From: Lachnospiraceae bacterium AC2028
GTDB lineage: Bacteria > Bacillota > Clostridia > Lachnospirales > Lachnospiraceae
DNA: 64,000 nucleotides
Direction of reading: 5' to 3'
NCBI GenBank assembly: GCA_000702685.1
Contig: JNJD01000010.1
Coordinates: 1-64,000 of the forward strand
Shown: piece after piece, positions 1-64,000 of the stretch
Position numbering within the stretch: the first letter of the stretch is position 1
How the letters are laid out: each line of letters starts with the position of its first letter
Notes under the pieces: generated by a model
Told to the model about the DNA's origin: nothing
The model's database searches: none
The model's input: the letters and a program-made list of their open reading frames with translations, nothing else
Made by a program: the position numbers and the translations under genes

Positions 1-279
1 TATCAACACGCTTACTACAGAACTGAACTCCAAAAGCACGGCATAACACAGTCCATGTCGCGAAAAGGAAATTGCTATGACAACTGCATTATGGAAACGT
101 TCTTTGGCAGGTTAAAGAATGAGATGTACTATGGCTATGAGAAAGAATACAAATCTTTTGGAGAGTTCAAAAAGGCCGTTGAAAAATATATATACTACTA
201 CAACAACGAAAGAATCCAAGCAAAAACAAAATGGATGCCCCCTGTAAAGTACAGGGAAGCATCCATGTGTTCCGCCTAA
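1..279 (+). CDS. IS3-family transposase, C-terminal fragment (5' end outside window)
   Basis: The frame is open from base 1 and encodes 92 residues of the catalytic domain of an IS3/IS150-type OrfB transposase (rve integrase core). The segment around base 46 reads ITQSMSRKGNCYDN, followed by METFFGRLKNE, which is the highly conserved block containing the last acidic residue of the DDE triad. The C-terminal YIYYYNNERIQAK...PVKYR is also typical. An internal ATG at 55 is not the true start. Whether the full element is intact cannot be told from here. The tail looks undamaged, with no frameshift in the visible part. Confidence 0.93.
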   Translation, partial: YQHAYYRTELQKHGITQSMSRKGNCYDNCIMETFFGRLKNEMYYGYEKEYKSFGEFKKAVEKYIYYYNNERIQAKTKWMPPVKYREASMCSA

Positions 280-313
280 ATCATAAATCAATGTGTCCAG
301 GATTCTGGGTACA
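1..313 (+). mobile_element. IS3-family insertion sequence, right end only
   Basis: The window opens inside an insertion sequence. The reading frame from base 1 carries the C-terminal part of an IS3-type transposase and is followed, after its stop at 277-279, by a short non-coding tail ending near 313 in ...GGGTACA, which fits the ...CA right terminus usual in this family. The left end lies outside the window, so neither the terminal inverted repeat nor a target-site duplication can be verified. The exact right boundary is an estimate. Confidence 0.7.
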
Positions 314-341
314 TATCATCTTTGCCGGGAGTTTTTATTTC

Positions 342-385
342 TTTACAAAACTTCAGGTCAGTAGTATTATTAAGAAAACGGTTTC
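342..385 (+). promoter_or_regulatory. Promoter and LacI-type operator of the lacI-glgP unit
   Basis: A sigma-A-like promoter is visible: -35 TTTACA at 342-347, 17-base spacer, -10 TATTAT at 365-370. The predicted start point near 377 falls inside GAAAACGGTTTC (374-385), a near-palindrome with a central CG that fits the general operator shape of LacI-family repressors. Placement suggests repression by the downstream LacI-type protein on its own operon; this is inference. Confidence 0.6.
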
Positions 386-423
386 CTAATGAGGGGTTTA
401 TAATATAGAAAAGGAGGGGTTAT

Positions 424-1419
424 ATGGTAACGATAAGAGATGTTGCAAAAAGAGCCGGAGTTGCCGTCTCGACTGTTTCCAAGGTCATCAACAATTACCC
501 CAGCGTATCCGAAGATACGATCATAAGGGTAAATGAAGCAATAGAGGAACTTCACTTCATCCCCAATTCGGTAGCCGCATCGCTTTCCTCCAAACAGTCG
601 GGAAGGGTTGCGGTTCTGACGGATCCCGACGGACAGACCTTAGCATCCAGTGAAATAATGATGCAGTATATAATGGGTGCGGTAAAAGCCGGGAATGAAG
701 CAAGGCTTGATGTCGTACCTCTGTTTTTCTCGATGTTCGCGGGAATGCAGGTTGAGGAGATCGAACACAGGCTTGAAGCCCAGAATATCAGAAGTATAAT
801 CATATGCGGTCTCGACAGGGACATGACCGCGCTCACACAGCTTATCGAAAGGGAAAAATTCAAAAACGTCGTAGTCGATATGCCGATGGAGAGCGAGAAT
901 ACTTCCAATATAGGAGTCGATCACGCCCAGGCTCAGAAGGATATCCTTCGCAAGACGATCACCGAAAATACGGGGCCCAGTAATAGCGTCCTGTATATAT
1001 CGGGCAGGACCAACAGCTACGTCACAGAGGAGAGAGTGCGCGGGGCTATGGAGTTGTCCGAAGAGATGGGATTTGAACTGACCGTCATGAACGGTGAATT
1101 CAGTGAAAAGAAAGCAAGGGAAATAACGTTCAAGCTTGGGCGTGATAAGGACATAATCGCATGCGGATCGGATCTTATGGCGATCGGTGCGATGAAAGCT
1201 CTTACCGATATGAATGTTTTCCATCCGGTCTGCGGATTTGACGGCATCACACTCATGGGATATGCCGGCAAGAATATGACCACGGTCCGCCAGGATTTCA
1301 AGGATATCGGTGAAGAAGCACTCAGGGAGTGCTGCAGGCTTATGGGAGGGGACAAAGGCCGCAGCATCAGAATGCCCTACACACTTATGCAGGTAAGATA
1401 CGAAGACGTACTGGGATGA
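424..1419 (+). CDS. LacI-family transcriptional regulator
   Basis: This 331-residue protein has the LacI layout. The N-terminal helix-turn-helix and hinge helix are VTIRDVAKRAGVAVSTVSKVI (about residues 2-22) and PNSVAASLSSKQS (about 47-60). They are followed by a periplasmic-binding-protein-like sensor domain to the C terminus. The ribosome binding site AGGAGGGG lies just before the ATG. Glycogen phosphorylase begins 15 bases after its stop, so the two are almost certainly co-transcribed, and the regulator probably senses a sugar linked to glycogen or maltodextrin use. The effector cannot be read from the sequence. An operator-like palindrome sits at the predicted transcription start upstream. 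Confidence 0.92.
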   Translation: MVTIRDVAKRAGVAVSTVSKVINNYPSVSEDTIIRVNEAIEELHFIPNSVAASLSSKQSGRVAVLTDPDGQTLASSEIMMQYIMGAVKAGNEARLDVVPLFFSMFAGMQVEEIEHRLEAQNIRSIIICGLDRDMTALTQLIEREKFKNVVVDMPMESENTSNIGVDHAQAQKDILRKTITENTGPSNSVLYISGRTNSYVTEERVRGAMELSEEMGFELTVMNGEFSEKKAREITFKLGRDKDIIACGSDLMAIGAMKALTDMNVFHPVCGFDGITLMGYAGKNMTTVRQDFKDIGEEALRECCRLMGGDKGRSIRMPYTLMQVRYEDVLG

Positions 1420-1434
1420 GGGAGAGAGAAATAT

Positions 1435-3741
1435 ATGGAAAGCAATCGCAATCTTGGAAGAGATGTAATAATCATGAACCTTGAGGAACAGCTCGGCATC
1501 ATAACCGAGCGGGATCACGGCAAAAAGATTGCCGAATGTTCGGATAAGGAACTCTATTATTCGATCCTTTCTTTGGTAAAGACACTGATGGATGTATCAA
1601 TGCCGATATCGGGTGAAAAGAAAGTCTATTACATATCGATGGAATTCCTCATCGGTAAGCTCCTTTCCAACAACCTGATCAACCTCGGCATATATGACAA
1701 GCTTTCCGATATACTTGCGAAAAACGGAAAGAGCATGGCCGATATCGAAGAAGCGGAGCCTGAACCTTCACTCGGAAACGGAGGTCTCGGAAGGCTTGCC
1801 GCGTGCTTCCTCGATTCCATCGCAACGCTCGGACTTCCCGGCGACGGAATCGGACTCAACTATCACTTCGGTCTTTTCAAGCAGGTATTTAAAAACAATG
1901 CCCAGACAGCGGAAAAGAATGACTGGATCGAAGATAACAGCTGGCTCAGGAATACTCCGGTTTCTTTTAAAGTAAAGTACAAGAATTTCGAAGTCGTTTC
2001 CAAAATGTATGACATAGACGTCATAGGCTACGAGAACGGAGTTAACAAGCTCCATCTGTTCGATGTCGAAAGTCTCGATGAGAGCCTGGTAAAGAAGGGT
2101 ATTGATTTCGATAAGAAAGCGATCGAAAAGAACCTTACCCTTTTCCTGTATCCCGATGATTCGGATAAGGACGGCAATCTTCTCAGGATCTACCAGGAAT
2201 ATTTCATGTGCGCGAATGCGGCAAGACTCATACTCAAGGATATGAAGGACAAAAAGTATGAGCTTACCGAGCTTTCAAAGCATGCTGCGGTTCAGATAAA
2301 CGATACGCATCCCACACTGGTCATTCCCGAGCTCATCAGGATAATGGTAGAGGAAGAGCATTTCTCGATGGACGAGGCGATCAAGGAAGTCACGGCTGCG
2401 TGTGCATATACCAATCACACCATTCTTGCCGAGGCGCTTGAGACCTGGCCCATAGATTATCTCGAGGAAGTCGTTCCCCATCTTGTTCCTTACATTGAGG
2501 AACTCGATAAGAGGGCGAAGGCGAAGTATGAAGATCCCAAGGTGGCCATAATCGACGGTGACAACAGGGTCCATATGGCCCATATCGATATCCATTACGG
2601 ACATTCGATCAACGGTGTTGCGGCCATCCACACCGACATACTGAAGGAGACCGAGCTCAACTGCTTCTACAAGATATATCCCGAGAAGTTCAACAACAAG
2701 ACCAACGGCATCACCTTCAGAAGATGGCTGATCTCGTGCAATCACGAACTTTCCGCTTTCCTTTCCGAGACCATAGGTGACGGATACACGAAGAACGCCG
2801 ACGATCTCGAAAAGCTCCTTGAGTTCAGGGACAATGACAAGGTTCTCGAGACCATCGATAAGATCAAGAAGACCAAGAAGCAGCAGTTTGCTGATTTCGT
2901 CAGGGAAAAAGAAGGCGTTGAGCTGAATGTCGATTCGATCTTCGATATCCAGTCCAAGAGACTGCACGAATACAAGCGCCAGCAGATGAATGCCCTCTAT
3001 ATCATCCATAAATATCTGGAGATAAAAGCGGGAAAGAAACCGGTAAGACCGGTAACCTACATCTTCGGTGCCAAGGCAGCTCCGGCTTACATCATCGCAC
3101 AGGATATCATCCATCTTATCCTCTGCCTGCAGGAACTCATTGATAAGGATCCCGAAGTAAATCCTTACATGAAGGTCCTTATGGTCGAAAACTACAATGT
3201 CACCTATGCGGAGAAGATGATCCCCGCATGTGATGTTTCGGAGCAGATATCCCTTGCTTCCAAGGAAGCATCCGGAACCGGCAATATGAAGTTCATGCTC
3301 AACGGAGCGGTCACTCTCGGAACTGCTGACGGAGCAAATGTAGAGATAGCTGAGCTGGTCGGAAAAGAAAACATCTTCGAATTCGGTCTCGATTCCGATA
3401 CGGTCATCGGTCATTACAAGAAAGCCGATTACGTATCGATGGATTATTACAAAAACAGACCGGTCATCAAGGAAGCCGTTGATTTCATAACCTGCATGCA
3501 GATGCTCAAGATCGGCGATGTGGTCAGGCTTACGAGACTCAAGAGCGAGCTGATGAACAAGGACTGGTTCATGACCCTGATCGATCTCGAAGACTATATC
3601 AGGGTAAAGGACGAGACATTTGCGGCATACGAAGACCGTGACAGATGGGTACGCATGATGCTTGTCAACATTGCCAAGGCCGGGTTCTTCTCGTCAGACA
3701 GGACCATAAGGCAGTACAATGAAGACATATGGCACTTATGA
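1435..3741 (+). CDS. glgP: Glycogen/maltodextrin phosphorylase
   Basis: A GT35 phosphorylase that releases glucose-1-phosphate from alpha-1,4-glucans using PLP. The PLP-lysine region [16 protein letters not shown] is present, with the lysine near residue 619, and so are [32 protein letters not shown] and TNGITFRRW. At 768 residues it is somewhat shorter than many family members (about 800-840) but shows no gap in the core. The start at 1435 has GGGAGAG upstream; an in-frame ATG at 1474 is an alternative that would remove 13 residues. It sits directly behind the LacI-type gene and is followed by a clear terminator, so this is a two-gene unit. Confidence 0.95.
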
Positions 3742-3780
3742 GGGGCTGACATACAAGATGTTGCGGTTGACATAAAGTAT

Positions 3781-3807
3781 AAAGACACGGGTAAAACCGT
3801 GTCTTTT
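3781..3807 (+). terminator. Intrinsic terminator of the lacI-glgP unit
   Basis: Perfect 10-bp stem AAAGACACGG / CCGTGTCTTT with loop GTAAAA, running into a short T tract. It lies 40 bases after the glgP stop. Confidence 0.85.
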
Positions 3808-3906
3808 ACTGTGTTCTTTTATAAGAATCCAGTGAAATCAAGGGTTTGCGGGCTTATTGAACAATTTTCACAAAAAATTAAATAATCATTTAAGTAATAT
3901 TATGTC

Positions 3907-3987
3907 GCACAATATCTTGACGAAAACCTTTTTCGAGGGCTACAATATGTAGTGCACGGTCATATGGAATTACACTATATATTCCGT
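3907..3987 (+). promoter_or_regulatory. nrdD promoter with three NrdR-box-like sites
   Basis: Promoter: -35 TTGACG at 3917-3922, 18-base spacer, -10 TACAAT at 3941-3946. Three sites match the NrdR-box core CWATATNTWG or nearly so: CAATATCTTG at 3910-3919, CAATATGTAG at 3943-3952 (inside the 13-base palindrome CTACAATATGTAG) and CTATATATTC at 3975-3984. They are spaced 33 and 32 bp apart, about three helical turns. The first overlaps the -35 and the second the -10, so binding would block RNA polymerase. NrdR is the known (d)ATP-responsive repressor of ribonucleotide reductase genes. Confidence 0.75.
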
Positions 3988-4037
3988 ATTTTTGGCCAGA
4001 ATATCATATAAAACCGTAATCGGGCAGGGGAGTGTCT

Positions 4038-6209
4038 ATGAAGATTATCAAAAGAAGCGGCAGTGAGGTGCCTTTCGACATTGAGAAGATAGTTGCGGCT
4101 GTCAGAAAGGCTAATGAAAGTGTTATCGAAACAGAGAGGATGACCGAGAAGCAGATCGAGGTCATTGCGGATAACATGGTCACTCAGTGTTCCAGGATTC
4201 CCAGGTCTCTTTCCGTTGAGGAGATCCAGGACATGGTCGAGAATGAGATCATGAACCAGAGAGCATTTGCCGTAGCACGCTCCTATATTACCTACAGATA
4301 TAAGAGACAGCTTGTCCGTAAGTCCAATTCTACCGACGAGCAGATCCTGTCCCTCATCGAGTGCAACAACGAAGAGGTCAAGCAGGAGAATTCCAATAAG
4401 AATCCCACCGTCAACAGCGTTCAGCGTGACTATATGGCCGGTGAGGTCAGCAAGGATATCACCAAGAGATTCCTTCTTGATGAGGATATTGTAGCCGCTC
4501 ACGAGGCAGGTCTTATCCATTTCCATGATGCGGATTACTTTGCACAGCATATGCACAACTGCTGTCTCGTAAACCTTCAGGACATGCTCCAGAACGGAAC
4601 CGTCATCAGCGAGACCATGATCGAGAAGCCTCACTCGTTCTCAACAGCTTGTAATGTTGCCACCCAGGCTATAGCTCAGATCGCATCATCACAGTACGGC
4701 GGACAGAGTATTTCTCTTTCACATCTTGCTCCCTTCGTTCAGATCAGCCGTGAGAAGTTCAGGGCAACTGTAAGGCAGGAGATGGAAGATGCCGGAATTA
4801 GTGTCACCGAGGAAGAGATCAACAAGGTCGCAGAGATGAGAGTCCTTGATGAGATCAAAGCCGGTGTTCAGACCATCCAGTACCAGGTCATCACCCTTAT
4901 GACCACCAACGGCCAGGCTCCCTTCATAACCGTATTCATGTATCTTGATGAGGTTCCCGAGGGACAGACCAGGGACGACCTTGCAACCGTCATCGAAGAG
5001 ATGCTCAAGCAGCGTATCAAGGGCGTCAAGAATGAGAAGGGTGTTTACATCACTCCCGCATTCCCCAAGCTCATCTATGTTCTCGATGAAGACAATGTCA
5101 CCAAGGACAGCAAATATTATTATCTGACCGAACTTGCCGCTAAGTGCACGGCTAAGCGTATGGTTCCCGATTACATCTCCGCTAAGGTCATGAAGGAACT
5201 CAAGGGCGGCAATGTATATACATGCATGGGATGCAGGAGCTTCCTTACCTACGAGCCCGGCGTACAGAACGTCGACGGAACTCCCAAGTTCTACGGCAGA
5301 TTCAATCAGGGCGTCGTCACCCTCAACCTTGTCGATATCGCATGCTCATCGGGCGGTGATATGGATAAGTTCTGGAGCATCTTTGATGAGAGACTCGAGA
5401 TCTGCCACAGAGCACTCATGGCAAGACATAACCGTCTCAAGGGAACTCTTTCCGATGTTGCTCCCATCCTCTGGCAGTACGGCGCACTTGCAAGACTCCA
5501 GAAGGGTGAGAAGATCGACAAGCTTCTTTTCGACGGATATTCAACCATATCTCTCGGATATGCGGGCCTTAACGAATGTACCAAGTATATGACCGGCAAG
5601 TCTCATACCGATCCTACCGCAACACCGTTCGCACTTGAAGTAATGCAGAAGCTCAATGATGCGTGCAAGAAGTGGAGAGGCGAGAGCAACATCGCATTCT
5701 CGCTTTACGGAACTCCTCTCGAGTCCACCACTTACAAATTTGCAAAGTGTCTCCAGAAGAGATTCGGAATCATCCCCGGCGTTACCGATAAGAGCTACAT
5801 TACCAACTCCTATCACGTACACGTCACCGAGAACATCGATGCATTCGAAAAGCTCAAGTTCGAATCACAGTTCCAGGCGCTTTCACCCGGCGGTGCGATC
5901 AGCTATGTCGAGGTTCCAAACCTTCAGGACAATATCGAAGCTGTCATTTCCGTAATGCAGTACATCTACGACAACATCATGTACGCAGAGCTCAATACCA
6001 AGAGTGACTACTGCCAGGTATGCGGATACAACGGAGAGATCCAGATCGTCAATGACAAGGACGGCAAGCTCATCTGGGAATGCCCCAACTGCGGAAACCG
6101 CGATCAGAACAAGATGAACGTAGCCCGCAGGACATGCGGATACATCGGAACACAGTTCTGGAACCAGGGCAGGACCCAGGAGATCAAGGAAAGAGTGCTT
6201 CATCTGTAA
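4038..6209 (+). CDS. nrdD: Anaerobic ribonucleoside-triphosphate reductase (class III)
   Basis: Reduces ribonucleoside triphosphates to deoxy forms with a glycyl radical, hence only without oxygen. Residues about 1-95 form an ATP-cone (IIKRSGSEVPFDIEKIV), the allosteric dATP/ATP sensor. The reductase barrel follows. Near the C terminus there is a CxxC...CxxC zinc site (CQVCGYNGEI and CPNCGN), then the glycyl-radical loop RRTCGYIGTQFWNQGR with the radical glycine at about residue 701. The ATG at 4038, behind GGGCAGGGGAG, is preferred to a GTG two codons earlier. The activase gene nrdG is not next to it and must lie elsewhere. Upstream NrdR-box-like sites suggest regulation by deoxynucleotide level. 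Confidence 0.97.
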   Translation: MKIIKRSGSEVPFDIEKIVAAVRKANESVIETERMTEKQIEVIADNMVTQCSRIPRSLSVEEIQDMVENEIMNQRAFAVARSYITYRYKRQLVRKSNSTDEQILSLIECNNEEVKQENSNKNPTVNSVQRDYMAGEVSKDITKRFLLDEDIVAAHEAGLIHFHDADYFAQHMHNCCLVNLQDMLQNGTVISETMIEKPHSFSTACNVATQAIAQIASSQYGGQSISLSHLAPFVQISREKFRATVRQEMEDAGISVTEEEINKVAEMRVLDEIKAGVQTIQYQVITLMTTNGQAPFITVFMYLDEVPEGQTRDDLATVIEEMLKQRIKGVKNEKGVYITPAFPKLIYVLDEDNVTKDSKYYYLTELAAKCTAKRMVPDYISAKVMKELKGGNVYTCMGCRSFLTYEPGVQNVDGTPKFYGRFNQGVVTLNLVDIACSSGGDMDKFWSIFDERLEICHRALMARHNRLKGTLSDVAPILWQYGALARLQKGEKIDKLLFDGYSTISLGYAGLNECTKYMTGKSHTDPTATPFALEVMQKLNDACKKWRGESNIAFSLYGTPLESTTYKFAKCLQKRFGIIPGVTDKSYITNSYHVHVTENIDAFEKLKFESQFQALSPGGAISYVEVPNLQDNIEAVISVMQYIYDNIMYAELNTKSDYCQVCGYNGEIQIVNDKDGKLIWECPNCGNRDQNKMNVARRTCGYIGTQFWNQGRTQEIKERVLHL

Positions 6210-6260
6210 TATAATATTTTCCGGACAATAATACACATTTGTATAGGAATGTTTGGGATA

Positions 6261-6288
6261 GAAGCGAGGGGATACGTCCCCTCGCTTC
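6261..6288 (+). terminator. Probable terminator hairpin after nrdD
   Basis: GAAGCGAGGGG / CCCCTCGCTTC form an 11-bp stem with a 6-base loop, about 50 bases after the nrdD stop. There is no long T tract, so termination strength is uncertain. Confidence 0.6.
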
Positions 6289-6301
6289 GCATTTGGTGTC
6301 A

Positions 6302-6478
6302 TTTTCTGCAATATTCTGCCGTTTTCTGCAATGAAGGTTTTCTTTTTCGGGGATATAAAGGATAATCCGTGTCAGACGACCGTATCTTATGATAGGGCGG
6401 ATTATATATATGGTGTTTTGTAAGGCGAAGTATCCCTATTGTCAAACCTTCCTGGCGTAGGGATATTTTGCTTTTTTG
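6302..6478 (+). other. Structured intergenic stretch with repeats and a terminator-like hairpin
   Basis: Between nrdD and the next gene there is no convincing reading frame. The stretch holds two direct copies of TTTTCTGCAAT (6302 and 6322 regions), a perfect 8-bp inverted repeat ATAATCCG (6362-6369) / CGGATTAT (6398-6405), and TATCCCTA (6431-6438) / TAGGGATA (6458-6465) followed by TTTTGCTTTTTT. The last looks like an intrinsic terminator. A short untranslated RNA ending near 6478 is possible, but I see no strong promoter for it. Confidence 0.4.
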
Positions 6479-6538
6479 TTATCCCGCTTTGTTATAAGAT
6501 AGTCTTGTAGCGTTAAACGTTTTCTTGTGAGGTGAAAA

Positions 6539-7492
6539 ATGACGGAACGTAGCGAAAAAAAATCCGGCGGCAGAAAACTGCTTCCGCTCATCATCATACT
6601 GATCACTCTTGCTGTCGTCGGTCTTCTGGTCGTGATAGGATTTGTGACGGGCATTTTCGGAACCAAGTTCAGGAAGGATGAAGCTCTCAACGAATCCAAA
6701 TACTTTAGTTATGAGGAAGCCGGATACAGCATAAACGGTGACGGGGTCATCTTTGACAGGGACGGCATAAAGGTCACCGTTACCGGCATATATCATGACT
6801 CCGAAGATTATTACGAACACGACGGCTTTCCTACGGGAAATGCCAGAGTCGGTTTTCTGGTGGAAAACTATTACGGAGAGAATATTGATCTGAGACTTTC
6901 CTGTTATACCATCAACGGTGTGACATCATCCGGCAGTTATATTTATCTCACGGGTAATTTCAAAAATAATAAGACGGTCCAGGTGTATGAAGATATACCA
7001 TTCTGTCCCGGAAAAGAAATAGCCGAGATGGTGATAGATGAAGTCCATATATACAGCATGGACGGTCATGGCCTGGGTTATGCATTCCGGCCCGTTGTCA
7101 TCACAACAACCTCGAATGTGACGCTTCCGGAGTATGATCTGTCGGATTATTCCATCAGATACGAAGATGAAAACGTTGTGATCTATTCCCGCGTGGACAA
7201 CAATGATTATCATGAGGGTTACAGGATATATATGGAGAACAGATCGGACAATGCATTTTTGGTATCTGTAAAAGAACTGACCGTAGATGGCAAAAGAGTG
7301 CATGAGCAGGGAATAGACAGCAGTCTGTGGCTGCTTCCCGGACATATTCTTCTTTCCGATCAGATCTACAGTTACGATGCCGCATACACATCGACCTCCC
7401 TGGAAAACAGAGAGGTGCAGCTCGATCTTTCCTTTGTCTTTCCCGATGATACTTCTCTGAATTATGATACGGGATATTTGAATCTTAACTGA
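6539..7492 (+). CDS. Membrane-anchored protein of unknown function
   Basis: Family not recognised. The 317-residue product starts with a lysine/arginine-rich stretch, then one hydrophobic segment (about residues 15-41), and continues as a soluble, aspartate- and tyrosine-rich domain likely outside the membrane. Two similar halves can be suspected: GVIFDRDGIKVTVTGIYHD and ENVVIYSRVDNND both begin beta-rich stretches that mention conserved small changes such as VENYYGENIDL and MENRSDNAFLV. This pattern resembles paired immunoglobulin-like beta domains, but that is only an impression. It is preceded by GAGGTGAAAA as ribosome binding site and is 20 bases upstream of the NAD(P)HX dehydratase gene. 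Confidence 0.75.
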   Translation: MTERSEKKSGGRKLLPLIIILITLAVVGLLVVIGFVTGIFGTKFRKDEALNESKYFSYEEAGYSINGDGVIFDRDGIKVTVTGIYHDSEDYYEHDGFPTGNARVGFLVENYYGENIDLRLSCYTINGVTSSGSYIYLTGNFKNNKTVQVYEDIPFCPGKEIAEMVIDEVHIYSMDGHGLGYAFRPVVITTTSNVTLPEYDLSDYSIRYEDENVVIYSRVDNNDYHEGYRIYMENRSDNAFLVSVKELTVDGKRVHEQGIDSSLWLLPGHILLSDQIYSYDAAYTSTSLENREVQLDLSFVFPDDTSLNYDTGYLNLN

Positions 7493-7512
7493 AGAGCCGT
7501 ACGGAGAATGAT

Positions 7513-8376
7513 ATGAAAAAAAGAAAAATGATACATCTGTCAGGCGGGATAAGGGAGTGTCTTCCCGAAAGAGATCCTTCCGGACATAAGGGAACTTTCG
7601 GAAAAGCTTTCATATATTCGGGGAGCTTTGGAAGTGCCGGATGTGCGATCCTTGCGGGCCACGCCGCATACAGGACGGGAGCGGGAATGGTGAAGATCTC
7701 ATCACCCGAATGCAACCGTGTGATAATTCAGACGGCTCTGCCCGAGGCTCTTTACGATACGGGTTCTTTTACCGGAAGGATGCATGCGATCGACAGATGG
7801 AGCGATGTGTATATGGCGGGCCCCGGAATAGGAACGGATGCGGAGGCTGCAGCACAGCTTGATGCACTTATAAACGGAAGCGGATCAAAGCCTCTTTTGC
7901 TCGATGCGGATGCACTGACCGTTATATCGTCCGATGCGGGAAGATACCTCTCCGATGATCTGAGACGTCAGAGCGCCGAAGGAAGGCAGATCGTCCTCAC
8001 ACCTCACGAGGGCGAGCTTCACCGGCTTCTAAAGCTCATTTCCGAAGCACCTTCGGACGGAGACAGGCTAAGCCTCGGAATGGCGGTGTCGGAATATTTC
8101 GGATGCACCGTTGTCGCAAAGGGTGCGGTGACATATACGATCACACCGGATGAAGACGTAGTCTGCAATGATGACTGCGGAAATTCCGGAATGGCAACCG
8201 CAGGAAGCGGGGATGTGCTTGCGGGTATCATCACCGGACTTCTTGCACAGGGATATGATGCACATAAGGCAGCTTCACGCGGAGTAAGGATCCATGCGCT
8301 TGCGGGCGACAAAGCGGCTGCGGCAAAATGCGAGCACGCACTTATGGCGGGCGATATCGCGGAGTATATTTTTTGA
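7513..8376 (+). CDS. nnrD: ADP-dependent NAD(P)H-hydrate dehydratase
   Basis: Repairs damaged NADHX/NADPHX back to NADH/NADPH. It has the ribokinase-like fold typical of the YjeF C-terminal domain: HKGTFGKAFIYSGS near residue 25, LLLDADALTVIS, VLTPHEGELHRLL and the active-site loop GMATAGSGDVLAGIITGL. At 287 residues it is a stand-alone dehydratase; the epimerase domain (NnrE) often fused in front is absent. The ATG at 7513 is behind a GGAG motif. A 30-bp repeat begins immediately after the stop codon. Confidence 0.93.
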   Translation: MKKRKMIHLSGGIRECLPERDPSGHKGTFGKAFIYSGSFGSAGCAILAGHAAYRTGAGMVKISSPECNRVIIQTALPEALYDTGSFTGRMHAIDRWSDVYMAGPGIGTDAEAAAQLDALINGSGSKPLLLDADALTVISSDAGRYLSDDLRRQSAEGRQIVLTPHEGELHRLLKLISEAPSDGDRLSLGMAVSEYFGCTVVAKGAVTYTITPDEDVVCNDDCGNSGMATAGSGDVLAGIITGLLAQGYDAHKAASRGVRIHALAGDKAAAAKCEHALMAGDIAEYIF

Positions 8377-8436
8377 ACAAGGGGACGGTTCCGCTGTTCA
8401 CCCCAAACAAGGGGACGGTTCCGCTGTTCACCTCAA
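8377..8436 (+). repeat. Two tandem copies of a 30-bp GGGGACGGTTCC repeat
   Basis: Units at 8377-8406 and 8407-8436 read ACAAGGGGACGGTTCCGCTG then TTCACCYCAA and differ at one base. The pair begins immediately after the nnrD stop and fills nearly all of the spacer before the pseudouridine synthase gene. Repeats with a GGGGACGGTTC core are, as far as I recall, scattered through many clostridial genomes; genome-wide copy number was not checked. Confidence 0.85.
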
Positions 8437-8457
8437 ACGCCACGATGCGTTGATGCA

Positions 8458-9162
8458 ATGAGAATAGACAAGTTTCTTGCGGACAATTCCATAGGGACGA
8501 GGAAAGAGATCAAGGCATTCGTTAAGGCGGGAAGAGTTTCGGTTAACGGTGCACCCGCATTCGATCCCGGAATGCACATCGATCCCGCAAGTGACGAAGT
8601 GGGCTTTGACGGTTCCGTCATCAAGTATGAGAAGTTCCACTACTATATGCTCAATAAGCCCGCGGGTACCGTATCATCCACCAAGGAGGGTGCTTCGACA
8701 ACGGTTGTGGAACTGCTCGCGGATGAAGGAGTAAAGAATCTCTCGCCGGTTGGAAGACTGGACAAGGATACCGAAGGATTGCTTATTCTTACCGATGACG
8801 GTGAACTTCTGCATGACCTTATCTCACCGAAAAAGCATGTCGGAAAAGAATACCTTGTCATAACGGAAAAGCCGGTATCCGGAGATGATCTGAAGAAACT
8901 GGCAGCAGGCGTGGACATCGGAGACGATAAACCGACGCTCCCCGCAAAAGCGGAAATGAAGGATGACGGACTGCATCTTACTATCACCGAAGGACGTTTC
9001 CATCAGGTGAAAAGAATGCTTGAAGCCGTTGATAATAAAGTAACTTACCTGAAGCGGATAAAGATGGGAGAACTGGAACTTGATCCCGTTCTTAAGGAAG
9101 GAGAATACAGAAAGCTTACGATAGCAGAACTTGCACTTTTAAAAGCCAAAAGTGATGAATAA
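8458..9162 (+). CDS. rsuA: Small-subunit rRNA pseudouridine synthase, RsuA/RluB family
   Basis: Converts a uridine in ribosomal RNA to pseudouridine, probably U516 of 16S rRNA. The N terminus is an S4-like RNA-binding domain (MRIDKFLADNSIGTRKEIKAF). The catalytic domain follows with YMLNKPAGTVSS and the active-site block GRLDKDTEGLLILTDDGEL carrying the catalytic aspartate, and EGRFHQVKRMLEAV near the C terminus. The 234-residue length fits RsuA. No Shine-Dalgarno sequence is seen before the ATG: the 30-bp repeat pair occupies the spacer. Distinguishing RsuA from RluB/RluE targets needs phylogeny. Confidence 0.88.
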   Translation: MRIDKFLADNSIGTRKEIKAFVKAGRVSVNGAPAFDPGMHIDPASDEVGFDGSVIKYEKFHYYMLNKPAGTVSSTKEGASTTVVELLADEGVKNLSPVGRLDKDTEGLLILTDDGELLHDLISPKKHVGKEYLVITEKPVSGDDLKKLAAGVDIGDDKPTLPAKAEMKDDGLHLTITEGRFHQVKRMLEAVDNKVTYLKRIKMGELELDPVLKEGEYRKLTIAELALLKAKSDE

Positions 9163-9243
9163 TAATCTGTTTTTTTCAGAGCAAAAGTGTTATTATGTTC
9201 GGGTCGGATTTCAATAGACTGATCCGATACAACTTAATAATTT

Positions 9244-9340
9244 GGGGTGCTTAAATTAGCTGAGATCGGGAAAAGTCCCGAAACCCAATGGAACCGACAG
9301 GTTCCTGTAACTTGATCCGGGTAATGCCGGCGTAAGGAGG
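9244..9340 (+). promoter_or_regulatory. TPP (thi-box) riboswitch
   Basis: The conserved TPP aptamer pieces appear in order: GGGGTGC at 9244, GCTGAGA at 9259, AACCC near 9282, then CTTGATCCGGGTAATGCCGGCG at about 9311-9332. The 3' end of the aptamer runs straight into the GGAGG (9336-9340) that serves the ThiT start at 9348. No terminator is seen between them, so control is probably at translation initiation: thiamine pyrophosphate binding would hide the ribosome binding site. Confidence 0.95.
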
Positions 9341-9347
9341 AAATGTA

Positions 9348-10025
9348 ATGTTTTGGAATGCAGAAGACGGTTATTATGTTTTGAATGAGAACGGCTACGC
9401 AGCGCTCGTAGTCATCGCGATCCTTGTGATGATCCTCATCGACGTTCTCAGAGGCAGGAAAAAGGATGCCGCATCAAAGGGCAAGCTTCCTGTCACCACC
9501 ATCACTTTTGCGGGTGCATCGATCGCACTTGCGTATGTTCTTTCTTTTATCAAGCTCTATCATCTTCCCTGGGGAGGATCGGTCACACTTCTTTCCATGT
9601 TTTTCGTAGTGTTTGTGGGATACCTTTTCGGACCCGGAGTAGGATTTGCCGCAGCTTTTGTTTACAGCATTCTCCAGTTCATTCAGGGCGGCGGTTCCTA
9701 TATGCTTTCCCCTCTTCAGGTAATGTGTGATTATTTCCTTGCATTCACCGCACTCGGTGTCGGCGGATTCTTCAAGGGTAAAAAGAACGGACTTATCATC
9801 GGTTATATTTTTGCGGTTCTCTGCAGGGGCGCATTCCATGCGATCGGCGGATATCTCTTCTGGATGGACTATATGCCCGAGGATTTCTTCGCACCTGCGG
9901 TTTATCCTATACTTTACAACTATGCTTATCTGATCCCTGAGATGATCCTCACTGTGATCGTGATCATTCTCCCTCCTGTAAAGAAGGCAATCGACAGAGT
10001 AAGGACCATGGCAGATCAGATGTAA
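9348..10025 (+). CDS. thiT: Thiamine-specific ECF transporter S component
   Basis: Integral membrane substrate-binding subunit that captures thiamine for an ECF-type importer; it needs the shared EcfA/EcfA'/EcfT module, which is not in this window. The protein (225 residues) has about six hydrophobic segments. LPWGGSVTLLSMFFVVFVGYLFGPGVGF and the YMLSPLQVMCDYF region fit ThiT/YuaJ. The TPP riboswitch directly upstream supports thiamine as substrate. The N terminus carries an extra membrane segment before the usual core. The cation efflux gene begins 14 bases later. Confidence 0.93.
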   Translation: MFWNAEDGYYVLNENGYAALVVIAILVMILIDVLRGRKKDAASKGKLPVTTITFAGASIALAYVLSFIKLYHLPWGGSVTLLSMFFVVFVGYLFGPGVGFAAAFVYSILQFIQGGGSYMLSPLQVMCDYFLAFTALGVGGFFKGKKNGLIIGYIFAVLCRGAFHAIGGYLFWMDYMPEDFFAPAVYPILYNYAYLIPEMILTVIVIILPPVKKAIDRVRTMADQM

Positions 10026-10039
10026 AACCATCTGAGAAA

Positions 10040-11149
10040 ATGAACAGAGAAAAAACTATAGTCAGGACAAGTATCATAGGCATCATCGCAAATGTAATTC
10101 TGTCTGTGTTAAAGGCAGTGATAGGATTTGCGAGCGGTTCGATCGCTATCGTGACCGATGCCGTCAACAACCTTACCGATGTGCTGAGTTCCGTTATCAC
10201 CATCATCGGTGCGAAGGTTGCCGTAAAACGCCCTGACAAGGAACATCCGCTTGGACACGGCAGGGCTGAGTATATCAGCGCTGCCGTTATCTCTGTGCTG
10301 GTTATCTATGCCGGTGTTACCGCGATAATCGAATCTGTTAAAAAGATAAACAATCCCGGTGACATATCCTACGGAACCGTCCAGATTATCATTCTGATCA
10401 TGGCCGTTCTGGTCAAAGTCGGACTCAGTATCTATGTCACTGCCGTCGGCAAAAAGGTCGATTCCGATGCACTGGTCAATTCGGGCAAGGATGCTCTCGG
10501 TGATGTGCTCACATCATCAGCTACGATAGTTGCGGCATTTGTCTTTATCTTTGCCCATATCTCGATAGAAGGATTCGTCGGTATCCTGATCGGCTTCTTC
10601 ATAATCAAGGCGGGACTCGATATGCTCACCGAAACGCTCGGAGATATAATCGGAAGAAGACCCGATGCCGAGCTTACAAGAAACATCAAGGATGCGATCT
10701 GCGAATTCGACGGAGTATACGGAGCTTACGATCTTATACTTCATAATTACGGCCCCGATAAATACATGGGTTCCGTCCATGTCGAGATCGATTCGTCAAA
10801 GAGCGCGGATGAGATAGATATGCTTTCGCGCAGGATCACGCATACCATCTATGCAAAATACGGTGTCATAATCGAAGCGGTCGGTGTCTATTCAAGGGAC
10901 GATTCCCATCCCGAAGTATCCGAGATGAGAGGAAAGGTTTCCGATATTGTCTTTTCACACGATCATGTAATGCAGATGCACGGATTCAGGGTTGATTTTG
11001 AGAACAAGCTGATCCTTGCCGATATCATCATCGGGTTTGATGCACCCGACAGGGAAGGCCTGTACAAACATATCGTAGGAGATATCGCCGAAGCGTATCC
11101 GGAATTTACCGCACGTATCGTGCTTGATATAGACGCATCGGATCTGTGA
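10040..11149 (+). CDS. Cation diffusion facilitator family metal exporter
   Basis: Membrane antiporter that expels divalent metal ions such as Zn, Fe or Mn in exchange for protons. About six membrane segments span residues 10-200. The metal-site motifs are SIAIVTDAVNNLTDVLSS in TM2 with its two aspartates, and HPLGHGRAEYISAAV between TM2 and TM3; the second site lies near NSGKDALGDVLTSSA in TM5. A cytoplasmic C-terminal domain follows and is extended (total 369 residues), with a repeated ferredoxin-like stretch around HDHVMQMHGFRVDFENK. Metal specificity cannot be read. Ribosome binding site is weak, so it may be coupled to thiT. Confidence 0.92.
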   Translation: MNREKTIVRTSIIGIIANVILSVLKAVIGFASGSIAIVTDAVNNLTDVLSSVITIIGAKVAVKRPDKEHPLGHGRAEYISAAVISVLVIYAGVTAIIESVKKINNPGDISYGTVQIIILIMAVLVKVGLSIYVTAVGKKVDSDALVNSGKDALGDVLTSSATIVAAFVFIFAHISIEGFVGILIGFFIIKAGLDMLTETLGDIIGRRPDAELTRNIKDAICEFDGVYGAYDLILHNYGPDKYMGSVHVEIDSSKSADEIDMLSRRITHTIYAKYGVIIEAVGVYSRDDSHPEVSEMRGKVSDIVFSHDHVMQMHGFRVDFENKLILADIIIGFDAPDREGLYKHIVGDIAEAYPEFTARIVLDIDASDL

Positions 11150-11163
11150 TAAGGAGGTGGATT

Positions 11164-11910
11164 ATGCCCGCAAGATTTATTGTTGATTCGGAAAAACCCA
11201 ATGCTCTGGTGACCGGAGCATCCAGAGGTATCGGAAGAGCCATCGCCGAGGCACTTGCCGCCGACGGATACGATCTTATCCTCACCTGCAAGAATTCGAT
11301 AGGCGAACTCGAGACATTTGCAGCTTATCTTGAAGAGAAATATTCCGTAAGCGTAGTTGCCGACAGAGTGGATATGTCAGTTTCCGCGGACGTAAGGGAG
11401 CTCTTTGAAGGGATCAGCGATCTTGACGTACTTGTCAACAATGCCGGCATCTCCCATATAGGACTTCTCCAGGATATGACCGATGACGAATGGGACGATG
11501 TGATCGGGACCAATTTAAGTTCCGCTTTTTACACCTGCAGATGTGCGATCCCTCTTATGCTCAGAAAGCATTCCGGAAGGATCCTCAACATTTCTTCCGT
11601 ATGGGGCAATGTGGGAGCTTCCCTCGAGACGGCTTATTCCGCATCCAAGGGCGGACTCAACGCTTTCACCAAGGCTCTGTCCAAGGAGCTTGCACCGAGC
11701 GGCATTTCGGTCAATGCGATAGCCTGCGGTGTGATCGATACCGATATGAATGCCGTATTTTCCGATGAAGATATGGAAGCATTGAAAAAAGAGATCCCTG
11801 CGGACCGTATAGGAAGTCCGGAGGAGGTTGCTAATCTGGTCGTTCAGCTTCTGAAAACACCGCCTTATATGACGGGGCAGATCATCACCCTGGACGGCGG
11901 CTGGACATAA
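11164..11910 (+). CDS. Short-chain dehydrogenase/reductase, FabG-like
   Basis: Classical SDR of 248 residues. The cofactor motif TGASRGIGRAIAEAL is at about residues 19-33, NNAGISH near 96, and the catalytic set is serine in ILNISSVWG with YSASKGG (Tyr158, Lys162). The C-terminal GQIITLDGGWT is typical of 3-oxoacyl-ACP reductases. An AAGGAGG at 11151-11157 fixes the ATG at 11164 rather than an upstream GTG. No other fatty acid genes are near, so it could act on another carbonyl or sugar substrate. It follows the metal exporter by 14 bases. Confidence 0.88.
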   Translation: MPARFIVDSEKPNALVTGASRGIGRAIAEALAADGYDLILTCKNSIGELETFAAYLEEKYSVSVVADRVDMSVSADVRELFEGISDLDVLVNNAGISHIGLLQDMTDDEWDDVIGTNLSSAFYTCRCAIPLMLRKHSGRILNISSVWGNVGASLETAYSASKGGLNAFTKALSKELAPSGISVNAIACGVIDTDMNAVFSDEDMEALKKEIPADRIGSPEEVANLVVQLLKTPPYMTGQIITLDGGWT

Positions 11911-11954
11911 TATCTGACAATTAAACCCATTTAATGCTAAAAACTGCTTAAATA

Positions 11955-11983
11955 TTGTTTTTTGCACCTGTTTATCGTACAAT
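11955..11983 (+). promoter_or_regulatory. Predicted sigma-A promoter of the EAL-HDOD gene
   Basis: -35 TTGTTT at 11955-11960, 17-base spacer, -10 TACAAT at 11978-11983. It lies about 60 bases upstream of the start codon, in an AT-rich gap after the SDR gene. Confidence 0.5.
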
Positions 11984-12041
11984 ATTTATAGTTATGCGAT
12001 GTCTTCATAACGGTGAATCGTATTCTTAAAGGAGTAAGCCT

Positions 12042-13274
12042 ATGTTAGGAACTCTGATACCGCTTTTTGACGGTGCAACACAGGTTAAAGCATATTCCGT
12101 ATTCGCCCAGAAGTATAATTCCTGGCTCAATCCCAGTATGCTCGGAACGGGTATGCTCGACGGTGCGGGAACCGTACTCGGCATTGAACTTGTTGAGAGT
12201 ATGGGAATGCGTACCCTTACCGATGACAAGGCTGTCTTTGTTGAAGTTTCCAATGTTTCCCTTTTTTCCGATATAGATGAACAGTTTTCCGAGCCTCATG
12301 ACAAGCTCGTTCTTCTTTTTGATTACAATGTCGTTCCCGAGGAACTGTATGTAAACAGGCTGAAGGAGCTGAAGGCTTCCGGCTACAAGCTCGCCATCAG
12401 GAAGCTTGCGGTCAAGCAGTTTGAGGAATACAAGCCCGTTCTCAATCTTGTCGATTATGTTTTCCTTGATCACAAGAAGATCGATATATCCAAGGCAAGG
12501 ATCTATTTCGAGAAGGTTTATCCCAATGTTTCGCTCGTTGCGGTAAACGTTAATACCCAGGAAGATTACGACACTCTTACCACGGGCGGAGGATACGATC
12601 TCTACGAAGGCAAGTTCTTCAGGCTTCCCGTTGTCGATGCCGACAAGGATGTAAGCCCGATGAAGGCTACATATATCGAGCTCCTCAATATCGTCAACGA
12701 TCCCGATTTCGATCTCGATAAAGCGGCGGCTGTTATTGAGCACGATACGGCTCTTGTTATCTCACTGCTTGCAATGGTCAACCGTATGACCATCAACTCC
12801 GGTATCTCGACCGTTGGGCATGCGGCGGCAATGCTTGGTCAGAAAGAGCTCAAGCGATGGATCAACACTGCTGTTACCAAGGAACTCTGTGCGGACAAGC
12901 CCGGTGAGATCACAAGGATATCGCTTATCAGGGCAAGATTTGCGGAAATGCTCGCTCCCGTATTCGGACTTAAGGCAAGCTCATCAGAGCTTTTCCTGAT
13001 GGGACTTTTCTCGGTTCTCGATGCGATGCTCGATAAGCCGATGAAGGAAGCTCTCGAACTGGTCAAGGTTTCCAAGGATATTTCCGGAGCACTTCTGGAC
13101 GGAACCGGCAAGTATGCTCCCGTTCTTGACTTTATAGGTGCATACGAAAACGCAAACTGGTCGGAGGTTTCCAGACAGCTTATTCTGACCAATGCGGAAG
13201 ATTCAGCAGTTTATGATGCTTATACCGAATCTCTCAGATGGTTCAGAGACCTGTTCTACGGCAAGGAGAAATGA
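12042..13274 (+). CDS. EAL-HDOD domain signalling protein (YuxH-like), EAL probably inactive
   Basis: The 410-residue protein has an N-terminal EAL-like domain (about 1-200) and a C-terminal HDOD domain (about 205-400, including LLNIVNDPDFDLDKAAAVIEHD and TVGHAAAMLGQKELKRWI). This architecture is known in YuxH/CdgJ-type regulators. The EAL motif and the catalytic metal ligands of c-di-GMP phosphodiesterases are not visible; the region KLAIRKLAVKQFEEYKPVLNLVDYVFLDHKKID keeps only the fold pattern. The protein therefore probably acts by binding partners. It is a single-gene unit with its own promoter and a strong terminator. Ribosome binding site AAAGGAG is clear. Confidence 0.85.
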   Translation: MLGTLIPLFDGATQVKAYSVFAQKYNSWLNPSMLGTGMLDGAGTVLGIELVESMGMRTLTDDKAVFVEVSNVSLFSDIDEQFSEPHDKLVLLFDYNVVPEELYVNRLKELKASGYKLAIRKLAVKQFEEYKPVLNLVDYVFLDHKKIDISKARIYFEKVYPNVSLVAVNVNTQEDYDTLTTGGGYDLYEGKFFRLPVVDADKDVSPMKATYIELLNIVNDPDFDLDKAAAVIEHDTALVISLLAMVNRMTINSGISTVGHAAAMLGQKELKRWINTAVTKELCADKPGEITRISLIRARFAEMLAPVFGLKASSSELFLMGLFSVLDAMLDKPMKEALELVKVSKDISGALLDGTGKYAPVLDFIGAYENANWSEVSRQLILTNAEDSAVYDAYTESLRWFRDLFYGKEK

Positions 13275-13290
13275 TAATTTATGACCTAAG

Positions 13291-13320
13291 GCCGCGCCTT
13301 AATGAGGTGCGGCTTTTTTT
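13291..13320 (+). terminator. Intrinsic terminator after the EAL-HDOD gene
   Basis: GCCGCGCCTT / AGGTGCGGC stem with a short loop AATG, followed by seven Ts. It sits 16 bases after the stop. Confidence 0.9.
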
Positions 13321-13381
13321 ATAAGAACAGTTAACGTCATAGTTGATGGCTTTTGACGTTTACTGTAACGAAGGTGATGGG

Positions 13382-15715
13382 ATGGATATAGAAACACTGC
13401 GTCAGGTGATAGACAAACTTTATGAAGAGGGAAGAGCCGCCGAGGCGGAAAGGATCATGCTCGAGACCGCGGCCGTTGCGGCCGATGAGGGCGAGGATGC
13501 GCTTCTCCTTCAGATACTCAACGAACTGATAGGTCATTACCGTGAGACCGGAGAGTGGGATAAGGCATTCGAGATTTCCGACAGAGCTGTCATGATCGCC
13601 GGCAGGCTGTTTCCCGAGTGTTCCGTTCCCTATGCGACAACGCTTCTTAATGCCGCATCTATGTACAGGGCTGCGGGAAAGCTGGATATCTCTCTTGATA
13701 TGTACCGCAGGGTCGAACTCATATATGCACAGGTTCTTAAGTCAGACGATATGCTCTATGCAAGCCTTTTCAACAACGAGGCGCTTTTGTACCAGGAGCG
13801 CGGAGAATTCGGAAAGGCCAAGGCTCTCCTTCTCAAAGCACTCGATATCGACAGGGTCAACGGCAAGGAATATGAAGAAGCTGTTTCGCTGGCAAATATT
13901 GCCGCAACGATGATACAGACCGGCGAGACCGAAGAAGCTCTTAAGATGGCGGAAAGCTCGGTCGCTTTATTTGAAAATCTCGGAGTCCGTGACCAGCATC
14001 TGTGTGCCGCTTTCTCCGCAATGGGAAGCTATTATTTTATCAAGGGTAAGTTCGATGCCGCATCCGTATGCTTCAAGCAGGGCATGGACATCATGGAGAG
14101 CATCCTCGGAAGGAACGGCTATTACGAAAGGCTCCGCGAAAACTATGAGGCATGCATAAAGGCAGCTCACACGGCGGGCAAATCCGGGAGCGGATCGGGC
14201 AATAGTGCAGACAATGGATCCTCATCGGGCGATGTTGTGAAAGGTATCGACATCTGCAGGAAATATTATGAAAAATTTGTCCGTCCGATGATAGATAAGG
14301 AATTTCCGGAATATGCATCCCGTATTGCCTGCGGACTTTCGGGCGAAGGCTCCGATGCGTTCGGATATGATGATGAACTTTCAAGGGATCACGACTGGGG
14401 ACCTTCTGTTGTTCTGTGGATCAGTTCCGAGACAGATGCAGAGATAGGCGATAAACTCCGTGATGCGTACGAGGCTCTGCCCTCCGAGATTGATGGAATA
14501 AAGAGAGCTTCTTATGTTCGCGGAAAGAGCAGGCGCGGCGTACAGGTGATCCCGGAATTTTTCGAAAGACTTACGGGTGCCGCTTCGTATGAGGACATAG
14601 ACTGGAGAAATACCGAGTGCACGAAGCTTGCCGCTGCGGTTAACGGTGAAGTATGGAGGGATGACGAGGGAATCGTCACCTCGTTCAGAAAGAAGCTTTC
14701 ACAGGGTTATCCCGAAGAGATTCTTTTTCTGAACCTTGCCCAGTACTGTGCTCTCTTTTCAAGGGAAGGACAGTATAACCGTGAGAGAGTACAAAAGCGC
14801 GGGGATGAAATGACATCCCGGATGTTCGCCTATGATGCGATCCGCGATGCAATGAAGCTTAAATATCTGTCACAGAACAGATTCTTCCCTCACGATAAAT
14901 GGCTCAGATACGGCCTGAAGGATCTTGAAGGCGGTGATGAATTCGAGCAGCTTCTTTTGAATGCGGAAAAGACGCAGGACTTTGAAGAGCTCGGAGCATA
15001 TCTTGCGATGGAACTTTACCGCAGGGATTACATCAGCGACATCGATCCCTATCTCGATCACCAGACGGAGGAACTTCTGAAAAAATCCCTGTGGTCCGCA
15101 GAGGATAAGGAAGAGCTTGCAATGAAGATAGCAAAGCTTGAGTTCGAAGAGTTCGACAAGGTGTCGAACGAAGGCGGAAGAGCATCCTGCCAGGATGACT
15201 GGGGAACGTTCAACATCATGCGCAGGAGCCAGTACCTGACCTGGGACAAGACGATGCTCCTTCAGTATCTCTATGATTTCGAAAGAGAGATGAGCCTCGG
15301 ACATAATCTCATCACCGAAAAGTACGGCCGCATGATGGAATCGACCGCACCGGAAAAGTACAAAGAGATAGCCGGTAATTTCCCCGAGCTGTCCGATGAA
15401 AAGAAAGCGATCATTGAGCAGATCGTTAAGATACAGGTTGACTGGATGGAAGAATTTGCGGCAAAGTACCCCGCGATGGGTGAAAGAGCGCGCAGGATCA
15501 GAACATCCCAGGACAATGCTTTTGAAACATCCTATGAGACCTATCTCAGGGGAGAGCTCGGCACATACTCCGACAAGATGCTTGAGCTTTACGCAAGATT
15601 CATTGTGGGCCTTTCTTCAAACGGATCGAATCTTGCTTACGAGACAATGCTGAACACCGCAAAGCTTTACGGTTATGACAGTGTGGACAGTGCGGAGAGA
15701 TTTTTTGCAAGGTAG
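13382..15715 (+). CDS. TPR - DUF4037 - DUF4125 multidomain protein
   Basis: A 777-residue soluble protein. Residues about 1-260 are tetratricopeptide-like helical repeats with an ordered series of NNEALLYQERGEFGKAKALL and ANIAATMIQTGETEEALKMAE units. After a Gly/Ser linker (about 263-285) comes a DUF4037 domain with GLSGEGSDAFGYDDELSRDH near residue 317, which resembles the GS...D.D core of nucleotidyltransferases. From about residue 600 onward a DUF4125-like domain follows (RRSQYLTWDKTMLLQYLYD, LITEKYGRMMEST). The ATG at 13382 behind AAGGTGAT is preferred to one 39 bases earlier. Nucleotide transfer is suggested by the fold motif only; substrate unknown. Confidence 0.8.
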   Translation: MDIETLRQVIDKLYEEGRAAEAERIMLETAAVAADEGEDALLLQILNELIGHYRETGEWDKAFEISDRAVMIAGRLFPECSVPYATTLLNAASMYRAAGKLDISLDMYRRVELIYAQVLKSDDMLYASLFNNEALLYQERGEFGKAKALLLKALDIDRVNGKEYEEAVSLANIAATMIQTGETEEALKMAESSVALFENLGVRDQHLCAAFSAMGSYYFIKGKFDAASVCFKQGMDIMESILGRNGYYERLRENYEACIKAAHTAGKSGSGSGNSADNGSSSGDVVKGIDICRKYYEKFVRPMIDKEFPEYASRIACGLSGEGSDAFGYDDELSRDHDWGPSVVLWISSETDAEIGDKLRDAYEALPSEIDGIKRASYVRGKSRRGVQVIPEFFERLTGAASYEDIDWRNTECTKLAAAVNGEVWRDDEGIVTSFRKKLSQGYPEEILFLNLAQYCALFSREGQYNRERVQKRGDEMTSRMFAYDAIRDAMKLKYLSQNRFFPHDKWLRYGLKDLEGGDEFEQLLLNAEKTQDFEELGAYLAMELYRRDYISDIDPYLDHQTEELLKKSLWSAEDKEELAMKIAKLEFEEFDKVSNEGGRASCQDDWGTFNIMRRSQYLTWDKTMLLQYLYDFEREMSLGHNLITEKYGRMMESTAPEKYKEIAGNFPELSDEKKAIIEQIVKIQVDWMEEFAAKYPAMGERARRIRTSQDNAFETSYETYLRGELGTYSDKMLELYARFIVGLSSNGSNLAYETMLNTAKLYGYDSVDSAERFFAR

Positions 15716-15724
15716 TATCGGGTA

Positions 15725-17242
15725 ATGAATGATTCAAAGACTGCCGGAAAGGATTTATCCGGCATCAAAAATAAGGCTGCTTTTGCGCTTGTCTTCATAT
15801 ATGCCGCAGCGGTATTTGCCATGAACCTGATCAGGATATTCGATAATGAATTCTGGTCGGATGAAGTGTACTCGATCATGCTCTCGAGGATGCACCTTTT
15901 CGATATGATCTCTGAGACGGCTTCGGATGTGCATCCGCCGCTTTATTATCTTTTTCTGATGATGCTGAGAAATATGCTCGGAGATCACGGATGGGTATAT
16001 CATCTTGCGGCTCTTATACCCTTTGCTTTTGTTCTTGTCTTCATTCTCACCGTCTTGTATAAAAGGTTCGGTTTCGGAAGCGCTCTGATAATGATCACGC
16101 TATGCGGTCTTTCCGAAAACGCGCTGAATTACAATATCGAAGTGAGGATGTATTCCCTTGCTTTTATGTTCGTTCTGTTTTCTTTTTATGAGCTGCTCAG
16201 GGTGCTGGAAGGTGAAAAGAATGCAGGCGCTCTGTTCATCCTGTTTTCTCTCGGCGCTGCATACAGCCATTATTATGCTCTCATTTCCGTGGCGTTTTTC
16301 TACATTGCAATTCTCATAAATGTGATACGCAAAAAATTTGAGCTCAAAAAGCTGTACGTGATCTACGGCGTAACTGTCATCGGATACCTTCCCTGGCTTG
16401 TGAAAGCTGTCGTAACGCTGCTTCGTACAAAGAATGATTTCTGGATGAAGGAGATCCCGGGGATCAGGGATCTCATAAAATATTTTTATCTTACGGACAA
16501 TAAATGGTATTCGTATGCGATGTTCGTCCTGACCTTCGCACTCGCGGCATATGTGATCATCCGCGGACGAAGGGAAAGGGCAGCAGGCGTATCGGACAAG
16601 GGCGTCGATGCTGTAGGATCTATGGAAACCGACGCTGCCGGTGCCGGTTTGGAGAAAAACGCATCCGGAGTGAGCGCTGACAGCGTATCCGTCTGGCTTA
16701 TCTGCGGGCTTTCGTCCGCGGTGTTTACCTGCGTGATCGGCGAAGCTGTCTCATATATCGTAAGACCGGTTTTTACATTCCGTTTCATTTACCCTGTTGT
16801 ATCCGTGATGTGGATGGTGCTTGCGGCCTCCGTATCATTCCTTAAGAAAAAAGAGATCGCGGGTATTGTCGTCGCGGCGGTATCCCTTGTTTTCTTTTTA
16901 CCCGGATACAGATTCATATATACATACGACAGGATAACCGATGAGCTTTGTCTTGAGACTATGGAGAATGCATCACAGGTGATAAAGCCCGGCGATGTTC
17001 TTATAACCAATGATTCGCATATGGACTGGATGCTGCTCGACTATTACGTTCCGGGACATGAGCATGAATATACGGAGGATCTTGATATCAGCTTTGATGA
17101 GAACAATTCTTATGTTCTTGTGTGGTCCGATGTCCTGAGCGGGGACGAGATAAATATCCTCAGTGAAAAAGGATATGAAGCCGAGCCGGAGATCATTGAC
17201 GGACTGCTCGGCGACCGGGTCAACATATACCGTCTCAGCTAA
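15725..17242 (+). CDS. Polytopic membrane glycosyltransferase, GT-C/GT39-like
   Basis: A 505-residue membrane protein with about ten hydrophobic segments. Its N-terminal first loop carries FWSDEVYSIMLSRM and the second DVHPPLYYLFLMMLRNMLG; acidic residues in these loops are the usual catalytic/metal sites of GT-C transferases that use polyprenyl-phosphate sugars. NYNIEVRMYSLAFMF further supports the ArnT/PMT-like fold. A charged loop of about 45 residues sits in the middle, and a small extracytoplasmic domain ends the protein. The acceptor is unknown; it lies far from the main glycan cluster. It starts 9 bases after the TPR-DUF4037 gene, so they may be co-transcribed. Confidence 0.82.
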   Translation: MNDSKTAGKDLSGIKNKAAFALVFIYAAAVFAMNLIRIFDNEFWSDEVYSIMLSRMHLFDMISETASDVHPPLYYLFLMMLRNMLGDHGWVYHLAALIPFAFVLVFILTVLYKRFGFGSALIMITLCGLSENALNYNIEVRMYSLAFMFVLFSFYELLRVLEGEKNAGALFILFSLGAAYSHYYALISVAFFYIAILINVIRKKFELKKLYVIYGVTVIGYLPWLVKAVVTLLRTKNDFWMKEIPGIRDLIKYFYLTDNKWYSYAMFVLTFALAAYVIIRGRRERAAGVSDKGVDAVGSMETDAAGAGLEKNASGVSADSVSVWLICGLSSAVFTCVIGEAVSYIVRPVFTFRFIYPVVSVMWMVLAASVSFLKKKEIAGIVVAAVSLVFFLPGYRFIYTYDRITDELCLETMENASQVIKPGDVLITNDSHMDWMLLDYYVPGHEHEYTEDLDISFDENNSYVLVWSDVLSGDEINILSEKGYEAEPEIIDGLLGDRVNIYRLS

Positions 17243-17691
17243 GATTTCAGCCTTCTTTTTATGTTTACCTTCCCGGGAGCCTGTCATTTTTTGTTAAATA
17301 CTACCAATGCTAATTTTGTAAAGAGTGTCGACAAATTATTTTCCGACTTATGTTTTCCACCAAAAACTATTAAGAAAAGCTTAATTTTTGGGTTTATACA
17401 CGGAGTTAGACACATTATCCACCGAAAAAAAACACTCATTACCCATTATTTTTATGGAAACCATCGAAAATATGTTTTGGCAAAAAATACAGAAAAAGAG
17501 CAAAAACTGCTTATTTTTAATAGTCAGACACCCCTTTGTGGGTTAAGTCAATAAGGCACAATTTGCTAAATTGTCAGAAAATAATGTGAATAAATGGATG
17601 CCGAAAGGGCTTCCCATTGTGTTATAGTAAACGCATTAAGTACAAGCGGCTTTTATGCTTGTAAATGATCTACGGAAACAGAGGTGTATTT
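17243..17691 (+). other. AT-rich intergenic region before the GH5 gene
   Basis: No credible gene. Three sites match the DnaA-box pattern TTWTNCAC(A) at 8 of 9 positions on the plus strand: TTTTCCACC (17353-17361), TTATACACG (17394-17402) and TTATCCACC (17415-17423). An extended -10 element TGTTATAGT ends at 17628 with only a weak -35, and is the likely promoter of the GH5 gene. Otherwise I see nothing definite. Confidence 0.35.
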
Positions 17692-19035
17692 ATGAAATTC
17701 AAAAAGACAGCCATTATACTGGCTATGACACTTGTACTCAGCGCATGCGGCAAGACCGGACAGGCGGATCCCGCACCCGCGGAGACCGGTCAGGAGACTC
17801 AGGAAGCTCAGCCCGAAGAGACCGCTACCGAACCCGCAGAACCCGTTTCGGAGCCCGTCGTATCAGAGCCCGAACCCGAACCTGCTCCGGAGCCCGCAGA
17901 GGACGAGCCCCTTACATTCATCACGGACTGCGGCACAACAACCATTAACGGTTATACCGTAAAGCCCATCCCTGATAACGATGCTTTCGAATTCGTAATG
18001 GGAATGCACGGCGGCATCAACCTCGGAAATGCATTCGATGCATCCGACTGCACCTGGGTTGCGAATGAACTCGATTACGAGAGCGCATGGTGCGGAGCCA
18101 AGACCACATACGCGTATATCGACTCGCTCTGCAACGAAGGCTTCAACGTGATCCGTATACCCGTGTCGTGGCACAACCACGTTGATGCGAATTACAATAT
18201 CAGCCAGGCATGGCTTGCAAGGGTAACAGATATCGTTGACTACTGTCTCGGAAAAGACATGTATGTCATCATCAACATCCATCACGATACCGATAAGAAC
18301 TACTTCTATCCCGATTCGGCTCACCTTGATAAGACTCTTAAATATACCGAAGCTATCTGGACACAGCTCGCAGAGCATTTCAAGGACCGCAGCAATAAGC
18401 TGATCTTCGAATGCATCAATGAGCCCAGACTGAAGGATACCGATCTCGAGTGGTGGTTCTCTTCCGAGAATGCTACGGTGCTCGATGCCTATGATGCACT
18501 CATGCAGGCCAACCAGTTATTCGTCGATACCGTAAGAGCTTCGGGCGGAAATAATGCCGACAGATTCCTTGTCGTATGCGGCTACTGCCAGATGCCTTCC
18601 GCAACCACGTCGAACAACTTCTCGCTTCCGACGGATTCCGCGAAGAACAGGATCATCGTAAGCGTTCACTCATACAGACCCTACGACTTTGCCGGCAATG
18701 TCGACGGCAATTCCGATTTCGGCGAGCCGGAAAAGAAAGACAACAAGCAGGTCTTTTCATCCCTCTATGACCGCTTTGTCGCAAACGGCATTCCCGTCAT
18801 AATCGGCGAGTACGGATGTATCGATAAGAGCAATGATGCCGACAGGCTTGAGTACTACAGATTCATGGGTGAGTGCTCCGCGCTTTATTCCATCCCCATC
18901 ATCGCCTGGGACAATAACGAATTCAACAATACAAACGGCATCGTGGCCGAAAGCTACGGATTCATCGACAGGGCATCCGGCAACGTAGTCCTCAGGGATC
19001 TTGTCGATGCAATGACCGATACTTACAAGCAGTAA
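17692..19035 (+). CDS. GH5-family endoglucanase lipoprotein
   Basis: Secreted, lipid-anchored glycoside hydrolase of 447 residues that probably cuts beta-1,4-glucan (cellulose, mixed-linkage glucan) outside the cell. The signal peptide ends in the lipobox LSAC near residue 19. A flexible Pro/Glu-rich linker (about 25-70) follows. The catalytic domain has MHGGINLGNAFDAS, GFNVIRIPVSWHNHVD, IINIHHD, the acid/base glutamate in FECINEPR (Glu244) and the nucleophile in VIIGEYGC (Glu373), with IIAWDNNE near the end. The ATG behind AGAGGTG is chosen over an upstream one. No carbohydrate-binding module is seen. Exact substrate subfamily is not settled. Confidence 0.92.
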   Translation: MKFKKTAIILAMTLVLSACGKTGQADPAPAETGQETQEAQPEETATEPAEPVSEPVVSEPEPEPAPEPAEDEPLTFITDCGTTTINGYTVKPIPDNDAFEFVMGMHGGINLGNAFDASDCTWVANELDYESAWCGAKTTYAYIDSLCNEGFNVIRIPVSWHNHVDANYNISQAWLARVTDIVDYCLGKDMYVIINIHHDTDKNYFYPDSAHLDKTLKYTEAIWTQLAEHFKDRSNKLIFECINEPRLKDTDLEWWFSSENATVLDAYDALMQANQLFVDTVRASGGNNADRFLVVCGYCQMPSATTSNNFSLPTDSAKNRIIVSVHSYRPYDFAGNVDGNSDFGEPEKKDNKQVFSSLYDRFVANGIPVIIGEYGCIDKSNDADRLEYYRFMGECSALYSIPIIAWDNNEFNNTNGIVAESYGFIDRASGNVVLRDLVDAMTDTYKQ

Positions 19036-19103
19036 AAACTATTTTCAGAAACCGTGACCGGAAATCTCCTTTTTCCGTCCATATAAGTGAAGGAGGAACT
19101 GAC

Positions 19104-19661
19104 GTGGAAGATTCTGCGATAATAGAACTCTTTTTTGCCAGGAACGAAGAAGCCATCAAAGAGACGGCATCCAAGTACGGAAGGATGCTTAAGTCGGTTG
19201 CGCTCCGCATACTCCGCAATATGGAGGACGCAGAAGAATCCGTCAGCGACACTTATATGAAAACATGGAATTCCATCCCTCCCACCAGACCGAATGTTTT
19301 TTCGGCTTTCCTTACCAGGATCACGAGAAACATTTCCCTCGATATGCTCGACAGAGAGCATGCGGAGAAAAGAGGCGCGGGCGAGATCCCCGCTCTGCTC
19401 GATGAACTTGAGGAGTGCATAGCCGACAACCGCATTCCCGTTCCCGGTGAAGGAATGGAGCTTCGCGAGATCCTGAACGCATTTCTCGAGGGTGAGAAGC
19501 CCGAAGCCAGGAAGATCTTCGTGAGAAGATATTTTTTCGGCAGCGAGGTAAAAGAGATCGCGGAATTCTACGGACTCGGTGAGAGCAAAGTCAAGATGAC
19601 GCTTGCAAGGTCCAGGGAAAGACTCAGGAAATGCCTTGAGGAAGAAGGTGTTACGGTATGA
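19104..19661 (+). CDS. ECF-type RNA polymerase sigma factor
   Basis: A 185-residue sigma-70 family protein. Region 2 spans about residues 15-75 (YGRMLKSVALRILRNMEDAEESVSDTYMKTWN) and region 4 about 120-175 (ARKIFVRRYFFGSEVKEIAEFYGLGESKVKMTLARSRERLRKCL). Start is a GTG at 19104 with AAGGAGG 7 bases before it. Its stop overlaps the next gene by four bases (ATGA), and that gene encodes a membrane protein of anti-sigma type, so the pair forms the usual regulatory couple that responds to an envelope signal. Target promoters are unknown. Confidence 0.9.
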   Translation: MEDSAIIELFFARNEEAIKETASKYGRMLKSVALRILRNMEDAEESVSDTYMKTWNSIPPTRPNVFSAFLTRITRNISLDMLDREHAEKRGAGEIPALLDELEECIADNRIPVPGEGMELREILNAFLEGEKPEARKIFVRRYFFGSEVKEIAEFYGLGESKVKMTLARSRERLRKCLEEEGVTV

Positions 19662-20512
19662 CGGACAAGAACAGATTACTCAGAGCCATCGGTGATATCG
19701 ATGACAAATACATAACGGAGATCCTCGCGGAAGATGCGAAGGGCAGCGGGAAAGTGGTCAAGGTGCCCTTTAATCAAAAGCCCGTGATTAAATACATGAA
19801 GTATTATCTTCCCGCTGCGGCTGCGCTTGTGATAGTTGTCGCATGCGTAAAGTCGGGATTGTTCTCGGGATTCGGGGCAAACGGCTCGGCATCTTACGAT
19901 TCCGCGGCTCCCGCGGCCACGGCGGACGCACCGGACTATGCCGTAAATTCGGCGGCGGAATGTGCGGAAGAGGCGGAGGCAATGCCCATGACTGACGGAT
20001 TTATGGATGAGACTGCGGGAGTGACGGATGCCGGAGCAACGAATTCCGACAAGGATGCCGTCGAATCAAGCGTAAATTATCTGGCACCCGATGGGGATGT
20101 ATCGATCGGAATGCCCAATCCCTTCGTAGAATGCAGGACGCTGGCCGAAGCTGAACAGATCGCGGGATTTAAATTCAGCGTTCCCGATAATCTCGATAAA
20201 AGATACAAAACCGTGATCCGTGCCATAGACGGATCTCTCATCGAGATAATCTATTTTGACGGTGACAGGGAAGTCTATCGTATCCGTAAGGGAACCGACC
20301 GTGATGTGAGCGGAGATTATAACGACTATTCGATCTCTGTCTGCATTGATTCCGCAAACTGGGCCGCAGAGCTTAAGGGTAACGCAGAAGGCTACACCGA
20401 CTGCGCCGTATGGGTGGATGACGAAGGCTACGGTTATTCGATAACCGCAGGAGAAGAATCACTCGAAACCGCAAAAGTCGAATATATCATCGAACGTTTA
20501 ATGCAGCAGTAA
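19658..20512 (+). CDS. Putative membrane-bound anti-sigma factor
   Basis: A 284-residue protein with a short cytoplasmic N terminus (about 1-48, MTDKNRLLRAIGDIDDKYI), one membrane segment (about 49-66, YYLPAAAALVIVVACV), a low-complexity Ala/Asp/Glu stretch and an extracytoplasmic domain from about residue 145 (TLAEAEQIAGFKFSVPDNL). The layout and the four-base overlap with the sigma factor gene fit an anti-sigma regulator. The canonical zinc-binding HxxxCxxC motif of ZAS anti-sigmas is not visible, so family membership is inferred from context. Confidence 0.7.
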   Translation: MTDKNRLLRAIGDIDDKYITEILAEDAKGSGKVVKVPFNQKPVIKYMKYYLPAAAALVIVVACVKSGLFSGFGANGSASYDSAAPAATADAPDYAVNSAAECAEEAEAMPMTDGFMDETAGVTDAGATNSDKDAVESSVNYLAPDGDVSIGMPNPFVECRTLAEAEQIAGFKFSVPDNLDKRYKTVIRAIDGSLIEIIYFDGDREVYRIRKGTDRDVSGDYNDYSISVCIDSANWAAELKGNAEGYTDCAVWVDDEGYGYSITAGEESLETAKVEYIIERLMQQ

Positions 20513-20533
20513 AAAAGTGATATAATACCCGTA
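20498..20533 (+). promoter_or_regulatory. Extended -10 promoter abutting the deacetylase start codon
   Basis: TGATATAAT (18 to 26 of 20500; -10 hexamer TATAAT at 20521-20526) has the extended TGN element. A weak -35 TTAATG is at 20498-20503 with 17-base spacing. The expected transcription start falls on or within a base of the ATG at 20533, and no Shine-Dalgarno sequence exists, which predicts a leaderless mRNA. Confidence 0.6.
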
Positions 20534-21162
20534 TGGATGATAAAAAGATAATCGCACTTACATTTGATGACGGACCTTCAGACACCACGTCTCTGAAGGT
20601 CCTTTCGAAACTCAAAAAATACGGCGTTCCCGGAAGCTTCTTTCTCATAGGGCAGGAGATAACTCCCGAAAGAGAATATATCGTCAGGGAAGAGCTTGCC
20701 TACGGATGTGACATAGAGAATCATTCCCTTACGCACTCCGATATGACTAAGCTCGATGCCGGAACAATCCGCGCAGAGATCGAAGAGACCACCCGCAGGA
20801 TCGTTGCCATAACCGGTAAGGAGCCTGAATTCTTCAGGCCTCCGTATATTCTGTGCAATGATACGATGTTCCAAAACATTCCGTACATATTCATATGCGG
20901 ACTCGCATGTGATGACTGGGTTCCGGAAGTGACGGCCGAGCAGCGTGCGCAGAAGGTTCTGGACGGAGCGCGTGATAACATGCTTGTTCTTCTCCATGAC
21001 AGTGAGGGGAACGACAACACGGTCGATGCACTTGATATCATCATCCCGGAGCTTAAGAACAGGGGCTTTGAATTTGTTACGATAAGCGAACTGTTTAAGA
21101 GAGCCGGTATTGATAAGGGTAATGCACGTAAGATCATCTATACATGTACAGATGATCAATAA
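20533..21162 (+). CDS. Polysaccharide deacetylase, NodB/CE4 family
   Basis: Metal-dependent removal of acetyl groups from a polysaccharide such as peptidoglycan or an N-acetylated glycan. The 209-residue domain has the CE4 motifs in order: TFDDGPS (motif 1, metal aspartate) near residue 9, ENHSLTHSDM (motif 2, metal histidines), RPPYILCN (motif 3), DDWVPE (motif 4) and LVLLHDSE (motif 5). No signal peptide or membrane segment is seen, unusual for an enzyme expected to work on the wall; it may act inside or be exported otherwise. The ATG abuts its own -10 element, predicting leaderless translation. Confidence 0.88.
   Translation: MDDKKIIALTFDDGPSDTTSLKVLSKLKKYGVPGSFFLIGQEITPEREYIVREELAYGCDIENHSLTHSDMTKLDAGTIRAEIEETTRRIVAITGKEPEFFRPPYILCNDTMFQNIPYIFICGLACDDWVPEVTAEQRAQKVLDGARDNMLVLLHDSEGNDNTVDALDIIIPELKNRGFEFVTISELFKRAGIDKGNARKIIYTCTDDQ
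21132..21157. repeat. 26-bp palindrome at the 3' end of the deacetylase gene
   Basis: GATCATCT-a-TACATGTA-c-AGATGATC is symmetric over 26 bp apart from one mismatched pair. It covers the last codons of the deacetylase gene and lies about 30 bases before the start of the next gene. It could be a transcript-end hairpin (no T tract) or a protein-binding site. Confidence 0.6.
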
Positions 21163-21184
21163 AGCCTTAGCAAGGAGATCTGTT

Positions 21185-22216
21185 TTGAAAAGAAAAATCT
21201 TAAGTGTACTGCTGATAGGACTTATGACCGTTTCCATGATCGCGGGATGCGGAAAAAATGAGGAACCCGCAGTGACTGCGGAAGAAGGTGAAGGGGACAG
21301 ACAGATCGTTGAAGCCGTCAACGACGAAGACGAAGATGATGAAAAGCCCGGCGACCTTCAGATCGATATGACCATCATTGATGAAGAAGACGATGATGAG
21401 GATGAAGGACCCGACATGCCCAGGTCCGACGCGTATGAGATGTTCCTTGCCGGAGAGATGGATGTAAATGTGATCGCAGATCCGGAAGACATTTATTCGG
21501 AGTATATGGTTCCCGCCGAGGGCACTTATTCCTATGATGAACTGATCGATGCCATCCTTACCGGATACCCCGGAAAATACGACGTGAAGCATACCATGTT
21601 CACACCCGATACCGGTGAGGAAGGCGATGACATACTGGTGCTTTATCTCGAAAACCACGATCCTTCTTTTTACAGCTGGATAGGATTCATGGCCTATGAT
21701 AAAGACGGACTGAACATGAGATACTGTACGACTTTCGGTTACAGAAGCTTCTTCGATCTTTACTATGACGGCTATGTACTTACCGGAGGAAGCAACGGAG
21801 CCGGCGCACAGGATTTCAATTGCCATGTTGTGCTTCCCGATTCTTCGCTGAGAACGATGTTTAAGAGCTCGCATCTTTATTCAAGCTGGTGCGGCAACAT
21901 AACATACACTCTGGATCCCGATATGGATTATGAGATCCGTCCCACTCTTACGATGGACTCGGGACTCGAGATGAATGTTCTGTATTTTGGTGACAGCGAT
22001 GTCAGATTTACCGCAAGCGGATTCAGCAACAACAAGTCCGTCAAAGCTGAAGAGGAAAGATTCATTCAGCAGATCATCGATATGGGCGCCGTACAGATAG
22101 ATGCCGATGAATATGCATCGCTTACGGATGTCGATATTGACGAGAGCAGACTCATCGATCTCGTAAAGCTGTCTAAGGACGAAGTTGTTGAAAAAGAATA
22201 CGACGCTGAAGGCTGA
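21185..22216 (+). CDS. Lipoprotein of unknown function with acidic linker
   Basis: Family not recognised. Starting from TTG at 21185 the protein has a proper signal peptide (KRKILSVLLIGLMTVSMIAGC) with lipobox IAGC; AAGGAG at 21172-21177 gives ideal spacing. An ATG at 21110 would add a charged leader and spoil the signal, so it is rejected. After the lipidated cysteine comes a very acidic segment (about 22-85, rich in Asp/Glu) that should be disordered, then a folded domain of about 250 residues with aromatic-rich beta patterns (YSWIGFMAYDKDGLNMRYCTT). It is 68 bases after the deacetylase... gap short enough for one unit. Role outside the cell, otherwise unknown. Confidence 0.8.
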   Translation: MKRKILSVLLIGLMTVSMIAGCGKNEEPAVTAEEGEGDRQIVEAVNDEDEDDEKPGDLQIDMTIIDEEDDDEDEGPDMPRSDAYEMFLAGEMDVNVIADPEDIYSEYMVPAEGTYSYDELIDAILTGYPGKYDVKHTMFTPDTGEEGDDILVLYLENHDPSFYSWIGFMAYDKDGLNMRYCTTFGYRSFFDLYYDGYVLTGGSNGAGAQDFNCHVVLPDSSLRTMFKSSHLYSSWCGNITYTLDPDMDYEIRPTLTMDSGLEMNVLYFGDSDVRFTASGFSNNKSVKAEEERFIQQIIDMGAVQIDADEYASLTDVDIDESRLIDLVKLSKDEVVEKEYDAEG

Positions 22217-22244
22217 TATTTAGATTATTCGAAAAGGTGGGATT

Positions 22245-22619
22245 ATGGCTTCTGTTGATTTTTTATCACTCAGATTCGAGAACATCAGTGAGAATGAAAA
22301 TGACACATATTCCGTTTTTTTGAACGAAGGAGAAGACGGACCCGAGATGGTCTGGTACGACTCCATGGGCGATCCCATTATTGAAGTCGGGATATCCAAA
22401 AGCGAATGGGATGATGTGAAAAAGCTCGCGGGAGAATGCGATGTCGCTTCCTGGGACGGATTCAGCGAGATGAACGAAGCCGAGATCGCAGGCTTTACCC
22501 TTGAGCTTGAAGATGAGGAAGGCAATATCATCTGGGCCGAGGGTGCGGGTTCTTTTCCCGAAGGGTTCGAAGCCTTTGAAAAGGGCATCCGAAGCATATT
22601 CTCCGGATATTTCGAGTAA
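22245..22619 (+). CDS. Small acidic protein, unknown function
   Basis: A 124-residue, strongly acidic, soluble protein with no signal peptide or membrane segment. It has several tryptophans (MVWYDSMGDPIIEVG, SKSEWDDVKKLAGECDVASWDGF). A good ribosome binding site (AAAAGGTGGG) precedes the ATG, and it follows the lipoprotein by 28 bases, so I take it as real. Family not recognised. Confidence 0.7.
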   Translation: MASVDFLSLRFENISENENDTYSVFLNEGEDGPEMVWYDSMGDPIIEVGISKSEWDDVKKLAGECDVASWDGFSEMNEAEIAGFTLELEDEEGNIIWAEGAGSFPEGFEAFEKGIRSIFSGYFE

Positions 22620-22641
22620 AAAGTTTGCAGAAAAGCTCTGA

Positions 22642-22670
22642 TTGAAAAACGTTTTCCGTTATGGTATCAT
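22642..22670 (+). promoter_or_regulatory. Promoter of hpf
   Basis: -35 TTGAAA at 22642-22647, 17-base spacer, extended -10 TGGTATCAT with hexamer at 22665-22670. The leader of about 90 bases contains GTCAC...GTGAC complementary arms (near 22696 and 22734) that could form a hairpin above the ribosome binding site AAGGCGAGGG. Confidence 0.7.
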
Positions 22671-22766
22671 TAGGATACGTCGAAAGCGTATAAGTCACAG
22701 GATCGGACACGGACAACAGATCCCGCGGCGCCGTGACGAAATTATTTATGAAGGCGAGGGATGCAT

Positions 22767-23291
22767 ATGAAATTTGTCATCATCGGCAAGAATACAACCG
22801 TAACACCCGGACTCAAGGCTTCGGTCGAAGATAAGATCGGTAAGCTGTCGAAATATTTTGATGAGGATACCACCGCTCATGTAACTCTTTCCGTAGTAAG
22901 GGAAGAGCAGAAGGTTGAGGTTACGATCCCCGTAAAGGGAACCATCATCCGTTCTGAGCAGAGCAGCTCCGATATGTACGTATCGATCGATCTTGTTGAA
23001 GAGATCATCGAGCGCCAGCTCAAGAAATACCGCAACAAGATAATCGACAGACATCAGGCGGCAGGCGACATTTCCGAATTTGCTCCCGTTGAAGAGGCAG
23101 AAGACGAGGGCATCAAGATCGTAAGGAACAAGAAGTTCGAGATCAAGCCCATGTACCCCGAAGATGCATGTATGCAGATGGATCTTCTCGGACACGGATT
23201 CTATGTATTCATCAATGCGGAGACCGATCAGGTCAATGTCGTTTACAAGCGTAAGGGCGACACCTACGGACTCATCGAACCCGAAGTATAA
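22767..23291 (+). CDS. hpf: Ribosome hibernation promoting factor, long form
   Basis: Binds the 30S subunit and pairs ribosomes into inactive 100S dimers under starvation. The N-terminal HPF/RaiA domain (about 1-105) includes MKFVIIGKNTTVTPGLKASVEDKIGKLSKYF. The C-terminal dimerisation domain (about 115-174) has KKFEIKPMYPEDACMQMDLLGHGFYVF. The length of 174 residues marks the long form. The ATG at 22767 is preferred over one 6 bases earlier because of spacing to AAGGCGAGGG. It is a single-gene unit with its own promoter and terminator. Confidence 0.95.
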   Translation: MKFVIIGKNTTVTPGLKASVEDKIGKLSKYFDEDTTAHVTLSVVREEQKVEVTIPVKGTIIRSEQSSSDMYVSIDLVEEIIERQLKKYRNKIIDRHQAAGDISEFAPVEEAEDEGIKIVRNKKFEIKPMYPEDACMQMDLLGHGFYVFINAETDQVNVVYKRKGDTYGLIEPEV

Positions 23292-23301
23292 TTGCTGAAA
23301 C

Positions 23302-23338
23302 AAAAAAGACCTTACTCGTTCGAGTAAGGTCTTTTTTT
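23302..23338. terminator. Intrinsic terminator after hpf (bidirectional)
   Basis: AAAAAAGACCTTACTCG / CGAGTAAGGTCTTTTTTT, a 17-bp stem with a two-base loop and an A tract on one side and T tract on the other. Confidence 0.93.
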
Positions 23339-23350
23339 ATGCTGATGCCG

Positions 23351-23556
23351 GGATGCATATATGATTTCTGCGATTTTAGAGCGAGCTTAGCTGTTCTTGG
23401 GAACGTATGAGCCAAAGCACATTTTTTCCCGGAAGGAAAAAATAGCGAGCACTGAGCAATGGATTGCGAATGCGAGCGGTGCGGAACTCGGAATGATATA
23501 CGTTCCCTAAGAACAGCTTAGCGAGCGGCCAATGAGCAGAAATCATATATGTATCC
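23351..23556. repeat. 206-bp imperfect inverted-repeat element
   Basis: The ends are inverted: GGATGCATATATGATTTCTGC (23351-23371) against its complement ending at 23556, one mismatch in 21. Inside, after 11-13 unrelated bases, a second pair of arms follows (CTTAGCTGTTCTTGGGAACG at about 23386 and its near-complement at about 23500-23524). The core holds a perfect hairpin ATTTTTTCC/GGAAAAAAT and several GCGAGC motifs. The element would fold into a long cloverleaf-like structure. A minus-strand frame running through it looks like a chance product. Best guess is a MITE-like or REP-like dispersed element. Confidence 0.7.
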
Positions 23557-23649
23557 GTGCCTTCGTCATAGATAAAACTATATCTAGTATCTTTATTTCT
23601 TTGATACAACTAGGTTGATAATAATGTTTGTTATTTAACACGTAAATTA

Positions 23650-23678
23650 TTGTATATACGCGGTCTGTGTGTTAAAAT
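23650..23678 (+). promoter_or_regulatory. Predicted promoter of the butyryl-CoA operon
   Basis: -35 TTGTAT at 23650-23655, 17-base spacer, extended -10 TGTTAAAAT with hexamer TAAAAT at 23673-23678. About 75 bases of untranslated leader would follow before the thl ribosome binding site CGGAGGT. Confidence 0.6.
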
Positions 23679-23761
23679 CGTACTTGGTCTGACAAAAAAA
23701 TAACAATCTCGAACCCGGGATTTTATTATTTAATGAAACAATTCAATTCGGAGGTAATCAA

Positions 23762-24958
23762 ATGGCTAAGAAGGTTGTAATCGCAGGCGCTTGCCGTACC
23801 GCAATCGGAACAATGGGTGGTTCTCTTTCAACTACTCCCGCTGCCGAGCTCGGTGCTATCGTTATCAAGGAGGCTGTTAACCGTGCAGGTATCAAGCCTG
23901 AGGATGTTGATCAGGTTTATATGGGATGTGTTATCCAGGCAGGTCTCGGACAGAACGTAGCTCGTCAGGCATCCATCAAGGCAGGTCTTCCCATCGAAGT
24001 TCCCGCTGTTACCATGAACGTTGTTTGCGGATCCGGTCTTAACTGCGTAAACCAGGCAGCTCAGATGATCATGGCAGGCGATGCGGATGTCGTTATCGCA
24101 GGCGGTATGGAGAACATGTCAATGGCTCCTTTCGCAATTCCTAACGGAAGATACGGCTATCGTATGATGTGGCCCAGCCAGAGCCAGGGCGGACTTGTTG
24201 ATACCATGGTCAAGGATGCTCTCTGGGATGCATTCAATGATTACCATATGATCACCACCGCTGATAATGTTGCCAGAGAGTGGAACCTTACAAGAGAAGA
24301 GCTCGACGAGTTCGCTCTTAAATCTCAGCAGAAGGCTTGCGCAGCTATCGAAAATGGCGCATTCAAGAAAGAGATCGTTCCCGTAGAGATCAAGAAAAAG
24401 AAGGAAGTCATCCAGTTCGATACCGATGAAGGCCCCAGAGCAGGATCCACCATCGAAGGACTTGCAAAGCTTAAGCCCCTCAATCCCGACGGATTCGTAA
24501 CCGCAGGTAATGCATCCGGAATCAATGACGGTGCAGCCGCAATGGTTCTTATGACCGAAGAGAAGGCTAAGGAGCTCGGCGTTAAGCCCATGGCTACTTT
24601 CGTAGCAGGCGCTCTTGCAGGTGTTCGTCCCGAAGTAATGGGTATCGGCCCCGTAGCTGCAACCAGAAAGGTTATGGCTAAGGCAGGATACAAGATCGAG
24701 GACTTCGACATCATCGAGGCTAACGAGGCATTCGCTGCCCAGTCCGTTGCAGTAGGCAAGGATCTCGGAATCGATGTTGACAAGCAGCTCAATCCCAACG
24801 GCGGCGCTATCGCTCTCGGACATCCCGTAGGAGCATCGGGTGCACGTATCCTTGTAACCCTTCTCCATGAGATGGAAGCTAAGGATGCAAAGAAGGGTCT
24901 TGCTACCCTCTGCATCGGCGGCGGTATGGGATGCGCAACTATCGTTGAGAGAGATTAA
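23762..24958 (+). CDS. thl: Acetyl-CoA acetyltransferase (thiolase)
   Basis: Condenses two acetyl-CoA to acetoacetyl-CoA, the entry step to butyrate. The 398-residue protein has the nucleophilic cysteine in [15 protein letters not shown] (about residue 88), the histidine in [13 protein letters not shown], and the proton-shuttling cysteine in [12 protein letters not shown] near the C terminus. It is the first gene of the thl-crt-hbd-bcd-etfB-etfA cluster. Codon use in this and the following genes is strongly biased (for example CTC/CTT, GGA/GGC), as expected for highly expressed fermentation enzymes. Start is fixed by CGGAGGT upstream. Confidence 0.97.
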
Positions 24959-24970
24959 TAGGAGAACACT

Positions 24971-25765
24971 ATGGCTTTCGTATTATATGAAGTAAAAGAC
25001 AGCGTTGCTGTCATCACCATCAACAGACCCGAGGCACTCAATGCACTCAACTCAGCTGTTCTTGATGAACTTAATTCCGTTATCGACGGCATCGATGTAA
25101 ATGTTGTAAGAGCTGTCGTTCTTACCGGCGCAGGCGAGAAGAGCTTTGTCGCAGGCGCAGACATCGGAGAGATGAGCACCCTTACCAAGGCTGAAGGCGA
25201 AGCTTTCGGCAAGAAGGGAAATGATGTATTCAGAAAGCTCGAGACTCTTCCCGTTCCCGTCATCGCAGCGGTAAACGGCTTTGCACTCGGCGGCGGATGT
25301 GAGATCTCGATGAGCTGTGACATCCGTATTTGCTCCGACAACGCTATGTTCGGACAGCCCGAGGTTGGTCTCGGAATCACTCCCGGATTCGGCGGAACCC
25401 AGAGACTTGCAAGAACAGTCGGCGTGGGAATGGCTAAGCAGCTTATCTACACCGCAAGAAACATCAAGGCTGACGAAGCACTCCGCATCGGTCTCGTAAA
25501 TGCAGTATATCCTCAGGCAGAGCTTATGGATGCAGCTATGAAGCTTGCTTCACAGATCGCAGCAAATGCTCCCATCGCCGTAAGGAACTGCAAGAAGGCT
25601 ATCAATGACGGACTTCAGGTAAATATCGATGACGCACTTGTCATTGAAGAGAAGCTCTTCGGAGACTGCTTCGAGTCATACGATCAGAAAGAAGGAATGG
25701 CTAACTTCCTTCGCAAGAAAGACGATCCTGCCAAGGTTAAGCAGGTTGCTTTCAAGAACGAGTAA
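24971..25765 (+). CDS. crt: 3-hydroxybutyryl-CoA dehydratase (crotonase)
   Basis: Removes water from 3-hydroxybutyryl-CoA to give crotonyl-CoA. The 264-residue crotonase-fold protein has the oxyanion-hole segment KSFVAGADIGEM (about 57-68), FALGGGCEISMSCD, and the catalytic block MFGQPEVGLGITPGFGGTQRLAR with its glutamate. AGGAGA precedes the ATG, and it starts 12 bases after thl. A strong hairpin with T tract follows, which probably reduces read-through into hbd. Confidence 0.96.
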   Translation: MAFVLYEVKDSVAVITINRPEALNALNSAVLDELNSVIDGIDVNVVRAVVLTGAGEKSFVAGADIGEMSTLTKAEGEAFGKKGNDVFRKLETLPVPVIAAVNGFALGGGCEISMSCDIRICSDNAMFGQPEVGLGITPGFGGTQRLARTVGVGMAKQLIYTARNIKADEALRIGLVNAVYPQAELMDAAMKLASQIAANAPIAVRNCKKAINDGLQVNIDDALVIEEKLFGDCFESYDQKEGMANFLRKKDDPAKVKQVAFKNE

Positions 25766-25774
25766 TTCTTTTTA

Positions 25775-25804
25775 GTCAGGACCTGAATGCAGGTCCTGAC
25801 TTTT
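25775..25804 (+). terminator. Terminator-like hairpin between crt and hbd
   Basis: GTCAGGACCTG / CAGGTCCTGAC, a perfect 11-bp stem with loop AATG, then TTTTG. It stands within the pathway cluster, so it may be a partial terminator. The following AT-rich stretch (25805-25840) could hold a second promoter (TATATA near 25832), but no clear -35 is seen. Confidence 0.75.
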
Positions 25805-25851
25805 GTAATGTTTTTTCAAAATAATTTTTTTTTATATATAAGGAGGCAAAT

Positions 25852-26724
25852 ATGAAGGTAGGTGTTATCGGCGCCGGAACAATGGGCCAGGGCATTGCTA
25901 AGGCATTTGCTCAGATCGACGGCTACACTGTTGCACTCTGCGACATCAAGCAGGAATGGGCAGAGGGCGGAAAGGACAAGATCGTTAAGGGCTATGCCAA
26001 GCTCGTAGAAAAAGGCAAGCTCACTCAGGAGCAGGTTGACAAGATCACTAATGCAATCACTCCCGGACTTAAAGAGGATATCTGTGCTGACTGCGACCTT
26101 ATCGTCGAAGCTGCATTCGAAGATATGACCGTTAAGCAGACCACCTTCAAAGAGCTCGATGCTATCTGCAAGGCTGACTGCATCTTCGCTTCCAATACTT
26201 CATCTCTTTCCATCACCGAGATCGGAAAGGGCGTAGATCGTCCCGTAGTGGGAATGCACTTCTTTAACCCCGCTGACAGAATGAAGCTCGTTGAGGTTAT
26301 CGCAGGTGTAAACACTCCCGCTGACATTGTAGAGAAGATCAAGAAGATCTCCGAAGAGATCGGCAAGACTCCCGTTCAGGTCAACGAGGCTGCAGGATTC
26401 GTAGTAAACAGAATTCTCATCCCCATGATCAACGAAGCTGCTTTCATCAAGATGGAAGGTGTTTCCGATATCGAGGGTATCGACAACGCAATGAAGCTCG
26501 GTGCAAACCATCCCATGGGACCCCTTGAGCTCGGCGATTACATCGGACTTGATATCTGCCTTGCTATCATGGATGTTCTTTACAATGAGACCAAGGACAG
26601 CAAATACAGAGCATGCCCTCTTATCCGTAAGATGGTACGCGGCGGAAACCTCGGCTGCAAGAGCGGCAAGGGATTCTACATCTACAATGCAGACAGAACC
26701 AAGACTGCTGTAGACGCAAAATAA
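25852..26724 (+). CDS. hbd: 3-hydroxybutyryl-CoA dehydrogenase
   Basis: Reduces acetoacetyl-CoA to 3-hydroxybutyryl-CoA with NAD(P)H. The Rossmann motif is VGVIGAGTMGQGIAKAF at the N terminus. FASNTSSLSITEIG and the catalytic histidine in GMHFFNPADRMKLVEVI are present, followed by the C-terminal domain (AAGFVVNRILIPMINEA, HPMGPLELGDYIGLD). Length 290 is typical. AAGGAGG precedes the ATG. It is separated from crt by a terminator-like hairpin and from bcd by a 122-base gap. Confidence 0.97.
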   Translation: MKVGVIGAGTMGQGIAKAFAQIDGYTVALCDIKQEWAEGGKDKIVKGYAKLVEKGKLTQEQVDKITNAITPGLKEDICADCDLIVEAAFEDMTVKQTTFKELDAICKADCIFASNTSSLSITEIGKGVDRPVVGMHFFNPADRMKLVEVIAGVNTPADIVEKIKKISEEIGKTPVQVNEAAGFVVNRILIPMINEAAFIKMEGVSDIEGIDNAMKLGANHPMGPLELGDYIGLDICLAIMDVLYNETKDSKYRACPLIRKMVRGGNLGCKSGKGFYIYNADRTKTAVDAK

Positions 26725-26846
26725 ACACATTATTCCGGGCGCTCACCGTCCGTGGTTCGCTTTGTCCCGGACTAATGCTGATAACATCGTGTTATCGTAA
26801 GGTTTGTAACCTTTGAGATTATATAAATGAAAGGATTAAAAAAGTC

Positions 26847-28013
26847 ATGGATTTTACTTTGAGCAAAGAACATGAAATGGCTCGTACCCTCTTCAAGGAG
26901 TTCGCTGAGAACGAAGCAAAGCCCCTTGCTCAGGAAGTTGACGAGAACGAAATGTTCCCCAGACAGACCGTCGACAAGATGGCCAAGTACGGATTTTTAG
27001 GAATCCCCGTTCCCAAGGAGTTCGGCGGCCAGGGATGCGACATTCTCACTTATGTTATGTGTGTAGAGGAGCTTTCCAAGGTCTGCGGAACCAGCGGAGT
27101 TATCGTATCGGCTCACACTTCACTCTGCGTTGATCCCATTATGACATTCGGAACTCCCGAGCAGAAAGAGAAGTATCTCATTCCTCTTGCAAAGGGCGAG
27201 AAGCTCGGCGCATTCGGACTTACCGAGCCCGGTGCGGGAACCGATGCACAGGGCCAGCAGACCAAGGCTGTTCTTGACGGAGACGAGTGGGTTCTCAACG
27301 GATCCAAGTGCTTCATCACCAACGGTAAGGAAGCTGACGTTTATGTCATTTTTGCGGTTACCGGCAAGATCGAGAAGAAGGGCCGCATCATGAAGGAGAT
27401 CTCTGCTTTCATCGTAGAGAAGGGAACTCCCGGATTTACTTTCGGAACCAAGGAAAATAAGATGGGTATCCGCGGATCATCCACTTATGAGCTTATCTTC
27501 ACCGACTGCCGCATCCCCAAGGAGAATCTCCTCGGACAGCAGGGCAAGGGCTTCAACATCGCAATGCACACCCTTGACGGCGGACGTATCGGAATCGCTG
27601 CACAGGCACTCGGTATCGCAGAGGGCGCACTTGAGAGAACCATCGCTTACACCAAAGAGCGTAAGCAGTTCGGCAAGTCGATCTCCGCATTCCAGAACAC
27701 CCAGTTCCAGCTTGCAGATATGGCTACCAAGGTAGAAGCAGCTAAGGCTCTCGTCTACAAGGCAGCTATGAAGAAGCAGGAGTATGTTACCAACAATAAG
27801 GTTTCCTACTCTGTAGAAGCAGCTATGGCTAAGCTCTATGCGGCAGAAGTTGCTATGGAAGTTACCACCAAGGCTGTTCAGCTCCACGGCGGATACGGAT
27901 ACATCAGAGAGTACGAAGTAGAGCGTATGATGAGAGATGCGAAGATCACCGAGATCTACGAAGGAACTTCAGAAGTTCAGCGCATGGTCATCTCCGCTAA
28001 CCTTCTTAAATAA
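26847..28013 (+). CDS. bcd: Butyryl-CoA dehydrogenase
   Basis: FAD enzyme that reduces crotonyl-CoA to butyryl-CoA. Together with EtfAB it can bifurcate electrons, coupling NADH oxidation to ferredoxin reduction. The 388-residue acyl-CoA dehydrogenase fold is complete: GAFGLTEPGAGTDAQGQ, WVLNGSKCFITNG, and near the C terminus QLHGGYGYIREYEVERMMRDAK with the catalytic glutamate in EIYEGTSEVQRMVI. The 122-base spacer after hbd contains TCCGGG...CCCGGA complementary arms (26735-26773) without a T tract. Confidence 0.96.
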   Translation: MDFTLSKEHEMARTLFKEFAENEAKPLAQEVDENEMFPRQTVDKMAKYGFLGIPVPKEFGGQGCDILTYVMCVEELSKVCGTSGVIVSAHTSLCVDPIMTFGTPEQKEKYLIPLAKGEKLGAFGLTEPGAGTDAQGQQTKAVLDGDEWVLNGSKCFITNGKEADVYVIFAVTGKIEKKGRIMKEISAFIVEKGTPGFTFGTKENKMGIRGSSTYELIFTDCRIPKENLLGQQGKGFNIAMHTLDGGRIGIAAQALGIAEGALERTIAYTKERKQFGKSISAFQNTQFQLADMATKVEAAKALVYKAAMKKQEYVTNNKVSYSVEAAMAKLYAAEVAMEVTTKAVQLHGGYGYIREYEVERMMRDAKITEIYEGTSEVQRMVISANLLK

Positions 28014-28049
28014 CCCGCCACGATAAAACCAGGAAAGGAAGTATAAACC

Positions 28050-28835
28050 GTGAAAATAATTGTTTGTATAAAGCAGGTTCCGGATACAAAGGGCGGCGTT
28101 AAATTCAATCCCGACGGTACTCTGGACAGAGCAGCAATGCTCGCTATCATGAATCCCGATGACAAGGCCGGCCTCGAGGCAGCTCTTCGTCTTAAGGATC
28201 AGTACGGCGCTGAGGTTACAGTCCTTACCATGGGACTTCCCAAGGCTGCAGACGCATTAAGAGAAGCTCTTGCAATGGGCGCTGACAAGGCAGTTCTCGT
28301 TACCGACCGTGTACTCGGCGGTGCAGACACCTGGGCTACCTCCACCACCATCGCAGGCGCTATCAGAAATCTTGAGTATGATCTCATCATCACCGGACGT
28401 CAGGCAATCGACGGAGATACCGCACAGGTTGGTCCCCAGATTGCTGAGCACCTCCAGCTTCCTGTCATCTCCTATGCACAGGATCTCAAGGTTGAAGGAG
28501 ACAAGGTTATCGTTCAGAGACAGTATGATGACAGATATCATGTTGTTGAAGCTAAGATGCCCTGCCTCATTACCGCTCTTTCAGAGCTTAATCCTCCCAG
28601 ATACATGACTCCCGGCGGAATCTTCGATGCCTGCAAGGCAGAGATCACCACTTGGGGAAGAGCAGACCTCAAGGACGTTGAGGATTGCAACCTCGGACTT
28701 AACGGATCACCCACCAAGATCGCTAAGGCTTCCGATAAGGTTCGTAAGGGAGCAGGTGAGAAGATCGTTCCCGATTCACCTTCGGACGGAGTTAAGTACA
28801 TCGTAGAGAAGCTTTCTGAGAAGCACGTTATCTAA
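28050..28835 (+). CDS. etfB: Electron transfer flavoprotein beta subunit
   Basis: Partner of Bcd in butyryl-CoA formation; carries the bifurcating FAD and binds NADH in clostridial-type EtfAB. The 261-residue product starts at a GTG with AGGAAAGGAAG upstream and begins MKIIVCIKQVPDTKG. The signature segment VTVLTMGLPKAADALREALAMGADKAVLV and LIITGRQAIDGDTAQVGPQIAE are present. It lies directly between bcd and etfA with short gaps. Confidence 0.96.
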   Translation: MKIIVCIKQVPDTKGGVKFNPDGTLDRAAMLAIMNPDDKAGLEAALRLKDQYGAEVTVLTMGLPKAADALREALAMGADKAVLVTDRVLGGADTWATSTTIAGAIRNLEYDLIITGRQAIDGDTAQVGPQIAEHLQLPVISYAQDLKVEGDKVIVQRQYDDRYHVVEAKMPCLITALSELNPPRYMTPGGIFDACKAEITTWGRADLKDVEDCNLGLNGSPTKIAKASDKVRKGAGEKIVPDSPSDGVKYIVEKLSEKHVI

Positions 28836-28852
28836 TAGTAGGAGGAAGACAA

Positions 28853-29902
28853 ATGAGCTTAGAAGAATATAAAGACGTATATGTCTTTGCTCAGCAGGTT
28901 GACGGTGAGATCAGCGGAATCTCCTACGAGCTGCTCGGCAAAGCTAAGGATCTCGCAGCTGCCCTCGGACAGAAGGTTGTTGCAGTCCTTCTCGGATATA
29001 ATGTAAAGGGTCTCGCTGATTCTCTCGCTGAGTACGGCGCAGACAAGGTCATCGTTGTTGATGACAAAGAGCTCGAAGTTTACAGGACCGAGCCCTATGC
29101 ACACGGACTTGCATCCGTTATCAATGAGTTCAAGCCTGAGATCATGCTCGTAGGCGCTACCGCTATCGGACGTGACCTCGGACCTACCGTTTCCGCAAGA
29201 GTCGCAACCGGACTTACCGCTGACTGCACACAGCTTGACATCGGTGATTTCCCTCTCGTTGCGATCCCCGGCAAGGAGTCTGAGCAGAAGCACAATCAGC
29301 TTCTCATGACCCGTCCCGCATTCGGCGGAAACACCATCGCTACCATCGCCTGCCCCAACAACAGACCCCAGATGGCTACCGTTCGTCCCGGCGTTATGCA
29401 GAAGATCGAGCCGGTCAAGGGCGCTAAGGCAGAGGTTGTAGATTACAATCCCGGATTCACTCCCGACAACAGATACGTAACCGTAAAGGAAGTCGTAAAG
29501 GCTGTATCCGATACCGTTGATATCATGAACGCCAAGATTCTCGTATCCGGCGGACGTGGAGTAGGTTCACCCGAGAACTTCAAGATCCTCGAGGATCTCG
29601 CTGCAGCTATCGGCGGAGAAGTTTCCTGCTCAAGAGCAGTTGTAGATTCAGGCTGGAAGCCCAAGGATCTCCAGGTAGGCCAGACCGGTAAGACCGTAAG
29701 ACCTCACGTATACTTCGCAATCGGTATCTCAGGTGCCATCCAGCACGTTGCAGGTATGGAAGAGTCCGACATCATCATCGCTATCAACAAGGATGAAGAT
29801 GCTCCCATCTTCGATGTTGCAGACTACGGTATCGTAGGCGATCTCAACAAGATCGTTCCCGAGCTCACCGAGTCCATCAAGAAGGCTATGGCTGAGAAAT
29901 AA
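28853..29902 (+). CDS. etfA: Electron transfer flavoprotein alpha subunit
   Basis: Second ETF subunit, holding the FAD that passes electrons to Bcd. The C-terminal FAD-binding domain shows VSGGRGVGSPENFKILEDLA, the segment GQTGKTVRPHVYFAIGISGAIQH and SDIIIAINKDEDAPIFDVADYGIVGDL. The 349-residue length is normal. It starts 17 bases after etfB with AGGAGG, and a strong terminator follows, closing the operon. Confidence 0.96.
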   Translation: MSLEEYKDVYVFAQQVDGEISGISYELLGKAKDLAAALGQKVVAVLLGYNVKGLADSLAEYGADKVIVVDDKELEVYRTEPYAHGLASVINEFKPEIMLVGATAIGRDLGPTVSARVATGLTADCTQLDIGDFPLVAIPGKESEQKHNQLLMTRPAFGGNTIATIACPNNRPQMATVRPGVMQKIEPVKGAKAEVVDYNPGFTPDNRYVTVKEVVKAVSDTVDIMNAKILVSGGRGVGSPENFKILEDLAAAIGGEVSCSRAVVDSGWKPKDLQVGQTGKTVRPHVYFAIGISGAIQHVAGMEESDIIIAINKDEDAPIFDVADYGIVGDLNKIVPELTESIKKAMAEK

Positions 29903-29919
29903 TCCATGACGTATCACTT

Positions 29920-29952
29920 AAGGGCCGGCTTCGCAAGAAGCCGGTCCTTTTT
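29920..29952 (+). terminator. Terminator of the butyryl-CoA operon
   Basis: AAGGGCCGGCTTC / GAAGCCGGTCCTT, 13-bp stem with one wobble and loop GCAA, followed by five Ts. Confidence 0.93.
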
Positions 29953-30057
29953 ATATGTTATAATCCGATATGCACGGTATCTTTCTTGACATTCAAATCA
30001 CGTATGATAAAATTATATTTGATGCAAGATAATTACCGGATCTGAAAGGAGAATCAT

Positions 30058-30912
30058 ATGAGATATGATGTGGCGATAATCGGAAGCGGTCCCGCGGGAC
30101 TCGAAGCTGCGATCACACTTAAGATAAGAAAAAAGAACATCATTCTTTTCGGAAAGAAGGATTCCAGTGCCAAGGTGCGCCTTGCCGAGAAGATTGACAA
30201 CTATCTCGGGATCCCCGCTGTGAGCGGCTCCGAGCTTGCGGACAGGATGCTGGATCATGCTAAGCGGATGGGCGTCGAGATAAACGATACGAAGGTCAGC
30301 ATGATATATCCTTACGGAGAATACTTCGCTCTGCAGTGCGGAGAGGAGATGATAGAAAGCTCATCGGTCATTCTCTGTGCGGGTGTAGCGCCTGCGAAGA
30401 CCATACCGGGAGAGACGGATTATCTCGGCCGCGGAGTAAGCTACTGCGCTACATGCGATGCCGCTATATATAAGGAGAAAAAAACGATAGTGGTGTCATA
30501 TTCGAAGGACTACGAAGAAGAGGCGCTCTTCCTCAGAAAGTACGCTTCCGAAGTCATCTACATTCCTATGTATGACGCAACGGGCCTTTCTCTTGAGAAC
30601 ATAACCGTGCAGGCCGCAAAGCCGCTTGAAATAAAGGGAAGGATGAAAGCAAACACCCTGGTCACGGATTCCGGAGAGCTTTCCTTTGACGGACTCTTTG
30701 TTCTGAGGGACCAGATAGCCCCTTCATCGCTTGTTCCCGGGCTTGAAACAGAGGGAAGTGCCGTGAAATGTGAACGAAATATGTCCACTAACATTCCCGG
30801 ACTCTTTGCTGCGGGCGACATCACAGGCGAACCGTTCCAGCTTGTAAAAGCGGCCGGAGAAGGCTTGACTGCGGCATTTTCGGCAGTTAAATACCTTGCC
30901 TCAAAGGGCTGA
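30058..30912 (+). CDS. Thioredoxin-reductase-like flavoprotein without NAD(P)H-binding motifs
   Basis: A 284-residue FAD-dependent disulfide oxidoreductase. FAD motif YDVAIIGSGPAGLEAAI is at the N terminus, the redox pair is in CATC (Cys130, Cys133) and AGDITGEPFQLVKAAGEG binds FAD near the C terminus. Where thioredoxin reductases carry the nucleotide motif GGGxSAxEEA, this protein has VVSYSKDYEEEALFL, and the basic HRRxxxR motif for NADPH is replaced by IYIPMYDATG. It is about 25 residues shorter than TrxB. Ferredoxin-dependent flavin thioredoxin reductases of clostridia show the same losses, so that is the best guess. It stands alone with AAAGGAG upstream. Confidence 0.85.
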   Translation: MRYDVAIIGSGPAGLEAAITLKIRKKNIILFGKKDSSAKVRLAEKIDNYLGIPAVSGSELADRMLDHAKRMGVEINDTKVSMIYPYGEYFALQCGEEMIESSSVILCAGVAPAKTIPGETDYLGRGVSYCATCDAAIYKEKKTIVVSYSKDYEEEALFLRKYASEVIYIPMYDATGLSLENITVQAAKPLEIKGRMKANTLVTDSGELSFDGLFVLRDQIAPSSLVPGLETEGSAVKCERNMSTNIPGLFAAGDITGEPFQLVKAAGEGLTAAFSAVKYLASKG

Positions 30913-31106
30913 AAAACGGCAGAAAAACGTCTTGTCGGCAAAATAGACAAAAAAAGTGCTCAAAAAAACTGTTTCAGATGTTAAAACGCGGGCAACTTTT
31001 TTTCGAAAACACAATTTTTTGTGCAGTTTTGCTATATCCTTATATCTGTTTTTGATGTATTGTGTATCAAGGTAAAAAAAATGCTTTGAATAGTAAAGTT
31101 ATTCCA

Positions 31107-31135
31107 TTTACCGTTATTCACGGCGTAGTTATAAT
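31107..31135 (+). promoter_or_regulatory. Predicted promoter of the small lipoprotein gene
   Basis: -35 TTTACC at 31107-31112, 17-base spacer, -10 TATAAT at 31130-31135. It lies in a 256-base AT-rich gap that shows no gene. Confidence 0.55.
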
Positions 31136-31168
31136 TTGTTCATAATTTAGACAAAAAGGCATTTGGCT

Positions 31169-31723
31169 ATGAACCACAGTTTTACAACGAAGATCAGACT
31201 CATACTTTTCACCGCGATCTTCATAATGCTGATGTCTGGATGCGCAGGAAAAACGGTAGAGGAATGGGCTTACAATCATGACCCCGGGACGACGATCCTG
31301 AAGCTATCCAGCGACGGCAAAGCGGAGTTTTTAGGAGTAAAATACTCTTATACTTTAGCTGATGATGTTCTTACCCTTACCGCCGCAGACGGAACCGTCA
31401 CTTCAATGAGGTTTATACCTGACGGCGAGAACCAGAAGCTTCTGTATGAGATGTTCGTATATGAATATACCGGGGAGGGTGAGCCTTCCGGAGTACTAGG
31501 AACCTGGCAGGAAGTAAACGGAAATCTCTCCTTCGAATTTACCGACAAAGGCACCTTCCGCGAGGACTACTACTCTCCCGGTTACTATTCAGTAGATGAA
31601 GAGAACGGAGTCATCAAGCTCGTCTACAACGATCATTATGCTGACACCTACATCTACTACAAGGTCGAGGGAAGATACCTCACAGTGGATTACCCCTGGA
31701 CCGTTGTTCCCACCGAGAAATAA
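31169..31723 (+). CDS. Small lipoprotein of unknown function
   Basis: A 184-residue secreted protein. The signal peptide is about residues 1-25 and ends in the lipobox LMSGC. The rest appears to be beta-rich, with two similar motifs (TTILKLSSDGKAEFLGVKYSYTL and GNLSFEFTDKGTFREDYYSPGYYSV) resembling the lipocalin-like domains that carry a line such as GTWQEVNGNL. The ATG at 31169 is preferred over a TTG two codons earlier. Family not recognised beyond that. It is 82 bases before the sugar-binding protein, separated by a small hairpin (CGAAG/CTTCG). Confidence 0.78.
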   Translation: MNHSFTTKIRLILFTAIFIMLMSGCAGKTVEEWAYNHDPGTTILKLSSDGKAEFLGVKYSYTLADDVLTLTAADGTVTSMRFIPDGENQKLLYEMFVYEYTGEGEPSGVLGTWQEVNGNLSFEFTDKGTFREDYYSPGYYSVDEENGVIKLVYNDHYADTYIYYKVEGRYLTVDYPWTVVPTEK

Positions 31724-31805
31724 GGATGTGGAACCCCTAAATTAAATATTTCGAAGTAATTCTTCGGGATAGATAAATTTTCTTTACATTTTAAAGGAGG
31801 AAATT

Positions 31806-33128
31806 ATGAAAAGAAAATTATTGTCACTGATATTGACCGGTGCAATGGTTCTCTCACTCGCAGCTTGCGGCGGTAATACCGGCAACGGCGGCGGAGCAAC
31901 CGGAGGCGATACCAATCAGCCTTCAGCTACTGCTGACGAGAAGATTGAGGACGTCAATATCACCCTTAACATGTGGTGTATCGCTACCGAGAGCGACTCT
32001 AACCGTCACTCTTATGAAGCAGCTATCGCTGACATGGCAGAGAAGTATCCCAACATCACTCTTAATTGGGAAGCTTTCGAGAATCAGTCTTACAAGACCA
32101 AGATCAAGGCTGCAGTTCAGGCTAACGAGATGCCCGACATCTTCTTCACCTGGTCATGCGCTTTCCTTCAGGACTTCGTAGAGGCTGGCAAGGTTTACTG
32201 TCTTGATGATGAGTATGCTAACTGGAAGGATGAGCTTCCTGAGGCAATGCTCGGAAACTCCACCTACAACGGAAAGCACTACGGTGTTCCTCTTACCATG
32301 AACATCGTTGGTCTCTTCGCTAACATGGATCTCCTCAAGCAGGTTGGCTACGATGACATCCCCGGCTCTTACGATGAGTTCATCGAGTGCTGCGATGCCC
32401 TCAAGGCTGCAGGCATCATCCCCTTCGGATGTGCAGGAAAAGAGACTTGGTGTGTAACCGAGTATCTTGAGTCCGTTATCGAGAAGTCTGTTGGTTCTGA
32501 CGCACTCAACGACATCTTCCTCGGAAGAGCAACTTGGGACAACGCTGATGTAGGCGCTGCAGTTGATACTTTCCAGGGACTTGTAAACAACGGATACTTC
32601 GATCCCAACGGAATCGCTCTTTCAAACGACGAAGTTAAGGCTAACTTCATGGATGGCAAGTATGCTTTCTACATGAACGGAACCTGGAACTGCGCTGACT
32701 TCGCTAACAACGAAGCATTCTTCCCCAAGGTAAAGGTTGGTGAGTTCCCCGTAATCAACGCTGACAAGGCTAAGCTTGGACAGCTCATCGGCGGACCTTC
32801 CGATACCCTTGCAGTTGCTGCATCTTCTGAGCATCCCGAAGTTGCTGCTGCATACTGCTTCGAGCTTGGAAAGCTCATCTGCCACTATGGCTATCTTGAT
32901 GGCTGCGGACTTCCCGCTTGGACTCCTTACGGAGATACCTCTTCTGTAAACGCTCTTACTCAGGCTGTTGCAGAGATCTGCGGAAACGCTACCGGATACG
33001 TTCTCTTTGGTGATACCGCTATGAACGCTGACGACGCTAACACCTATCTCTCATATGTAGATCAGGTTTACGGATGCCAGGTTAACGGCACTGACTTCAT
33101 CAAGGGTCTTGCTAACGACATCAGATAA
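31806..33128 (+). CDS. Sugar ABC transporter substrate-binding lipoprotein (CUT1 type)
   Basis: Extracellular binding protein that captures an oligosaccharide or sugar and hands it to the two permeases downstream. Signal peptide with lipobox LAAC near residue 21, then a Gly/Asn/Thr-rich linker. The body is a family-1 extracellular solute-binding protein (IKAAVQANEMPDIFFTWSC, GKHYGVPLTMNIVGLFANMDLL, FMDGKYAFYMNGTWNCADF). The 440-residue length is normal. Ribosome binding site AAAGGAGG is perfect. Codon bias suggests high expression. A hairpin follows its stop. The sugar is unknown. Confidence 0.94.
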   Translation: MKRKLLSLILTGAMVLSLAACGGNTGNGGGATGGDTNQPSATADEKIEDVNITLNMWCIATESDSNRHSYEAAIADMAEKYPNITLNWEAFENQSYKTKIKAAVQANEMPDIFFTWSCAFLQDFVEAGKVYCLDDEYANWKDELPEAMLGNSTYNGKHYGVPLTMNIVGLFANMDLLKQVGYDDIPGSYDEFIECCDALKAAGIIPFGCAGKETWCVTEYLESVIEKSVGSDALNDIFLGRATWDNADVGAAVDTFQGLVNNGYFDPNGIALSNDEVKANFMDGKYAFYMNGTWNCADFANNEAFFPKVKVGEFPVINADKAKLGQLIGGPSDTLAVAASSEHPEVAAAYCFELGKLICHYGYLDGCGLPAWTPYGDTSSVNALTQAVAEICGNATGYVLFGDTAMNADDANTYLSYVDQVYGCQVNGTDFIKGLANDIR

Positions 33129-33147
33129 TCATATCTAAGTTTTACCC

Positions 33148-33205
33148 GTACTCGCGTGTGGCCGTGCCCCGTAAGGGGCATCGGTTACACGCAAGTACTT
33201 TGTTA
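33148..33205 (+). terminator. Intra-operon hairpin between binding protein and permease genes
   Basis: Long imperfect stem GTACTCGCGTGT..CCGTGCCCC / GGGGCATCGG..ACACGCAAGTAC with loop GTAA, followed by TTTGTTATTTT. It probably stops part of the transcripts or protects the upstream mRNA, so that binding protein exceeds permease. Confidence 0.8.
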
Positions 33206-33248
33206 TTTTCCAGCGAATCTGCAATACTACCGGGAGGCGTTTACGCCA

Positions 33249-34130
33249 ATGAAAAAGAAAGTAATCGTTAATTACATCAACGTATTCCTGTTTTTGCTGC
33301 CTGCACTTGCGCTGTTTATCGGAATACTTATTGCCCCTATTATCAAATCGTTATACTACAGTTTCTTTAACTGGAACGGTATGGGAGCCATGGAGTTCAT
33401 CGGCTTTCATAATTACATCGAGTTATTTTCCAGCAAAGCCATAGGATTCCTTAAGGCACTCAGAAATGCCTGCATCCTTGCGGCTCTGTCGGTTTTCATA
33501 CAGCTCCCTTTATCCCTTGGACTCGCACTCGTCCTCGGACGCGGAATCAAGGGTGAGAGACCTTTCCTTTCAATCTACTTCATGCCCGTACTTATCTCGA
33601 CCGTAGTTATCGGCCAGTTATGGCTGAAGATCTACAACCCCGATTACGGTCTTCTCAATTCCGCACTCAATGCACTCGGACTTGAGAGCCTTACCAGAAT
33701 CTGGCTCGGAGATGTCAAGACGGCACTGATCGCTGTGTTCATTCCTACTTTGTGGCAGTACGTCGGTTATCATATGCTGCTCATGTATGCGGGCGTTAAG
33801 GGAGTATCCCCCGAACTCCGTGAAGCGGCACGTATCGACGGTGCAACAGAGAGACAGGTTAACAAGTACATTGTTATCCCTTCGATCAAGCCCATCATCA
33901 AGGTCAGCGTTATCTTCGCGGTAACCGGATCACTCAAATCCTTCGACCTTATCTATGTCCTTACCAACGGCGGACCTCTTCATGCGACCGAAGTTCCTTC
34001 AACCGTCATGATCGAGATGCTTTTCCAGCGTAACCGTTACGGAATGGGTTCAACCATCGCAGTGATGATGATTATACTCTGCTTCGTCTTTGCACTGCTT
34101 ATTTCCAAGGCATTTAAGGAGAACGACTGA
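33249..34130 (+). CDS. Sugar ABC transporter permease 1 (MalF-like)
   Basis: Inner-membrane subunit with about six transmembrane segments, 293 residues from the ATG at 33249. An ATG 93 bases earlier would add a leader encoded in the hairpin and is rejected. The EAA loop that docks on the ATPase is visible: KGVSPELREAARIDGATERQVNKYIVIPSIKPII. It precedes the second permease gene with a one-base gap. The ATPase is absent from this locus, typical for CUT1 systems served by a shared MsmK-type protein. Confidence 0.94.
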   Translation: MKKKVIVNYINVFLFLLPALALFIGILIAPIIKSLYYSFFNWNGMGAMEFIGFHNYIELFSSKAIGFLKALRNACILAALSVFIQLPLSLGLALVLGRGIKGERPFLSIYFMPVLISTVVIGQLWLKIYNPDYGLLNSALNALGLESLTRIWLGDVKTALIAVFIPTLWQYVGYHMLLMYAGVKGVSPELREAARIDGATERQVNKYIVIPSIKPIIKVSVIFAVTGSLKSFDLIYVLTNGGPLHATEVPSTVMIEMLFQRNRYGMGSTIAVMMIILCFVFALLISKAFKEND

Positions 34131-34131
34131 C

Positions 34132-34998
34132 ATGGCGATCAATAATAATAACAGTTCCGATCATTCGGTTCAAAAATTCGGTATAAGGACACTGGGAATC
34201 TACATTCTCCTGGTGATCTGGGCACTGATAAACCTTTTCCCGGTTTATTGGATGTTCACCTTCTCCCTCAAGACCAACGAGGAAATCTTCGGTAAGAACC
34301 TCATCGGTCTTCCCTGGGATTGGAAATGGTCCAACTACGTATCAGCTTGGCATACCGGAAACATGCCCAGATATTTCGTAAACTCTGTAATCGTTTCCGT
34401 AAGCGCCATTGCTCTTGTAATCATCGCTTCCATGATGGCTACATATGCCATCACCCGTCTCGTATGGAAGGGAAGCTCACAGACGAATGCATTCTTCATG
34501 CTGGGACTTACCATCCCCATCCATGCATCCATCGTACCCGTATTCATCACCCTGAGAGATCTGCACATGCTCAATTCGCACTTCTCCCTCATCTTCCCTT
34601 ATGCGGCATTCTCGCTTGCAATGGGTATCCTTATCTGTACCGGTTTCATGGTAGAGATCCCCAAGGAACTCGATGAGGCTGCACGTATCGACGGATGCGG
34701 ACCCTGGAAGACATTCGGCGTTGTCATCATTCCTCTTATGAAGCCCGCTCTTGCGACCATCGCTATCTACACATTCCTTCAGTGCTGGAACGAGCTGATG
34801 TTCGCTAACGTATTCATAAGTGACTCAAAGTTCAAGACACTCCCCGTTGGTATCCAGGCTCTGTCCGGACAGTATACCACTGAGTGGGGTCCCATTGGTG
34901 CTGCACTTGTTATTGCTACCTTCCCTATGCTCCTTGTTTATATCTTCATGAGCAAGAGAATTCAGGAAAGCTTCGTTGTCGGTGCCGTCAAGGGTTGA
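34132..34998 (+). CDS. Sugar ABC transporter permease 2 (MalG-like)
   Basis: Second membrane subunit, 288 residues, about six hydrophobic segments. The EAA loop is KELDEAARIDGCGPWKTFGVVIIPLMKPALA. The ATG at 34132 follows the first permease stop immediately; AAGGAG at 34119-34124 lies within the end of the upstream gene. A further in-frame ATG upstream is ignored. Downstream genes encode the two-component system that probably controls this transporter. Confidence 0.94.
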   Translation: MAINNNNSSDHSVQKFGIRTLGIYILLVIWALINLFPVYWMFTFSLKTNEEIFGKNLIGLPWDWKWSNYVSAWHTGNMPRYFVNSVIVSVSAIALVIIASMMATYAITRLVWKGSSQTNAFFMLGLTIPIHASIVPVFITLRDLHMLNSHFSLIFPYAAFSLAMGILICTGFMVEIPKELDEAARIDGCGPWKTFGVVIIPLMKPALATIAIYTFLQCWNELMFANVFISDSKFKTLPVGIQALSGQYTTEWGPIGAALVIATFPMLLVYIFMSKRIQESFVVGAVKG

Positions 34999-35018
34999 TT
35001 TAGAGGCGGTATTGTTCA

Positions 35019-36755
35019 ATGAGGAGAGGATCCCTGTCCAGAAGACTGCGTTTCATGCTCTTTATCGTAGTCGCGGTCATGACCATAGCATTTCTGGTTT
35101 CCACCTTCCTTATCATAAGGAAGGAGGAACAGGATTCTGCGGTCAGAGAGGCAGAGATAAGACTCCTCGGATTATCGGGAAGCATCAGCTCATCCTTTGA
35201 AAGCTATCTGGAACTGTCCAGGCTTATCATCATGGATGACGGAGTAATGAAGTTTTTAAGGGCATCATCGGGAGAAGTTGAACCCGGTATAACCAATGAT
35301 GCCAAATACAGCATTCAGGCTATCCTGAATGTTACTACAGGTGTTGATTCCGTATATATCTTCCGCAAGGATGGTATATACAGCTGTACCAAGAATAAAG
35401 TCTATACGCTTAACGACACGATCTTTTCTCAGGACCGCTGGCCCGTAAGGGTTCTCAGTCTCGAGGGAAGACCCGCACAATATGTTAACGGAAGTGGCGC
35501 GCTCGTGAAGATAAACAATCAACCGTTTGTCTCCATTGAGCGCGCTATTTATGACCTTAACAACCAGCAGCTGAACGGTTATATGATGATGCTGATCTCC
35601 AAGAGCGTCCTCGATCAGGATCTGGCTGCATATCCCGAAGACAAGATCTGCATCATAAGCAGGACCGGCAATTACGTTACCGGTAACAGGGATCTTGTAA
35701 AGTACTATAATATCTCACTTGCATCATATGAAGGTGCTCACCAGATACGTGAAGAAGGTGATGAACGTATCATGGTATCCGGAATGGGTATCAAGGGAAC
35801 ACCGCTTGTGATCCTCAGCGTTGACAGGATGGAGGGTACCGCAATACCCGGCGATACGATGAGGATATTCATATTCCTGATGGCAGTCATTGTAATATCC
35901 CTTACAGTCATCGGAAGATACATCACCCTCAACATAACAAGACCGATCTTCAAGCTTTCAAGAGCGATGGAAAGCAGCCGCGATGAAGAAGAGCTCATTC
36001 CCATCGAAGACAAGATGCCCCGGAACGAGATCGGACTTTTGCTTGAATCGTATAACTCGATGGTTGCACGTATCAAGCAGCTTATTCAGGAACTTTTGAG
36101 TAAGGAGCAATCTGTTCAGAGAGCGGAGATGAGAGTTCTCCAGGAGCAGATAAAACCTCACTTTTTATATAATTCGATCGGAACCATCAGCGCTCTTGCG
36201 CTTGAGAGCGGGTCGGAGGAAGTAAGCTCCGCACTGGAAACGCTCGGGAGATTCTACCGGAACTTCCTCAGCAAGGGCGACAGGGAGATCACTCTCGAAA
36301 AAGAAGTCGCGATAGTAAGAGACTATCTGTCACTCCAGAAACTCAGATACGGAGATATTCTCGAAGATGAATATGATGTTGACGATGAAGCTGGTGACTG
36401 CATTGTTCCCAAGCTCATCCTTCAGCCGCTTGTAGAGAACAGTATCTATCACGGCATTAGACAGAAGGGTGAACCCGGCGTTATCAAGATCTCGGCGCAC
36501 ATAGTAGAAGGAATCCTGCATCTGTCAGTTTATGACACAGGTGTCGGAATGGATTATGAGACCGCACAGGAGATCATGTCCGGTAAAAAGAAATATACCG
36601 CGGGAGTCGAAGACAGCTTCGGCCTGTGGGGAACCATAGAGAGAGTACGTTACTATTCACATATAGAAGATGTCGTAAGGATAGAAAGCGAAGAAGGCGA
36701 ATTCACTAAGATAGAGCTGGTCATTCCGGCGGTCAGACGCAGGGAGGTATCATAA
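35019..36755 (+). CDS. Sensor histidine kinase, YesM type
   Basis: Two membrane segments (about residues 8-28 and 285-305) enclose an extracytoplasmic sensor domain. A HAMP domain follows (about 305-358), then the His_kinase domain with the phospho-accepting histidine in QIKPHFLYNSIGTISAL (His381) and an ATPase domain with LILQPLVENSIYHGIRQ, VYDTGVGM and DSFGLWGTIERV. The protein is 578 residues. It abuts the response regulator gene with no gap and follows the permease by 20 bases. YesM/YesN pairs usually control carbohydrate transporters, here most likely the ABC genes just upstream. Confidence 0.93.
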   Translation: MRRGSLSRRLRFMLFIVVAVMTIAFLVSTFLIIRKEEQDSAVREAEIRLLGLSGSISSSFESYLELSRLIIMDDGVMKFLRASSGEVEPGITNDAKYSIQAILNVTTGVDSVYIFRKDGIYSCTKNKVYTLNDTIFSQDRWPVRVLSLEGRPAQYVNGSGALVKINNQPFVSIERAIYDLNNQQLNGYMMMLISKSVLDQDLAAYPEDKICIISRTGNYVTGNRDLVKYYNISLASYEGAHQIREEGDERIMVSGMGIKGTPLVILSVDRMEGTAIPGDTMRIFIFLMAVIVISLTVIGRYITLNITRPIFKLSRAMESSRDEEELIPIEDKMPRNEIGLLLESYNSMVARIKQLIQELLSKEQSVQRAEMRVLQEQIKPHFLYNSIGTISALALESGSEEVSSALETLGRFYRNFLSKGDREITLEKEVAIVRDYLSLQKLRYGDILEDEYDVDDEAGDCIVPKLILQPLVENSIYHGIRQKGEPGVIKISAHIVEGILHLSVYDTGVGMDYETAQEIMSGKKKYTAGVEDSFGLWGTIERVRYYSHIEDVVRIESEEGEFTKIELVIPAVRRREVS

Positions 36756-37526
36756 ATGTACAATGTTATGATAATAGATGATGAAGCTTCCGCAAGAAAA
36801 CTGATGAGGAATTCCATATCCTGGGAGAACTTCGATATGAGAGTCGTCGGTGAAGCCGCGAGCGGCATTGAGGCTATCAATATCATCGATGATATCAAGC
36901 CCGATCTTGCATTCGTCGATATTTCCATGCCCTTCATGGACGGGATCGAATTTTCGGAGATAGCTTCCAAGAGATATCCGGATCTTATCATAGTCATCAT
37001 GACTGCTTTCGATAAATTCGAATATGCGAGAAAATGCGTAAGCCTTCCGATCTTCGAGTACATGCTCAAGCCGATGGTCAGATCCGAGGTCAATGAAGTT
37101 CTCGGAAAGGTAAAGACCAAGCTTGATGAAAGAGTGTCATTCTACCGTGATGACAGCGATACGGATTCGGGACAGATGTCGGCGACCGACTCCGTCATGA
37201 AATACATTCAGGAGAACTACACCGATTCCACCCTCAACCTTACATCGGTAGCGCAGGCCTTCGGATTCAGTTCATCCTACCTCAGTCGCAAGTTCAAGAC
37301 GGAAACGGGCAAGGGATTTGCACAGTACCTGACCGAATGCCGTATGGAAAATGCAATGAAGCTTGCATCACCGGATGCGAAGATGTTCGCGGTATCCGCC
37401 AAGGTCGGAATCCCCGATCCCAACTATTTCGGAAGGTGCTTCAAGAAATATACGGGCAAGAGCTATTCCGATTATGCGGCATCCAAGGCGCCCGCTGAGA
37501 CGAAGAGCGAAGAAGATACACAGTAA
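36756..37526 (+). CDS. Response regulator, YesN/AraC type (short form)
   Basis: Receiver domain at the N terminus (MIIDDEASARKLM; phospho-accepting Asp55 in FVDISMPFMDG; IVIMTAFDKFEYARKC) and an AraC-type DNA-binding domain at about 145-245 (LTSVAQAFGFSSSYLSRKFKTETG and PDPNYFGRCFKKYTGKSYSDY). At 256 residues it is only half the length of many YesN proteins, because the long linker domain between receiver and AraC domain is missing. It starts immediately after the kinase stop, behind AGGGAGG. Confidence 0.92.
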   Translation: MYNVMIIDDEASARKLMRNSISWENFDMRVVGEAASGIEAINIIDDIKPDLAFVDISMPFMDGIEFSEIASKRYPDLIIVIMTAFDKFEYARKCVSLPIFEYMLKPMVRSEVNEVLGKVKTKLDERVSFYRDDSDTDSGQMSATDSVMKYIQENYTDSTLNLTSVAQAFGFSSSYLSRKFKTETGKGFAQYLTECRMENAMKLASPDAKMFAVSAKVGIPDPNYFGRCFKKYTGKSYSDYAASKAPAETKSEEDTQ

Positions 37527-37577
37527 AGAACGGTTCACTGCAAGGAACCGTAAAATAGTGGTTTATGGAGAAAAGCT

Positions 37578-38153
37578 ATGGAAGATATGATTGAAATAAG
37601 ATGGCACGGACGAGGCGGCCAGGGTGCAAAAACAGCCAGCCAGCTTCTCGCCGATGCGGCATTCATGTCGGGAAAGTACGTGCAGTCCTTCCCCGAATAC
37701 GGCCCCGAAAGATCGGGTGCGCCCATTACGGCGTACAACAGGATCTCGGATGAAAGATGCCCGATCCACTCGAATATCTACGATCCCGATTATGTTGCGG
37801 TAGTGGATGAAACTCTTCTTGAGAGCGTGGATGTTACCGCGGGACTTTCGGAAAAAGGCGCGATAATAATCAATTCTTCCAAGGATCCCGAGGAGTTCAG
37901 GCCTCTTCTCAAGGGTTATGCCGGAAGGGTATGCACGATCGATGCAAGAGCTATTTCCATCGCATATCTCGGAAAATACTTCCCCAACACTCCGATGCTC
38001 GCCGCAGTGGTTGAAGTGAGCGGATGTGTGGACAAGGAACAGTTCCTTAAGGATATGGAAAGCTCCTACAGACATAAATTTGCCAAAAAGCCCCAGCTTG
38101 TTGAAGGAAATCTTCAGTGTCTGAGAGCGGCTATGAAGGAAGTGAGAGGTTAA
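37578..38153 (+). CDS. porC: Pyruvate:ferredoxin oxidoreductase gamma subunit
   Basis: The 191-residue gamma subunit of the four-subunit PFOR/2-oxoacid:ferredoxin oxidoreductase. MIEIRWHGRGGQGAKTASQL at the N terminus and YGPERSGAPITAYNRISDE are diagnostic. Order porC-porD-porA-porB with tight spacing is classical. The complex makes acetyl-CoA, CO2 and reduced ferredoxin from pyruvate and feeds the butyryl-CoA pathway. An inverted repeat ACGGTTC/GAACCGT (37530-37551) lies in the gap after the response regulator, perhaps ending that transcript. Other 2-oxoacids cannot be excluded as substrates. Confidence 0.94.
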   Translation: MEDMIEIRWHGRGGQGAKTASQLLADAAFMSGKYVQSFPEYGPERSGAPITAYNRISDERCPIHSNIYDPDYVAVVDETLLESVDVTAGLSEKGAIIINSSKDPEEFRPLLKGYAGRVCTIDARAISIAYLGKYFPNTPMLAAVVEVSGCVDKEQFLKDMESSYRHKFAKKPQLVEGNLQCLRAAMKEVRG

Positions 38154-38155
38154 AG

Positions 38156-38458
38156 ATGGGATTAAAAGCTGAAGAGATAAATGAACATATAGCATGGCAG
38201 GATGTAACCATCGGCTGTGAGATCTATGAAGCCGGAACCAGCAGGCTTACCAAGACGGGAGAGTGGAGATCCAAGACACCCGAATGGATCAGGGAAAAGT
38301 GCAAGCAGTGCCTTCTGTGCGCACCTTTCTGTCCCGATGCTTCGATACCCGTAGCTGACGGAAAAAGAGATGAATTTGATTACGATCACTGCAAGGGATG
38401 CGGAATCTGCATAAAGGCTTGTCCCTTCCAGGCAATCCGTTGGAAGGAGGAAGGCTGA
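38156..38458 (+). CDS. porD: Pyruvate:ferredoxin oxidoreductase delta subunit (2x[4Fe-4S])
   Basis: A 100-residue ferredoxin-like subunit with two cluster motifs: CKQCLLCAPFCPDASIPV and CKGCGICIKACPFQAIRW. It relays electrons from the TPP site to external ferredoxin. The ATG at 38156 is chosen, two bases after the porC stop; a start further upstream would overlap porC. Its stop overlaps the porA start by one base. Confidence 0.94.
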   Translation: MGLKAEEINEHIAWQDVTIGCEIYEAGTSRLTKTGEWRSKTPEWIREKCKQCLLCAPFCPDASIPVADGKRDEFDYDHCKGCGICIKACPFQAIRWKEEG

Positions 38459-39642
38459 TGAGTATCAGAGAAAGACTTTCGGGTAACGAAGCCATCGCAA
38501 CTGCGATGAGACAGATCAATCCCGATGTATTCGCAATGTTCCCCATAACCCCTTCGACCGAGATCCCCCAGTATTTCGCACAGTATGTTGCGGACGGCAA
38601 GGTCGATACCGAATTTATCTGCGTTGAGAGCGAGCATTCTTCACTTTCCGCATGCCTCGGTGCCGAAGCTGCAGGCTGCAGGGCGGTTACCGCAACATCT
38701 TCCGCGGGGCTTTCATTCATGAACGAAGTCCTCTATGTTGCCGCATCATCAAGACTTCCCGTGGTGCTTGCCGTTGCGTGCCGTGCGCTCACCGGCCCCA
38801 TCAATATCAATCACGACTATTCCGATTCCATGGCTGAGCGTGATTCCGGATTCATCCAGATCTACGCAGAGAACAACCAGGAAGTATATGATAACTATCT
38901 TCAGGCACACCGCATTGCTGAGCATCCCGATGTAAGACTTCCCCTCATGATCTGTGAGGACGGATTCATCACATCCCATGCGATCGAGAACATCGAGCTT
39001 GAAGAGGACGATAAGGTTAAGGCATTTGTAGGCGAGTATCATCCCGAGAACTATCTTCTCAAGGAAGAAAATCCTCTTGCCGTGGGCCCTTACGGAATCA
39101 GCGCATATTACATGGAAGCACGTGTCGCACAGGCACATGCGATGATGAATGCAAAGCAGGTCATCCTTGATGTTGCTGCCGATTTCGAGAAGACATTCGG
39201 AAGAAAATACGGCCTCATCGAAGAATACAAAATGGAAGATGCAGAGATCGCCATGGTCATCATGGGATCGAGCGCCGGAACAGCTAAGGCATGTGTCGAC
39301 ATGCTCAGGAAAAACGGCGTGAAGGCAGGTCTTGTCAAGGTAAGGGTATTCAGACCCTTCCCCGGCGAGGAGATAGCCAAGGCTATAGCAGGCTGCAAGG
39401 CTGTTGCCGTAATGGACAAGAGCGAAGGCTTTTCCGCATGCGGCGGACCTCTTTATGCCGAGACCTGCGGTGCCTGCTACAATATGAAGAACAGACCTCT
39501 TATGGTGGATATAGTATTCGGACTCGGCGGAAGAGATTTCACCGTTGACTCTGCAAAAACTGTATTTGACAGACTGCAGACGATCGCCGAAACCGGTGAG
39601 ACCGGCGAGATCTATACACATATGGGACAGCGTGAGAGGTAA
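38458..39642 (+). CDS. porA: Pyruvate:ferredoxin oxidoreductase alpha subunit
   Basis: A 394-residue subunit that builds the TPP/pyruvate cavity with PorB. SGNEAIATAMRQINPDVFAMFPITPSTEIPQY, the segment FICVESEHSSLSACLGAEAAGCRAVTATSS and the C-terminal KVRVFRPFPGEEIAKAI fit the family. The start ATG overlaps the stop of porD by one base, with GGAGGAAGG upstream. Confidence 0.95.
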   Translation: MSIRERLSGNEAIATAMRQINPDVFAMFPITPSTEIPQYFAQYVADGKVDTEFICVESEHSSLSACLGAEAAGCRAVTATSSAGLSFMNEVLYVAASSRLPVVLAVACRALTGPININHDYSDSMAERDSGFIQIYAENNQEVYDNYLQAHRIAEHPDVRLPLMICEDGFITSHAIENIELEEDDKVKAFVGEYHPENYLLKEENPLAVGPYGISAYYMEARVAQAHAMMNAKQVILDVAADFEKTFGRKYGLIEEYKMEDAEIAMVIMGSSAGTAKACVDMLRKNGVKAGLVKVRVFRPFPGEEIAKAIAGCKAVAVMDKSEGFSACGGPLYAETCGACYNMKNRPLMVDIVFGLGGRDFTVDSAKTVFDRLQTIAETGETGEIYTHMGQRER

Positions 39643-39647
39643 GCGAA

Positions 39648-40583
39648 ATGGCATATAATCTTAAAGAGGAAATGAATAAAAAAGAACGCTTCAATCCCGG
39701 ACACAGACTCTGTGCCGGCTGCGGAGCGGGAATCGTCTGCCGTGCGATGATGCGTGCCGTGGATGAAAATGACAAGGCTGTCATATGTAATGCGACAGGA
39801 TGCCTTGAGGTTTCATCCTTCCAGTACCCTTATACCGCATGGAACGATTCATATATCCACACTGCATTTGAAAATGCATCATCCACGGCATCGGGCGTAT
39901 GCGCTGCTGTTGATGTAATGAAGAGAAAGGGCAAGATCGATCCCGATACCAATTACAAGATCCTTGTCATCGGCGGTGACGGCGGTACCTACGATATCGG
40001 CTTCCAGTCTCTTTCCGGTGCTCTCGAAAGAGGACATGATTTCACATATTTCTGCTATGACAATAATGCATATATGAACACCGGAACCCAGAGATCGTCC
40101 GCAACACCCAGATTTGCTGCGGCTACCACGACTCCTTCCGGCGTTGAATCGGTCGGCAAGAAGCAGGACCAGAAGGATCTTACACAGATCGTTGTGGCAC
40201 ACGGAGTACATTATGCGGCTCAGACCACACTCTTCGGGAACCTGAAGGATTTCAGCGAGAAGGCACACCGTGCCATCTATACCGAGGGACCTACCTTCGT
40301 CAATGTCCTCACTCCCTGCCCCAGAGGATGGGGATACCCTCAGGAGGATCTGATCTCCATCTGCAAGGCTGCCATCGATACATGCGTATGGCCTCTCTAT
40401 GAAGTTGTCGACGGAGAATACAGACTTACCTATGAGCCCAAAAAGAAACTCCCCGTCGAGGAATTCATGAAGCTCCAGAGCAGATTTGCACACTGCTTCA
40501 AGCAGGGTAACGAATGGACTCTCGAAGCCGCACAGAAGTATGTAGACAAAAAGTGGGAAGATCTCCTTTCCAAGTGTAAGTAA
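39648..40583 (+). CDS. porB: Pyruvate:ferredoxin oxidoreductase beta subunit
   Basis: A 311-residue subunit with the TPP-binding domain and the proximal iron-sulfur cluster. Cysteines in RLCAGCGAGIVCR and the later CNATGC ligate the cluster and contribute to the active site. The TPP motif is GGDGGTYDIGFQSLSGALER...CYDNNAYMNTGTQ. It follows porA by five bases. The next gene, a CbiT-like protein, begins 10 bases after its stop. Confidence 0.95.
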   Translation: MAYNLKEEMNKKERFNPGHRLCAGCGAGIVCRAMMRAVDENDKAVICNATGCLEVSSFQYPYTAWNDSYIHTAFENASSTASGVCAAVDVMKRKGKIDPDTNYKILVIGGDGGTYDIGFQSLSGALERGHDFTYFCYDNNAYMNTGTQRSSATPRFAAATTTPSGVESVGKKQDQKDLTQIVVAHGVHYAAQTTLFGNLKDFSEKAHRAIYTEGPTFVNVLTPCPRGWGYPQEDLISICKAAIDTCVWPLYEVVDGEYRLTYEPKKKLPVEEFMKLQSRFAHCFKQGNEWTLEAAQKYVDKKWEDLLSKCK

Positions 40584-40593
40584 GGAGGCGGAT

Positions 40594-41499
40594 ATGTCAA
40601 AACAACTTTTCAGTAATGACCATATTATTCAGTGGCTCCAGTACTTTTCGGCTAATACCGATATCGACCTTGAGCATGTCAAGATCCTCGATATCACCAG
40701 AAAGAATAAGAACCTTATCCCCACCGTGGAAGCCCACCGCTGCACACTTGTTTTCACGGAAGCGGGTGATCAGGATATCTTCTACCGTATGTGGAGCGTC
40801 GGACTCGGTGAGTGCGAAGTCATCTATAACGAAGGTTCCGAGCCTGTCGGCGAGATCAAGAGAAAGCTCGTTGCCGATATGATCGACCGCGGCATCAATG
40901 CGAGTGCCGGAATGATCGTGCTCAATCCCAATGCCCGTTCCGTCATCAAGTTCGGTATGGACAATAAGAATTTTGCGACCGGTTCCGTAAAATATGTCGG
41001 AAGCGAGATTCGTTCCGTCATCCTTTCCAAGATGCAGGTTGCCGAGAACAAGAATTACTGTGTCATCTCCGGTGAATCCATTGCCGTTGAGACCGCAATG
41101 CTCTGCGGAGAGGGCTCCGTCATTGCCGTTGAGTACAAAGAGAGCGACCGCGAGACTCTTGAAGAGAACGTCGGAAAGTTCGGCCTCAAGAATATCTCGA
41201 TAGTCGATCATGTCGATGCGAAGACCATGAAGGACATGCCCGTTCCCGACTGCACGATGCTTGTCGCAAGTGCGAGCATGGAACAGGAGATCTCATACCT
41301 TACCCAGATCAATCCCGCCATGGAATTCGTCATCTATACGCTCGATTTCAGGGTTGCCGCATCCATGAGGGATATCCTCGCAAGATTCGGAATGAACGAA
41401 GTGAATATCATCCAGATATCCGTATCCAAGCTCAATTCCAAGAACCTGTTCGAGACCCAGCCCGCACCCTGGATCATTTCCGCCAAGGCCGGAGAGTAA
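40594..41499 (+). CDS. CbiT-like methyltransferase-fold protein in the por operon
   Basis: A 301-residue cytoplasmic protein. Its second half (about residues 105-270) follows the pattern of CbiT/CobL C-terminal domains: SAGMIVLNPNARSVIKFGMDNK, VISGESIAVETAMLCGEGSVIAVEYKESD, ENVGKFGLKNISIVDHVDA. The glycine-rich SAM loop (DxGxGTG) is replaced by VISGESIAVE, so SAM binding is doubtful. The N-terminal 100 residues match nothing I recognise. No cobalamin genes are near. It starts 10 bases after porB with AAGGAGG and must be co-transcribed with the por genes, which hints at a role linked to pyruvate oxidation or its assembly. Function unknown. Confidence 0.72.
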   Translation: MSKQLFSNDHIIQWLQYFSANTDIDLEHVKILDITRKNKNLIPTVEAHRCTLVFTEAGDQDIFYRMWSVGLGECEVIYNEGSEPVGEIKRKLVADMIDRGINASAGMIVLNPNARSVIKFGMDNKNFATGSVKYVGSEIRSVILSKMQVAENKNYCVISGESIAVETAMLCGEGSVIAVEYKESDRETLEENVGKFGLKNISIVDHVDAKTMKDMPVPDCTMLVASASMEQEISYLTQINPAMEFVIYTLDFRVAASMRDILARFGMNEVNIIQISVSKLNSKNLFETQPAPWIISAKAGE

Positions 41500-41666
41500 G
41501 CGCCGCTAAAGCCGGAAAAACGTCCCGGTCACCGGGGCAGAATAAACATATTTCTTTTTTCGGTGAAAAGTGGTAAAGTAAATTATTGTTTTTAAGGCGT
41601 AAGAAGGTTATCCGACTGGCCGGAAGCCGAACGCGCATCACGCATACCGTGAGAATGGAGGATGCC

Positions 41667-42677
41667 ATGAGTACAATTAAGATTCCCGAGGGTTATAAGT
41701 CACCGCTTAACCTTCACGACACACAGGTAGCTATCAAGACGGTCAAGGATTATTTCCAGGCCAGGCTTTCCGAGAGACTGAATCTTCAGAGAGTATCGGC
41801 CCCCTTATTCGTCACCCCTGAGTCGGGTCTTAATGATAATCTCAACGGTGTCGAACATCCCGTTTCATTCACCATAACGAATGAAGGCGGACGCAAAGCG
41901 GAGGTTGTACAGTCTCTCGCAAAATGGAAGAGATACGCTCTCGCAAAATACGGCTTTGAAGTTGATGAAGGTCTCTATACCGACATGAACGCGATCAGAG
42001 CCGATGAAGATCCCGACAATATCCATTCGGTATTCGTGGATCAGTGGGACTGGGAGAAGATAATCCTTAAGGCCGACAGGAATTTCCAGACACTCAAGGA
42101 TACCGTACTTGATGTATATGCCGCTCTTCGCAAGACCGAGAAGTACATGGCCATCCAGTACGATTATATCGAGGAGATCCTTCCCCACGATATATTCTTC
42201 ATCACCTCCCAGGAGCTTGAGGATAAATATCCCGACAAGACTCCGAAGGAGAGAGAGTACCTTATCACCAAAGAGAAAGGCGCTGTCTGCCTGATGCAGA
42301 TCGGCGATAAACTTAAATCCGGCAAGGAGCATGATTTCAGAGCTCCCGACTACGATGACTGGGCACTCAACTGCGACATCTTCGTATATTATCCGGTTCT
42401 CGATATCGCGCTTGAGCTTTCAAGCATGGGAATCAGAGTCGATGAGGATTCGATCGTAAGCCAGCTCGCCAAGGCGGGATGTCCCGAAAGAGCCGAGCTT
42501 CCTTTCCAGAAAGCGATCATCGAAGGCAAGCTTCCTTATACCATCGGGGGAGGTATAGGACAGTCCAGAATCTGCATGTTCTTCCTCAGGAAGGCACACA
42601 TCGGAGAAGTTCAGTCTTCCATCTGGCCTGAAGAGGATGCTGCGAAAGCTGCTGAGGCAGGGATAAAGCTTCTGTAA
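41667..42677 (+). CDS. asnA: Aspartate--ammonia ligase (asparagine synthetase A)
   Basis: Makes asparagine from aspartate and ammonia with ATP. The 336-residue protein resembles class II tRNA synthetase catalytic folds. Diagnostic pieces include RLSERLNLQRVSAPLFV, DQWDWEKII, GKEHDFRAPDYDDW and GGGIGQSRICMFFLRKAHIGEVQ. The ATG at 41667 has GGAGG five bases before it; starts further upstream lack a ribosome binding site. The gap of 167 bases before it holds a palindrome CCCGGTcACCGGG (41524-41536) and an extended -10 TGGTAAAGT (41571-41579) that may be its promoter. Confidence 0.95.
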   Translation: MSTIKIPEGYKSPLNLHDTQVAIKTVKDYFQARLSERLNLQRVSAPLFVTPESGLNDNLNGVEHPVSFTITNEGGRKAEVVQSLAKWKRYALAKYGFEVDEGLYTDMNAIRADEDPDNIHSVFVDQWDWEKIILKADRNFQTLKDTVLDVYAALRKTEKYMAIQYDYIEEILPHDIFFITSQELEDKYPDKTPKEREYLITKEKGAVCLMQIGDKLKSGKEHDFRAPDYDDWALNCDIFVYYPVLDIALELSSMGIRVDEDSIVSQLAKAGCPERAELPFQKAIIEGKLPYTIGGGIGQSRICMFFLRKAHIGEVQSSIWPEEDAAKAAEAGIKLL

Positions 42678-42716
42678 TATCCGGGTTCTCAGACCGCAGG
42701 TCATATTGACAGATAA

Positions 42717-42763
42717 ACATAGTCCGGGGTACACGATCAACTACCCTCGGACTATGTATTTTT
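42717..42763 (+). terminator. Terminator of asnA
   Basis: ACATAGTCCG.GGT / TACC.CGGACTATGT stem with a 10-base loop, followed by ATTTTT. Confidence 0.9.
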
Positions 42764-42795
42764 ATGAGGGGTTTTGTTTTTGAAAGGTCTTTGTC

Positions 42796-44268
42796 GTGCT
42801 TTTTAATTCGTTTTCTTTTGTTATATTTTTTCCGATAGTCACATTACTGTATTTTGTGATCCCGCATAAGTTCAGATATATCTGGCTTCTTATAGCGAGC
42901 TATTATTTCTATATGAACTGGGATGCAAGATACGCACTTCTGCTTGCGGGTGTCACCGCCGTCACTTTTTTCGGCGGATATATTCTCGGACGCACGGAAA
43001 AGAAAAAGATCAGGAAAGCGGTGCTTGCCGTCACTTTGCTGATAGTTTTCGGTCTTCTGTTTCTGTACAAATATCTCGGATTCTTCCTTATGAATCTGAA
43101 TCAAGCATTCTCTGCGCTGCACATCGGTTTTACGGTGACCGAATACAGCCTTGTTCTTCCTGTCGGTATTTCCTTCTATGTTTTCCAGGCAGCGGGATAT
43201 GTCATAGACGTTTACAAAAACGAACTTAAGCCTGAGAAGAACATTTTAAAATATGCGGCATTCGTGTCATTTTTCCCTCAGCTTGTTGCGGGACCCATTG
43301 AACGCGCCGGAAACCTTTTGCATCAGTTTGATGAAAAGCATAAATTTGATGCGGGCAGAGCGAAGAACGGACTTCTTCTCATGCTGTGGGGATTCTTTCT
43401 GAAGATGGTCATATCTGACCGCATTGCCATCTTTGTTGATGCGGTGTACGGACAGTTCGATGTATATGAGGGATGGTATCTTGTGATCGCATCGATGCTT
43501 TTTGCGATAAGGATCTACTGTGATTTCGCAGGCTATTCGACAATAGCGGTGGGAGCGGCTTCCGTGATGGGATTTACTCTTACGGAGAATTTCAGACAGC
43601 CCTATCTTGCCGCATCCGTCAAGGAATTCTGGAGAAGGTGGCATATCTCACTCACCGGATGGTTCAGGGACTATGTCTACATTCCTCTCGGAGGAAACAG
43701 GAAGGGCAGGGTAAGGAGCTGCTTCAACACTCTCATTGTTTTCCTGCTCAGCGGACTCTGGCACGGTGCGATGTGGAACTATGTCGTATGGGGCGGGATC
43801 AACGGTCTGTATCTTGTGATCTCGGATCTTTTCAAGCCGCTTCGCGCTAAGCTCGGAAAAGTGCTCGGCTGGAAGAGCGAAGCCCTGACCAACAGGATAC
43901 TCGGAATGATCGTTACATTTATACTGGTCGATATTTCGTGGGTATTCTTCCGTGCGGAAGGAACGGATCAGGCACTGCAGATCTTTACGCATATGCGCAA
44001 CATCGGAAATATCGGGATCTTTACGGACGGAAGCCTATATACCCTCGGACTTGATCAGAGGAACTTCTGGTTCATGCTGCTCTCGATAGGAATGCTTCTT
44101 TTCGTGGACATACTTCATGAGAATGGTATCCATGTGAGAGAGTGGCTTGAAAAACAGAATCTCTGGTTCAGAATACTGTTCCCGGTTCTTTTGATCGAAA
44201 CGATACTTATCTTCGGTATATGGGGAACGCAGTATGATGCTTCCGCGTTCATATATTTCAGGTTTTGA
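42796..44268 (+). CDS. MBOAT-family O-acyltransferase (AlgI/DltB-like)
   Basis: Polytopic membrane enzyme (490 residues, about ten membrane segments) that passes an acyl group, often acetyl, across the membrane to a surface glycan or teichoic acid. The N terminus LFNSFSFVIFFPIVTLLYFV and the block FFPQLVAGPIERA are characteristic, as are KEFWRRWHISLTGWFRDYVYIPLGG and the conserved histidine in LSGLWHGAMWNYVVWG. Start is a GTG with GAAAGG upstream. It is followed within ten bases by an SGNH-like partner, the usual pairing for alginate/peptidoglycan acetylation systems. Confidence 0.92.
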   Translation: MLFNSFSFVIFFPIVTLLYFVIPHKFRYIWLLIASYYFYMNWDARYALLLAGVTAVTFFGGYILGRTEKKKIRKAVLAVTLLIVFGLLFLYKYLGFFLMNLNQAFSALHIGFTVTEYSLVLPVGISFYVFQAAGYVIDVYKNELKPEKNILKYAAFVSFFPQLVAGPIERAGNLLHQFDEKHKFDAGRAKNGLLLMLWGFFLKMVISDRIAIFVDAVYGQFDVYEGWYLVIASMLFAIRIYCDFAGYSTIAVGAASVMGFTLTENFRQPYLAASVKEFWRRWHISLTGWFRDYVYIPLGGNRKGRVRSCFNTLIVFLLSGLWHGAMWNYVVWGGINGLYLVISDLFKPLRAKLGKVLGWKSEALTNRILGMIVTFILVDISWVFFRAEGTDQALQIFTHMRNIGNIGIFTDGSLYTLGLDQRNFWFMLLSIGMLLFVDILHENGIHVREWLEKQNLWFRILFPVLLIETILIFGIWGTQYDASAFIYFRF

Positions 44269-44278
44269 GTGTTTGAAT

Positions 44279-45538
44279 ATGAAAAAGATAATCAGATCGG
44301 TCATATCTTTAATACTGTTTGCCGTACTGTTAGTCTGCTCAACCTCTGCAGTCAGCGATCTGCTCAGGGACAGGGTCAACACTTCCAAGTACGACAGGTT
44401 CTATTCCGAAAAAGAAGACTTTGATGTTCTCTTTTTCGGCTCGAGCCGTGTGCTTGACGGAGTGGCACCGATGCAGCTCTGGAAGGATTACGGCATCCGT
44501 TCCTACAACATGGCACAGCACAATGAGAACGTGCTCGTATCATACTGGCAGCTGAAAAACGCATTGAATTATCAGACTCCGAAGGTAGTCTTCTTCGATG
44601 TTTCTCTTTTCAGTGCGAACATCGTTACGCCCGATTCCGAAAAGGGTTTGCAGGCATATCTTCATAAATCGCTCGACCATATGCCGTTTGGTATAACCAA
44701 GATTCAAGCTGTGAATGCACTTACGGACGGATATGATCTTAACGAATATCTTTTCCCGCTTGCGATCTATCACAACAGGTGGAGCACGCTGGATGAGGAG
44801 GCGGCCGTTCCCGAGCAGACCTTCATGGGAGGCGAGGACCGCATAAAGCTTGAGTATCAGCTTGTGGGCGCATGGGATGATTCCCTTGTTCTTGACAGGG
44901 ATGCATTCAATCCCGACCTGCTCGGAATGAACGATGTCATAGAGCTTTGCAGGGAGCATGATGTGGATGTCGTGTTCACCTGCGTTCCCGCTGCGGGAGA
45001 AAAGAATCAGTCTTACTTTTATCCTGCGATAAACGGATTTGCAAAATATTTTGAAGAAAAGGGTGTGCCCTTCCTGAATTTCTGCAGGGATGACCTGTTC
45101 ATTAACGGCAGGACCGATTATGCGGACGGAACACACCTCAATCCGAGCGGAAGCAGAAAGCTTACGCAGGCGTTCGGTGAATATCTGGTCTCGAATTATA
45201 CATTCGATGAACCGGATGCGGAGACGAAAGCCGTATGGGATGAAGACTACGAAAAATATGTCCTTACGAGGACGGGTGAGATCCTCGGATGCATAGGAAA
45301 CGATGATGTTTACGGATATCTCATGCTCATATCCGGAACGGAGGAATTCAGTGTAAAGGTTCTCGTTCCGTCGGAGGACTATGATCTCGACAGAAGGATC
45401 AAGAACTTCCTCTTCGATATGGGATTCTTCCCCGATTCATATATGGTCGATCCAACTTCCGACGTTGTTCTCCTAAGACTGGTGGATCTCAGGAGTTCGA
45501 GCGTGGTCGCCGAGATGCGGCTCCCCGCGCAGACGTGA
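44279..45538 (+). CDS. SGNH/DltD-like extracytoplasmic partner of the MBOAT protein
   Basis: A 419-residue protein with one N-terminal membrane anchor (KKIIRSVISLILFAVLLVC) and an exported domain. Motifs match SGNH hydrolases: DVLFFGSSRVLDG (block I, serine) and YADGTHLNPSGSRKL (block V, aspartate/histidine). It likely transfers the acyl group delivered by the MBOAT enzyme to the final glycan acceptor. The ATG at 44279 follows the MBOAT stop by ten bases; an earlier ATG inside the upstream gene is rejected. The last 90 residues form an added domain that I do not recognise. Confidence 0.82.
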   Translation: MKKIIRSVISLILFAVLLVCSTSAVSDLLRDRVNTSKYDRFYSEKEDFDVLFFGSSRVLDGVAPMQLWKDYGIRSYNMAQHNENVLVSYWQLKNALNYQTPKVVFFDVSLFSANIVTPDSEKGLQAYLHKSLDHMPFGITKIQAVNALTDGYDLNEYLFPLAIYHNRWSTLDEEAAVPEQTFMGGEDRIKLEYQLVGAWDDSLVLDRDAFNPDLLGMNDVIELCREHDVDVVFTCVPAAGEKNQSYFYPAINGFAKYFEEKGVPFLNFCRDDLFINGRTDYADGTHLNPSGSRKLTQAFGEYLVSNYTFDEPDAETKAVWDEDYEKYVLTRTGEILGCIGNDDVYGYLMLISGTEEFSVKVLVPSEDYDLDRRIKNFLFDMGFFPDSYMVDPTSDVVLLRLVDLRSSSVVAEMRLPAQT

Positions 45539-45559
45539 TTTTTGTATGTGAAAAAGAAC

Positions 45560-45587
45560 AAGACAAAAAGCGTAATTATGTTATAAT
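45560..45587 (+). promoter_or_regulatory. Promoter of the ECF S component/coaX unit
   Basis: Extended -10 TGTTATAAT with hexamer TATAAT at 45582-45587 and a moderate -35 AAGACA at 45560-45565 (16-base spacer). The transcript should begin near 45594 and have a 66-base leader. Confidence 0.65.
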
Positions 45588-45594
45588 GCGCTTG

Positions 45595-45653
45595 GATGTA
45601 ATAGTGCATCGGGTTGCGCCGTATCCCGCCAAAGGTGAGCGGCAGCAAAGGAG
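45595..45653 (+). promoter_or_regulatory. Candidate pseudoknot (riboswitch-like) leader
   Basis: The short leader can form an H-type pseudoknot. Stem 1 is CGGG 45610-45613 with CCCG 45625-45628. Stem 2 is GCGCCG 45616-45621 with CGGC-a-GC 45640-45646. Loops are UU, UAU and an 11-base CCAAAGGUGAG. A small hairpin GATG/CATC precedes it. The Shine-Dalgarno AAAGGAG (45647-45653) directly follows stem 2, so folding would block translation. No known riboswitch class matches fully; there is partial likeness to small pseudoknot classes such as guanidine-III. Confidence 0.5.
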
Positions 45654-45659
45654 TGAAAA

Positions 45660-46262
45660 ATGAATATTAACAACAAGACACAGACTATCGTAGGACTTGG
45701 ATTGCTCACAGCCATCGTTGTCGTTCTTCAGGCACTTTCGCTGAGCATTCCCGTGGGCATCTTCAGGATCACCCTCGTACTTGTACCCATCATCGTCGGG
45801 GCGGCTCTTTACGGAGTATTCGCAGGCGCATGGCTCGGATTCGTATTCAGCCTCGTCGTAATGTTTACCGATACCGCTCTCTTTATGGCGGTAAGCGTTC
45901 CCGGAACCATCATCACCGTTATGGTCAAGGGTACCATGGCCGGAATCGTTGCAGGACTTGTCTATAAGGCACTTGCGAAGAAGAGCAGATTTGTTGCCGT
46001 TCTTCTTGCGGGCGTTGCCGCACCTGTTACCAACACCGGACTTTTCCTTGTAGGATGCGGATTGTTCTTTATGGATACCATCAATGAGTGGGCAGCTGCT
46101 GCAGGATATGCAAGCGCAGGCAGATTCATGATCTTCGGACTTGTAGGAATGAACTTTGTCATCGAGCTTATCATCAATCTTGCAATGAGCACCACCATCG
46201 TTCAGCTCATCGGCATCGGCAGAAAGAGCGGAGCCGTATCGGCAGACAAAAAAGCGGAATAA
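45660..46262 (+). CDS. ECF transporter S component, probably for pantothenate
   Basis: A 200-residue membrane protein with about six hydrophobic segments, built like the substrate-binding subunit of an ECF-type vitamin importer (GIFRITLVLVPIIVGAALYGVFAGAWLGF near the N terminus is the characteristic S-component block). The next gene is pantothenate kinase, so pantothenate is the likely cargo; this is inference from context. AAAGGAG precedes the ATG. The energising module lies elsewhere, as for thiT. Confidence 0.82.
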   Translation: MNINNKTQTIVGLGLLTAIVVVLQALSLSIPVGIFRITLVLVPIIVGAALYGVFAGAWLGFVFSLVVMFTDTALFMAVSVPGTIITVMVKGTMAGIVAGLVYKALAKKSRFVAVLLAGVAAPVTNTGLFLVGCGLFFMDTINEWAAAAGYASAGRFMIFGLVGMNFVIELIINLAMSTTIVQLIGIGRKSGAVSADKKAE

Positions 46263-46324
46263 TTTAAAACAGGCATGTCCTCTGCGGGCATTGCCTGTTT
46301 TTGCTTTCAGGAAAGGAGACAGAT

Positions 46325-47107
46325 ATGATACTTGCTTTTGATGTGGGAAACACCAACATCGTCATGGGCGTCATCGATGAAAAGAAGACTTACTTTCTGA
46401 CTAGATTTGCGACCGACCCCGGCAAGACCAAGGTTGAATATGCGGTCCTTGTCAAGAATATCCTCGAGATCAAGGGAATCGAGATATCGAAGATCGACGG
46501 CGGTATCATCTCCTCCGTTGTTCCTCCTCTTAACAATATCCTCAGCGAAGTCATCGAACTTCTGACAGGCCACAAGGCACTCATCGTCGGTCCCGGCCTC
46601 AAGAGCGGACTGAACATCGCTGTCGGTGATCCCGCAGAGCTGGGTGCGGACCTTGTGGTCGGCGCTGTCGCTGCCATCGCAAAATACGAAGCACCGATGC
46701 TCATCATGGATCTTGGTACCGCAACGACCATTTCCGCCATCGGAGGGAAGAAGGAATTCCTCGGAGTCATCATCTTCCCCGGAGTCAAGATCTCCTTCGA
46801 TGCCCTCGTCGGGCGCACCGCACTTCTTTCCAGCATTTCATATGACGAGCCCGCACATGTCATCGGAACCACAACCACCGATTCCATGCAGTCCGGACTA
46901 ATCTACGGAAATGCCGCAATGCTCGACGGACTTATCGACAGATGCGAAGAGGAGATAGGAAAGGTCAAGACCATCATTGCGACCGGCGGAATATCTTCAA
47001 GGATCGTTCCCCATTGCAAGCACAACATAGTGTTTGACGATGATCTTCTTATAGACGGTCTCAGGATCATATATTACAAGAATGCCAAAACGGCAAAAAA
47101 GAAATAA
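46325..47107 (+). CDS. coaX: Type III pantothenate kinase
   Basis: First step of coenzyme A synthesis: phosphorylates pantothenate. The ASKHA-fold motifs are visible: ILAFDVGNTNIVMGV at the N terminus, GPGLKSGLNIAVGDPAELGADLV, MDLGTATTISAI and ATGGISS near the C terminus. Length 260 is normal. The ATG at 46325 has AAAGGAG upstream; an in-frame ATG 24 bases earlier has none. It follows the ECF S component by 62 bases, which contain a small hairpin (AACAGGCATG...TTGCCTGTTTTTG) that may partly end transcription. Confidence 0.95.
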   Translation: MILAFDVGNTNIVMGVIDEKKTYFLTRFATDPGKTKVEYAVLVKNILEIKGIEISKIDGGIISSVVPPLNNILSEVIELLTGHKALIVGPGLKSGLNIAVGDPAELGADLVVGAVAAIAKYEAPMLIMDLGTATTISAIGGKKEFLGVIIFPGVKISFDALVGRTALLSSISYDEPAHVIGTTTTDSMQSGLIYGNAAMLDGLIDRCEEEIGKVKTIIATGGISSRIVPHCKHNIVFDDDLLIDGLRIIYYKNAKTAKKK

Positions 47108-47189
47108 AACCCGAGCACAGTTTCCGGTAAGGATCCGGACATGTTTATCCTTTCCGGCCCCGAGCCCGTAACCGAATACGCACACAATG

Positions 47190-47578
47190 TTAAAGGCGCC
47201 ACCCGATATTCATCGAATGGCGCCTTTAGTGGATGGGTTCCTCAATATCCATTGGCGGATACCTCCTTATGTATATTTTGGTCCGTTTCCCCGCTACTTT
47301 TTTGACCGTCAGCTTCATTCTTCATACGGCTTTTTCATCCGAAGGCATATATTAAACGGAGCATTCTGTCTTCATAGGATGTTACGCACCTAATGTGCTC
47401 GCTGTGCCGTGTTTTCACTTTCCGATCGAGTACCCCGGGTACTGTGGGCCGTGGGTGGGTTTGTTTCGTTCAGTACATTGGTCTGCCCTCCAAATGCATT
47501 TACGGGTTGCTGTTTAGTTTCCCATTGGAGTGTACTTCCTTTCTAAAAGCTCTCTTTTTATTTTCGCTTTTGTTTTAT
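47190..47578 (-). ncRNA. Candidate structured non-coding RNA, minus strand
   Basis: No plausible protein on either strand. On the minus strand a near-consensus promoter (47613-47585) would start transcription near 47578, and a strong hairpin at 47228-47191 could end it, giving about 390 bases. Complementary arms along the transcript include AGTACACTCCAA (47536-47525) with TTGGAG (47493-47488) and TGTACT (47477-47472), the hairpin AGTACC/GGTACT (47443-47429), and CCGTTT (47359-47354) with AAACGG (47288-47283). It lacks signature sequences of tmRNA, RNase P, SRP and 6S RNA. A nine-codon frame with AAGGAGG (ATG at about 47254) lies near its 3' end. Existence and function are inferred. Confidence 0.5.
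47191..47228. terminator. Strong hairpin between coaX and the minus-strand RNA
   Basis: TAAAGGCGCCA / TGGCGCCTTTA form an 11-bp stem enclosing CGAT/ATCG with loop ATTC. T tracts are short in both directions. It probably ends coaX transcripts from one side and the minus-strand RNA from the other. Confidence 0.75.
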
Positions 47579-47584
47579 GTGCTA

Positions 47585-47613
47585 ATAATAATCTAAAAAA
47601 TTGCCCCTGTCAA
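47585..47613 (-). promoter_or_regulatory. Consensus-like promoter on the minus strand
   Basis: Read on the minus strand: -35 TTGACA (47613-47608), 17-base spacer, -10 TATTAT (47590-47585). This is the best -35 match noticed in the window, and no minus-strand gene lies downstream. Confidence 0.7.
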
Positions 47614-47881
47614 CATCTTTTTCTAAAAATTAGTAAACAAACTGTAAACTTTTGCGATAACGTTTTAGAATTGCGAGAATTTTCAGAAAACTCATTCCGA
47701 AAGCGTAGGCCAAAGTGCCCGAAACCCTTGAATTTTAAGGGTATCTTAAGGTTTTCGCACCCCCTAAAAAGGTTCACTTTCAGGGCAATTAATGGTATCC
47801 TATAGGTTGGGTTTAAAGGTTGATTTTACGGCAGTTTCAATACTTTTTCCCTAAAAAGAAAACCTGAAAGGAAATTTAGTC
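47614..47881 (+). promoter_or_regulatory. Upstream region and predicted promoter of thrH
   Basis: AT-rich, without a gene. A promoter is predicted on the plus strand: -35 TTCACT at 47773-47778, 17-base spacer, extended -10 TGGTATCCT with hexamer at 47796-47801. A small inverted repeat CCCTTGAATTTTAAGGG lies at about 47726-47742. AAAGGAAA precedes the thrH start. Confidence 0.55.
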
Positions 47882-48487
47882 ATGTATATTACTTGTCTTG
47901 ATCTTGAGGGCGTGCTTGTCCCCGAGATATGGATCGCATTTTCGGAGAAGACCGGCATTCCCGAGCTCAGAAGGACCACAAGGGATGAGCCCGATTACGA
48001 CAAGCTTATGAAATTCAGGATCGAGATCCTGAAGGAGCACGGCCTGGGACTTAAAGAGATCCAGGAGACCATCGCTTCACTCGATCCCCTTCCCGGCGCC
48101 AAGGAGTTCCTCGATGAACTCAGGAGCCGTATGCAGGTACTCATTCTCAGCGATACCTTCGAGCAGTTCGCATCGCCCCTTATGAAAAAACTCGGCATGC
48201 CCACCATACTCTGCAACACACTTGAGGTAGCGGATAACGGTGAGATCACCGGATATAAGATGAGATGTGACAAGTCCAAGCTCACGACCGTCAGGGCTCT
48301 CCAGTCCATCGGATACGAGACCATCGCAAGCGGGGACTCGTTCAACGACCTCGGTATGATCGAAGCCAGCAAGGCCGGTTTTCTTTTCCGTACCACGGAG
48401 CAGCTCAGGAAGGATTATCCCCAGTACCCCGCATTCGAAGAGTACGATGAGCTTCTTAACGCGATCGCTGAAGTTACGAAGGCATAA
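47882..48487 (+). CDS. thrH: Phosphoserine phosphatase / homoserine phosphotransferase ThrH
   Basis: HAD-superfamily phosphatase of 201 residues that hydrolyses phosphoserine (serine synthesis) and can pass phosphate to homoserine. Motif I is CLDLEGVLVPEIWIAFSEKTGI with the nucleophilic aspartate in a DLEG context distinct from the usual DxDxT of SerB, which is the hallmark of ThrH. Motif II is LILSDTFEQF, motif III lysine lies near MRCDKSKL and motif IV is ASGDSFNDLGMIEAS. It has its own promoter and is followed within five bases by truA. Confidence 0.93.
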   Translation: MYITCLDLEGVLVPEIWIAFSEKTGIPELRRTTRDEPDYDKLMKFRIEILKEHGLGLKEIQETIASLDPLPGAKEFLDELRSRMQVLILSDTFEQFASPLMKKLGMPTILCNTLEVADNGEITGYKMRCDKSKLTTVRALQSIGYETIASGDSFNDLGMIEASKAGFLFRTTEQLRKDYPQYPAFEEYDELLNAIAEVTKA

Positions 48488-48492
48488 AGCTA

Positions 48493-49329
48493 TTGACCAA
48501 TTACAAGCTGATAATCAGATATGACGGCACCGGCTACCGCGGCTGGGAACATCAGCCCGGTGAGGAGAAGACGATCCAGGGCAAGCTCGAGACCGCGGTC
48601 ATAAGGATGCTCAATCCCTCCGGGATAAAAGAAAACACCGGTGCGGATACGGGCGGAGCCGGTTCCGGCCGTGCGTCCGTGCCATCGGACAGCCTCGGAA
48701 GCTTTGAAGGGGACATCCCAGACATCATTTCCGCGGGCAGGACCGACGGCGGAGTATCGGCCGAGGGTATGTGTGCGAACGTAAAGCTTGATACCGTGCT
48801 TTCTTGCGAACAGATCAGGGACTCCCTGAACCGCAACCTTCCGGATGACATCTGCGTCATAAGCGTGGAGAAGGCCGGCGACAGATTCCACGCAAGATAC
48901 AACGCTACAGGCAAGACTTACAGGTATACCTGTTATGCGGGTGATCTCAAGCCTGTTTTCGAAAGAAGATATGTGTACGAGCTTGGAAGCATGCCCGATA
49001 TCGCGGCCATGAAAAAGGCGGCGGGACTGATCATCGGCGAACATGACTTTACTTCTTTTTGCGGGAATCCGCGCATGAAGAAATCCTGTGTGAGATGCGT
49101 TGACAGCATCACCATAGAGGAGAAAGAAGGATTCCTGTATTTTACATATCACGGCAACGGCTTTCTGCAGTACATGGTGCGCATCATGACCGGAACGCTC
49201 ATCGAGGTCGGACTCGGAAAGAAAGCACCGGAATCCGTTACGGAGATACTTGATGCGAAGGACAGAAGCCTTGCGGGATTTACGGCACCGGCAAGAGGCC
49301 TGAAGCTTATAAGCGTGGATTATGATTAA
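48493..49329 (+). CDS. truA: tRNA pseudouridine synthase A with a linker insertion
   Basis: Modifies U38-U40 in the tRNA anticodon stem. Motifs: LIIRYDGTGYRGWEHQPGEEKTIQGKLE at the N terminus, and the active-site SAGRTDGGVSAEG with Asp85. In ordinary TruA the aspartate is at about residue 53-60; here about 30 extra Gly/Ser/Asp-rich residues are inserted before it (about 42-75). FHARYNATGKTYRY and GNGFLQYMVRIMTGTLIEVG are normal. Start is a TTG at 48493; no ATG fits. Only a weak AAGG lies upstream, so translation may be coupled to thrH. It overlaps the next gene by eight bases. Confidence 0.92.
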   Translation: MTNYKLIIRYDGTGYRGWEHQPGEEKTIQGKLETAVIRMLNPSGIKENTGADTGGAGSGRASVPSDSLGSFEGDIPDIISAGRTDGGVSAEGMCANVKLDTVLSCEQIRDSLNRNLPDDICVISVEKAGDRFHARYNATGKTYRYTCYAGDLKPVFERRYVYELGSMPDIAAMKKAAGLIIGEHDFTSFCGNPRMKKSCVRCVDSITIEEKEGFLYFTYHGNGFLQYMVRIMTGTLIEVGLGKKAPESVTEILDAKDRSLAGFTAPARGLKLISVDYD

Positions 49330-50341
49330 CGATCGATTATACATAAGAGCGGATATGAACGCGGACATATCGACCGGACATGTCATGCGGTGCCTGTCGG
49401 TAGCAGATGCGGCACTTTCGATGGGGGCGAAGACTTCGTTCATCTGTGCTGACGATCAGCCGAAGGAACTGATCGAAGGCAGAGGATACGAGTGCATCGT
49501 GCTCGGAACTGACTGGAAGGATCTTGAAAGTGAGATCCCCGCTCTTGAAAATGTGATCTCATCACGGAAAATAAAAAGACTCCTTATCGATCATTACGGT
49601 GTAAGTGAGAAATATCTCAAGGCTGTAAACGGCCTTACCGAAGTGTATTACCTCGATGACCTGAATGCATTTGACTATCCCGTGAGCGCGGTCATCGACT
49701 ATGCGGTATACGGGATAGATTTTTATCCCGAAAGGGACCCTTCGAAGAAATATTTCCTCGGATGCAAATACGCACCGCTCAGAAAAGCGTTCGAAGACCC
49801 GCATCCGAAAAAGATAAATGAAAAGATTGATAATATCCTCATCATGACCGGAGGCTCCGATCCGTACGGGATCGCGGAAGGCGTGCTCGGCGCGCTTGAG
49901 CTTGACGAATACGGATGCGTGAATGTGATCTGCGGAAGGTTCAGCGGAAAGCGTGAAAAGCTCGAAGAACTTTTCGGAAGCAGAAGAAACGTCCATATAT
50001 ATCCCTTCGTCGAGAACGTATGGGAACTCTACGACAAAGCGGATGTGGTAATATCCGCGGGCGGCTCCGCTCTTTACGAACTCGCATCGATGGGCGTTCC
50101 CGTGATCACGTATTCTTTTGCGGACAATCAGATCCCGAATGTGAGCGCGTTCGATGCAAAGGGCCTTATGCCCTGCGCGGGCGATGCAAGAAAAGATGAT
50201 ATATACGCGGGCATCATCCGTGCACTGGATGAATTAAGCTCCGCCGGAAAAAGAAAAGAAATATCCGCACGGCTCACAGAGCTTGTTGACGGAAAAGGCG
50301 CAGCCAGGCTTGCGCAGGTTTTATTGGATACAGACAGATAA
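49322..50341 (+). CDS. PseG-like nucleotide-sugar hydrolase/glycosyltransferase-fold protein
   Basis: A 339-residue GT-B-fold protein resembling PseG, which removes UDP from UDP-2,4-diacetamido-2,4,6-trideoxy-L-altrose in pseudaminic acid synthesis. N-terminal IRADMNADISTGHVMRCLSVADA with its ISTGHVMR loop and C-terminal VISAGGSALYELASMGVPVITYSFADNQ match. No other pseudaminic acid genes are in the window, so the substrate may differ. It overlaps truA by eight bases and the ABC exporter gene by one base, giving a tight operon. Confidence 0.82.
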   Translation: MINDRLYIRADMNADISTGHVMRCLSVADAALSMGAKTSFICADDQPKELIEGRGYECIVLGTDWKDLESEIPALENVISSRKIKRLLIDHYGVSEKYLKAVNGLTEVYYLDDLNAFDYPVSAVIDYAVYGIDFYPERDPSKKYFLGCKYAPLRKAFEDPHPKKINEKIDNILIMTGGSDPYGIAEGVLGALELDEYGCVNVICGRFSGKREKLEELFGSRRNVHIYPFVENVWELYDKADVVISAGGSALYELASMGVPVITYSFADNQIPNVSAFDAKGLMPCAGDARKDDIYAGIIRALDELSSAGKRKEISARLTELVDGKGAARLAQVLLDTDR

Positions 50342-52086
50342 TGAGAAAGATCCTCGGAAAATTAAATAAGATTCTTTCCCCGGCACAGAAAAAGAAGATG
50401 GCGCTTCTTACCGTGATGATGATCATCGGAGCCGTTCTTCAGACAGCCGGAGTCGGAATGCTCGTTACCGTAGTCAATATCGTCATCGATCCCGTGAAGA
50501 GCTCTGAAAGCGAAATCGCACATATCTTCTATGATGTGATGGGAACGGATGAGCAGAATGGCTACAAGCTGTTTCAGTACTGCGTGATGATCGCGATGAT
50601 CGTGGTCTTTGTCGTAAAGAATCTGTTTTTGTATCTGCAGCAGAAAGCTATGTATGCTTTCGTCTACAAGAACCAGTTCTCGACATCGGAAAAGATGATG
50701 AGAAATTTCGTCCGCAGGGATTATGAATTCTATCTTAATGCGGACACCGCTGTCGTCCAGCGTTCCATCACATCCGACGTCAACAATATGTATGCCCTGA
50801 TCCTTTCGATACTGCAGTTCATCTCGGACGGATTCGTGGCTCTCTGTGTATGTGCGTTCTGTCTTGCGCAGAGCGGACTCATGACGATCATTCTTGCGGT
50901 GGTCCTCGTTGCGCTTCTTGCGATCATCAAGAAGGTCCTCAAGCCGATCATGTATAAAGCCGGCAAGGACAATCAGGATTATTACAGCGGACTGTTCAAG
51001 TGGATCTCACAGAGCGTACAGGGAATAAAGGAAGTCAAGATCTTCGGACGTGAGAAATATTTCGTCGACAGCTACAACGAATGCGGAAACGGCTATGTGA
51101 ACGCGGTACAGAAATACAGCCTTTACAGCAGCATTCCGAAGCTCCTTATCGAGGCTGTGTGCGTTGCGGTGATGATGATCTATATGATCGTGATGATCGC
51201 ACTCGGCAGAAGCTCCGAAGCGCTGATCAGCGATTTTGCAACACTTGCAGCTGCGGCACTCGTTCTTCTTCCCGCAGTCAACAGGATCAACAACCAGATC
51301 AATTCGATGGCATACTTCGAGCCCTTCCTGATGAATGTAAGCGACAATCTTCAGGAGGATATCGGAGATTCCAATATCGATATGTCATTTGCTACCGATG
51401 CTCCGAAGATGGAACTTAAGGACGGCATCACCTTCGACGGCATCACATATTCATATCCGGGATCGGATGTGAAGATACTCGACAAAGCGGACCTTAAGAT
51501 CCCCATCGGTTCAAGCATCGGAATAGTCGGAACGACCGGCGCCGGAAAGAGTACCCTCGTAGACATCATGCTCGGACTTCTAAAGCCCAGCGAGGGAGTG
51601 ATAAGGGCTGACGGCAAGGACATCAGGGATAACTACAGAAGCTTTCTTAAGAATGTCGGCTACATCCCCCAGATGATATTCATGCTCGACGATACGATAA
51701 GGAACAATGTTGCATTCGGTGTGGCACCCGAGGACCAGAACGAAGAGCGAATCTGGGAAGCGCTTAAGGAAGCCGCACTCGATGAATTCGTAAGAGGACT
51801 TCCCGACGGGCTCGATACCGGAATTGGCGAAAGAGGAATCCGCATATCGGGAGGACAGCGCCAGAGAATAGGAATCGCAAGAGCACTTTACGACGATCCC
51901 GAGGTGCTGATACTTGACGAAGCAACATCAGCACTCGACAACGAGACCGAGAACCTGATCATGGAATCCATTAACAGATTCATGGGCAGGAAGACTCTCG
52001 TGATAATAGCACACAGACTCCAGACCATCGAAAAATGCGATATGGTCTTCAGGGTCGGTGAAGGACGCATATCCAGAGAAAGATGA
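50341..52086 (+). CDS. ABC exporter with fused membrane and ATPase domains (PglK/MsbA-like)
   Basis: A 581-residue half transporter. Six membrane segments (about 20-310) precede an ATPase domain with Walker A GTTGAGKSTLVDIML, signature SGGQRQRIGIARAL and Walker B EVLILDEATSALD, and H-loop IIAHRLQTIE. Flanked by glycan genes, it probably flips lipid-linked oligosaccharide, as PglK does; lipid or peptide export remains possible. It overlaps both neighbours (one and four bases). Confidence 0.9.
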   Translation: MRKILGKLNKILSPAQKKKMALLTVMMIIGAVLQTAGVGMLVTVVNIVIDPVKSSESEIAHIFYDVMGTDEQNGYKLFQYCVMIAMIVVFVVKNLFLYLQQKAMYAFVYKNQFSTSEKMMRNFVRRDYEFYLNADTAVVQRSITSDVNNMYALILSILQFISDGFVALCVCAFCLAQSGLMTIILAVVLVALLAIIKKVLKPIMYKAGKDNQDYYSGLFKWISQSVQGIKEVKIFGREKYFVDSYNECGNGYVNAVQKYSLYSSIPKLLIEAVCVAVMMIYMIVMIALGRSSEALISDFATLAAAALVLLPAVNRINNQINSMAYFEPFLMNVSDNLQEDIGDSNIDMSFATDAPKMELKDGITFDGITYSYPGSDVKILDKADLKIPIGSSIGIVGTTGAGKSTLVDIMLGLLKPSEGVIRADGKDIRDNYRSFLKNVGYIPQMIFMLDDTIRNNVAFGVAPEDQNEERIWEALKEAALDEFVRGLPDGLDTGIGERGIRISGGQRQRIGIARALYDDPEVLILDEATSALDNETENLIMESINRFMGRKTLVIIAHRLQTIEKCDMVFRVGEGRISRER

Positions 52087-52943
52087 AAAATATCCCTTCG
52101 AAAAAACTTATCCCGTGGATCTGCGGACTTTTGCTTGCGGCGGTGACAGTAAGCATAGGCTGTCTGCTCATAGGCTGCGGCGGTCCCGAAAAAGAAGGAC
52201 ATCACGTGGTCATCTTCGGAGACAGTATCATAGCTTACAAGCAGGATGAAACCTCCGTTGCGAACATGATCATTGCAAGGACCGGAATGGATGTGTTCGA
52301 TCTTTCCTTTGGCGGAACGCAGATGGCTGACAGTACCGAGGTGGATACTCTCGGCAATAAGAGAGCGTATATGAGCATGTACTCGATCGCTCAGGCTCTG
52401 TACACGGATGATTTTTCGCTCCAGTTAAATTACCGCACCTACGATCCTGCGACGGATTATTTCGATGAAAGGATTAAGCAGCTCCGGACTCTGGATCTTG
52501 CGCAGACTGATATCGTGATCATCGAGCACTGCCTCAACGATTACCACAGCCGCGTACCGATCACATCGGACGACGGAAGCGAATATTCCTACACCGGAGC
52601 ACTTACCGCGGTCGTCGGATACATAAGAGAGATCAATCCGGACATCCGCATAATCATCCTCTCGCCCACACCGAAATGGACTACCGAAGGGGAGGAAGCG
52701 AATGACTACGACGGCGGAAGCGGTACGCTGAACATGTATCTCGATGCACAGAGGAAAACCGCCGAGCTGCTCGGAGCCGAATACATCGATCTTACGGATA
52801 TCTATGATGAAGAATACATCACTTCCGAAGGCGAGGTCATAACGGGCTTCGGATACACCGTGGACGGAACCCATCCGAACTATTACGGAAGAATGGCGAT
52901 AAGCGAGAAGATTTCTGAATATCTTAAGGATACGGAAAAATGA
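52083..52943 (+). CDS. SGNH-hydrolase-like lipoprotein
   Basis: A 286-residue secreted protein. The hydrophobic signal ends in a lipobox LLIGC near residue 32. The domain has HHVVIFGDSIIAYKQDE (block I, serine), FGGTQMADS (block II), IVIIEHCLNDYHSR (block III) and YTVDGTHPNYYGRMAISEKIS (block V, aspartate and histidine). It could trim acyl groups from the surface glycan or transfer them. The start overlaps the ABC gene by four bases (ATGA), and its own stop overlaps the GtrII gene in the same way. Confidence 0.85.
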   Translation: MKNIPSKKLIPWICGLLLAAVTVSIGCLLIGCGGPEKEGHHVVIFGDSIIAYKQDETSVANMIIARTGMDVFDLSFGGTQMADSTEVDTLGNKRAYMSMYSIAQALYTDDFSLQLNYRTYDPATDYFDERIKQLRTLDLAQTDIVIIEHCLNDYHSRVPITSDDGSEYSYTGALTAVVGYIREINPDIRIIILSPTPKWTTEGEEANDYDGGSGTLNMYLDAQRKTAELLGAEYIDLTDIYDEEYITSEGEVITGFGYTVDGTHPNYYGRMAISEKISEYLKDTEK

Positions 52944-54481
52944 CTGTAAGCACAGCACTGGAAAAAATAAACAGCAGGTTATCGAAGACGGATAAGACCG
53001 CATTCATATCGGCGTTCGTATGCGGACTCCTCATCCACATCCCCGCGATGATCAAGGATATCCCGAATCATGACGGATTATCCAGCATGTATTTTTCACA
53101 GAATATGATCACCTCGGGAAGGTGGTTTCTTTCCGTCGTATGTGCGGCATCATCCTTCTACACCGTTCCCTGGATCATCGGCCTTATCGGTATTCTGGAA
53201 CTTGCGGTTACCGCAGTCCTTCTTGTCAGGATATTCGACATAGAGGATAAAGTGAGTGCGTTTCTTGTCTCCGCACTTCTTGTTTCGTTCCCTTCGCTTG
53301 CGTCCACCTTCGCATACGTATTTACACTCGACGGATATATGGCCGGACTGCTCCTTGCCGTGCTTGCGGTATATCTTGTGAAAAAAGACCACTTCCTGCT
53401 CGGAGGCATAAGCCTTGCTTTCAGCCTCGGAGTTTATCAGTCCTACCTTCCCTTTGCGATGCTCCTTTCGCTTTACTGCGTATGGGATGTTATGGCGCGC
53501 GGTGAAAAGGGGAATGTCAAAAAATGCATGAACTATCTCTACATGGGGATCACGGGAGCGGTGCTCTATATTGTGATCCTCGAGATCCTTCTGAAGATCG
53601 AAGGCAAGGCCCTCGATACATACCAGGGCATCGACTCTCTGGAAAACGCGGGACTCTCCGGAAGATTCTCCGCACTTCCTTCGATGTACAGAGATTTCAT
53701 AGACTTTACGTTTTCCAAGGGCTTTTTGGCCGGATATGCATGTGCTGCGGCAGCACTTGTCCTTTTTGCCTGCGGAGCCGCATCCGCCGTCATGCTCATC
53801 AAAAAGAGCGGTGCTTACAAAAAGGCCTGGTTTTACTGGGTGGCACTTTTGACCGCAGTGCTCGTTCCCTTATCCGCCAACATCGTTCTGTTCATAACAC
53901 CGAATGTCGAATACCATCTGATCATGAGATATCAGTGGGTCCTTTTCCTTATCGTGTGCGTTGCACTTTGTGACAGGTGTGTCGGAAAAGAATTCATCAC
54001 GAAGGGCGCGGGGATTCTTTCTTTTGCATTCGCCGTTTCGGCACTTGCGGTCGTAATAGCCTACGCGGTCACCGACAATATCGCTTATACGACTCTTCAG
54101 AGGAAGTATGAGAAGACCTACGCTTATGCGGTAAGACTTCTTGACAGGATCGAACAGACGGAAGGCTATTATCAGGGAATACCGATTGCGATAATGGGAG
54201 TCATCGGCGAGGATGAATATCCACCCTCGGAGATCACGGCACCAATTACGGGAGATATGATCGGATACGACAGGCAGTACCTTATCTATACTGCGGATAA
54301 TTACGAAGCGTTCTTCAAATACTATCTGGGTGCGACACTGAATTTCGTATCCGAGGAAGAAGAAAACGAGATATATTATTCCGACGAATATATTGCAATG
54401 GAAAGCTTCCCCGGGGAAACAAGCGTCCGGTACGTGGACGGAGTCATCTGGGTGAAGACTGAAGACGCCGCCAGAGACTGA
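52940..54481 (+). CDS. GtrII-family membrane glycosyltransferase
   Basis: A 513-residue polytopic protein (about ten membrane segments) resembling glucosyltransferases of the GtrII family, which move glucose from undecaprenyl-phosphate-glucose onto surface polysaccharide. The N-terminal exposed loop has DIPNHDGLSSMYFSQNMITSGRW, typical of GtrII with its acidic pair, and an extracytoplasmic tail of about 110 residues ends the protein. GtrB, which makes the lipid-linked donor, is the next gene. The two would form a glycan-decorating system; a GtrA-type flippase is not obvious, but the neighbouring polytopic proteins may fill that role. Confidence 0.85.
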   Translation: MTVSTALEKINSRLSKTDKTAFISAFVCGLLIHIPAMIKDIPNHDGLSSMYFSQNMITSGRWFLSVVCAASSFYTVPWIIGLIGILELAVTAVLLVRIFDIEDKVSAFLVSALLVSFPSLASTFAYVFTLDGYMAGLLLAVLAVYLVKKDHFLLGGISLAFSLGVYQSYLPFAMLLSLYCVWDVMARGEKGNVKKCMNYLYMGITGAVLYIVILEILLKIEGKALDTYQGIDSLENAGLSGRFSALPSMYRDFIDFTFSKGFLAGYACAAAALVLFACGAASAVMLIKKSGAYKKAWFYWVALLTAVLVPLSANIVLFITPNVEYHLIMRYQWVLFLIVCVALCDRCVGKEFITKGAGILSFAFAVSALAVVIAYAVTDNIAYTTLQRKYEKTYAYAVRLLDRIEQTEGYYQGIPIAIMGVIGEDEYPPSEITAPITGDMIGYDRQYLIYTADNYEAFFKYYLGATLNFVSEEEENEIYYSDEYIAMESFPGETSVRYVDGVIWVKTEDAARD

Positions 54482-54582
54482 AGCGGCGGCCGGATACCGG
54501 AGACACCTTAAGGACAGGCTGAAGGCGCTGATCACGTTGATATGATGACATTGATCGCATTGATAACAGGAAAGGAACTTAA

Positions 54583-55527
54583 ATGATCTCAGTAATACTT
54601 CCTGCATATAATGAAGAAGATAATATTGAACCTGCGGTTAAGGAGATATCCGCCGTGCTTGAAGGCGTGGGCGAAGATTTCGAACTCCTTTTCATAAGTG
54701 ACGGTTCGACCGATTCGACATATGAGAAGGTATGCAATCTCTCGGCTGCGGATCCGCATGTAAAGGGAGTTGAGTTTTCGAGAAACTTCGGCAAGGAAGC
54801 GGCGATATTCGCGGGCCTTACCGTATCCGGAGGAGATGCGGTCATCGTCATGGACTGCGATCTCCAGCATCCCGTCAGTGCACTTCCCGAAATGATCGAA
54901 AAGTGGAAGGCGGGTGCGGAGGTTGTTGAAGGCATCAAGAACAGCCGCGGCAAAGAGAGCATCTTCCACAGGATGAGTGCGGGTCTCTTTTACGGGATAA
55001 TGAGCAAACTCATCAAGATAGATATGAGTTCGTCATCCGATTTCAAGCTCCTCGACAGGAAGGCGGTCAATGCGCTTTTGAGGCTCCCCGAGAGCAACAC
55101 CTTCTTCAGGGCGCTTACCTTCTGGATCGGATTCAGGACCGATAAGGTTTATTACGATGTGGAGGAAAGACGCAGCGGCAAGAGCAAGTGGTCCACAAGA
55201 GGACTTATGCGCTATGCGATACGTAATGCGACATCCTTCTCCACGCTTCCCCTTAAGATCGTTACCGCAATGGGATGGATATTCATAGTATTTGCGATTG
55301 TACTCGGTGTGCAGACGCTTGTGAGATTCTTCATGGGTAACAGTGCGGACGGATTTACGACGGTCATACTGCTGCTTCTCATAGTCGGCGGATTCATGAT
55401 GCTGAGCCTGGGAATAGCGGGACACTATATTGCAAGGATTTACGAAGAGGTCAAGGGAAGACCCAGATTCATAATAAGAGATACGGCCGGAGAATTTTCC
55501 GGAGACGTGAAAGGACAGTGGAAATAA
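54583..55527 (+). CDS. Undecaprenyl-phosphate glycosyltransferase, GtrB-like (GT2)
   Basis: A 314-residue GT2 enzyme that attaches a sugar, usually glucose, to undecaprenyl phosphate. Domain: ISVILPAYNEEDNIEPAVKE, FISDGSTDST, VMDCDLQHP (metal-binding DxD-like), then two C-terminal membrane segments (about 235-290). The stop overlaps the aminotransferase start by one base. A gap of 101 bases separates it from GtrII; it carries no gene and no clear terminator. AAAGGAA precedes the ATG. Confidence 0.92.
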   Translation: MISVILPAYNEEDNIEPAVKEISAVLEGVGEDFELLFISDGSTDSTYEKVCNLSAADPHVKGVEFSRNFGKEAAIFAGLTVSGGDAVIVMDCDLQHPVSALPEMIEKWKAGAEVVEGIKNSRGKESIFHRMSAGLFYGIMSKLIKIDMSSSSDFKLLDRKAVNALLRLPESNTFFRALTFWIGFRTDKVYYDVEERRSGKSKWSTRGLMRYAIRNATSFSTLPLKIVTAMGWIFIVFAIVLGVQTLVRFFMGNSADGFTTVILLLLIVGGFMMLSLGIAGHYIARIYEEVKGRPRFIIRDTAGEFSGDVKGQWK

Positions 55528-56660
55528 TGAAGATCAATTTTAATGTTCCTCCCTATGTGGACAGCGCAATGGGATATATAGAGGAGTGCGTAAAGGCACA
55601 GAAGATATGCGGAGACGGAGCATATACCAAGAAGTGCAATGAGTGGTTTGAGAAAAAGACCGGCACATCCAAATGCCTTCTGACCACATCCTGCACACAT
55701 GCAACCGAGCTTGCCGCGATCCTCTGCGATATCAGGCCCGGCGATGAAGTTATCCTTCCTTCATACACATTCGTATCCACCGCGAACGCTTTCGTGCTCC
55801 GCGGTGCGGTTCCCGTGTTCGTTGATATAAGGCCCGATACCATGAACATCGACGAGCGCAAGATCGAAGATGCGATCACCGATAAGACCAGGGTCATCTC
55901 TCCCGTCCACTATGCGGGCGTCGGATGTGAGATGGACACCATTATGGATATAGCAAAGCGTCACAATCTTCTTGTAGTCGAAGATGCCGCTCAGGGCGTT
56001 ATGGCCACTTATAAGGGCAGGGCTCTCGGAAGCATCGGAGATTTCGGCGCATATTCATTCCACGAGACCAAAAACTACAGCATGGGTGAAGGCGGTGCAC
56101 TTCTCATCAAGGATCCGAAGGCTGCGGAACGTGCCGAGATCATAAGGGAAAAGGGTACCGACCGCGCAAAGTATTTCCGCGGACAGGTTGATAAATATAC
56201 CTGGGTCGATCTCGGATCGTCCTATCTTCCCAGTGACATGAATGCCGCATATCTGTATTCCCAGCTCGAAGTTGCGGATAAGATCAACGAAGACAGAAGA
56301 GCAAGCTGGGATCATTATTACAGCAGGCTCACGCCTCTCAGGGACAGCGGACGCATCGAACTTCCCTACGTTCCCGAAGAGTGTGTCCACAATGCGCATA
56401 TGTTCTACATCAAGTGTAAGGATATCGAGGAAAGGTCAAAGCTCATCGATCATCTGAAGGCTAACGATATTCTTTCCGTATTCCATTACATACCTCTCCA
56501 CTCGGCACCCGAAGGAAAGAAGATCGGACGATTCCACGGAGCCGACGAATATACCACGAAAGAGAGCGAGCGCCTGCTCAGGCTTCCGATGTTCTACGGT
56601 CTTAAGCCCGACCAGGTTGATCTCATCTGCGATAAGGTCACGGAGTTCTATGCCGAATAA
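55527..56660 (+). CDS. wecE: dTDP-4-amino-4,6-dideoxygalactose transaminase, WecE/RffA-like
   Basis: PLP enzyme that aminates dTDP-4-keto-6-deoxy-D-glucose, the product of RfbB encoded about 6 kb downstream, to give dTDP-4-amino-4,6-dideoxygalactose. The PLP lysine lies in FHETKNYSMGEGGAL (Lys182), near the position known in Escherichia coli WecE; other motifs are LLTTSCTHATELAAIL and VEDAAQGVMATYKGRALGSIGDFGAYS. The ATG at 55527 is chosen over a GTG three codons earlier because of its distance to AAAGGA. A related dTDP-sugar aminotransferase such as FdtB is possible. Confidence 0.9.
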   Translation: MKINFNVPPYVDSAMGYIEECVKAQKICGDGAYTKKCNEWFEKKTGTSKCLLTTSCTHATELAAILCDIRPGDEVILPSYTFVSTANAFVLRGAVPVFVDIRPDTMNIDERKIEDAITDKTRVISPVHYAGVGCEMDTIMDIAKRHNLLVVEDAAQGVMATYKGRALGSIGDFGAYSFHETKNYSMGEGGALLIKDPKAAERAEIIREKGTDRAKYFRGQVDKYTWVDLGSSYLPSDMNAAYLYSQLEVADKINEDRRASWDHYYSRLTPLRDSGRIELPYVPEECVHNAHMFYIKCKDIEERSKLIDHLKANDILSVFHYIPLHSAPEGKKIGRFHGADEYTTKESERLLRLPMFYGLKPDQVDLICDKVTEFYAE

Positions 56661-58044
56661 TACCGGTAAAAAAATAAGCAGGATCTTCGGATCATGTGTT
56701 TTCATACTCCTTTCAGCACAGATCGTTTTCGGATGTGTATGGGGTATATTAAATTTCACTTCATTTCAGGAATTTCCGGAAAGTGCGGAGATGATACTTC
56801 TGAGTTCGGGACTTGCCCTTAAATCCGACACAAGTGTCATATATCCCGCGCTTTTGACTTTGGTGAGAACTCTTACCCTTAACGGACCCGTCAGATTCTA
56901 TGAAGTGATGTACGTACTTCAGCTTGTTCTTGCATTTGCCGCATGGCATACCTTCGCGGTTAAGGTCCTTCCCTTTGAGAACAGGTTCCTCCGCATCTGG
57001 TTTACTCTCGCTGTCATAACCAATCCCTTTGCGATGCAGTGCCATTTTGCCGTACTGGAATTTTCCGTGGTTTCAAGCTTTCTGTGTCTTCTTGTCACAT
57101 TCACGATCAGATTTTCGCTCGAATGGAAAAAACTGGGCAGCCGCTTTGACGTAAAGACTGCCGTTAAACATATCTGCGTCACGTCTCTTTTCTGGCTGCT
57201 CGTATCGCTTACCAGAAAGGAATTCTTTTTCATAGGGTTCTTCTGTATGGTGATCCTCATCGACCGCATATGGGTAAATCTCAAGGAAAGCAATAAGATT
57301 GCAAAGCTTTCACCTGTGATCATCTTCCTTGTATTCTTCGCTGCGATCCATTTCATCGACGGAGCATTCAGGGTGAACGCTCCTCACACCGTGGCCGACA
57401 TCGTGAAAAGAAGCATCTATATGAGAGTCGCATGGACCGAGGATATCGATGAGAGAGCATACTGGCCCGCACATGTCGTAACGGTCGTCGATGAAAACAC
57501 CATGTACCATACGATGTATGATCCCGGAATAGTCAGGACGACATTTACCGATGAGGTTGAAAAAAAGCTCGGAAGAAAGGAAACCTCCGACAGCTTTGTG
57601 AGCTGGGCGTGGGATGCTTTCAAGGATAACAAGAAGGGGCTTCTGAAGGATACCTTCATCGATGCCGTAGGTTATGTATTTCCTCCGCTCGAAACCGAAA
57701 TTGCACTCAGGGGAAAGGCTCTTCCCGGATTTGCCACGGGTAATTACGATGTGATGAGGAGAAATGTTCCGGTATTCACAAAATATTATCTGAGACTTTC
57801 GACGGTCATATATATTTTCATGGCGCTCGTAAGCGCAATTTACCTGCTTTTTAAGAAGGGGCTGCTTGCACGCCTGCGTAATTTTGCACCGGTCCTTCTT
57901 GTGATGCTGCTTTCTTCATTCGTTTATGTATTCTACGGAACCAATGTATGGGATCATAAAAAGGTCCTCTTTGCGACATGCATATGGATCGGACTCTTTG
58001 CGGCACTTGCCGTTAAGAACGTGACCGGAAAGGAGGAGGTATGA
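56650..58044 (+). CDS. Polytopic membrane protein of the glycan cluster, unknown function
   Basis: A 464-residue protein with about ten hydrophobic segments and an exported loop of about 120 residues (near 265-385) rich in charged residues. GPVRFYEVMYVLQLVLAFAAW and NPFAMQCHFAVLEFSVVSSFLCLLV lie in early segments. General layout fits glycan polymerases or GT-C transferases, but no diagnostic motif is seen. The ATG at 56650 has CGGAG upstream and overlaps wecE by 11 bases; a start further upstream is rejected. Its stop overlaps the next gene by four bases. Confidence 0.72.
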   Translation: MPNNTGKKISRIFGSCVFILLSAQIVFGCVWGILNFTSFQEFPESAEMILLSSGLALKSDTSVIYPALLTLVRTLTLNGPVRFYEVMYVLQLVLAFAAWHTFAVKVLPFENRFLRIWFTLAVITNPFAMQCHFAVLEFSVVSSFLCLLVTFTIRFSLEWKKLGSRFDVKTAVKHICVTSLFWLLVSLTRKEFFFIGFFCMVILIDRIWVNLKESNKIAKLSPVIIFLVFFAAIHFIDGAFRVNAPHTVADIVKRSIYMRVAWTEDIDERAYWPAHVVTVVDENTMYHTMYDPGIVRTTFTDEVEKKLGRKETSDSFVSWAWDAFKDNKKGLLKDTFIDAVGYVFPPLETEIALRGKALPGFATGNYDVMRRNVPVFTKYYLRLSTVIYIFMALVSAIYLLFKKGLLARLRNFAPVLLVMLLSSFVYVFYGTNVWDHKKVLFATCIWIGLFAALAVKNVTGKEEV

Positions 58045-59099
58045 TCAAGGGTATTGTCATATTGATCATGCTGGAGCTCCTTGCACCGGTACTTTTCGGT
58101 CTTGTGTTTGCACTGTCCGATAAGAATGTGACCGGAAGAAAGCACCTGCTCATATCTTCGTTCGTAAACGGGCAGATCCTGCTTTATGCCCTGTTCCAGC
58201 CGATCACTGTTTTTTCCGTTTTTAAGAAAAAGAGACTTACATATAATACAAAAGTGTTCATCATAGCGGCATGCGTGGTACTGCTGGTACTCATCGTTAT
58301 CCTTGCGGCCCGTTATCTGAAGAGATTAAAGACCGTGCTCACGAATCCACTTGAAAAGGTAAGCTTCTGGGGTGTGGCCGCAGTACTTGTCTTCGTGTTT
58401 ATGATGATAATGTCATTTTTCATGATGTATACGGACGGGGATGACGCATATTATGTAACGACCGCGGCAGAAGCTGTCGCATCCGATACGCTCTATGCCA
58501 AGGATCCGTACACCGGAACGGGCACCGTATCATCGCTCAGATATATGTCCGCACCTTACCCGATCTGGATTGCATTTCTTGCTTATGTATCGGGTCTTCA
58601 CGTTACCGCGGTTGCACATTCGTTCTTCCCTTGGACGATCATTCTTCTTTCTTTTTCCGTATTGTTCCTTATGGCTAGGAGCCTGTTCGAAGGCGATACG
58701 AAAAAGCGCGGGATCTTTTTGTTCTTTTCCTCGATACTCATTCTCTTTGGAGATTATTCGATTTATTCACCCGAGAATTTCCTCCTGGCAAGGGCCAGAC
58801 AGGGCAAGGCAGCACTCGCTGCATTCATGCTTCCGTACATTGTCTGCCTTCTTATCTGCATTGCCAAAGAGCTTGAAAAAACCGGGAAGATAACCTTGAG
58901 GAACCTGATCCTCATAACATTTGCGGGCTTTGCGGCATCACTGTGCTCGACGATAGGAGGCGCACTCTGCCTCGCGCTGGTCGGACTGACTGCACTGTGC
59001 TTTGCATTTGTTTATAAGAACATAAAATACCCGCTTCTGATGATACTGATGAACCTGCCCGCCGAGGCGTTCGTGCTGCTTTACCTCGTGAAAAGATAA
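58041..59099 (+). CDS. DUF6077-like polytopic membrane protein
   Basis: A 352-residue membrane protein with about nine hydrophobic segments. The first external loop carries MYTDGDDAYYVTTAAEAVASDTLYAKDPYTG, an acidic motif like that in GT-C transferases; SSLRYMSAPYPIWIAFLAYVSG follows. I believe the pattern is that of DUF6077 proteins, found with surface-glycan genes of Lachnospiraceae. The product stops early compared with what I recall of that family, and the next gene looks like its C-terminal continuation in another frame. Confidence 0.72.
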   Translation: MIKGIVILIMLELLAPVLFGLVFALSDKNVTGRKHLLISSFVNGQILLYALFQPITVFSVFKKKRLTYNTKVFIIAACVVLLVLIVILAARYLKRLKTVLTNPLEKVSFWGVAAVLVFVFMMIMSFFMMYTDGDDAYYVTTAAEAVASDTLYAKDPYTGTGTVSSLRYMSAPYPIWIAFLAYVSGLHVTAVAHSFFPWTIILLSFSVLFLMARSLFEGDTKKRGIFLFFSSILILFGDYSIYSPENFLLARARQGKAALAAFMLPYIVCLLICIAKELEKTGKITLRNLILITFAGFAASLCSTIGGALCLALVGLTALCFAFVYKNIKYPLLMILMNLPAEAFVLLYLVKR

Positions 59100-59110
59100 C
59101 GGAGACACAG

Positions 59111-59881
59111 ATGTTTTCTCATATCCTTCCGGTCATAAAAGAATATATGGGTGTCGGGATTGTGAGCGTTCTCTTTTTGCTCAGTCTTTTCTATCTTGCG
59201 GTCACCGAAAAAGAAAGAGCCAAGAGAGTGTGCTTTGTGTACGTTCCCGTTCTCGTGCTCATCTTTTTCCTGTGCCCCGTAAGCTATGTGATCTACGGCA
59301 AGATCTCCGAATCCGTCACTTACTACAGGCTTTTGTGGCTCATACCCGTAACTCCCGTCATCGCTTACAGTGCGGTCAGGATCTGTACGAGGTTCAGCGG
59401 ACTTAAGCAGAATATATGCATACTTGCTTTTGCCGGACTCTTCGCACTTTCCGGAAGGCTTATGTATTCGGACTTTTATATGATCGAGGCACCGAACATG
59501 TACCATATGCCCGTTCAGGTTGTGGATATATGCGACGCCCTCCACGCGGAAGGCCGTGAGATAATGGTGCTCATGCCGTATGAATTCCAGCAGTTCGTGC
59601 GCCAGTACGATCCGAACATCTGCATGCCCTACGGAAGGGAATATATGATGAATATCATCGTGCAGACGGATGAACTGAGGGACGAGATGATGGAAGGCGG
59701 GAGGGACCCCGAAATCGTGGGACATCTGGCCACCGAGAGGGGATGCCATTACATAGTCGTCTCACAGTTCGAGGATTTTGCCGAAACGCCCTGGAATTAT
59801 GAAGAATTTATGAATATTGACGGCTATAAAGTCTACAGGATCATAGAGGCCGGACCCAATATGTGGGCCCTGCAGGACTGA
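59111..59881 (+). CDS. Membrane protein with extracytoplasmic domain, likely partner or C-terminal part of the preceding gene
   Basis: A 256-residue protein: four hydrophobic segments in the first 140 residues, then an exposed domain to the C terminus (VQVVDICDALHAEGREIMVLMPYEFQQFVRQYDPNI). Segment ESVTYYRLLWLIPVTPVIAYSAVRIC matches the later part of DUF6077-type proteins as I recall them. It has its own ribosome binding site (AACGGAG) and lies 11 bases after the preceding gene in a different frame. Either a true two-protein arrangement or an old frameshift fits. Confidence 0.65.
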   Translation: MFSHILPVIKEYMGVGIVSVLFLLSLFYLAVTEKERAKRVCFVYVPVLVLIFFLCPVSYVIYGKISESVTYYRLLWLIPVTPVIAYSAVRICTRFSGLKQNICILAFAGLFALSGRLMYSDFYMIEAPNMYHMPVQVVDICDALHAEGREIMVLMPYEFQQFVRQYDPNICMPYGREYMMNIIVQTDELRDEMMEGGRDPEIVGHLATERGCHYIVVSQFEDFAETPWNYEEFMNIDGYKVYRIIEAGPNMWALQD

Positions 59882-59956
59882 TTTTATGCGGATTCCGGCC
59901 AATCCGGCGCCGCAGGAAATATGCCTTTTGGAGGGCCCGGGGCGCCGCCCGCCGAT

Positions 59957-59985
59957 TTGAGAAAAAGGCCCTAAAATGGTATAAT
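59957..59985 (+). promoter_or_regulatory. Strong promoter abutting the lysozyme start codon
   Basis: -35 TTGAGA at 59957-59962, 17-base spacer, extended -10 TGGTATAAT with hexamer at 59980-59985. The transcription start should fall near 59992, at most about five bases before the ATG (59996), and no Shine-Dalgarno sequence is present. Upstream, CGGCGCC (59905-59911) / GGCGCCG (59941-59947) form a hairpin that may end the preceding transcript. Confidence 0.7.
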
Positions 59986-59995
59986 TTATAAGATT

Positions 59996-62806
59996 ATGGG
60001 TAAATTTTTCAACAACAGAAATAAATACAAAAGGGAGTCGGTAGACTCCCAGCTTGCTGCGTTTGAAGAGGAATTCGTATCGGATTTCACCGCCGAGCTC
60101 AACCGTAATGAGATAGAGGACCGGCTCGAAGATGAATATGAAGATGAATACTACGAGGACGAAGCGTCGGACGACACCGCTTCGCTCGATCTCGGAGATG
60201 CCGAGTACGAGGATTCTTACGGAACTGTAGAAGAGCAGGAATATTACACCGAAGAGATCCCGCAGGGCTTCACGGCTGAGATTCCGCAGGACGAAGAATA
60301 TTACACCGAGGAAATCCCTCAGGACTACACTGCAGAACTCCCCCGCGAAGAGGAGTACTATACCGAGGAGATTCCTCAGGACGAAGAATACTATACCGAG
60401 GAAATCCCTCAGAACTTTGCCGACGAGTATGACACCTCGAGATTCGGAGAGACTTCCGACCTCGGATATGATACGGCGTCCCTTGATTACACGGCGCCGC
60501 TTGACTATACCGCTCCCATAAACACCGACACTGCGGAGCTTCAGTTTGACGAGGTGAGATTTGATACCGCCTCTCTCGACATCATTGAGATCTCCAAGCA
60601 TGCGCGTTCCGGTGAAAGAAGGAGAAGAAGGCTTCCCAGCGAAGAAGAGATGGTCGACCTTGATGAATCCGTTGACAAGGAGGAAGAAGAATCCTCTTCG
60701 ATCAAGGATGTCATCCTTAAGATTGCTATTGTCCTGGCAGCGTGCCTTGCTCTGGGAATACTCGGATTCGGTATCTATAAGATAAAGACAAGGCCTTCGT
60801 CCGGCGGCAGCCCCATAACGATCAATGAAGCGGGACTTCCCGTTGCACAGGAGATGATCGGATCCGGAAGCCAGCTCGGAGGCATCGATACCATCGGCGG
60901 AACCGGACTTCTTGCCGCTCTTGATGCAAGACAGGCTGCGCTCATGGCTGTTCCCGAAGTGCACAATGATTATAACGAGACTCAGATCATCTCGGGCACC
61001 AAGGTTGCGATTGAACTCATTACCGTAAAGTCGGACCTTAAGATCAAATTCGTGAATGCGGAATCGGGCAAGCTTCTTCCCAACATTCCCTTTACCGTAA
61101 CTATAACCGATCCTTCGGGAAGTACCTTAAGCTGGGCAGATGATGATCTTGACGGCATCATTTACAAGACAAACCTCAAGGAAGGCAAGTACACTGTCCA
61201 TGTTGAGCAGCTCACCGGTGACAAGTACGCGGGATTTACATGGCCTTCGAACGACACCATAACCGTAAAGAGCACGATTGAGTATTCGAGAGTCGATGTC
61301 GGCGGAGAAGTCAAGGATGCATCCCAGGTTAATGAGTCTGCGGAGGATACCGTCGGAAGAGGAAACGGAGAAGGTGAGGATCTCACCAATACTGTAACCT
61401 TCGTAGAGAGCAGTACTTCTCCCATCTATACCGAGATAGCCAAGAATACGATAGGCAATCCTCTCGGTGCACTTACCGCACCCGGAGGAGACATAGTTAT
61501 CCTTACGGCGTCGGTTTCCGGAAACAATAATTCCGGCAGCGGTTCTGATGTGTCGGGAAACTCCGGCAGTGGAAACAGTGGTTCAGGCAACGAATCGGGA
61601 AACAGCGGATCAGGCACCGATGTGTCGAGCGGCGATAATCCGAAACCCGATCCTTCACCTAAGAAGCCGACGATCTCGCTCACACTTTCCTCCACCACTC
61701 TTTCCCTTAAAGAGGGTGCTACTGCGGTCATTACATACACCGCAAAACTGGAGGTTGCCGAGCACTGGAAGATCACTGAGATCAAGAGCTCCAATGAGTC
61801 TGTTGCAAAAGTAACGACTGGCTCGGAGTGCTTCTACGTAAATGCCGTGGGCGGCGGAAGCTGTGAGATAACGGTCAAAGCGGAAACCGAAACGACTACT
61901 GCGATCACCGAGAAGGCAACCACGGAAGCCAAGATCTCCGTCACCGTCACCAGCGTTGACATGACACAGGTGCTCAAGGATAAGTCGGGCAACGAAGTAT
62001 ACGTTCTCGAGAACGGCAATTACCGCAAGGCCACATTTGCTGATTATGCGAAGTTCGATAAGTTCTATATCATAACCGGAACCAAATACACCGGATGGCA
62101 GACCATAAACGGTGCGACATATTTCTACGATTCCAACGGTAAGGCTGTGACAGGAACCCAGGTCATTCAGGGAGTCACCTATCAGTTCGGCTCTGACGGA
62201 AAAATGACATCAACGTCGGGAATCCTCGGAATCGATGTTTCGAAGTGGCAGGGCAGCATCGACTGGAATGCGGTCAAGGCATCGGGTGTTGATTATGTCA
62301 TCATAAGAGTCGGATACAGAGGATCGAGCGCCGGCGCACTCATCGATGATTCGAAATTCTCATCCAATATTCAGGGTGCGAAAGCAGCGGGCCTTAAGGT
62401 CGGAGTTTACTTCGTAACCCAGGCGATTAACGATGTCGAAGCGGTTTACGAAGCATCAATGGTACTCGACAGAATAAAGGGCTATTCACTCGATCTTCCG
62501 GTTTTTCTTGATGTAGAGGCAAGCGGCGGAAGAGGAGACACGATAGACAAGAACACCAGAACCGCGGTCATAATCGCTTTCTGTGAAACGATAAGAAGCG
62601 CCGGATACACCGCGGGAATATATGCGAACAAGACATGGCTTACTTCCAGGATGGATGTTTCCAAGTTCGGAAATTACAAGATCTGGGTCGCGCATTATTC
62701 ATCCGTCTGCGGATACACCGGCAGATACGATTACTGGCAGTACACCGAAAAAGGAACCGTGTCCGGAATAAACGGATACGTTGATATGGACCTCAGATAT
62801 TCATGA
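59996..62806 (+). CDS. Membrane-anchored GH25 lysozyme with acidic cytoplasmic repeat domain
   Basis: A 936-residue protein. Residues 1-235 are cytoplasmic, very acidic, with four copies of EYYTEEIPQ (about 83-140), and end in ERRRRR. One membrane segment (about 238-262) follows. Outside: a beta-rich domain (about 330-420), a Gly/Ser/Asn-rich linker (about 510-555), a BIG2-like domain (about 556-655), two choline-binding-like repeats (TGWQTINGATYFYDSNGK, QFGSDGKMTS) and a C-terminal GH25 muramidase domain (about 742-936: GIDVSKWQGSIDWNAVK, YVIIRVGYRG, PVFLDVEASGG) with Asp and Glu of the active site. It cleaves peptidoglycan at the cell surface. Its mRNA is predicted leaderless. Confidence 0.9.
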   Translation: MGKFFNNRNKYKRESVDSQLAAFEEEFVSDFTAELNRNEIEDRLEDEYEDEYYEDEASDDTASLDLGDAEYEDSYGTVEEQEYYTEEIPQGFTAEIPQDEEYYTEEIPQDYTAELPREEEYYTEEIPQDEEYYTEEIPQNFADEYDTSRFGETSDLGYDTASLDYTAPLDYTAPINTDTAELQFDEVRFDTASLDIIEISKHARSGERRRRRLPSEEEMVDLDESVDKEEEESSSIKDVILKIAIVLAACLALGILGFGIYKIKTRPSSGGSPITINEAGLPVAQEMIGSGSQLGGIDTIGGTGLLAALDARQAALMAVPEVHNDYNETQIISGTKVAIELITVKSDLKIKFVNAESGKLLPNIPFTVTITDPSGSTLSWADDDLDGIIYKTNLKEGKYTVHVEQLTGDKYAGFTWPSNDTITVKSTIEYSRVDVGGEVKDASQVNESAEDTVGRGNGEGEDLTNTVTFVESSTSPIYTEIAKNTIGNPLGALTAPGGDIVILTASVSGNNNSGSGSDVSGNSGSGNSGSGNESGNSGSGTDVSSGDNPKPDPSPKKPTISLTLSSTTLSLKEGATAVITYTAKLEVAEHWKITEIKSSNESVAKVTTGSECFYVNAVGGGSCEITVKAETETTTAITEKATTEAKISVTVTSVDMTQVLKDKSGNEVYVLENGNYRKATFADYAKFDKFYIITGTKYTGWQTINGATYFYDSNGKAVTGTQVIQGVTYQFGSDGKMTSTSGILGIDVSKWQGSIDWNAVKASGVDYVIIRVGYRGSSAGALIDDSKFSSNIQGAKAAGLKVGVYFVTQAINDVEAVYEASMVLDRIKGYSLDLPVFLDVEASGGRGDTIDKNTRTAVIIAFCETIRSAGYTAGIYANKTWLTSRMDVSKFGNYKIWVAHYSSVCGYTGRYDYWQYTEKGTVSGINGYVDMDLRYS

Positions 62807-62860
62807 CGGGGTCTTCCCAAAATATAAATAACCTTGATCACACACAATAAGGAGAATGAA

Positions 62861-63955
62861 ATGAGAACTTATCTTGTAACAGGAGGAGCAGGCTTCATCG
62901 GCTCAAACTACATCCACTACATGTTCAAAAAGTACGGAGACGATATCCGTATCATCAACGTGGATGTGCTCACATATGCGGGAAACCTTGAAAACCTCAA
63001 GGACATCGAAGGCAGGGACAATTACACCTTCGTAAAGGCCGACATCACCGATAAGGATGCCATCAGGAAGATTTTCGATGAGAACGATATCGACCGCGTT
63101 GTACACTTTGCGGCAGAGAGCCATGTAGACAGGAGCATCAAGGATCCCGAGACATTCATCCGTACCAACGTTCTCGGAACCGGCATCATGCTCGCTTGCG
63201 CAAGGGATGCATGGGAAAAAGAAGACGGAACCTATCCCGCAGACAAGAAATTCCTTCACGTTTCCACAGATGAGGTTTACGGGTCCCTTCCCGAGGATGA
63301 GAATGCTTTCTTTTACGAGACAACTCCTTACAGCCCTCACAGCCCTTACTCCGCAAGTAAGGCAAGCTCGGATATGCTTGTAAGGGCATATATGGATACA
63401 TATCACTTCCCCGCAAACATTACCAACTGCTCCAACAACTACGGCCCTTACCAGTTCCCCGAAAAGCTGATCCCTCTTATGATCAACAATGCTCTTAAGG
63501 GTGCTAAGCTTCCCGTTTACGGTGACGGCAAGAACGTCCGCGACTGGCTCTATGTCGAGGATCACGCCAAGGCCATCGATATGGTCCAGGAACAGGGAAG
63601 ATTATTTGAGACCTACAACATCGGCGGACACAATGAGAAGCAGAACATCGAGATCATCAAGACCATCCTTGAAGTATTGAGAGAAGAGCTTCCCGACTGT
63701 GATCCCAGAAGAGCACATATCAACGAAGATCTCATCACTTATGTCGAGGACAGAAAAGGCCACGACAGAAGATATGCCATCGCTCCCGACAAGATCAAGA
63801 AGGAGATCGGATGGGAACCCGAGACCATGTTCAAGGAAGGCATCAGAAAGACCATCAAGTGGTATTTCGAGAACCAGACCTGGATGGATGGCGTAACAAG
63901 CGGAGATTACCAGAAGTATTACGAGAACATGTACGGATCGAGGAAGGAGATCTGA
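62861..63955 (+). CDS. rfbB: dTDP-glucose 4,6-dehydratase
   Basis: Converts dTDP-glucose to dTDP-4-keto-6-deoxyglucose, precursor of rhamnose and of the amino sugar made by WecE. NAD-binding motif YLVTGGAGFIGSNYIHYM at the N terminus, VVHFAAESHVDRSIKDPETFIRTNV, the threonine and acidic residues in HVSTDEVYGSLP, and the catalytic YSASKASSDMLVRAY. The protein has 364 residues. AAGGAG at 62849-62854 fixes the ATG at 62861. The rfbA start follows one base after its stop, so an rfbB-rfbA unit continues beyond the window. Confidence 0.96.
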   Translation: MRTYLVTGGAGFIGSNYIHYMFKKYGDDIRIINVDVLTYAGNLENLKDIEGRDNYTFVKADITDKDAIRKIFDENDIDRVVHFAAESHVDRSIKDPETFIRTNVLGTGIMLACARDAWEKEDGTYPADKKFLHVSTDEVYGSLPEDENAFFYETTPYSPHSPYSASKASSDMLVRAYMDTYHFPANITNCSNNYGPYQFPEKLIPLMINNALKGAKLPVYGDGKNVRDWLYVEDHAKAIDMVQEQGRLFETYNIGGHNEKQNIEIIKTILEVLREELPDCDPRRAHINEDLITYVEDRKGHDRRYAIAPDKIKKEIGWEPETMFKEGIRKTIKWYFENQTWMDGVTSGDYQKYYENMYGSRKEI

Positions 63956-63956
63956 T

Positions 63957-64000
63957 ATGAAGGGAATCATACTTGCAGGCGGAAGCGGAACAAGGCTTTA
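63957..64000 (+). CDS. rfbA: Glucose-1-phosphate thymidylyltransferase, N-terminal fragment
   Basis: Only 14 codons and two bases are inside the window: MKGIILAGGSGTRL, the nucleotide-binding loop of RfbA-type nucleotidyltransferases. AAGGAGA precedes the ATG and the rfbB stop is one base upstream. The enzyme makes dTDP-glucose, the substrate of RfbB. Confidence 0.88.
   Translation, partial: MKGIILAGGSGTRL

Follow-up and report, generated by a model that had tools for sequence, protein, structure and literature searches.

A conserved standalone RNA carrying tandem micro-ORFs in the Lachnospiraceae, a possible member of a class of minigene-array RNAs

The window, a stretch of 64,000 nucleotides from the rumen isolate Lachnospiraceae bacterium AC2028, carries a minus-strand locus at 47190-47613 among genes that run in the opposite direction. 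The named neighbours, a folate-family ECF S component (a weak match), coaX, thrH, truA and a PseG-like gene, all lie on the plus strand, as the initial annotation had stated, and the RNA gene is divergent from thrH. The promoter claimed for the minus strand, TTGACA and TATTAT separated by 17 bp, is present and matches the consensus at 11 of 12 positions; looser promoter-like sites are expected by chance at ~1.4 per kb, and this promoter is retained in 13 of 13 homologues. Transcription would start at ~47578-47580. From the promoter the locus extends for ~390 nt and closes with a 3' hairpin. The region had been described as lacking a gene, and no ordinary gene is found there; it contains three micro-ORFs of 2, 3 and 8 codons (Table 1), one of which is the "tiny frame" already noted. 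The strong hairpin reported at the far end has 13 pairs in the window, and 12-13 of the 13 are retained in 12 genomes, while the U-tract that follows is poor in several members.

Table 1. Features of the minus-strand locus and of the region upstream of its promoter, in the direction of transcription.
Feature	Position in window	Strand	Remarks
CodY-box-like site AGTTTTCTGAAAATT	47678..47692	minus	14/15 to AATTTTCWGAAAATT; 64 bp upstream of -35
AAACGTTATCG, putative LacI-family/CcpA-like half/operator motif	47655..47665	minus	from alignment
-35 element TTGACA	47613-47608	minus	
-10 element TATTAT	47590-47585	minus	
Micro-ORF 1, ATG GGA AAC TAA (MGN)	47514..47525	minus	SD-like AGGAAG at 47535-47540
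Micro-ORF 2, ATG TAC TGA (MY)	47470..47478	minus	SD GGAGGG at 47486-47491
Structured core, 118 nt	47312..47429	minus	four helices bearing compensatory changes; confined to the window genus; covariance model R2
Micro-ORF 3, MDIEEPIH	47226..47252	minus	SD AGGAGG at 47262-47267
Terminator-like hairpin AAAGGCGCCATTCGAT...ATCGGGTGGCGCCTTT	47192..47227	minus	stem overlaps micro-ORF 3 stop; weak U-tract

Searched at the DNA level, 59 relatives yielded the full element in 12 genomes belonging to the window's genus, its own included, at 70-89% identity, and a second search added a thirteenth, strongly diverged homologue (G025, locus L039), so that the element is conserved in 13 of the 31 genomes of the genus. 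When a public genome collection was scanned by pattern, the matches were 12 contigs, every one with a Lachnospiraceae title; one of them, JNKP01000001 (locus L024), belongs to the cultured isolate P6A3. The thrH gene is present in 25 of the 31 genus genomes, and the element was not found upstream of thrH in those hit-less genomes that were inspected. In all 13 genomes that carry the element the next downstream gene is convergent and begins 14-87 nt past the hairpin, and the RNA thus regulates no gene in cis in this genus. On these comparisons it is almost certainly a real, standalone and conserved unit. The scan against Rfam that had been suggested matched no known class: Rfam 15 gave no match at the gathering cut-off for the window and 20 related loci, and only chance matches at permissive thresholds. 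The absence of a tmRNA signature noted initially also holds, as ARAGORN found no tRNA or tmRNA in the window, RF00023 was likewise negative at the locus, and the tmRNA of this genome lies on another contig (G000:C14:75223-75599). The RNA resembles tmRNA in its similar size and short internal ORF, but lacks tRNA-like ends.

The three micro-ORFs (each frame is written here up to its stop codon) are conserved in the genus: their start, stop and phase are kept where the remaining sequence has diverged. Micro-ORF 1 encodes MGN or MGH in 13 of 13 genomes, with AAC, CAC or CAT as its third codon and TAA or TGA as its stop; its SD is AGGAGG in most relatives, and the AGGAAG of the window is weaker. 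Micro-ORF 2 is MY in 13 of 13, followed by TGA or TAG. Micro-ORF 3, the frame that the initial annotation had picked out together with its ribosome binding site, is conserved across the homologues as MD[INF]EEPI[HYCKS], with synonymous changes and one replacement of the ATG start by TTG, and its stop overlaps the base of the terminator hairpin. The stops of the three frames switch among TAA, TGA and TAG while their position is fixed in all homologues. In the most diverged homologue all three survive amid diverged DNA; it is here that the third frame starts with TTG and carries synonymous changes, GAG to GAA and CCC to CCT. A bias towards queuosine codons (Asn, His, Tyr, Asp), guessed from the window group, was discarded, since other members use Gly, Ala, Lys and Arg.

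The same design recurs outside the genus, in 28 genomes that belong to five further genera of the Lachnospiraceae, for a total of 41 genomes in six genera. When the pattern GGAGGGYRRWCCRATGTACTRR was run against 396 genomes with one mismatch allowed, it matched one other genus, represented by G351, and the reversed control of the pattern gave zero matches. The G351 locus has its own promoter, the same MY unit as micro-ORF 2, and then MKLLNIHR touching the terminator. Its sequence led to G075, which holds two tandem copies with MK, MGR or MG, and MKLRFNS or MKLRLNS; at L086 of this genome (1214-2090) these are two complete RNA genes, each with a promoter and a terminator. A search with a stop-free pattern reached G195 (MG, MKGRDP, MKLQIIHR) and G205 (MA, MGGRDP, MKLEIIH), and searches around these two found many further members in both genera. 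A third subgroup (L132-L134) contains frames such as MKI, MRK and MHTEF. The layout shared by these RNAs is a promoter, one to six tandem units of the form AGGAGG-NN-RGTCC-R-NTG plus one or two codons and a stop, and a last ORF at the terminator; each unit follows a strong Shine-Dalgarno, and the units share the leader AGGAGGNNRGUCCR-NUG. The last ORF has 5-9 residues, often MKLxIIH, and in every group, that of the window included, its stop adjoins the terminator hairpin. An additional ORF of 5-7 residues ending in Pro-stop is often present (MKGRDP). Relatives have up to seven small frames per RNA: L128 carries six micro-ORFs (MYS, MDK, MGT, MRT, MRT, MKS) followed by MKLEIIHL, and the minimal members L098, L126 and L129 have one micro-ORF and the last ORF.

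The class is very probably common to six genera. Weak matches at L085, L087, L106, L108-L113, L117, L135 and L139 were treated as chance or doubtful and not counted, and a look-alike at L090 in G143 proved to be a coding repeat. No member was found in viral, phage and plasmid collections, where the few matches were coding sequence or look-alike terminators. The members are short and diverged and most searches were made by sequence pattern, so apparent absence elsewhere carries little weight. Many members outside the genus (L083, L086, L089, L091 and relatives) share the terminator loop CTGATGACGAGAAAGTC, whose conservation exceeds the need of a plain terminator. On inspection the loop resembles a hammerhead, with core parts present in the letters, but stem III is missing and the resemblance was rejected. 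An apparent T-box leader (GGGTGGCACCGC) lies just downstream of the micro-ORF RNA in L101, at ~1700-1990. An MBOAT O-acyltransferase gene and a following gene that resembles its usual partner occupy 42796-45538 on the plus strand of the window, and an MBOAT gene also adjoins the RNA of G351 (L067); this proximity is probably a coincidence.

Evidence for translation comes from the position of the stops. The leader motif was defined without reference to stops, and it has 66 matches over 38 member loci. In 56 of the 66, frame 0 contains exactly one or two sense codons before a stop, as compared with 14 in frame +1 and 1 in frame +2, although the members are related and the 56 units are not 56 independent events. 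These 56 have the make-up of a minigene: an SD, a start, one or two sense codons and an in-frame stop. Most of the other motifs open ORFs of 4-6 residues, with about five situated in coding DNA that flanks the loci. The first seed patterns (the scan of the public collection and GGAGGGYRRWCCRATGTACTRR) themselves held start or stop letters, while the seed for G195 and G205 was free of stops. Unit lengths vary by whole codons and all three stop codons are used. Changes in MKLxIIH and MKGRDP are mainly synonymous, with four forms of the Leu codon, GAA alternating with GAG, and CAC with CAT. We consider it quite likely from these patterns that the micro-ORFs are selected as translated units.

Stronger structural evidence is found in the middle core, which the initial annotation had not singled out. 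In the core 99.5% of cells are paired, compared with 14-38% in slid-partner controls, and double-sided (compensatory) changes occur at 4 pairs (10 cells), so that covarying pairs, proposed at the outset as a check of a structured RNA, do exist among the homologues. When a covariance model of the core was searched against 396 family genomes its own genome was the only match, which indicates that the core is restricted to the genus, and the shortest relatives are too small to accommodate its 118 nt. Over its full length the RNA has a modest folding energy (z = -1.9). A two-part helix had been drawn from AGTACA/TGTACT and CTCCAA/TTGGAG; it is present and mostly kept, with 5-6 of 6 and 4-6 of 6 pairs, but double-sided changes are absent and covariation lends it no support. 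The helices proposed to switch, GGTATCC/GGATATT and TGGAT/ATCCA, are both retained nearly throughout, but they show no compensatory change, and because both sit in the coding part of micro-ORF 3 their conservation is ambiguous. The earlier picture of a standalone structured RNA therefore holds in part. The RNA stands alone, matches nothing in Rfam, has a conserved promoter and terminator and has compensatory pairs in its core, but folding is not supported as the main point, because at the greatest divergence, in L039 and the five other genera, the three SD/micro-ORF units and the ORF-terminator junction outlast the core.

Upstream of the promoter, the sequence suggests how the RNA could be controlled. 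The CodY box consensus has been reported (PMC5314169), and the best match to it within 140 bp upstream of the -35 element has a class mean of 12.3 out of 15, versus 10.1 in shuffles. A related CodY-like site lies upstream of most class members, at positions that cluster at 30-33, 50-52 and 64-65 bp, and this placement would be compatible with an activator. The class is possibly under a CodY-like regulator, and the box suggests coupling to branched-chain amino acid/GTP status. Each of the 13 homologues in the window genus also keeps the motif AAACGTTATCG, in the form AAACGTTWTCG, which lies downstream of the CodY-like box and ahead of the promoter.

What such an RNA might do is a separate question. 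We lean, by a modest degree, towards reading it as one of an undescribed class of "minigene-array" RNAs, each standing alone behind its own promoter, that would work by being translated. Ribosomes would load efficiently on the micro-ORFs, terminate almost immediately and re-initiate, and the RNA would hold several initiating or terminating ribosomes with an output of only di- to nonapeptides. Its most probable action would be in trans, as a sink for the translation machinery, or a sensor of it, that is regulated by nutrient status. As a sink, it would sequester initiating ribosomes and tRNAs on abortive minigenes; as a sensor, its fold, 3' end and half-life would report ribosome occupancy. We give about an even chance to action in trans as a ribosome sink or ribosome-gated RNA rather than through a peptide product. 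The fuller version we put forward only tentatively: nutrient-controlled minigene arrays would trap ribosomes, release factors or initiator tRNA in futile rounds of initiation and termination, and would serve as a natural RNA-based brake or gauge of translation. A pure ribosome sink would not need conserved longer peptides, and this counts against the sink reading.

Several known systems share parts of this design. Expression of artificial or phage minigenes inhibits protein synthesis via peptidyl-tRNA drop-off, according to the works listed in PMC8012679. In E. coli, ssrA tagging is induced by DP-stop and EP-stop ends (PMC7246954), although an expression screen cited in that paper disagreed on the DP-stop effect. 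The bar minigene of phage lambda (a start, one codon and a stop behind an SD) is similar in having 2-3-codon ORFs with a strong SD, but here the minigenes stand in chromosomal tandem arrays on a dedicated RNA, which has a promoter of its own, a longer last ORF and a terminator and is conserved in several genera. The mg2 element of axe-txe is a natural two-codon minigene that acts in cis, possibly via mRNA stability (PMC8708949). It shares with the present RNA a natural two-codon ORF and an effect of translation rather than of the product; however, mg2 lies inside an operon and its cis effect is on txe, whereas no gene follows the RNA studied here.

A reading that we consider unlikely is that the last peptide (MDIEEPIH or MKLxIIH, plus MKGRDP if present) would be the product, either trans-acting or arresting the ribosome, and that the ORFs of one or two codons would be regulatory uORFs. 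The mainly synonymous changes in the last ORF and MKGRDP favour it, as does the economy of the minimal members, which have little beyond one micro-ORF and the last ORF. Pro-stop ends like the RDP-stop found here are known to slow termination (PMC7246954). The Sinorhizobium attenuator leader peptide peTrpL also acts in trans (PMC7298713). However, a secretion signal and an adjoining receptor gene are both absent, the peptides vary by group (MDIEEPIH, MKLQIIH, MKLRFNS, MKLKEPF, MHTEF, MEIFK), and up to six micro-ORFs look excessive as leaders for one octapeptide.

Dual-function sRNAs such as RNAIII/hld, SgrS/SgrT and SR1 are both structured and translated, but the frames in the present RNA are 2-9 codons long and tandem, rather than one protein of tens of residues. 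About as improbable as a peptide product is an ordinary trans-acting antisense sRNA, in which the core and loops would be the active parts and the SDs only 30S docking points that protect the RNA from RNases. The compensatory pairs in the core of the window genus are in keeping with this, and in the units of L102, L104, L107 and L138 the SD, the GGNCC leader and the stop are intact while the start is replaced by AAG, AAA, ACA and CCG. For these start-less units, 30S docking or decay fits better than obligatory translation. There is also a precedent for a two-codon minigene that may stabilise its mRNA in cis (PMC8708949). The sequence AATCTC, complementary to the SD region, precedes the GRDP-type ORF in 10 of 11 members versus 6% expected; tested individually, the AATCTC/SD pairings are not significant. 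Docking, however, would work without an in-frame stop at codon 2-3, yet most of the leader units keep such a stop, and the core is missing from the other genera.

The attenuator-derived sRNA rnTrpL/peTrpL (PMC7298713) is likewise a short RNA with a leader peptide, alternative pairings and an end terminator; in contrast to attenuator leaders, the present RNA has no downstream operon, carries several ORFs of one or two codons, and has a stop that abuts the terminator hairpin. An orphan transcription attenuator, in which leader peptides and terminator would control a downstream gene, is very improbable and for the window locus disfavoured: a leader ORF does lie next to an intrinsic terminator, and a ribosome terminating at the last stop would cover the 5' arm of the hairpin, but the downstream gene is convergent rather than co-oriented throughout the window genus and in L089, L123, L124 and L126, and elsewhere is unrelated from member to member. 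Just as remote is a decoy for a CsrA/RsmA-type GGA-binding protein in the manner of CsrB/RsmZ, with the AGGAGG/GGA...UCC repeats as its sites, since the GGA motifs are repeated, some in possible small hairpins on visual inspection, but phased start and stop codons are unnecessary for a protein decoy and the GGA is placed unlike the known CsrA hexaloop.

Genes shorter than ~30 codons go unannotated and searches for RNA families look for folds, so an RNA that works through frames of 2-9 codons escapes both methods. Two-codon minigenes have long been familiar as laboratory and phage curiosities; here, in bacteria common in the rumen and gut, they form conserved arrays on the chromosome. If the minigene-array reading is confirmed, each of these RNAs would offer one to six natural minigenes that can be counted, and with them a means of testing the load that strong SDs, short ORFs and Pro-stop ends place on ribosomes, or what such features report about them; it would also follow that bacteria maintain dedicated genes for which initiating and terminating translation is in itself the function.
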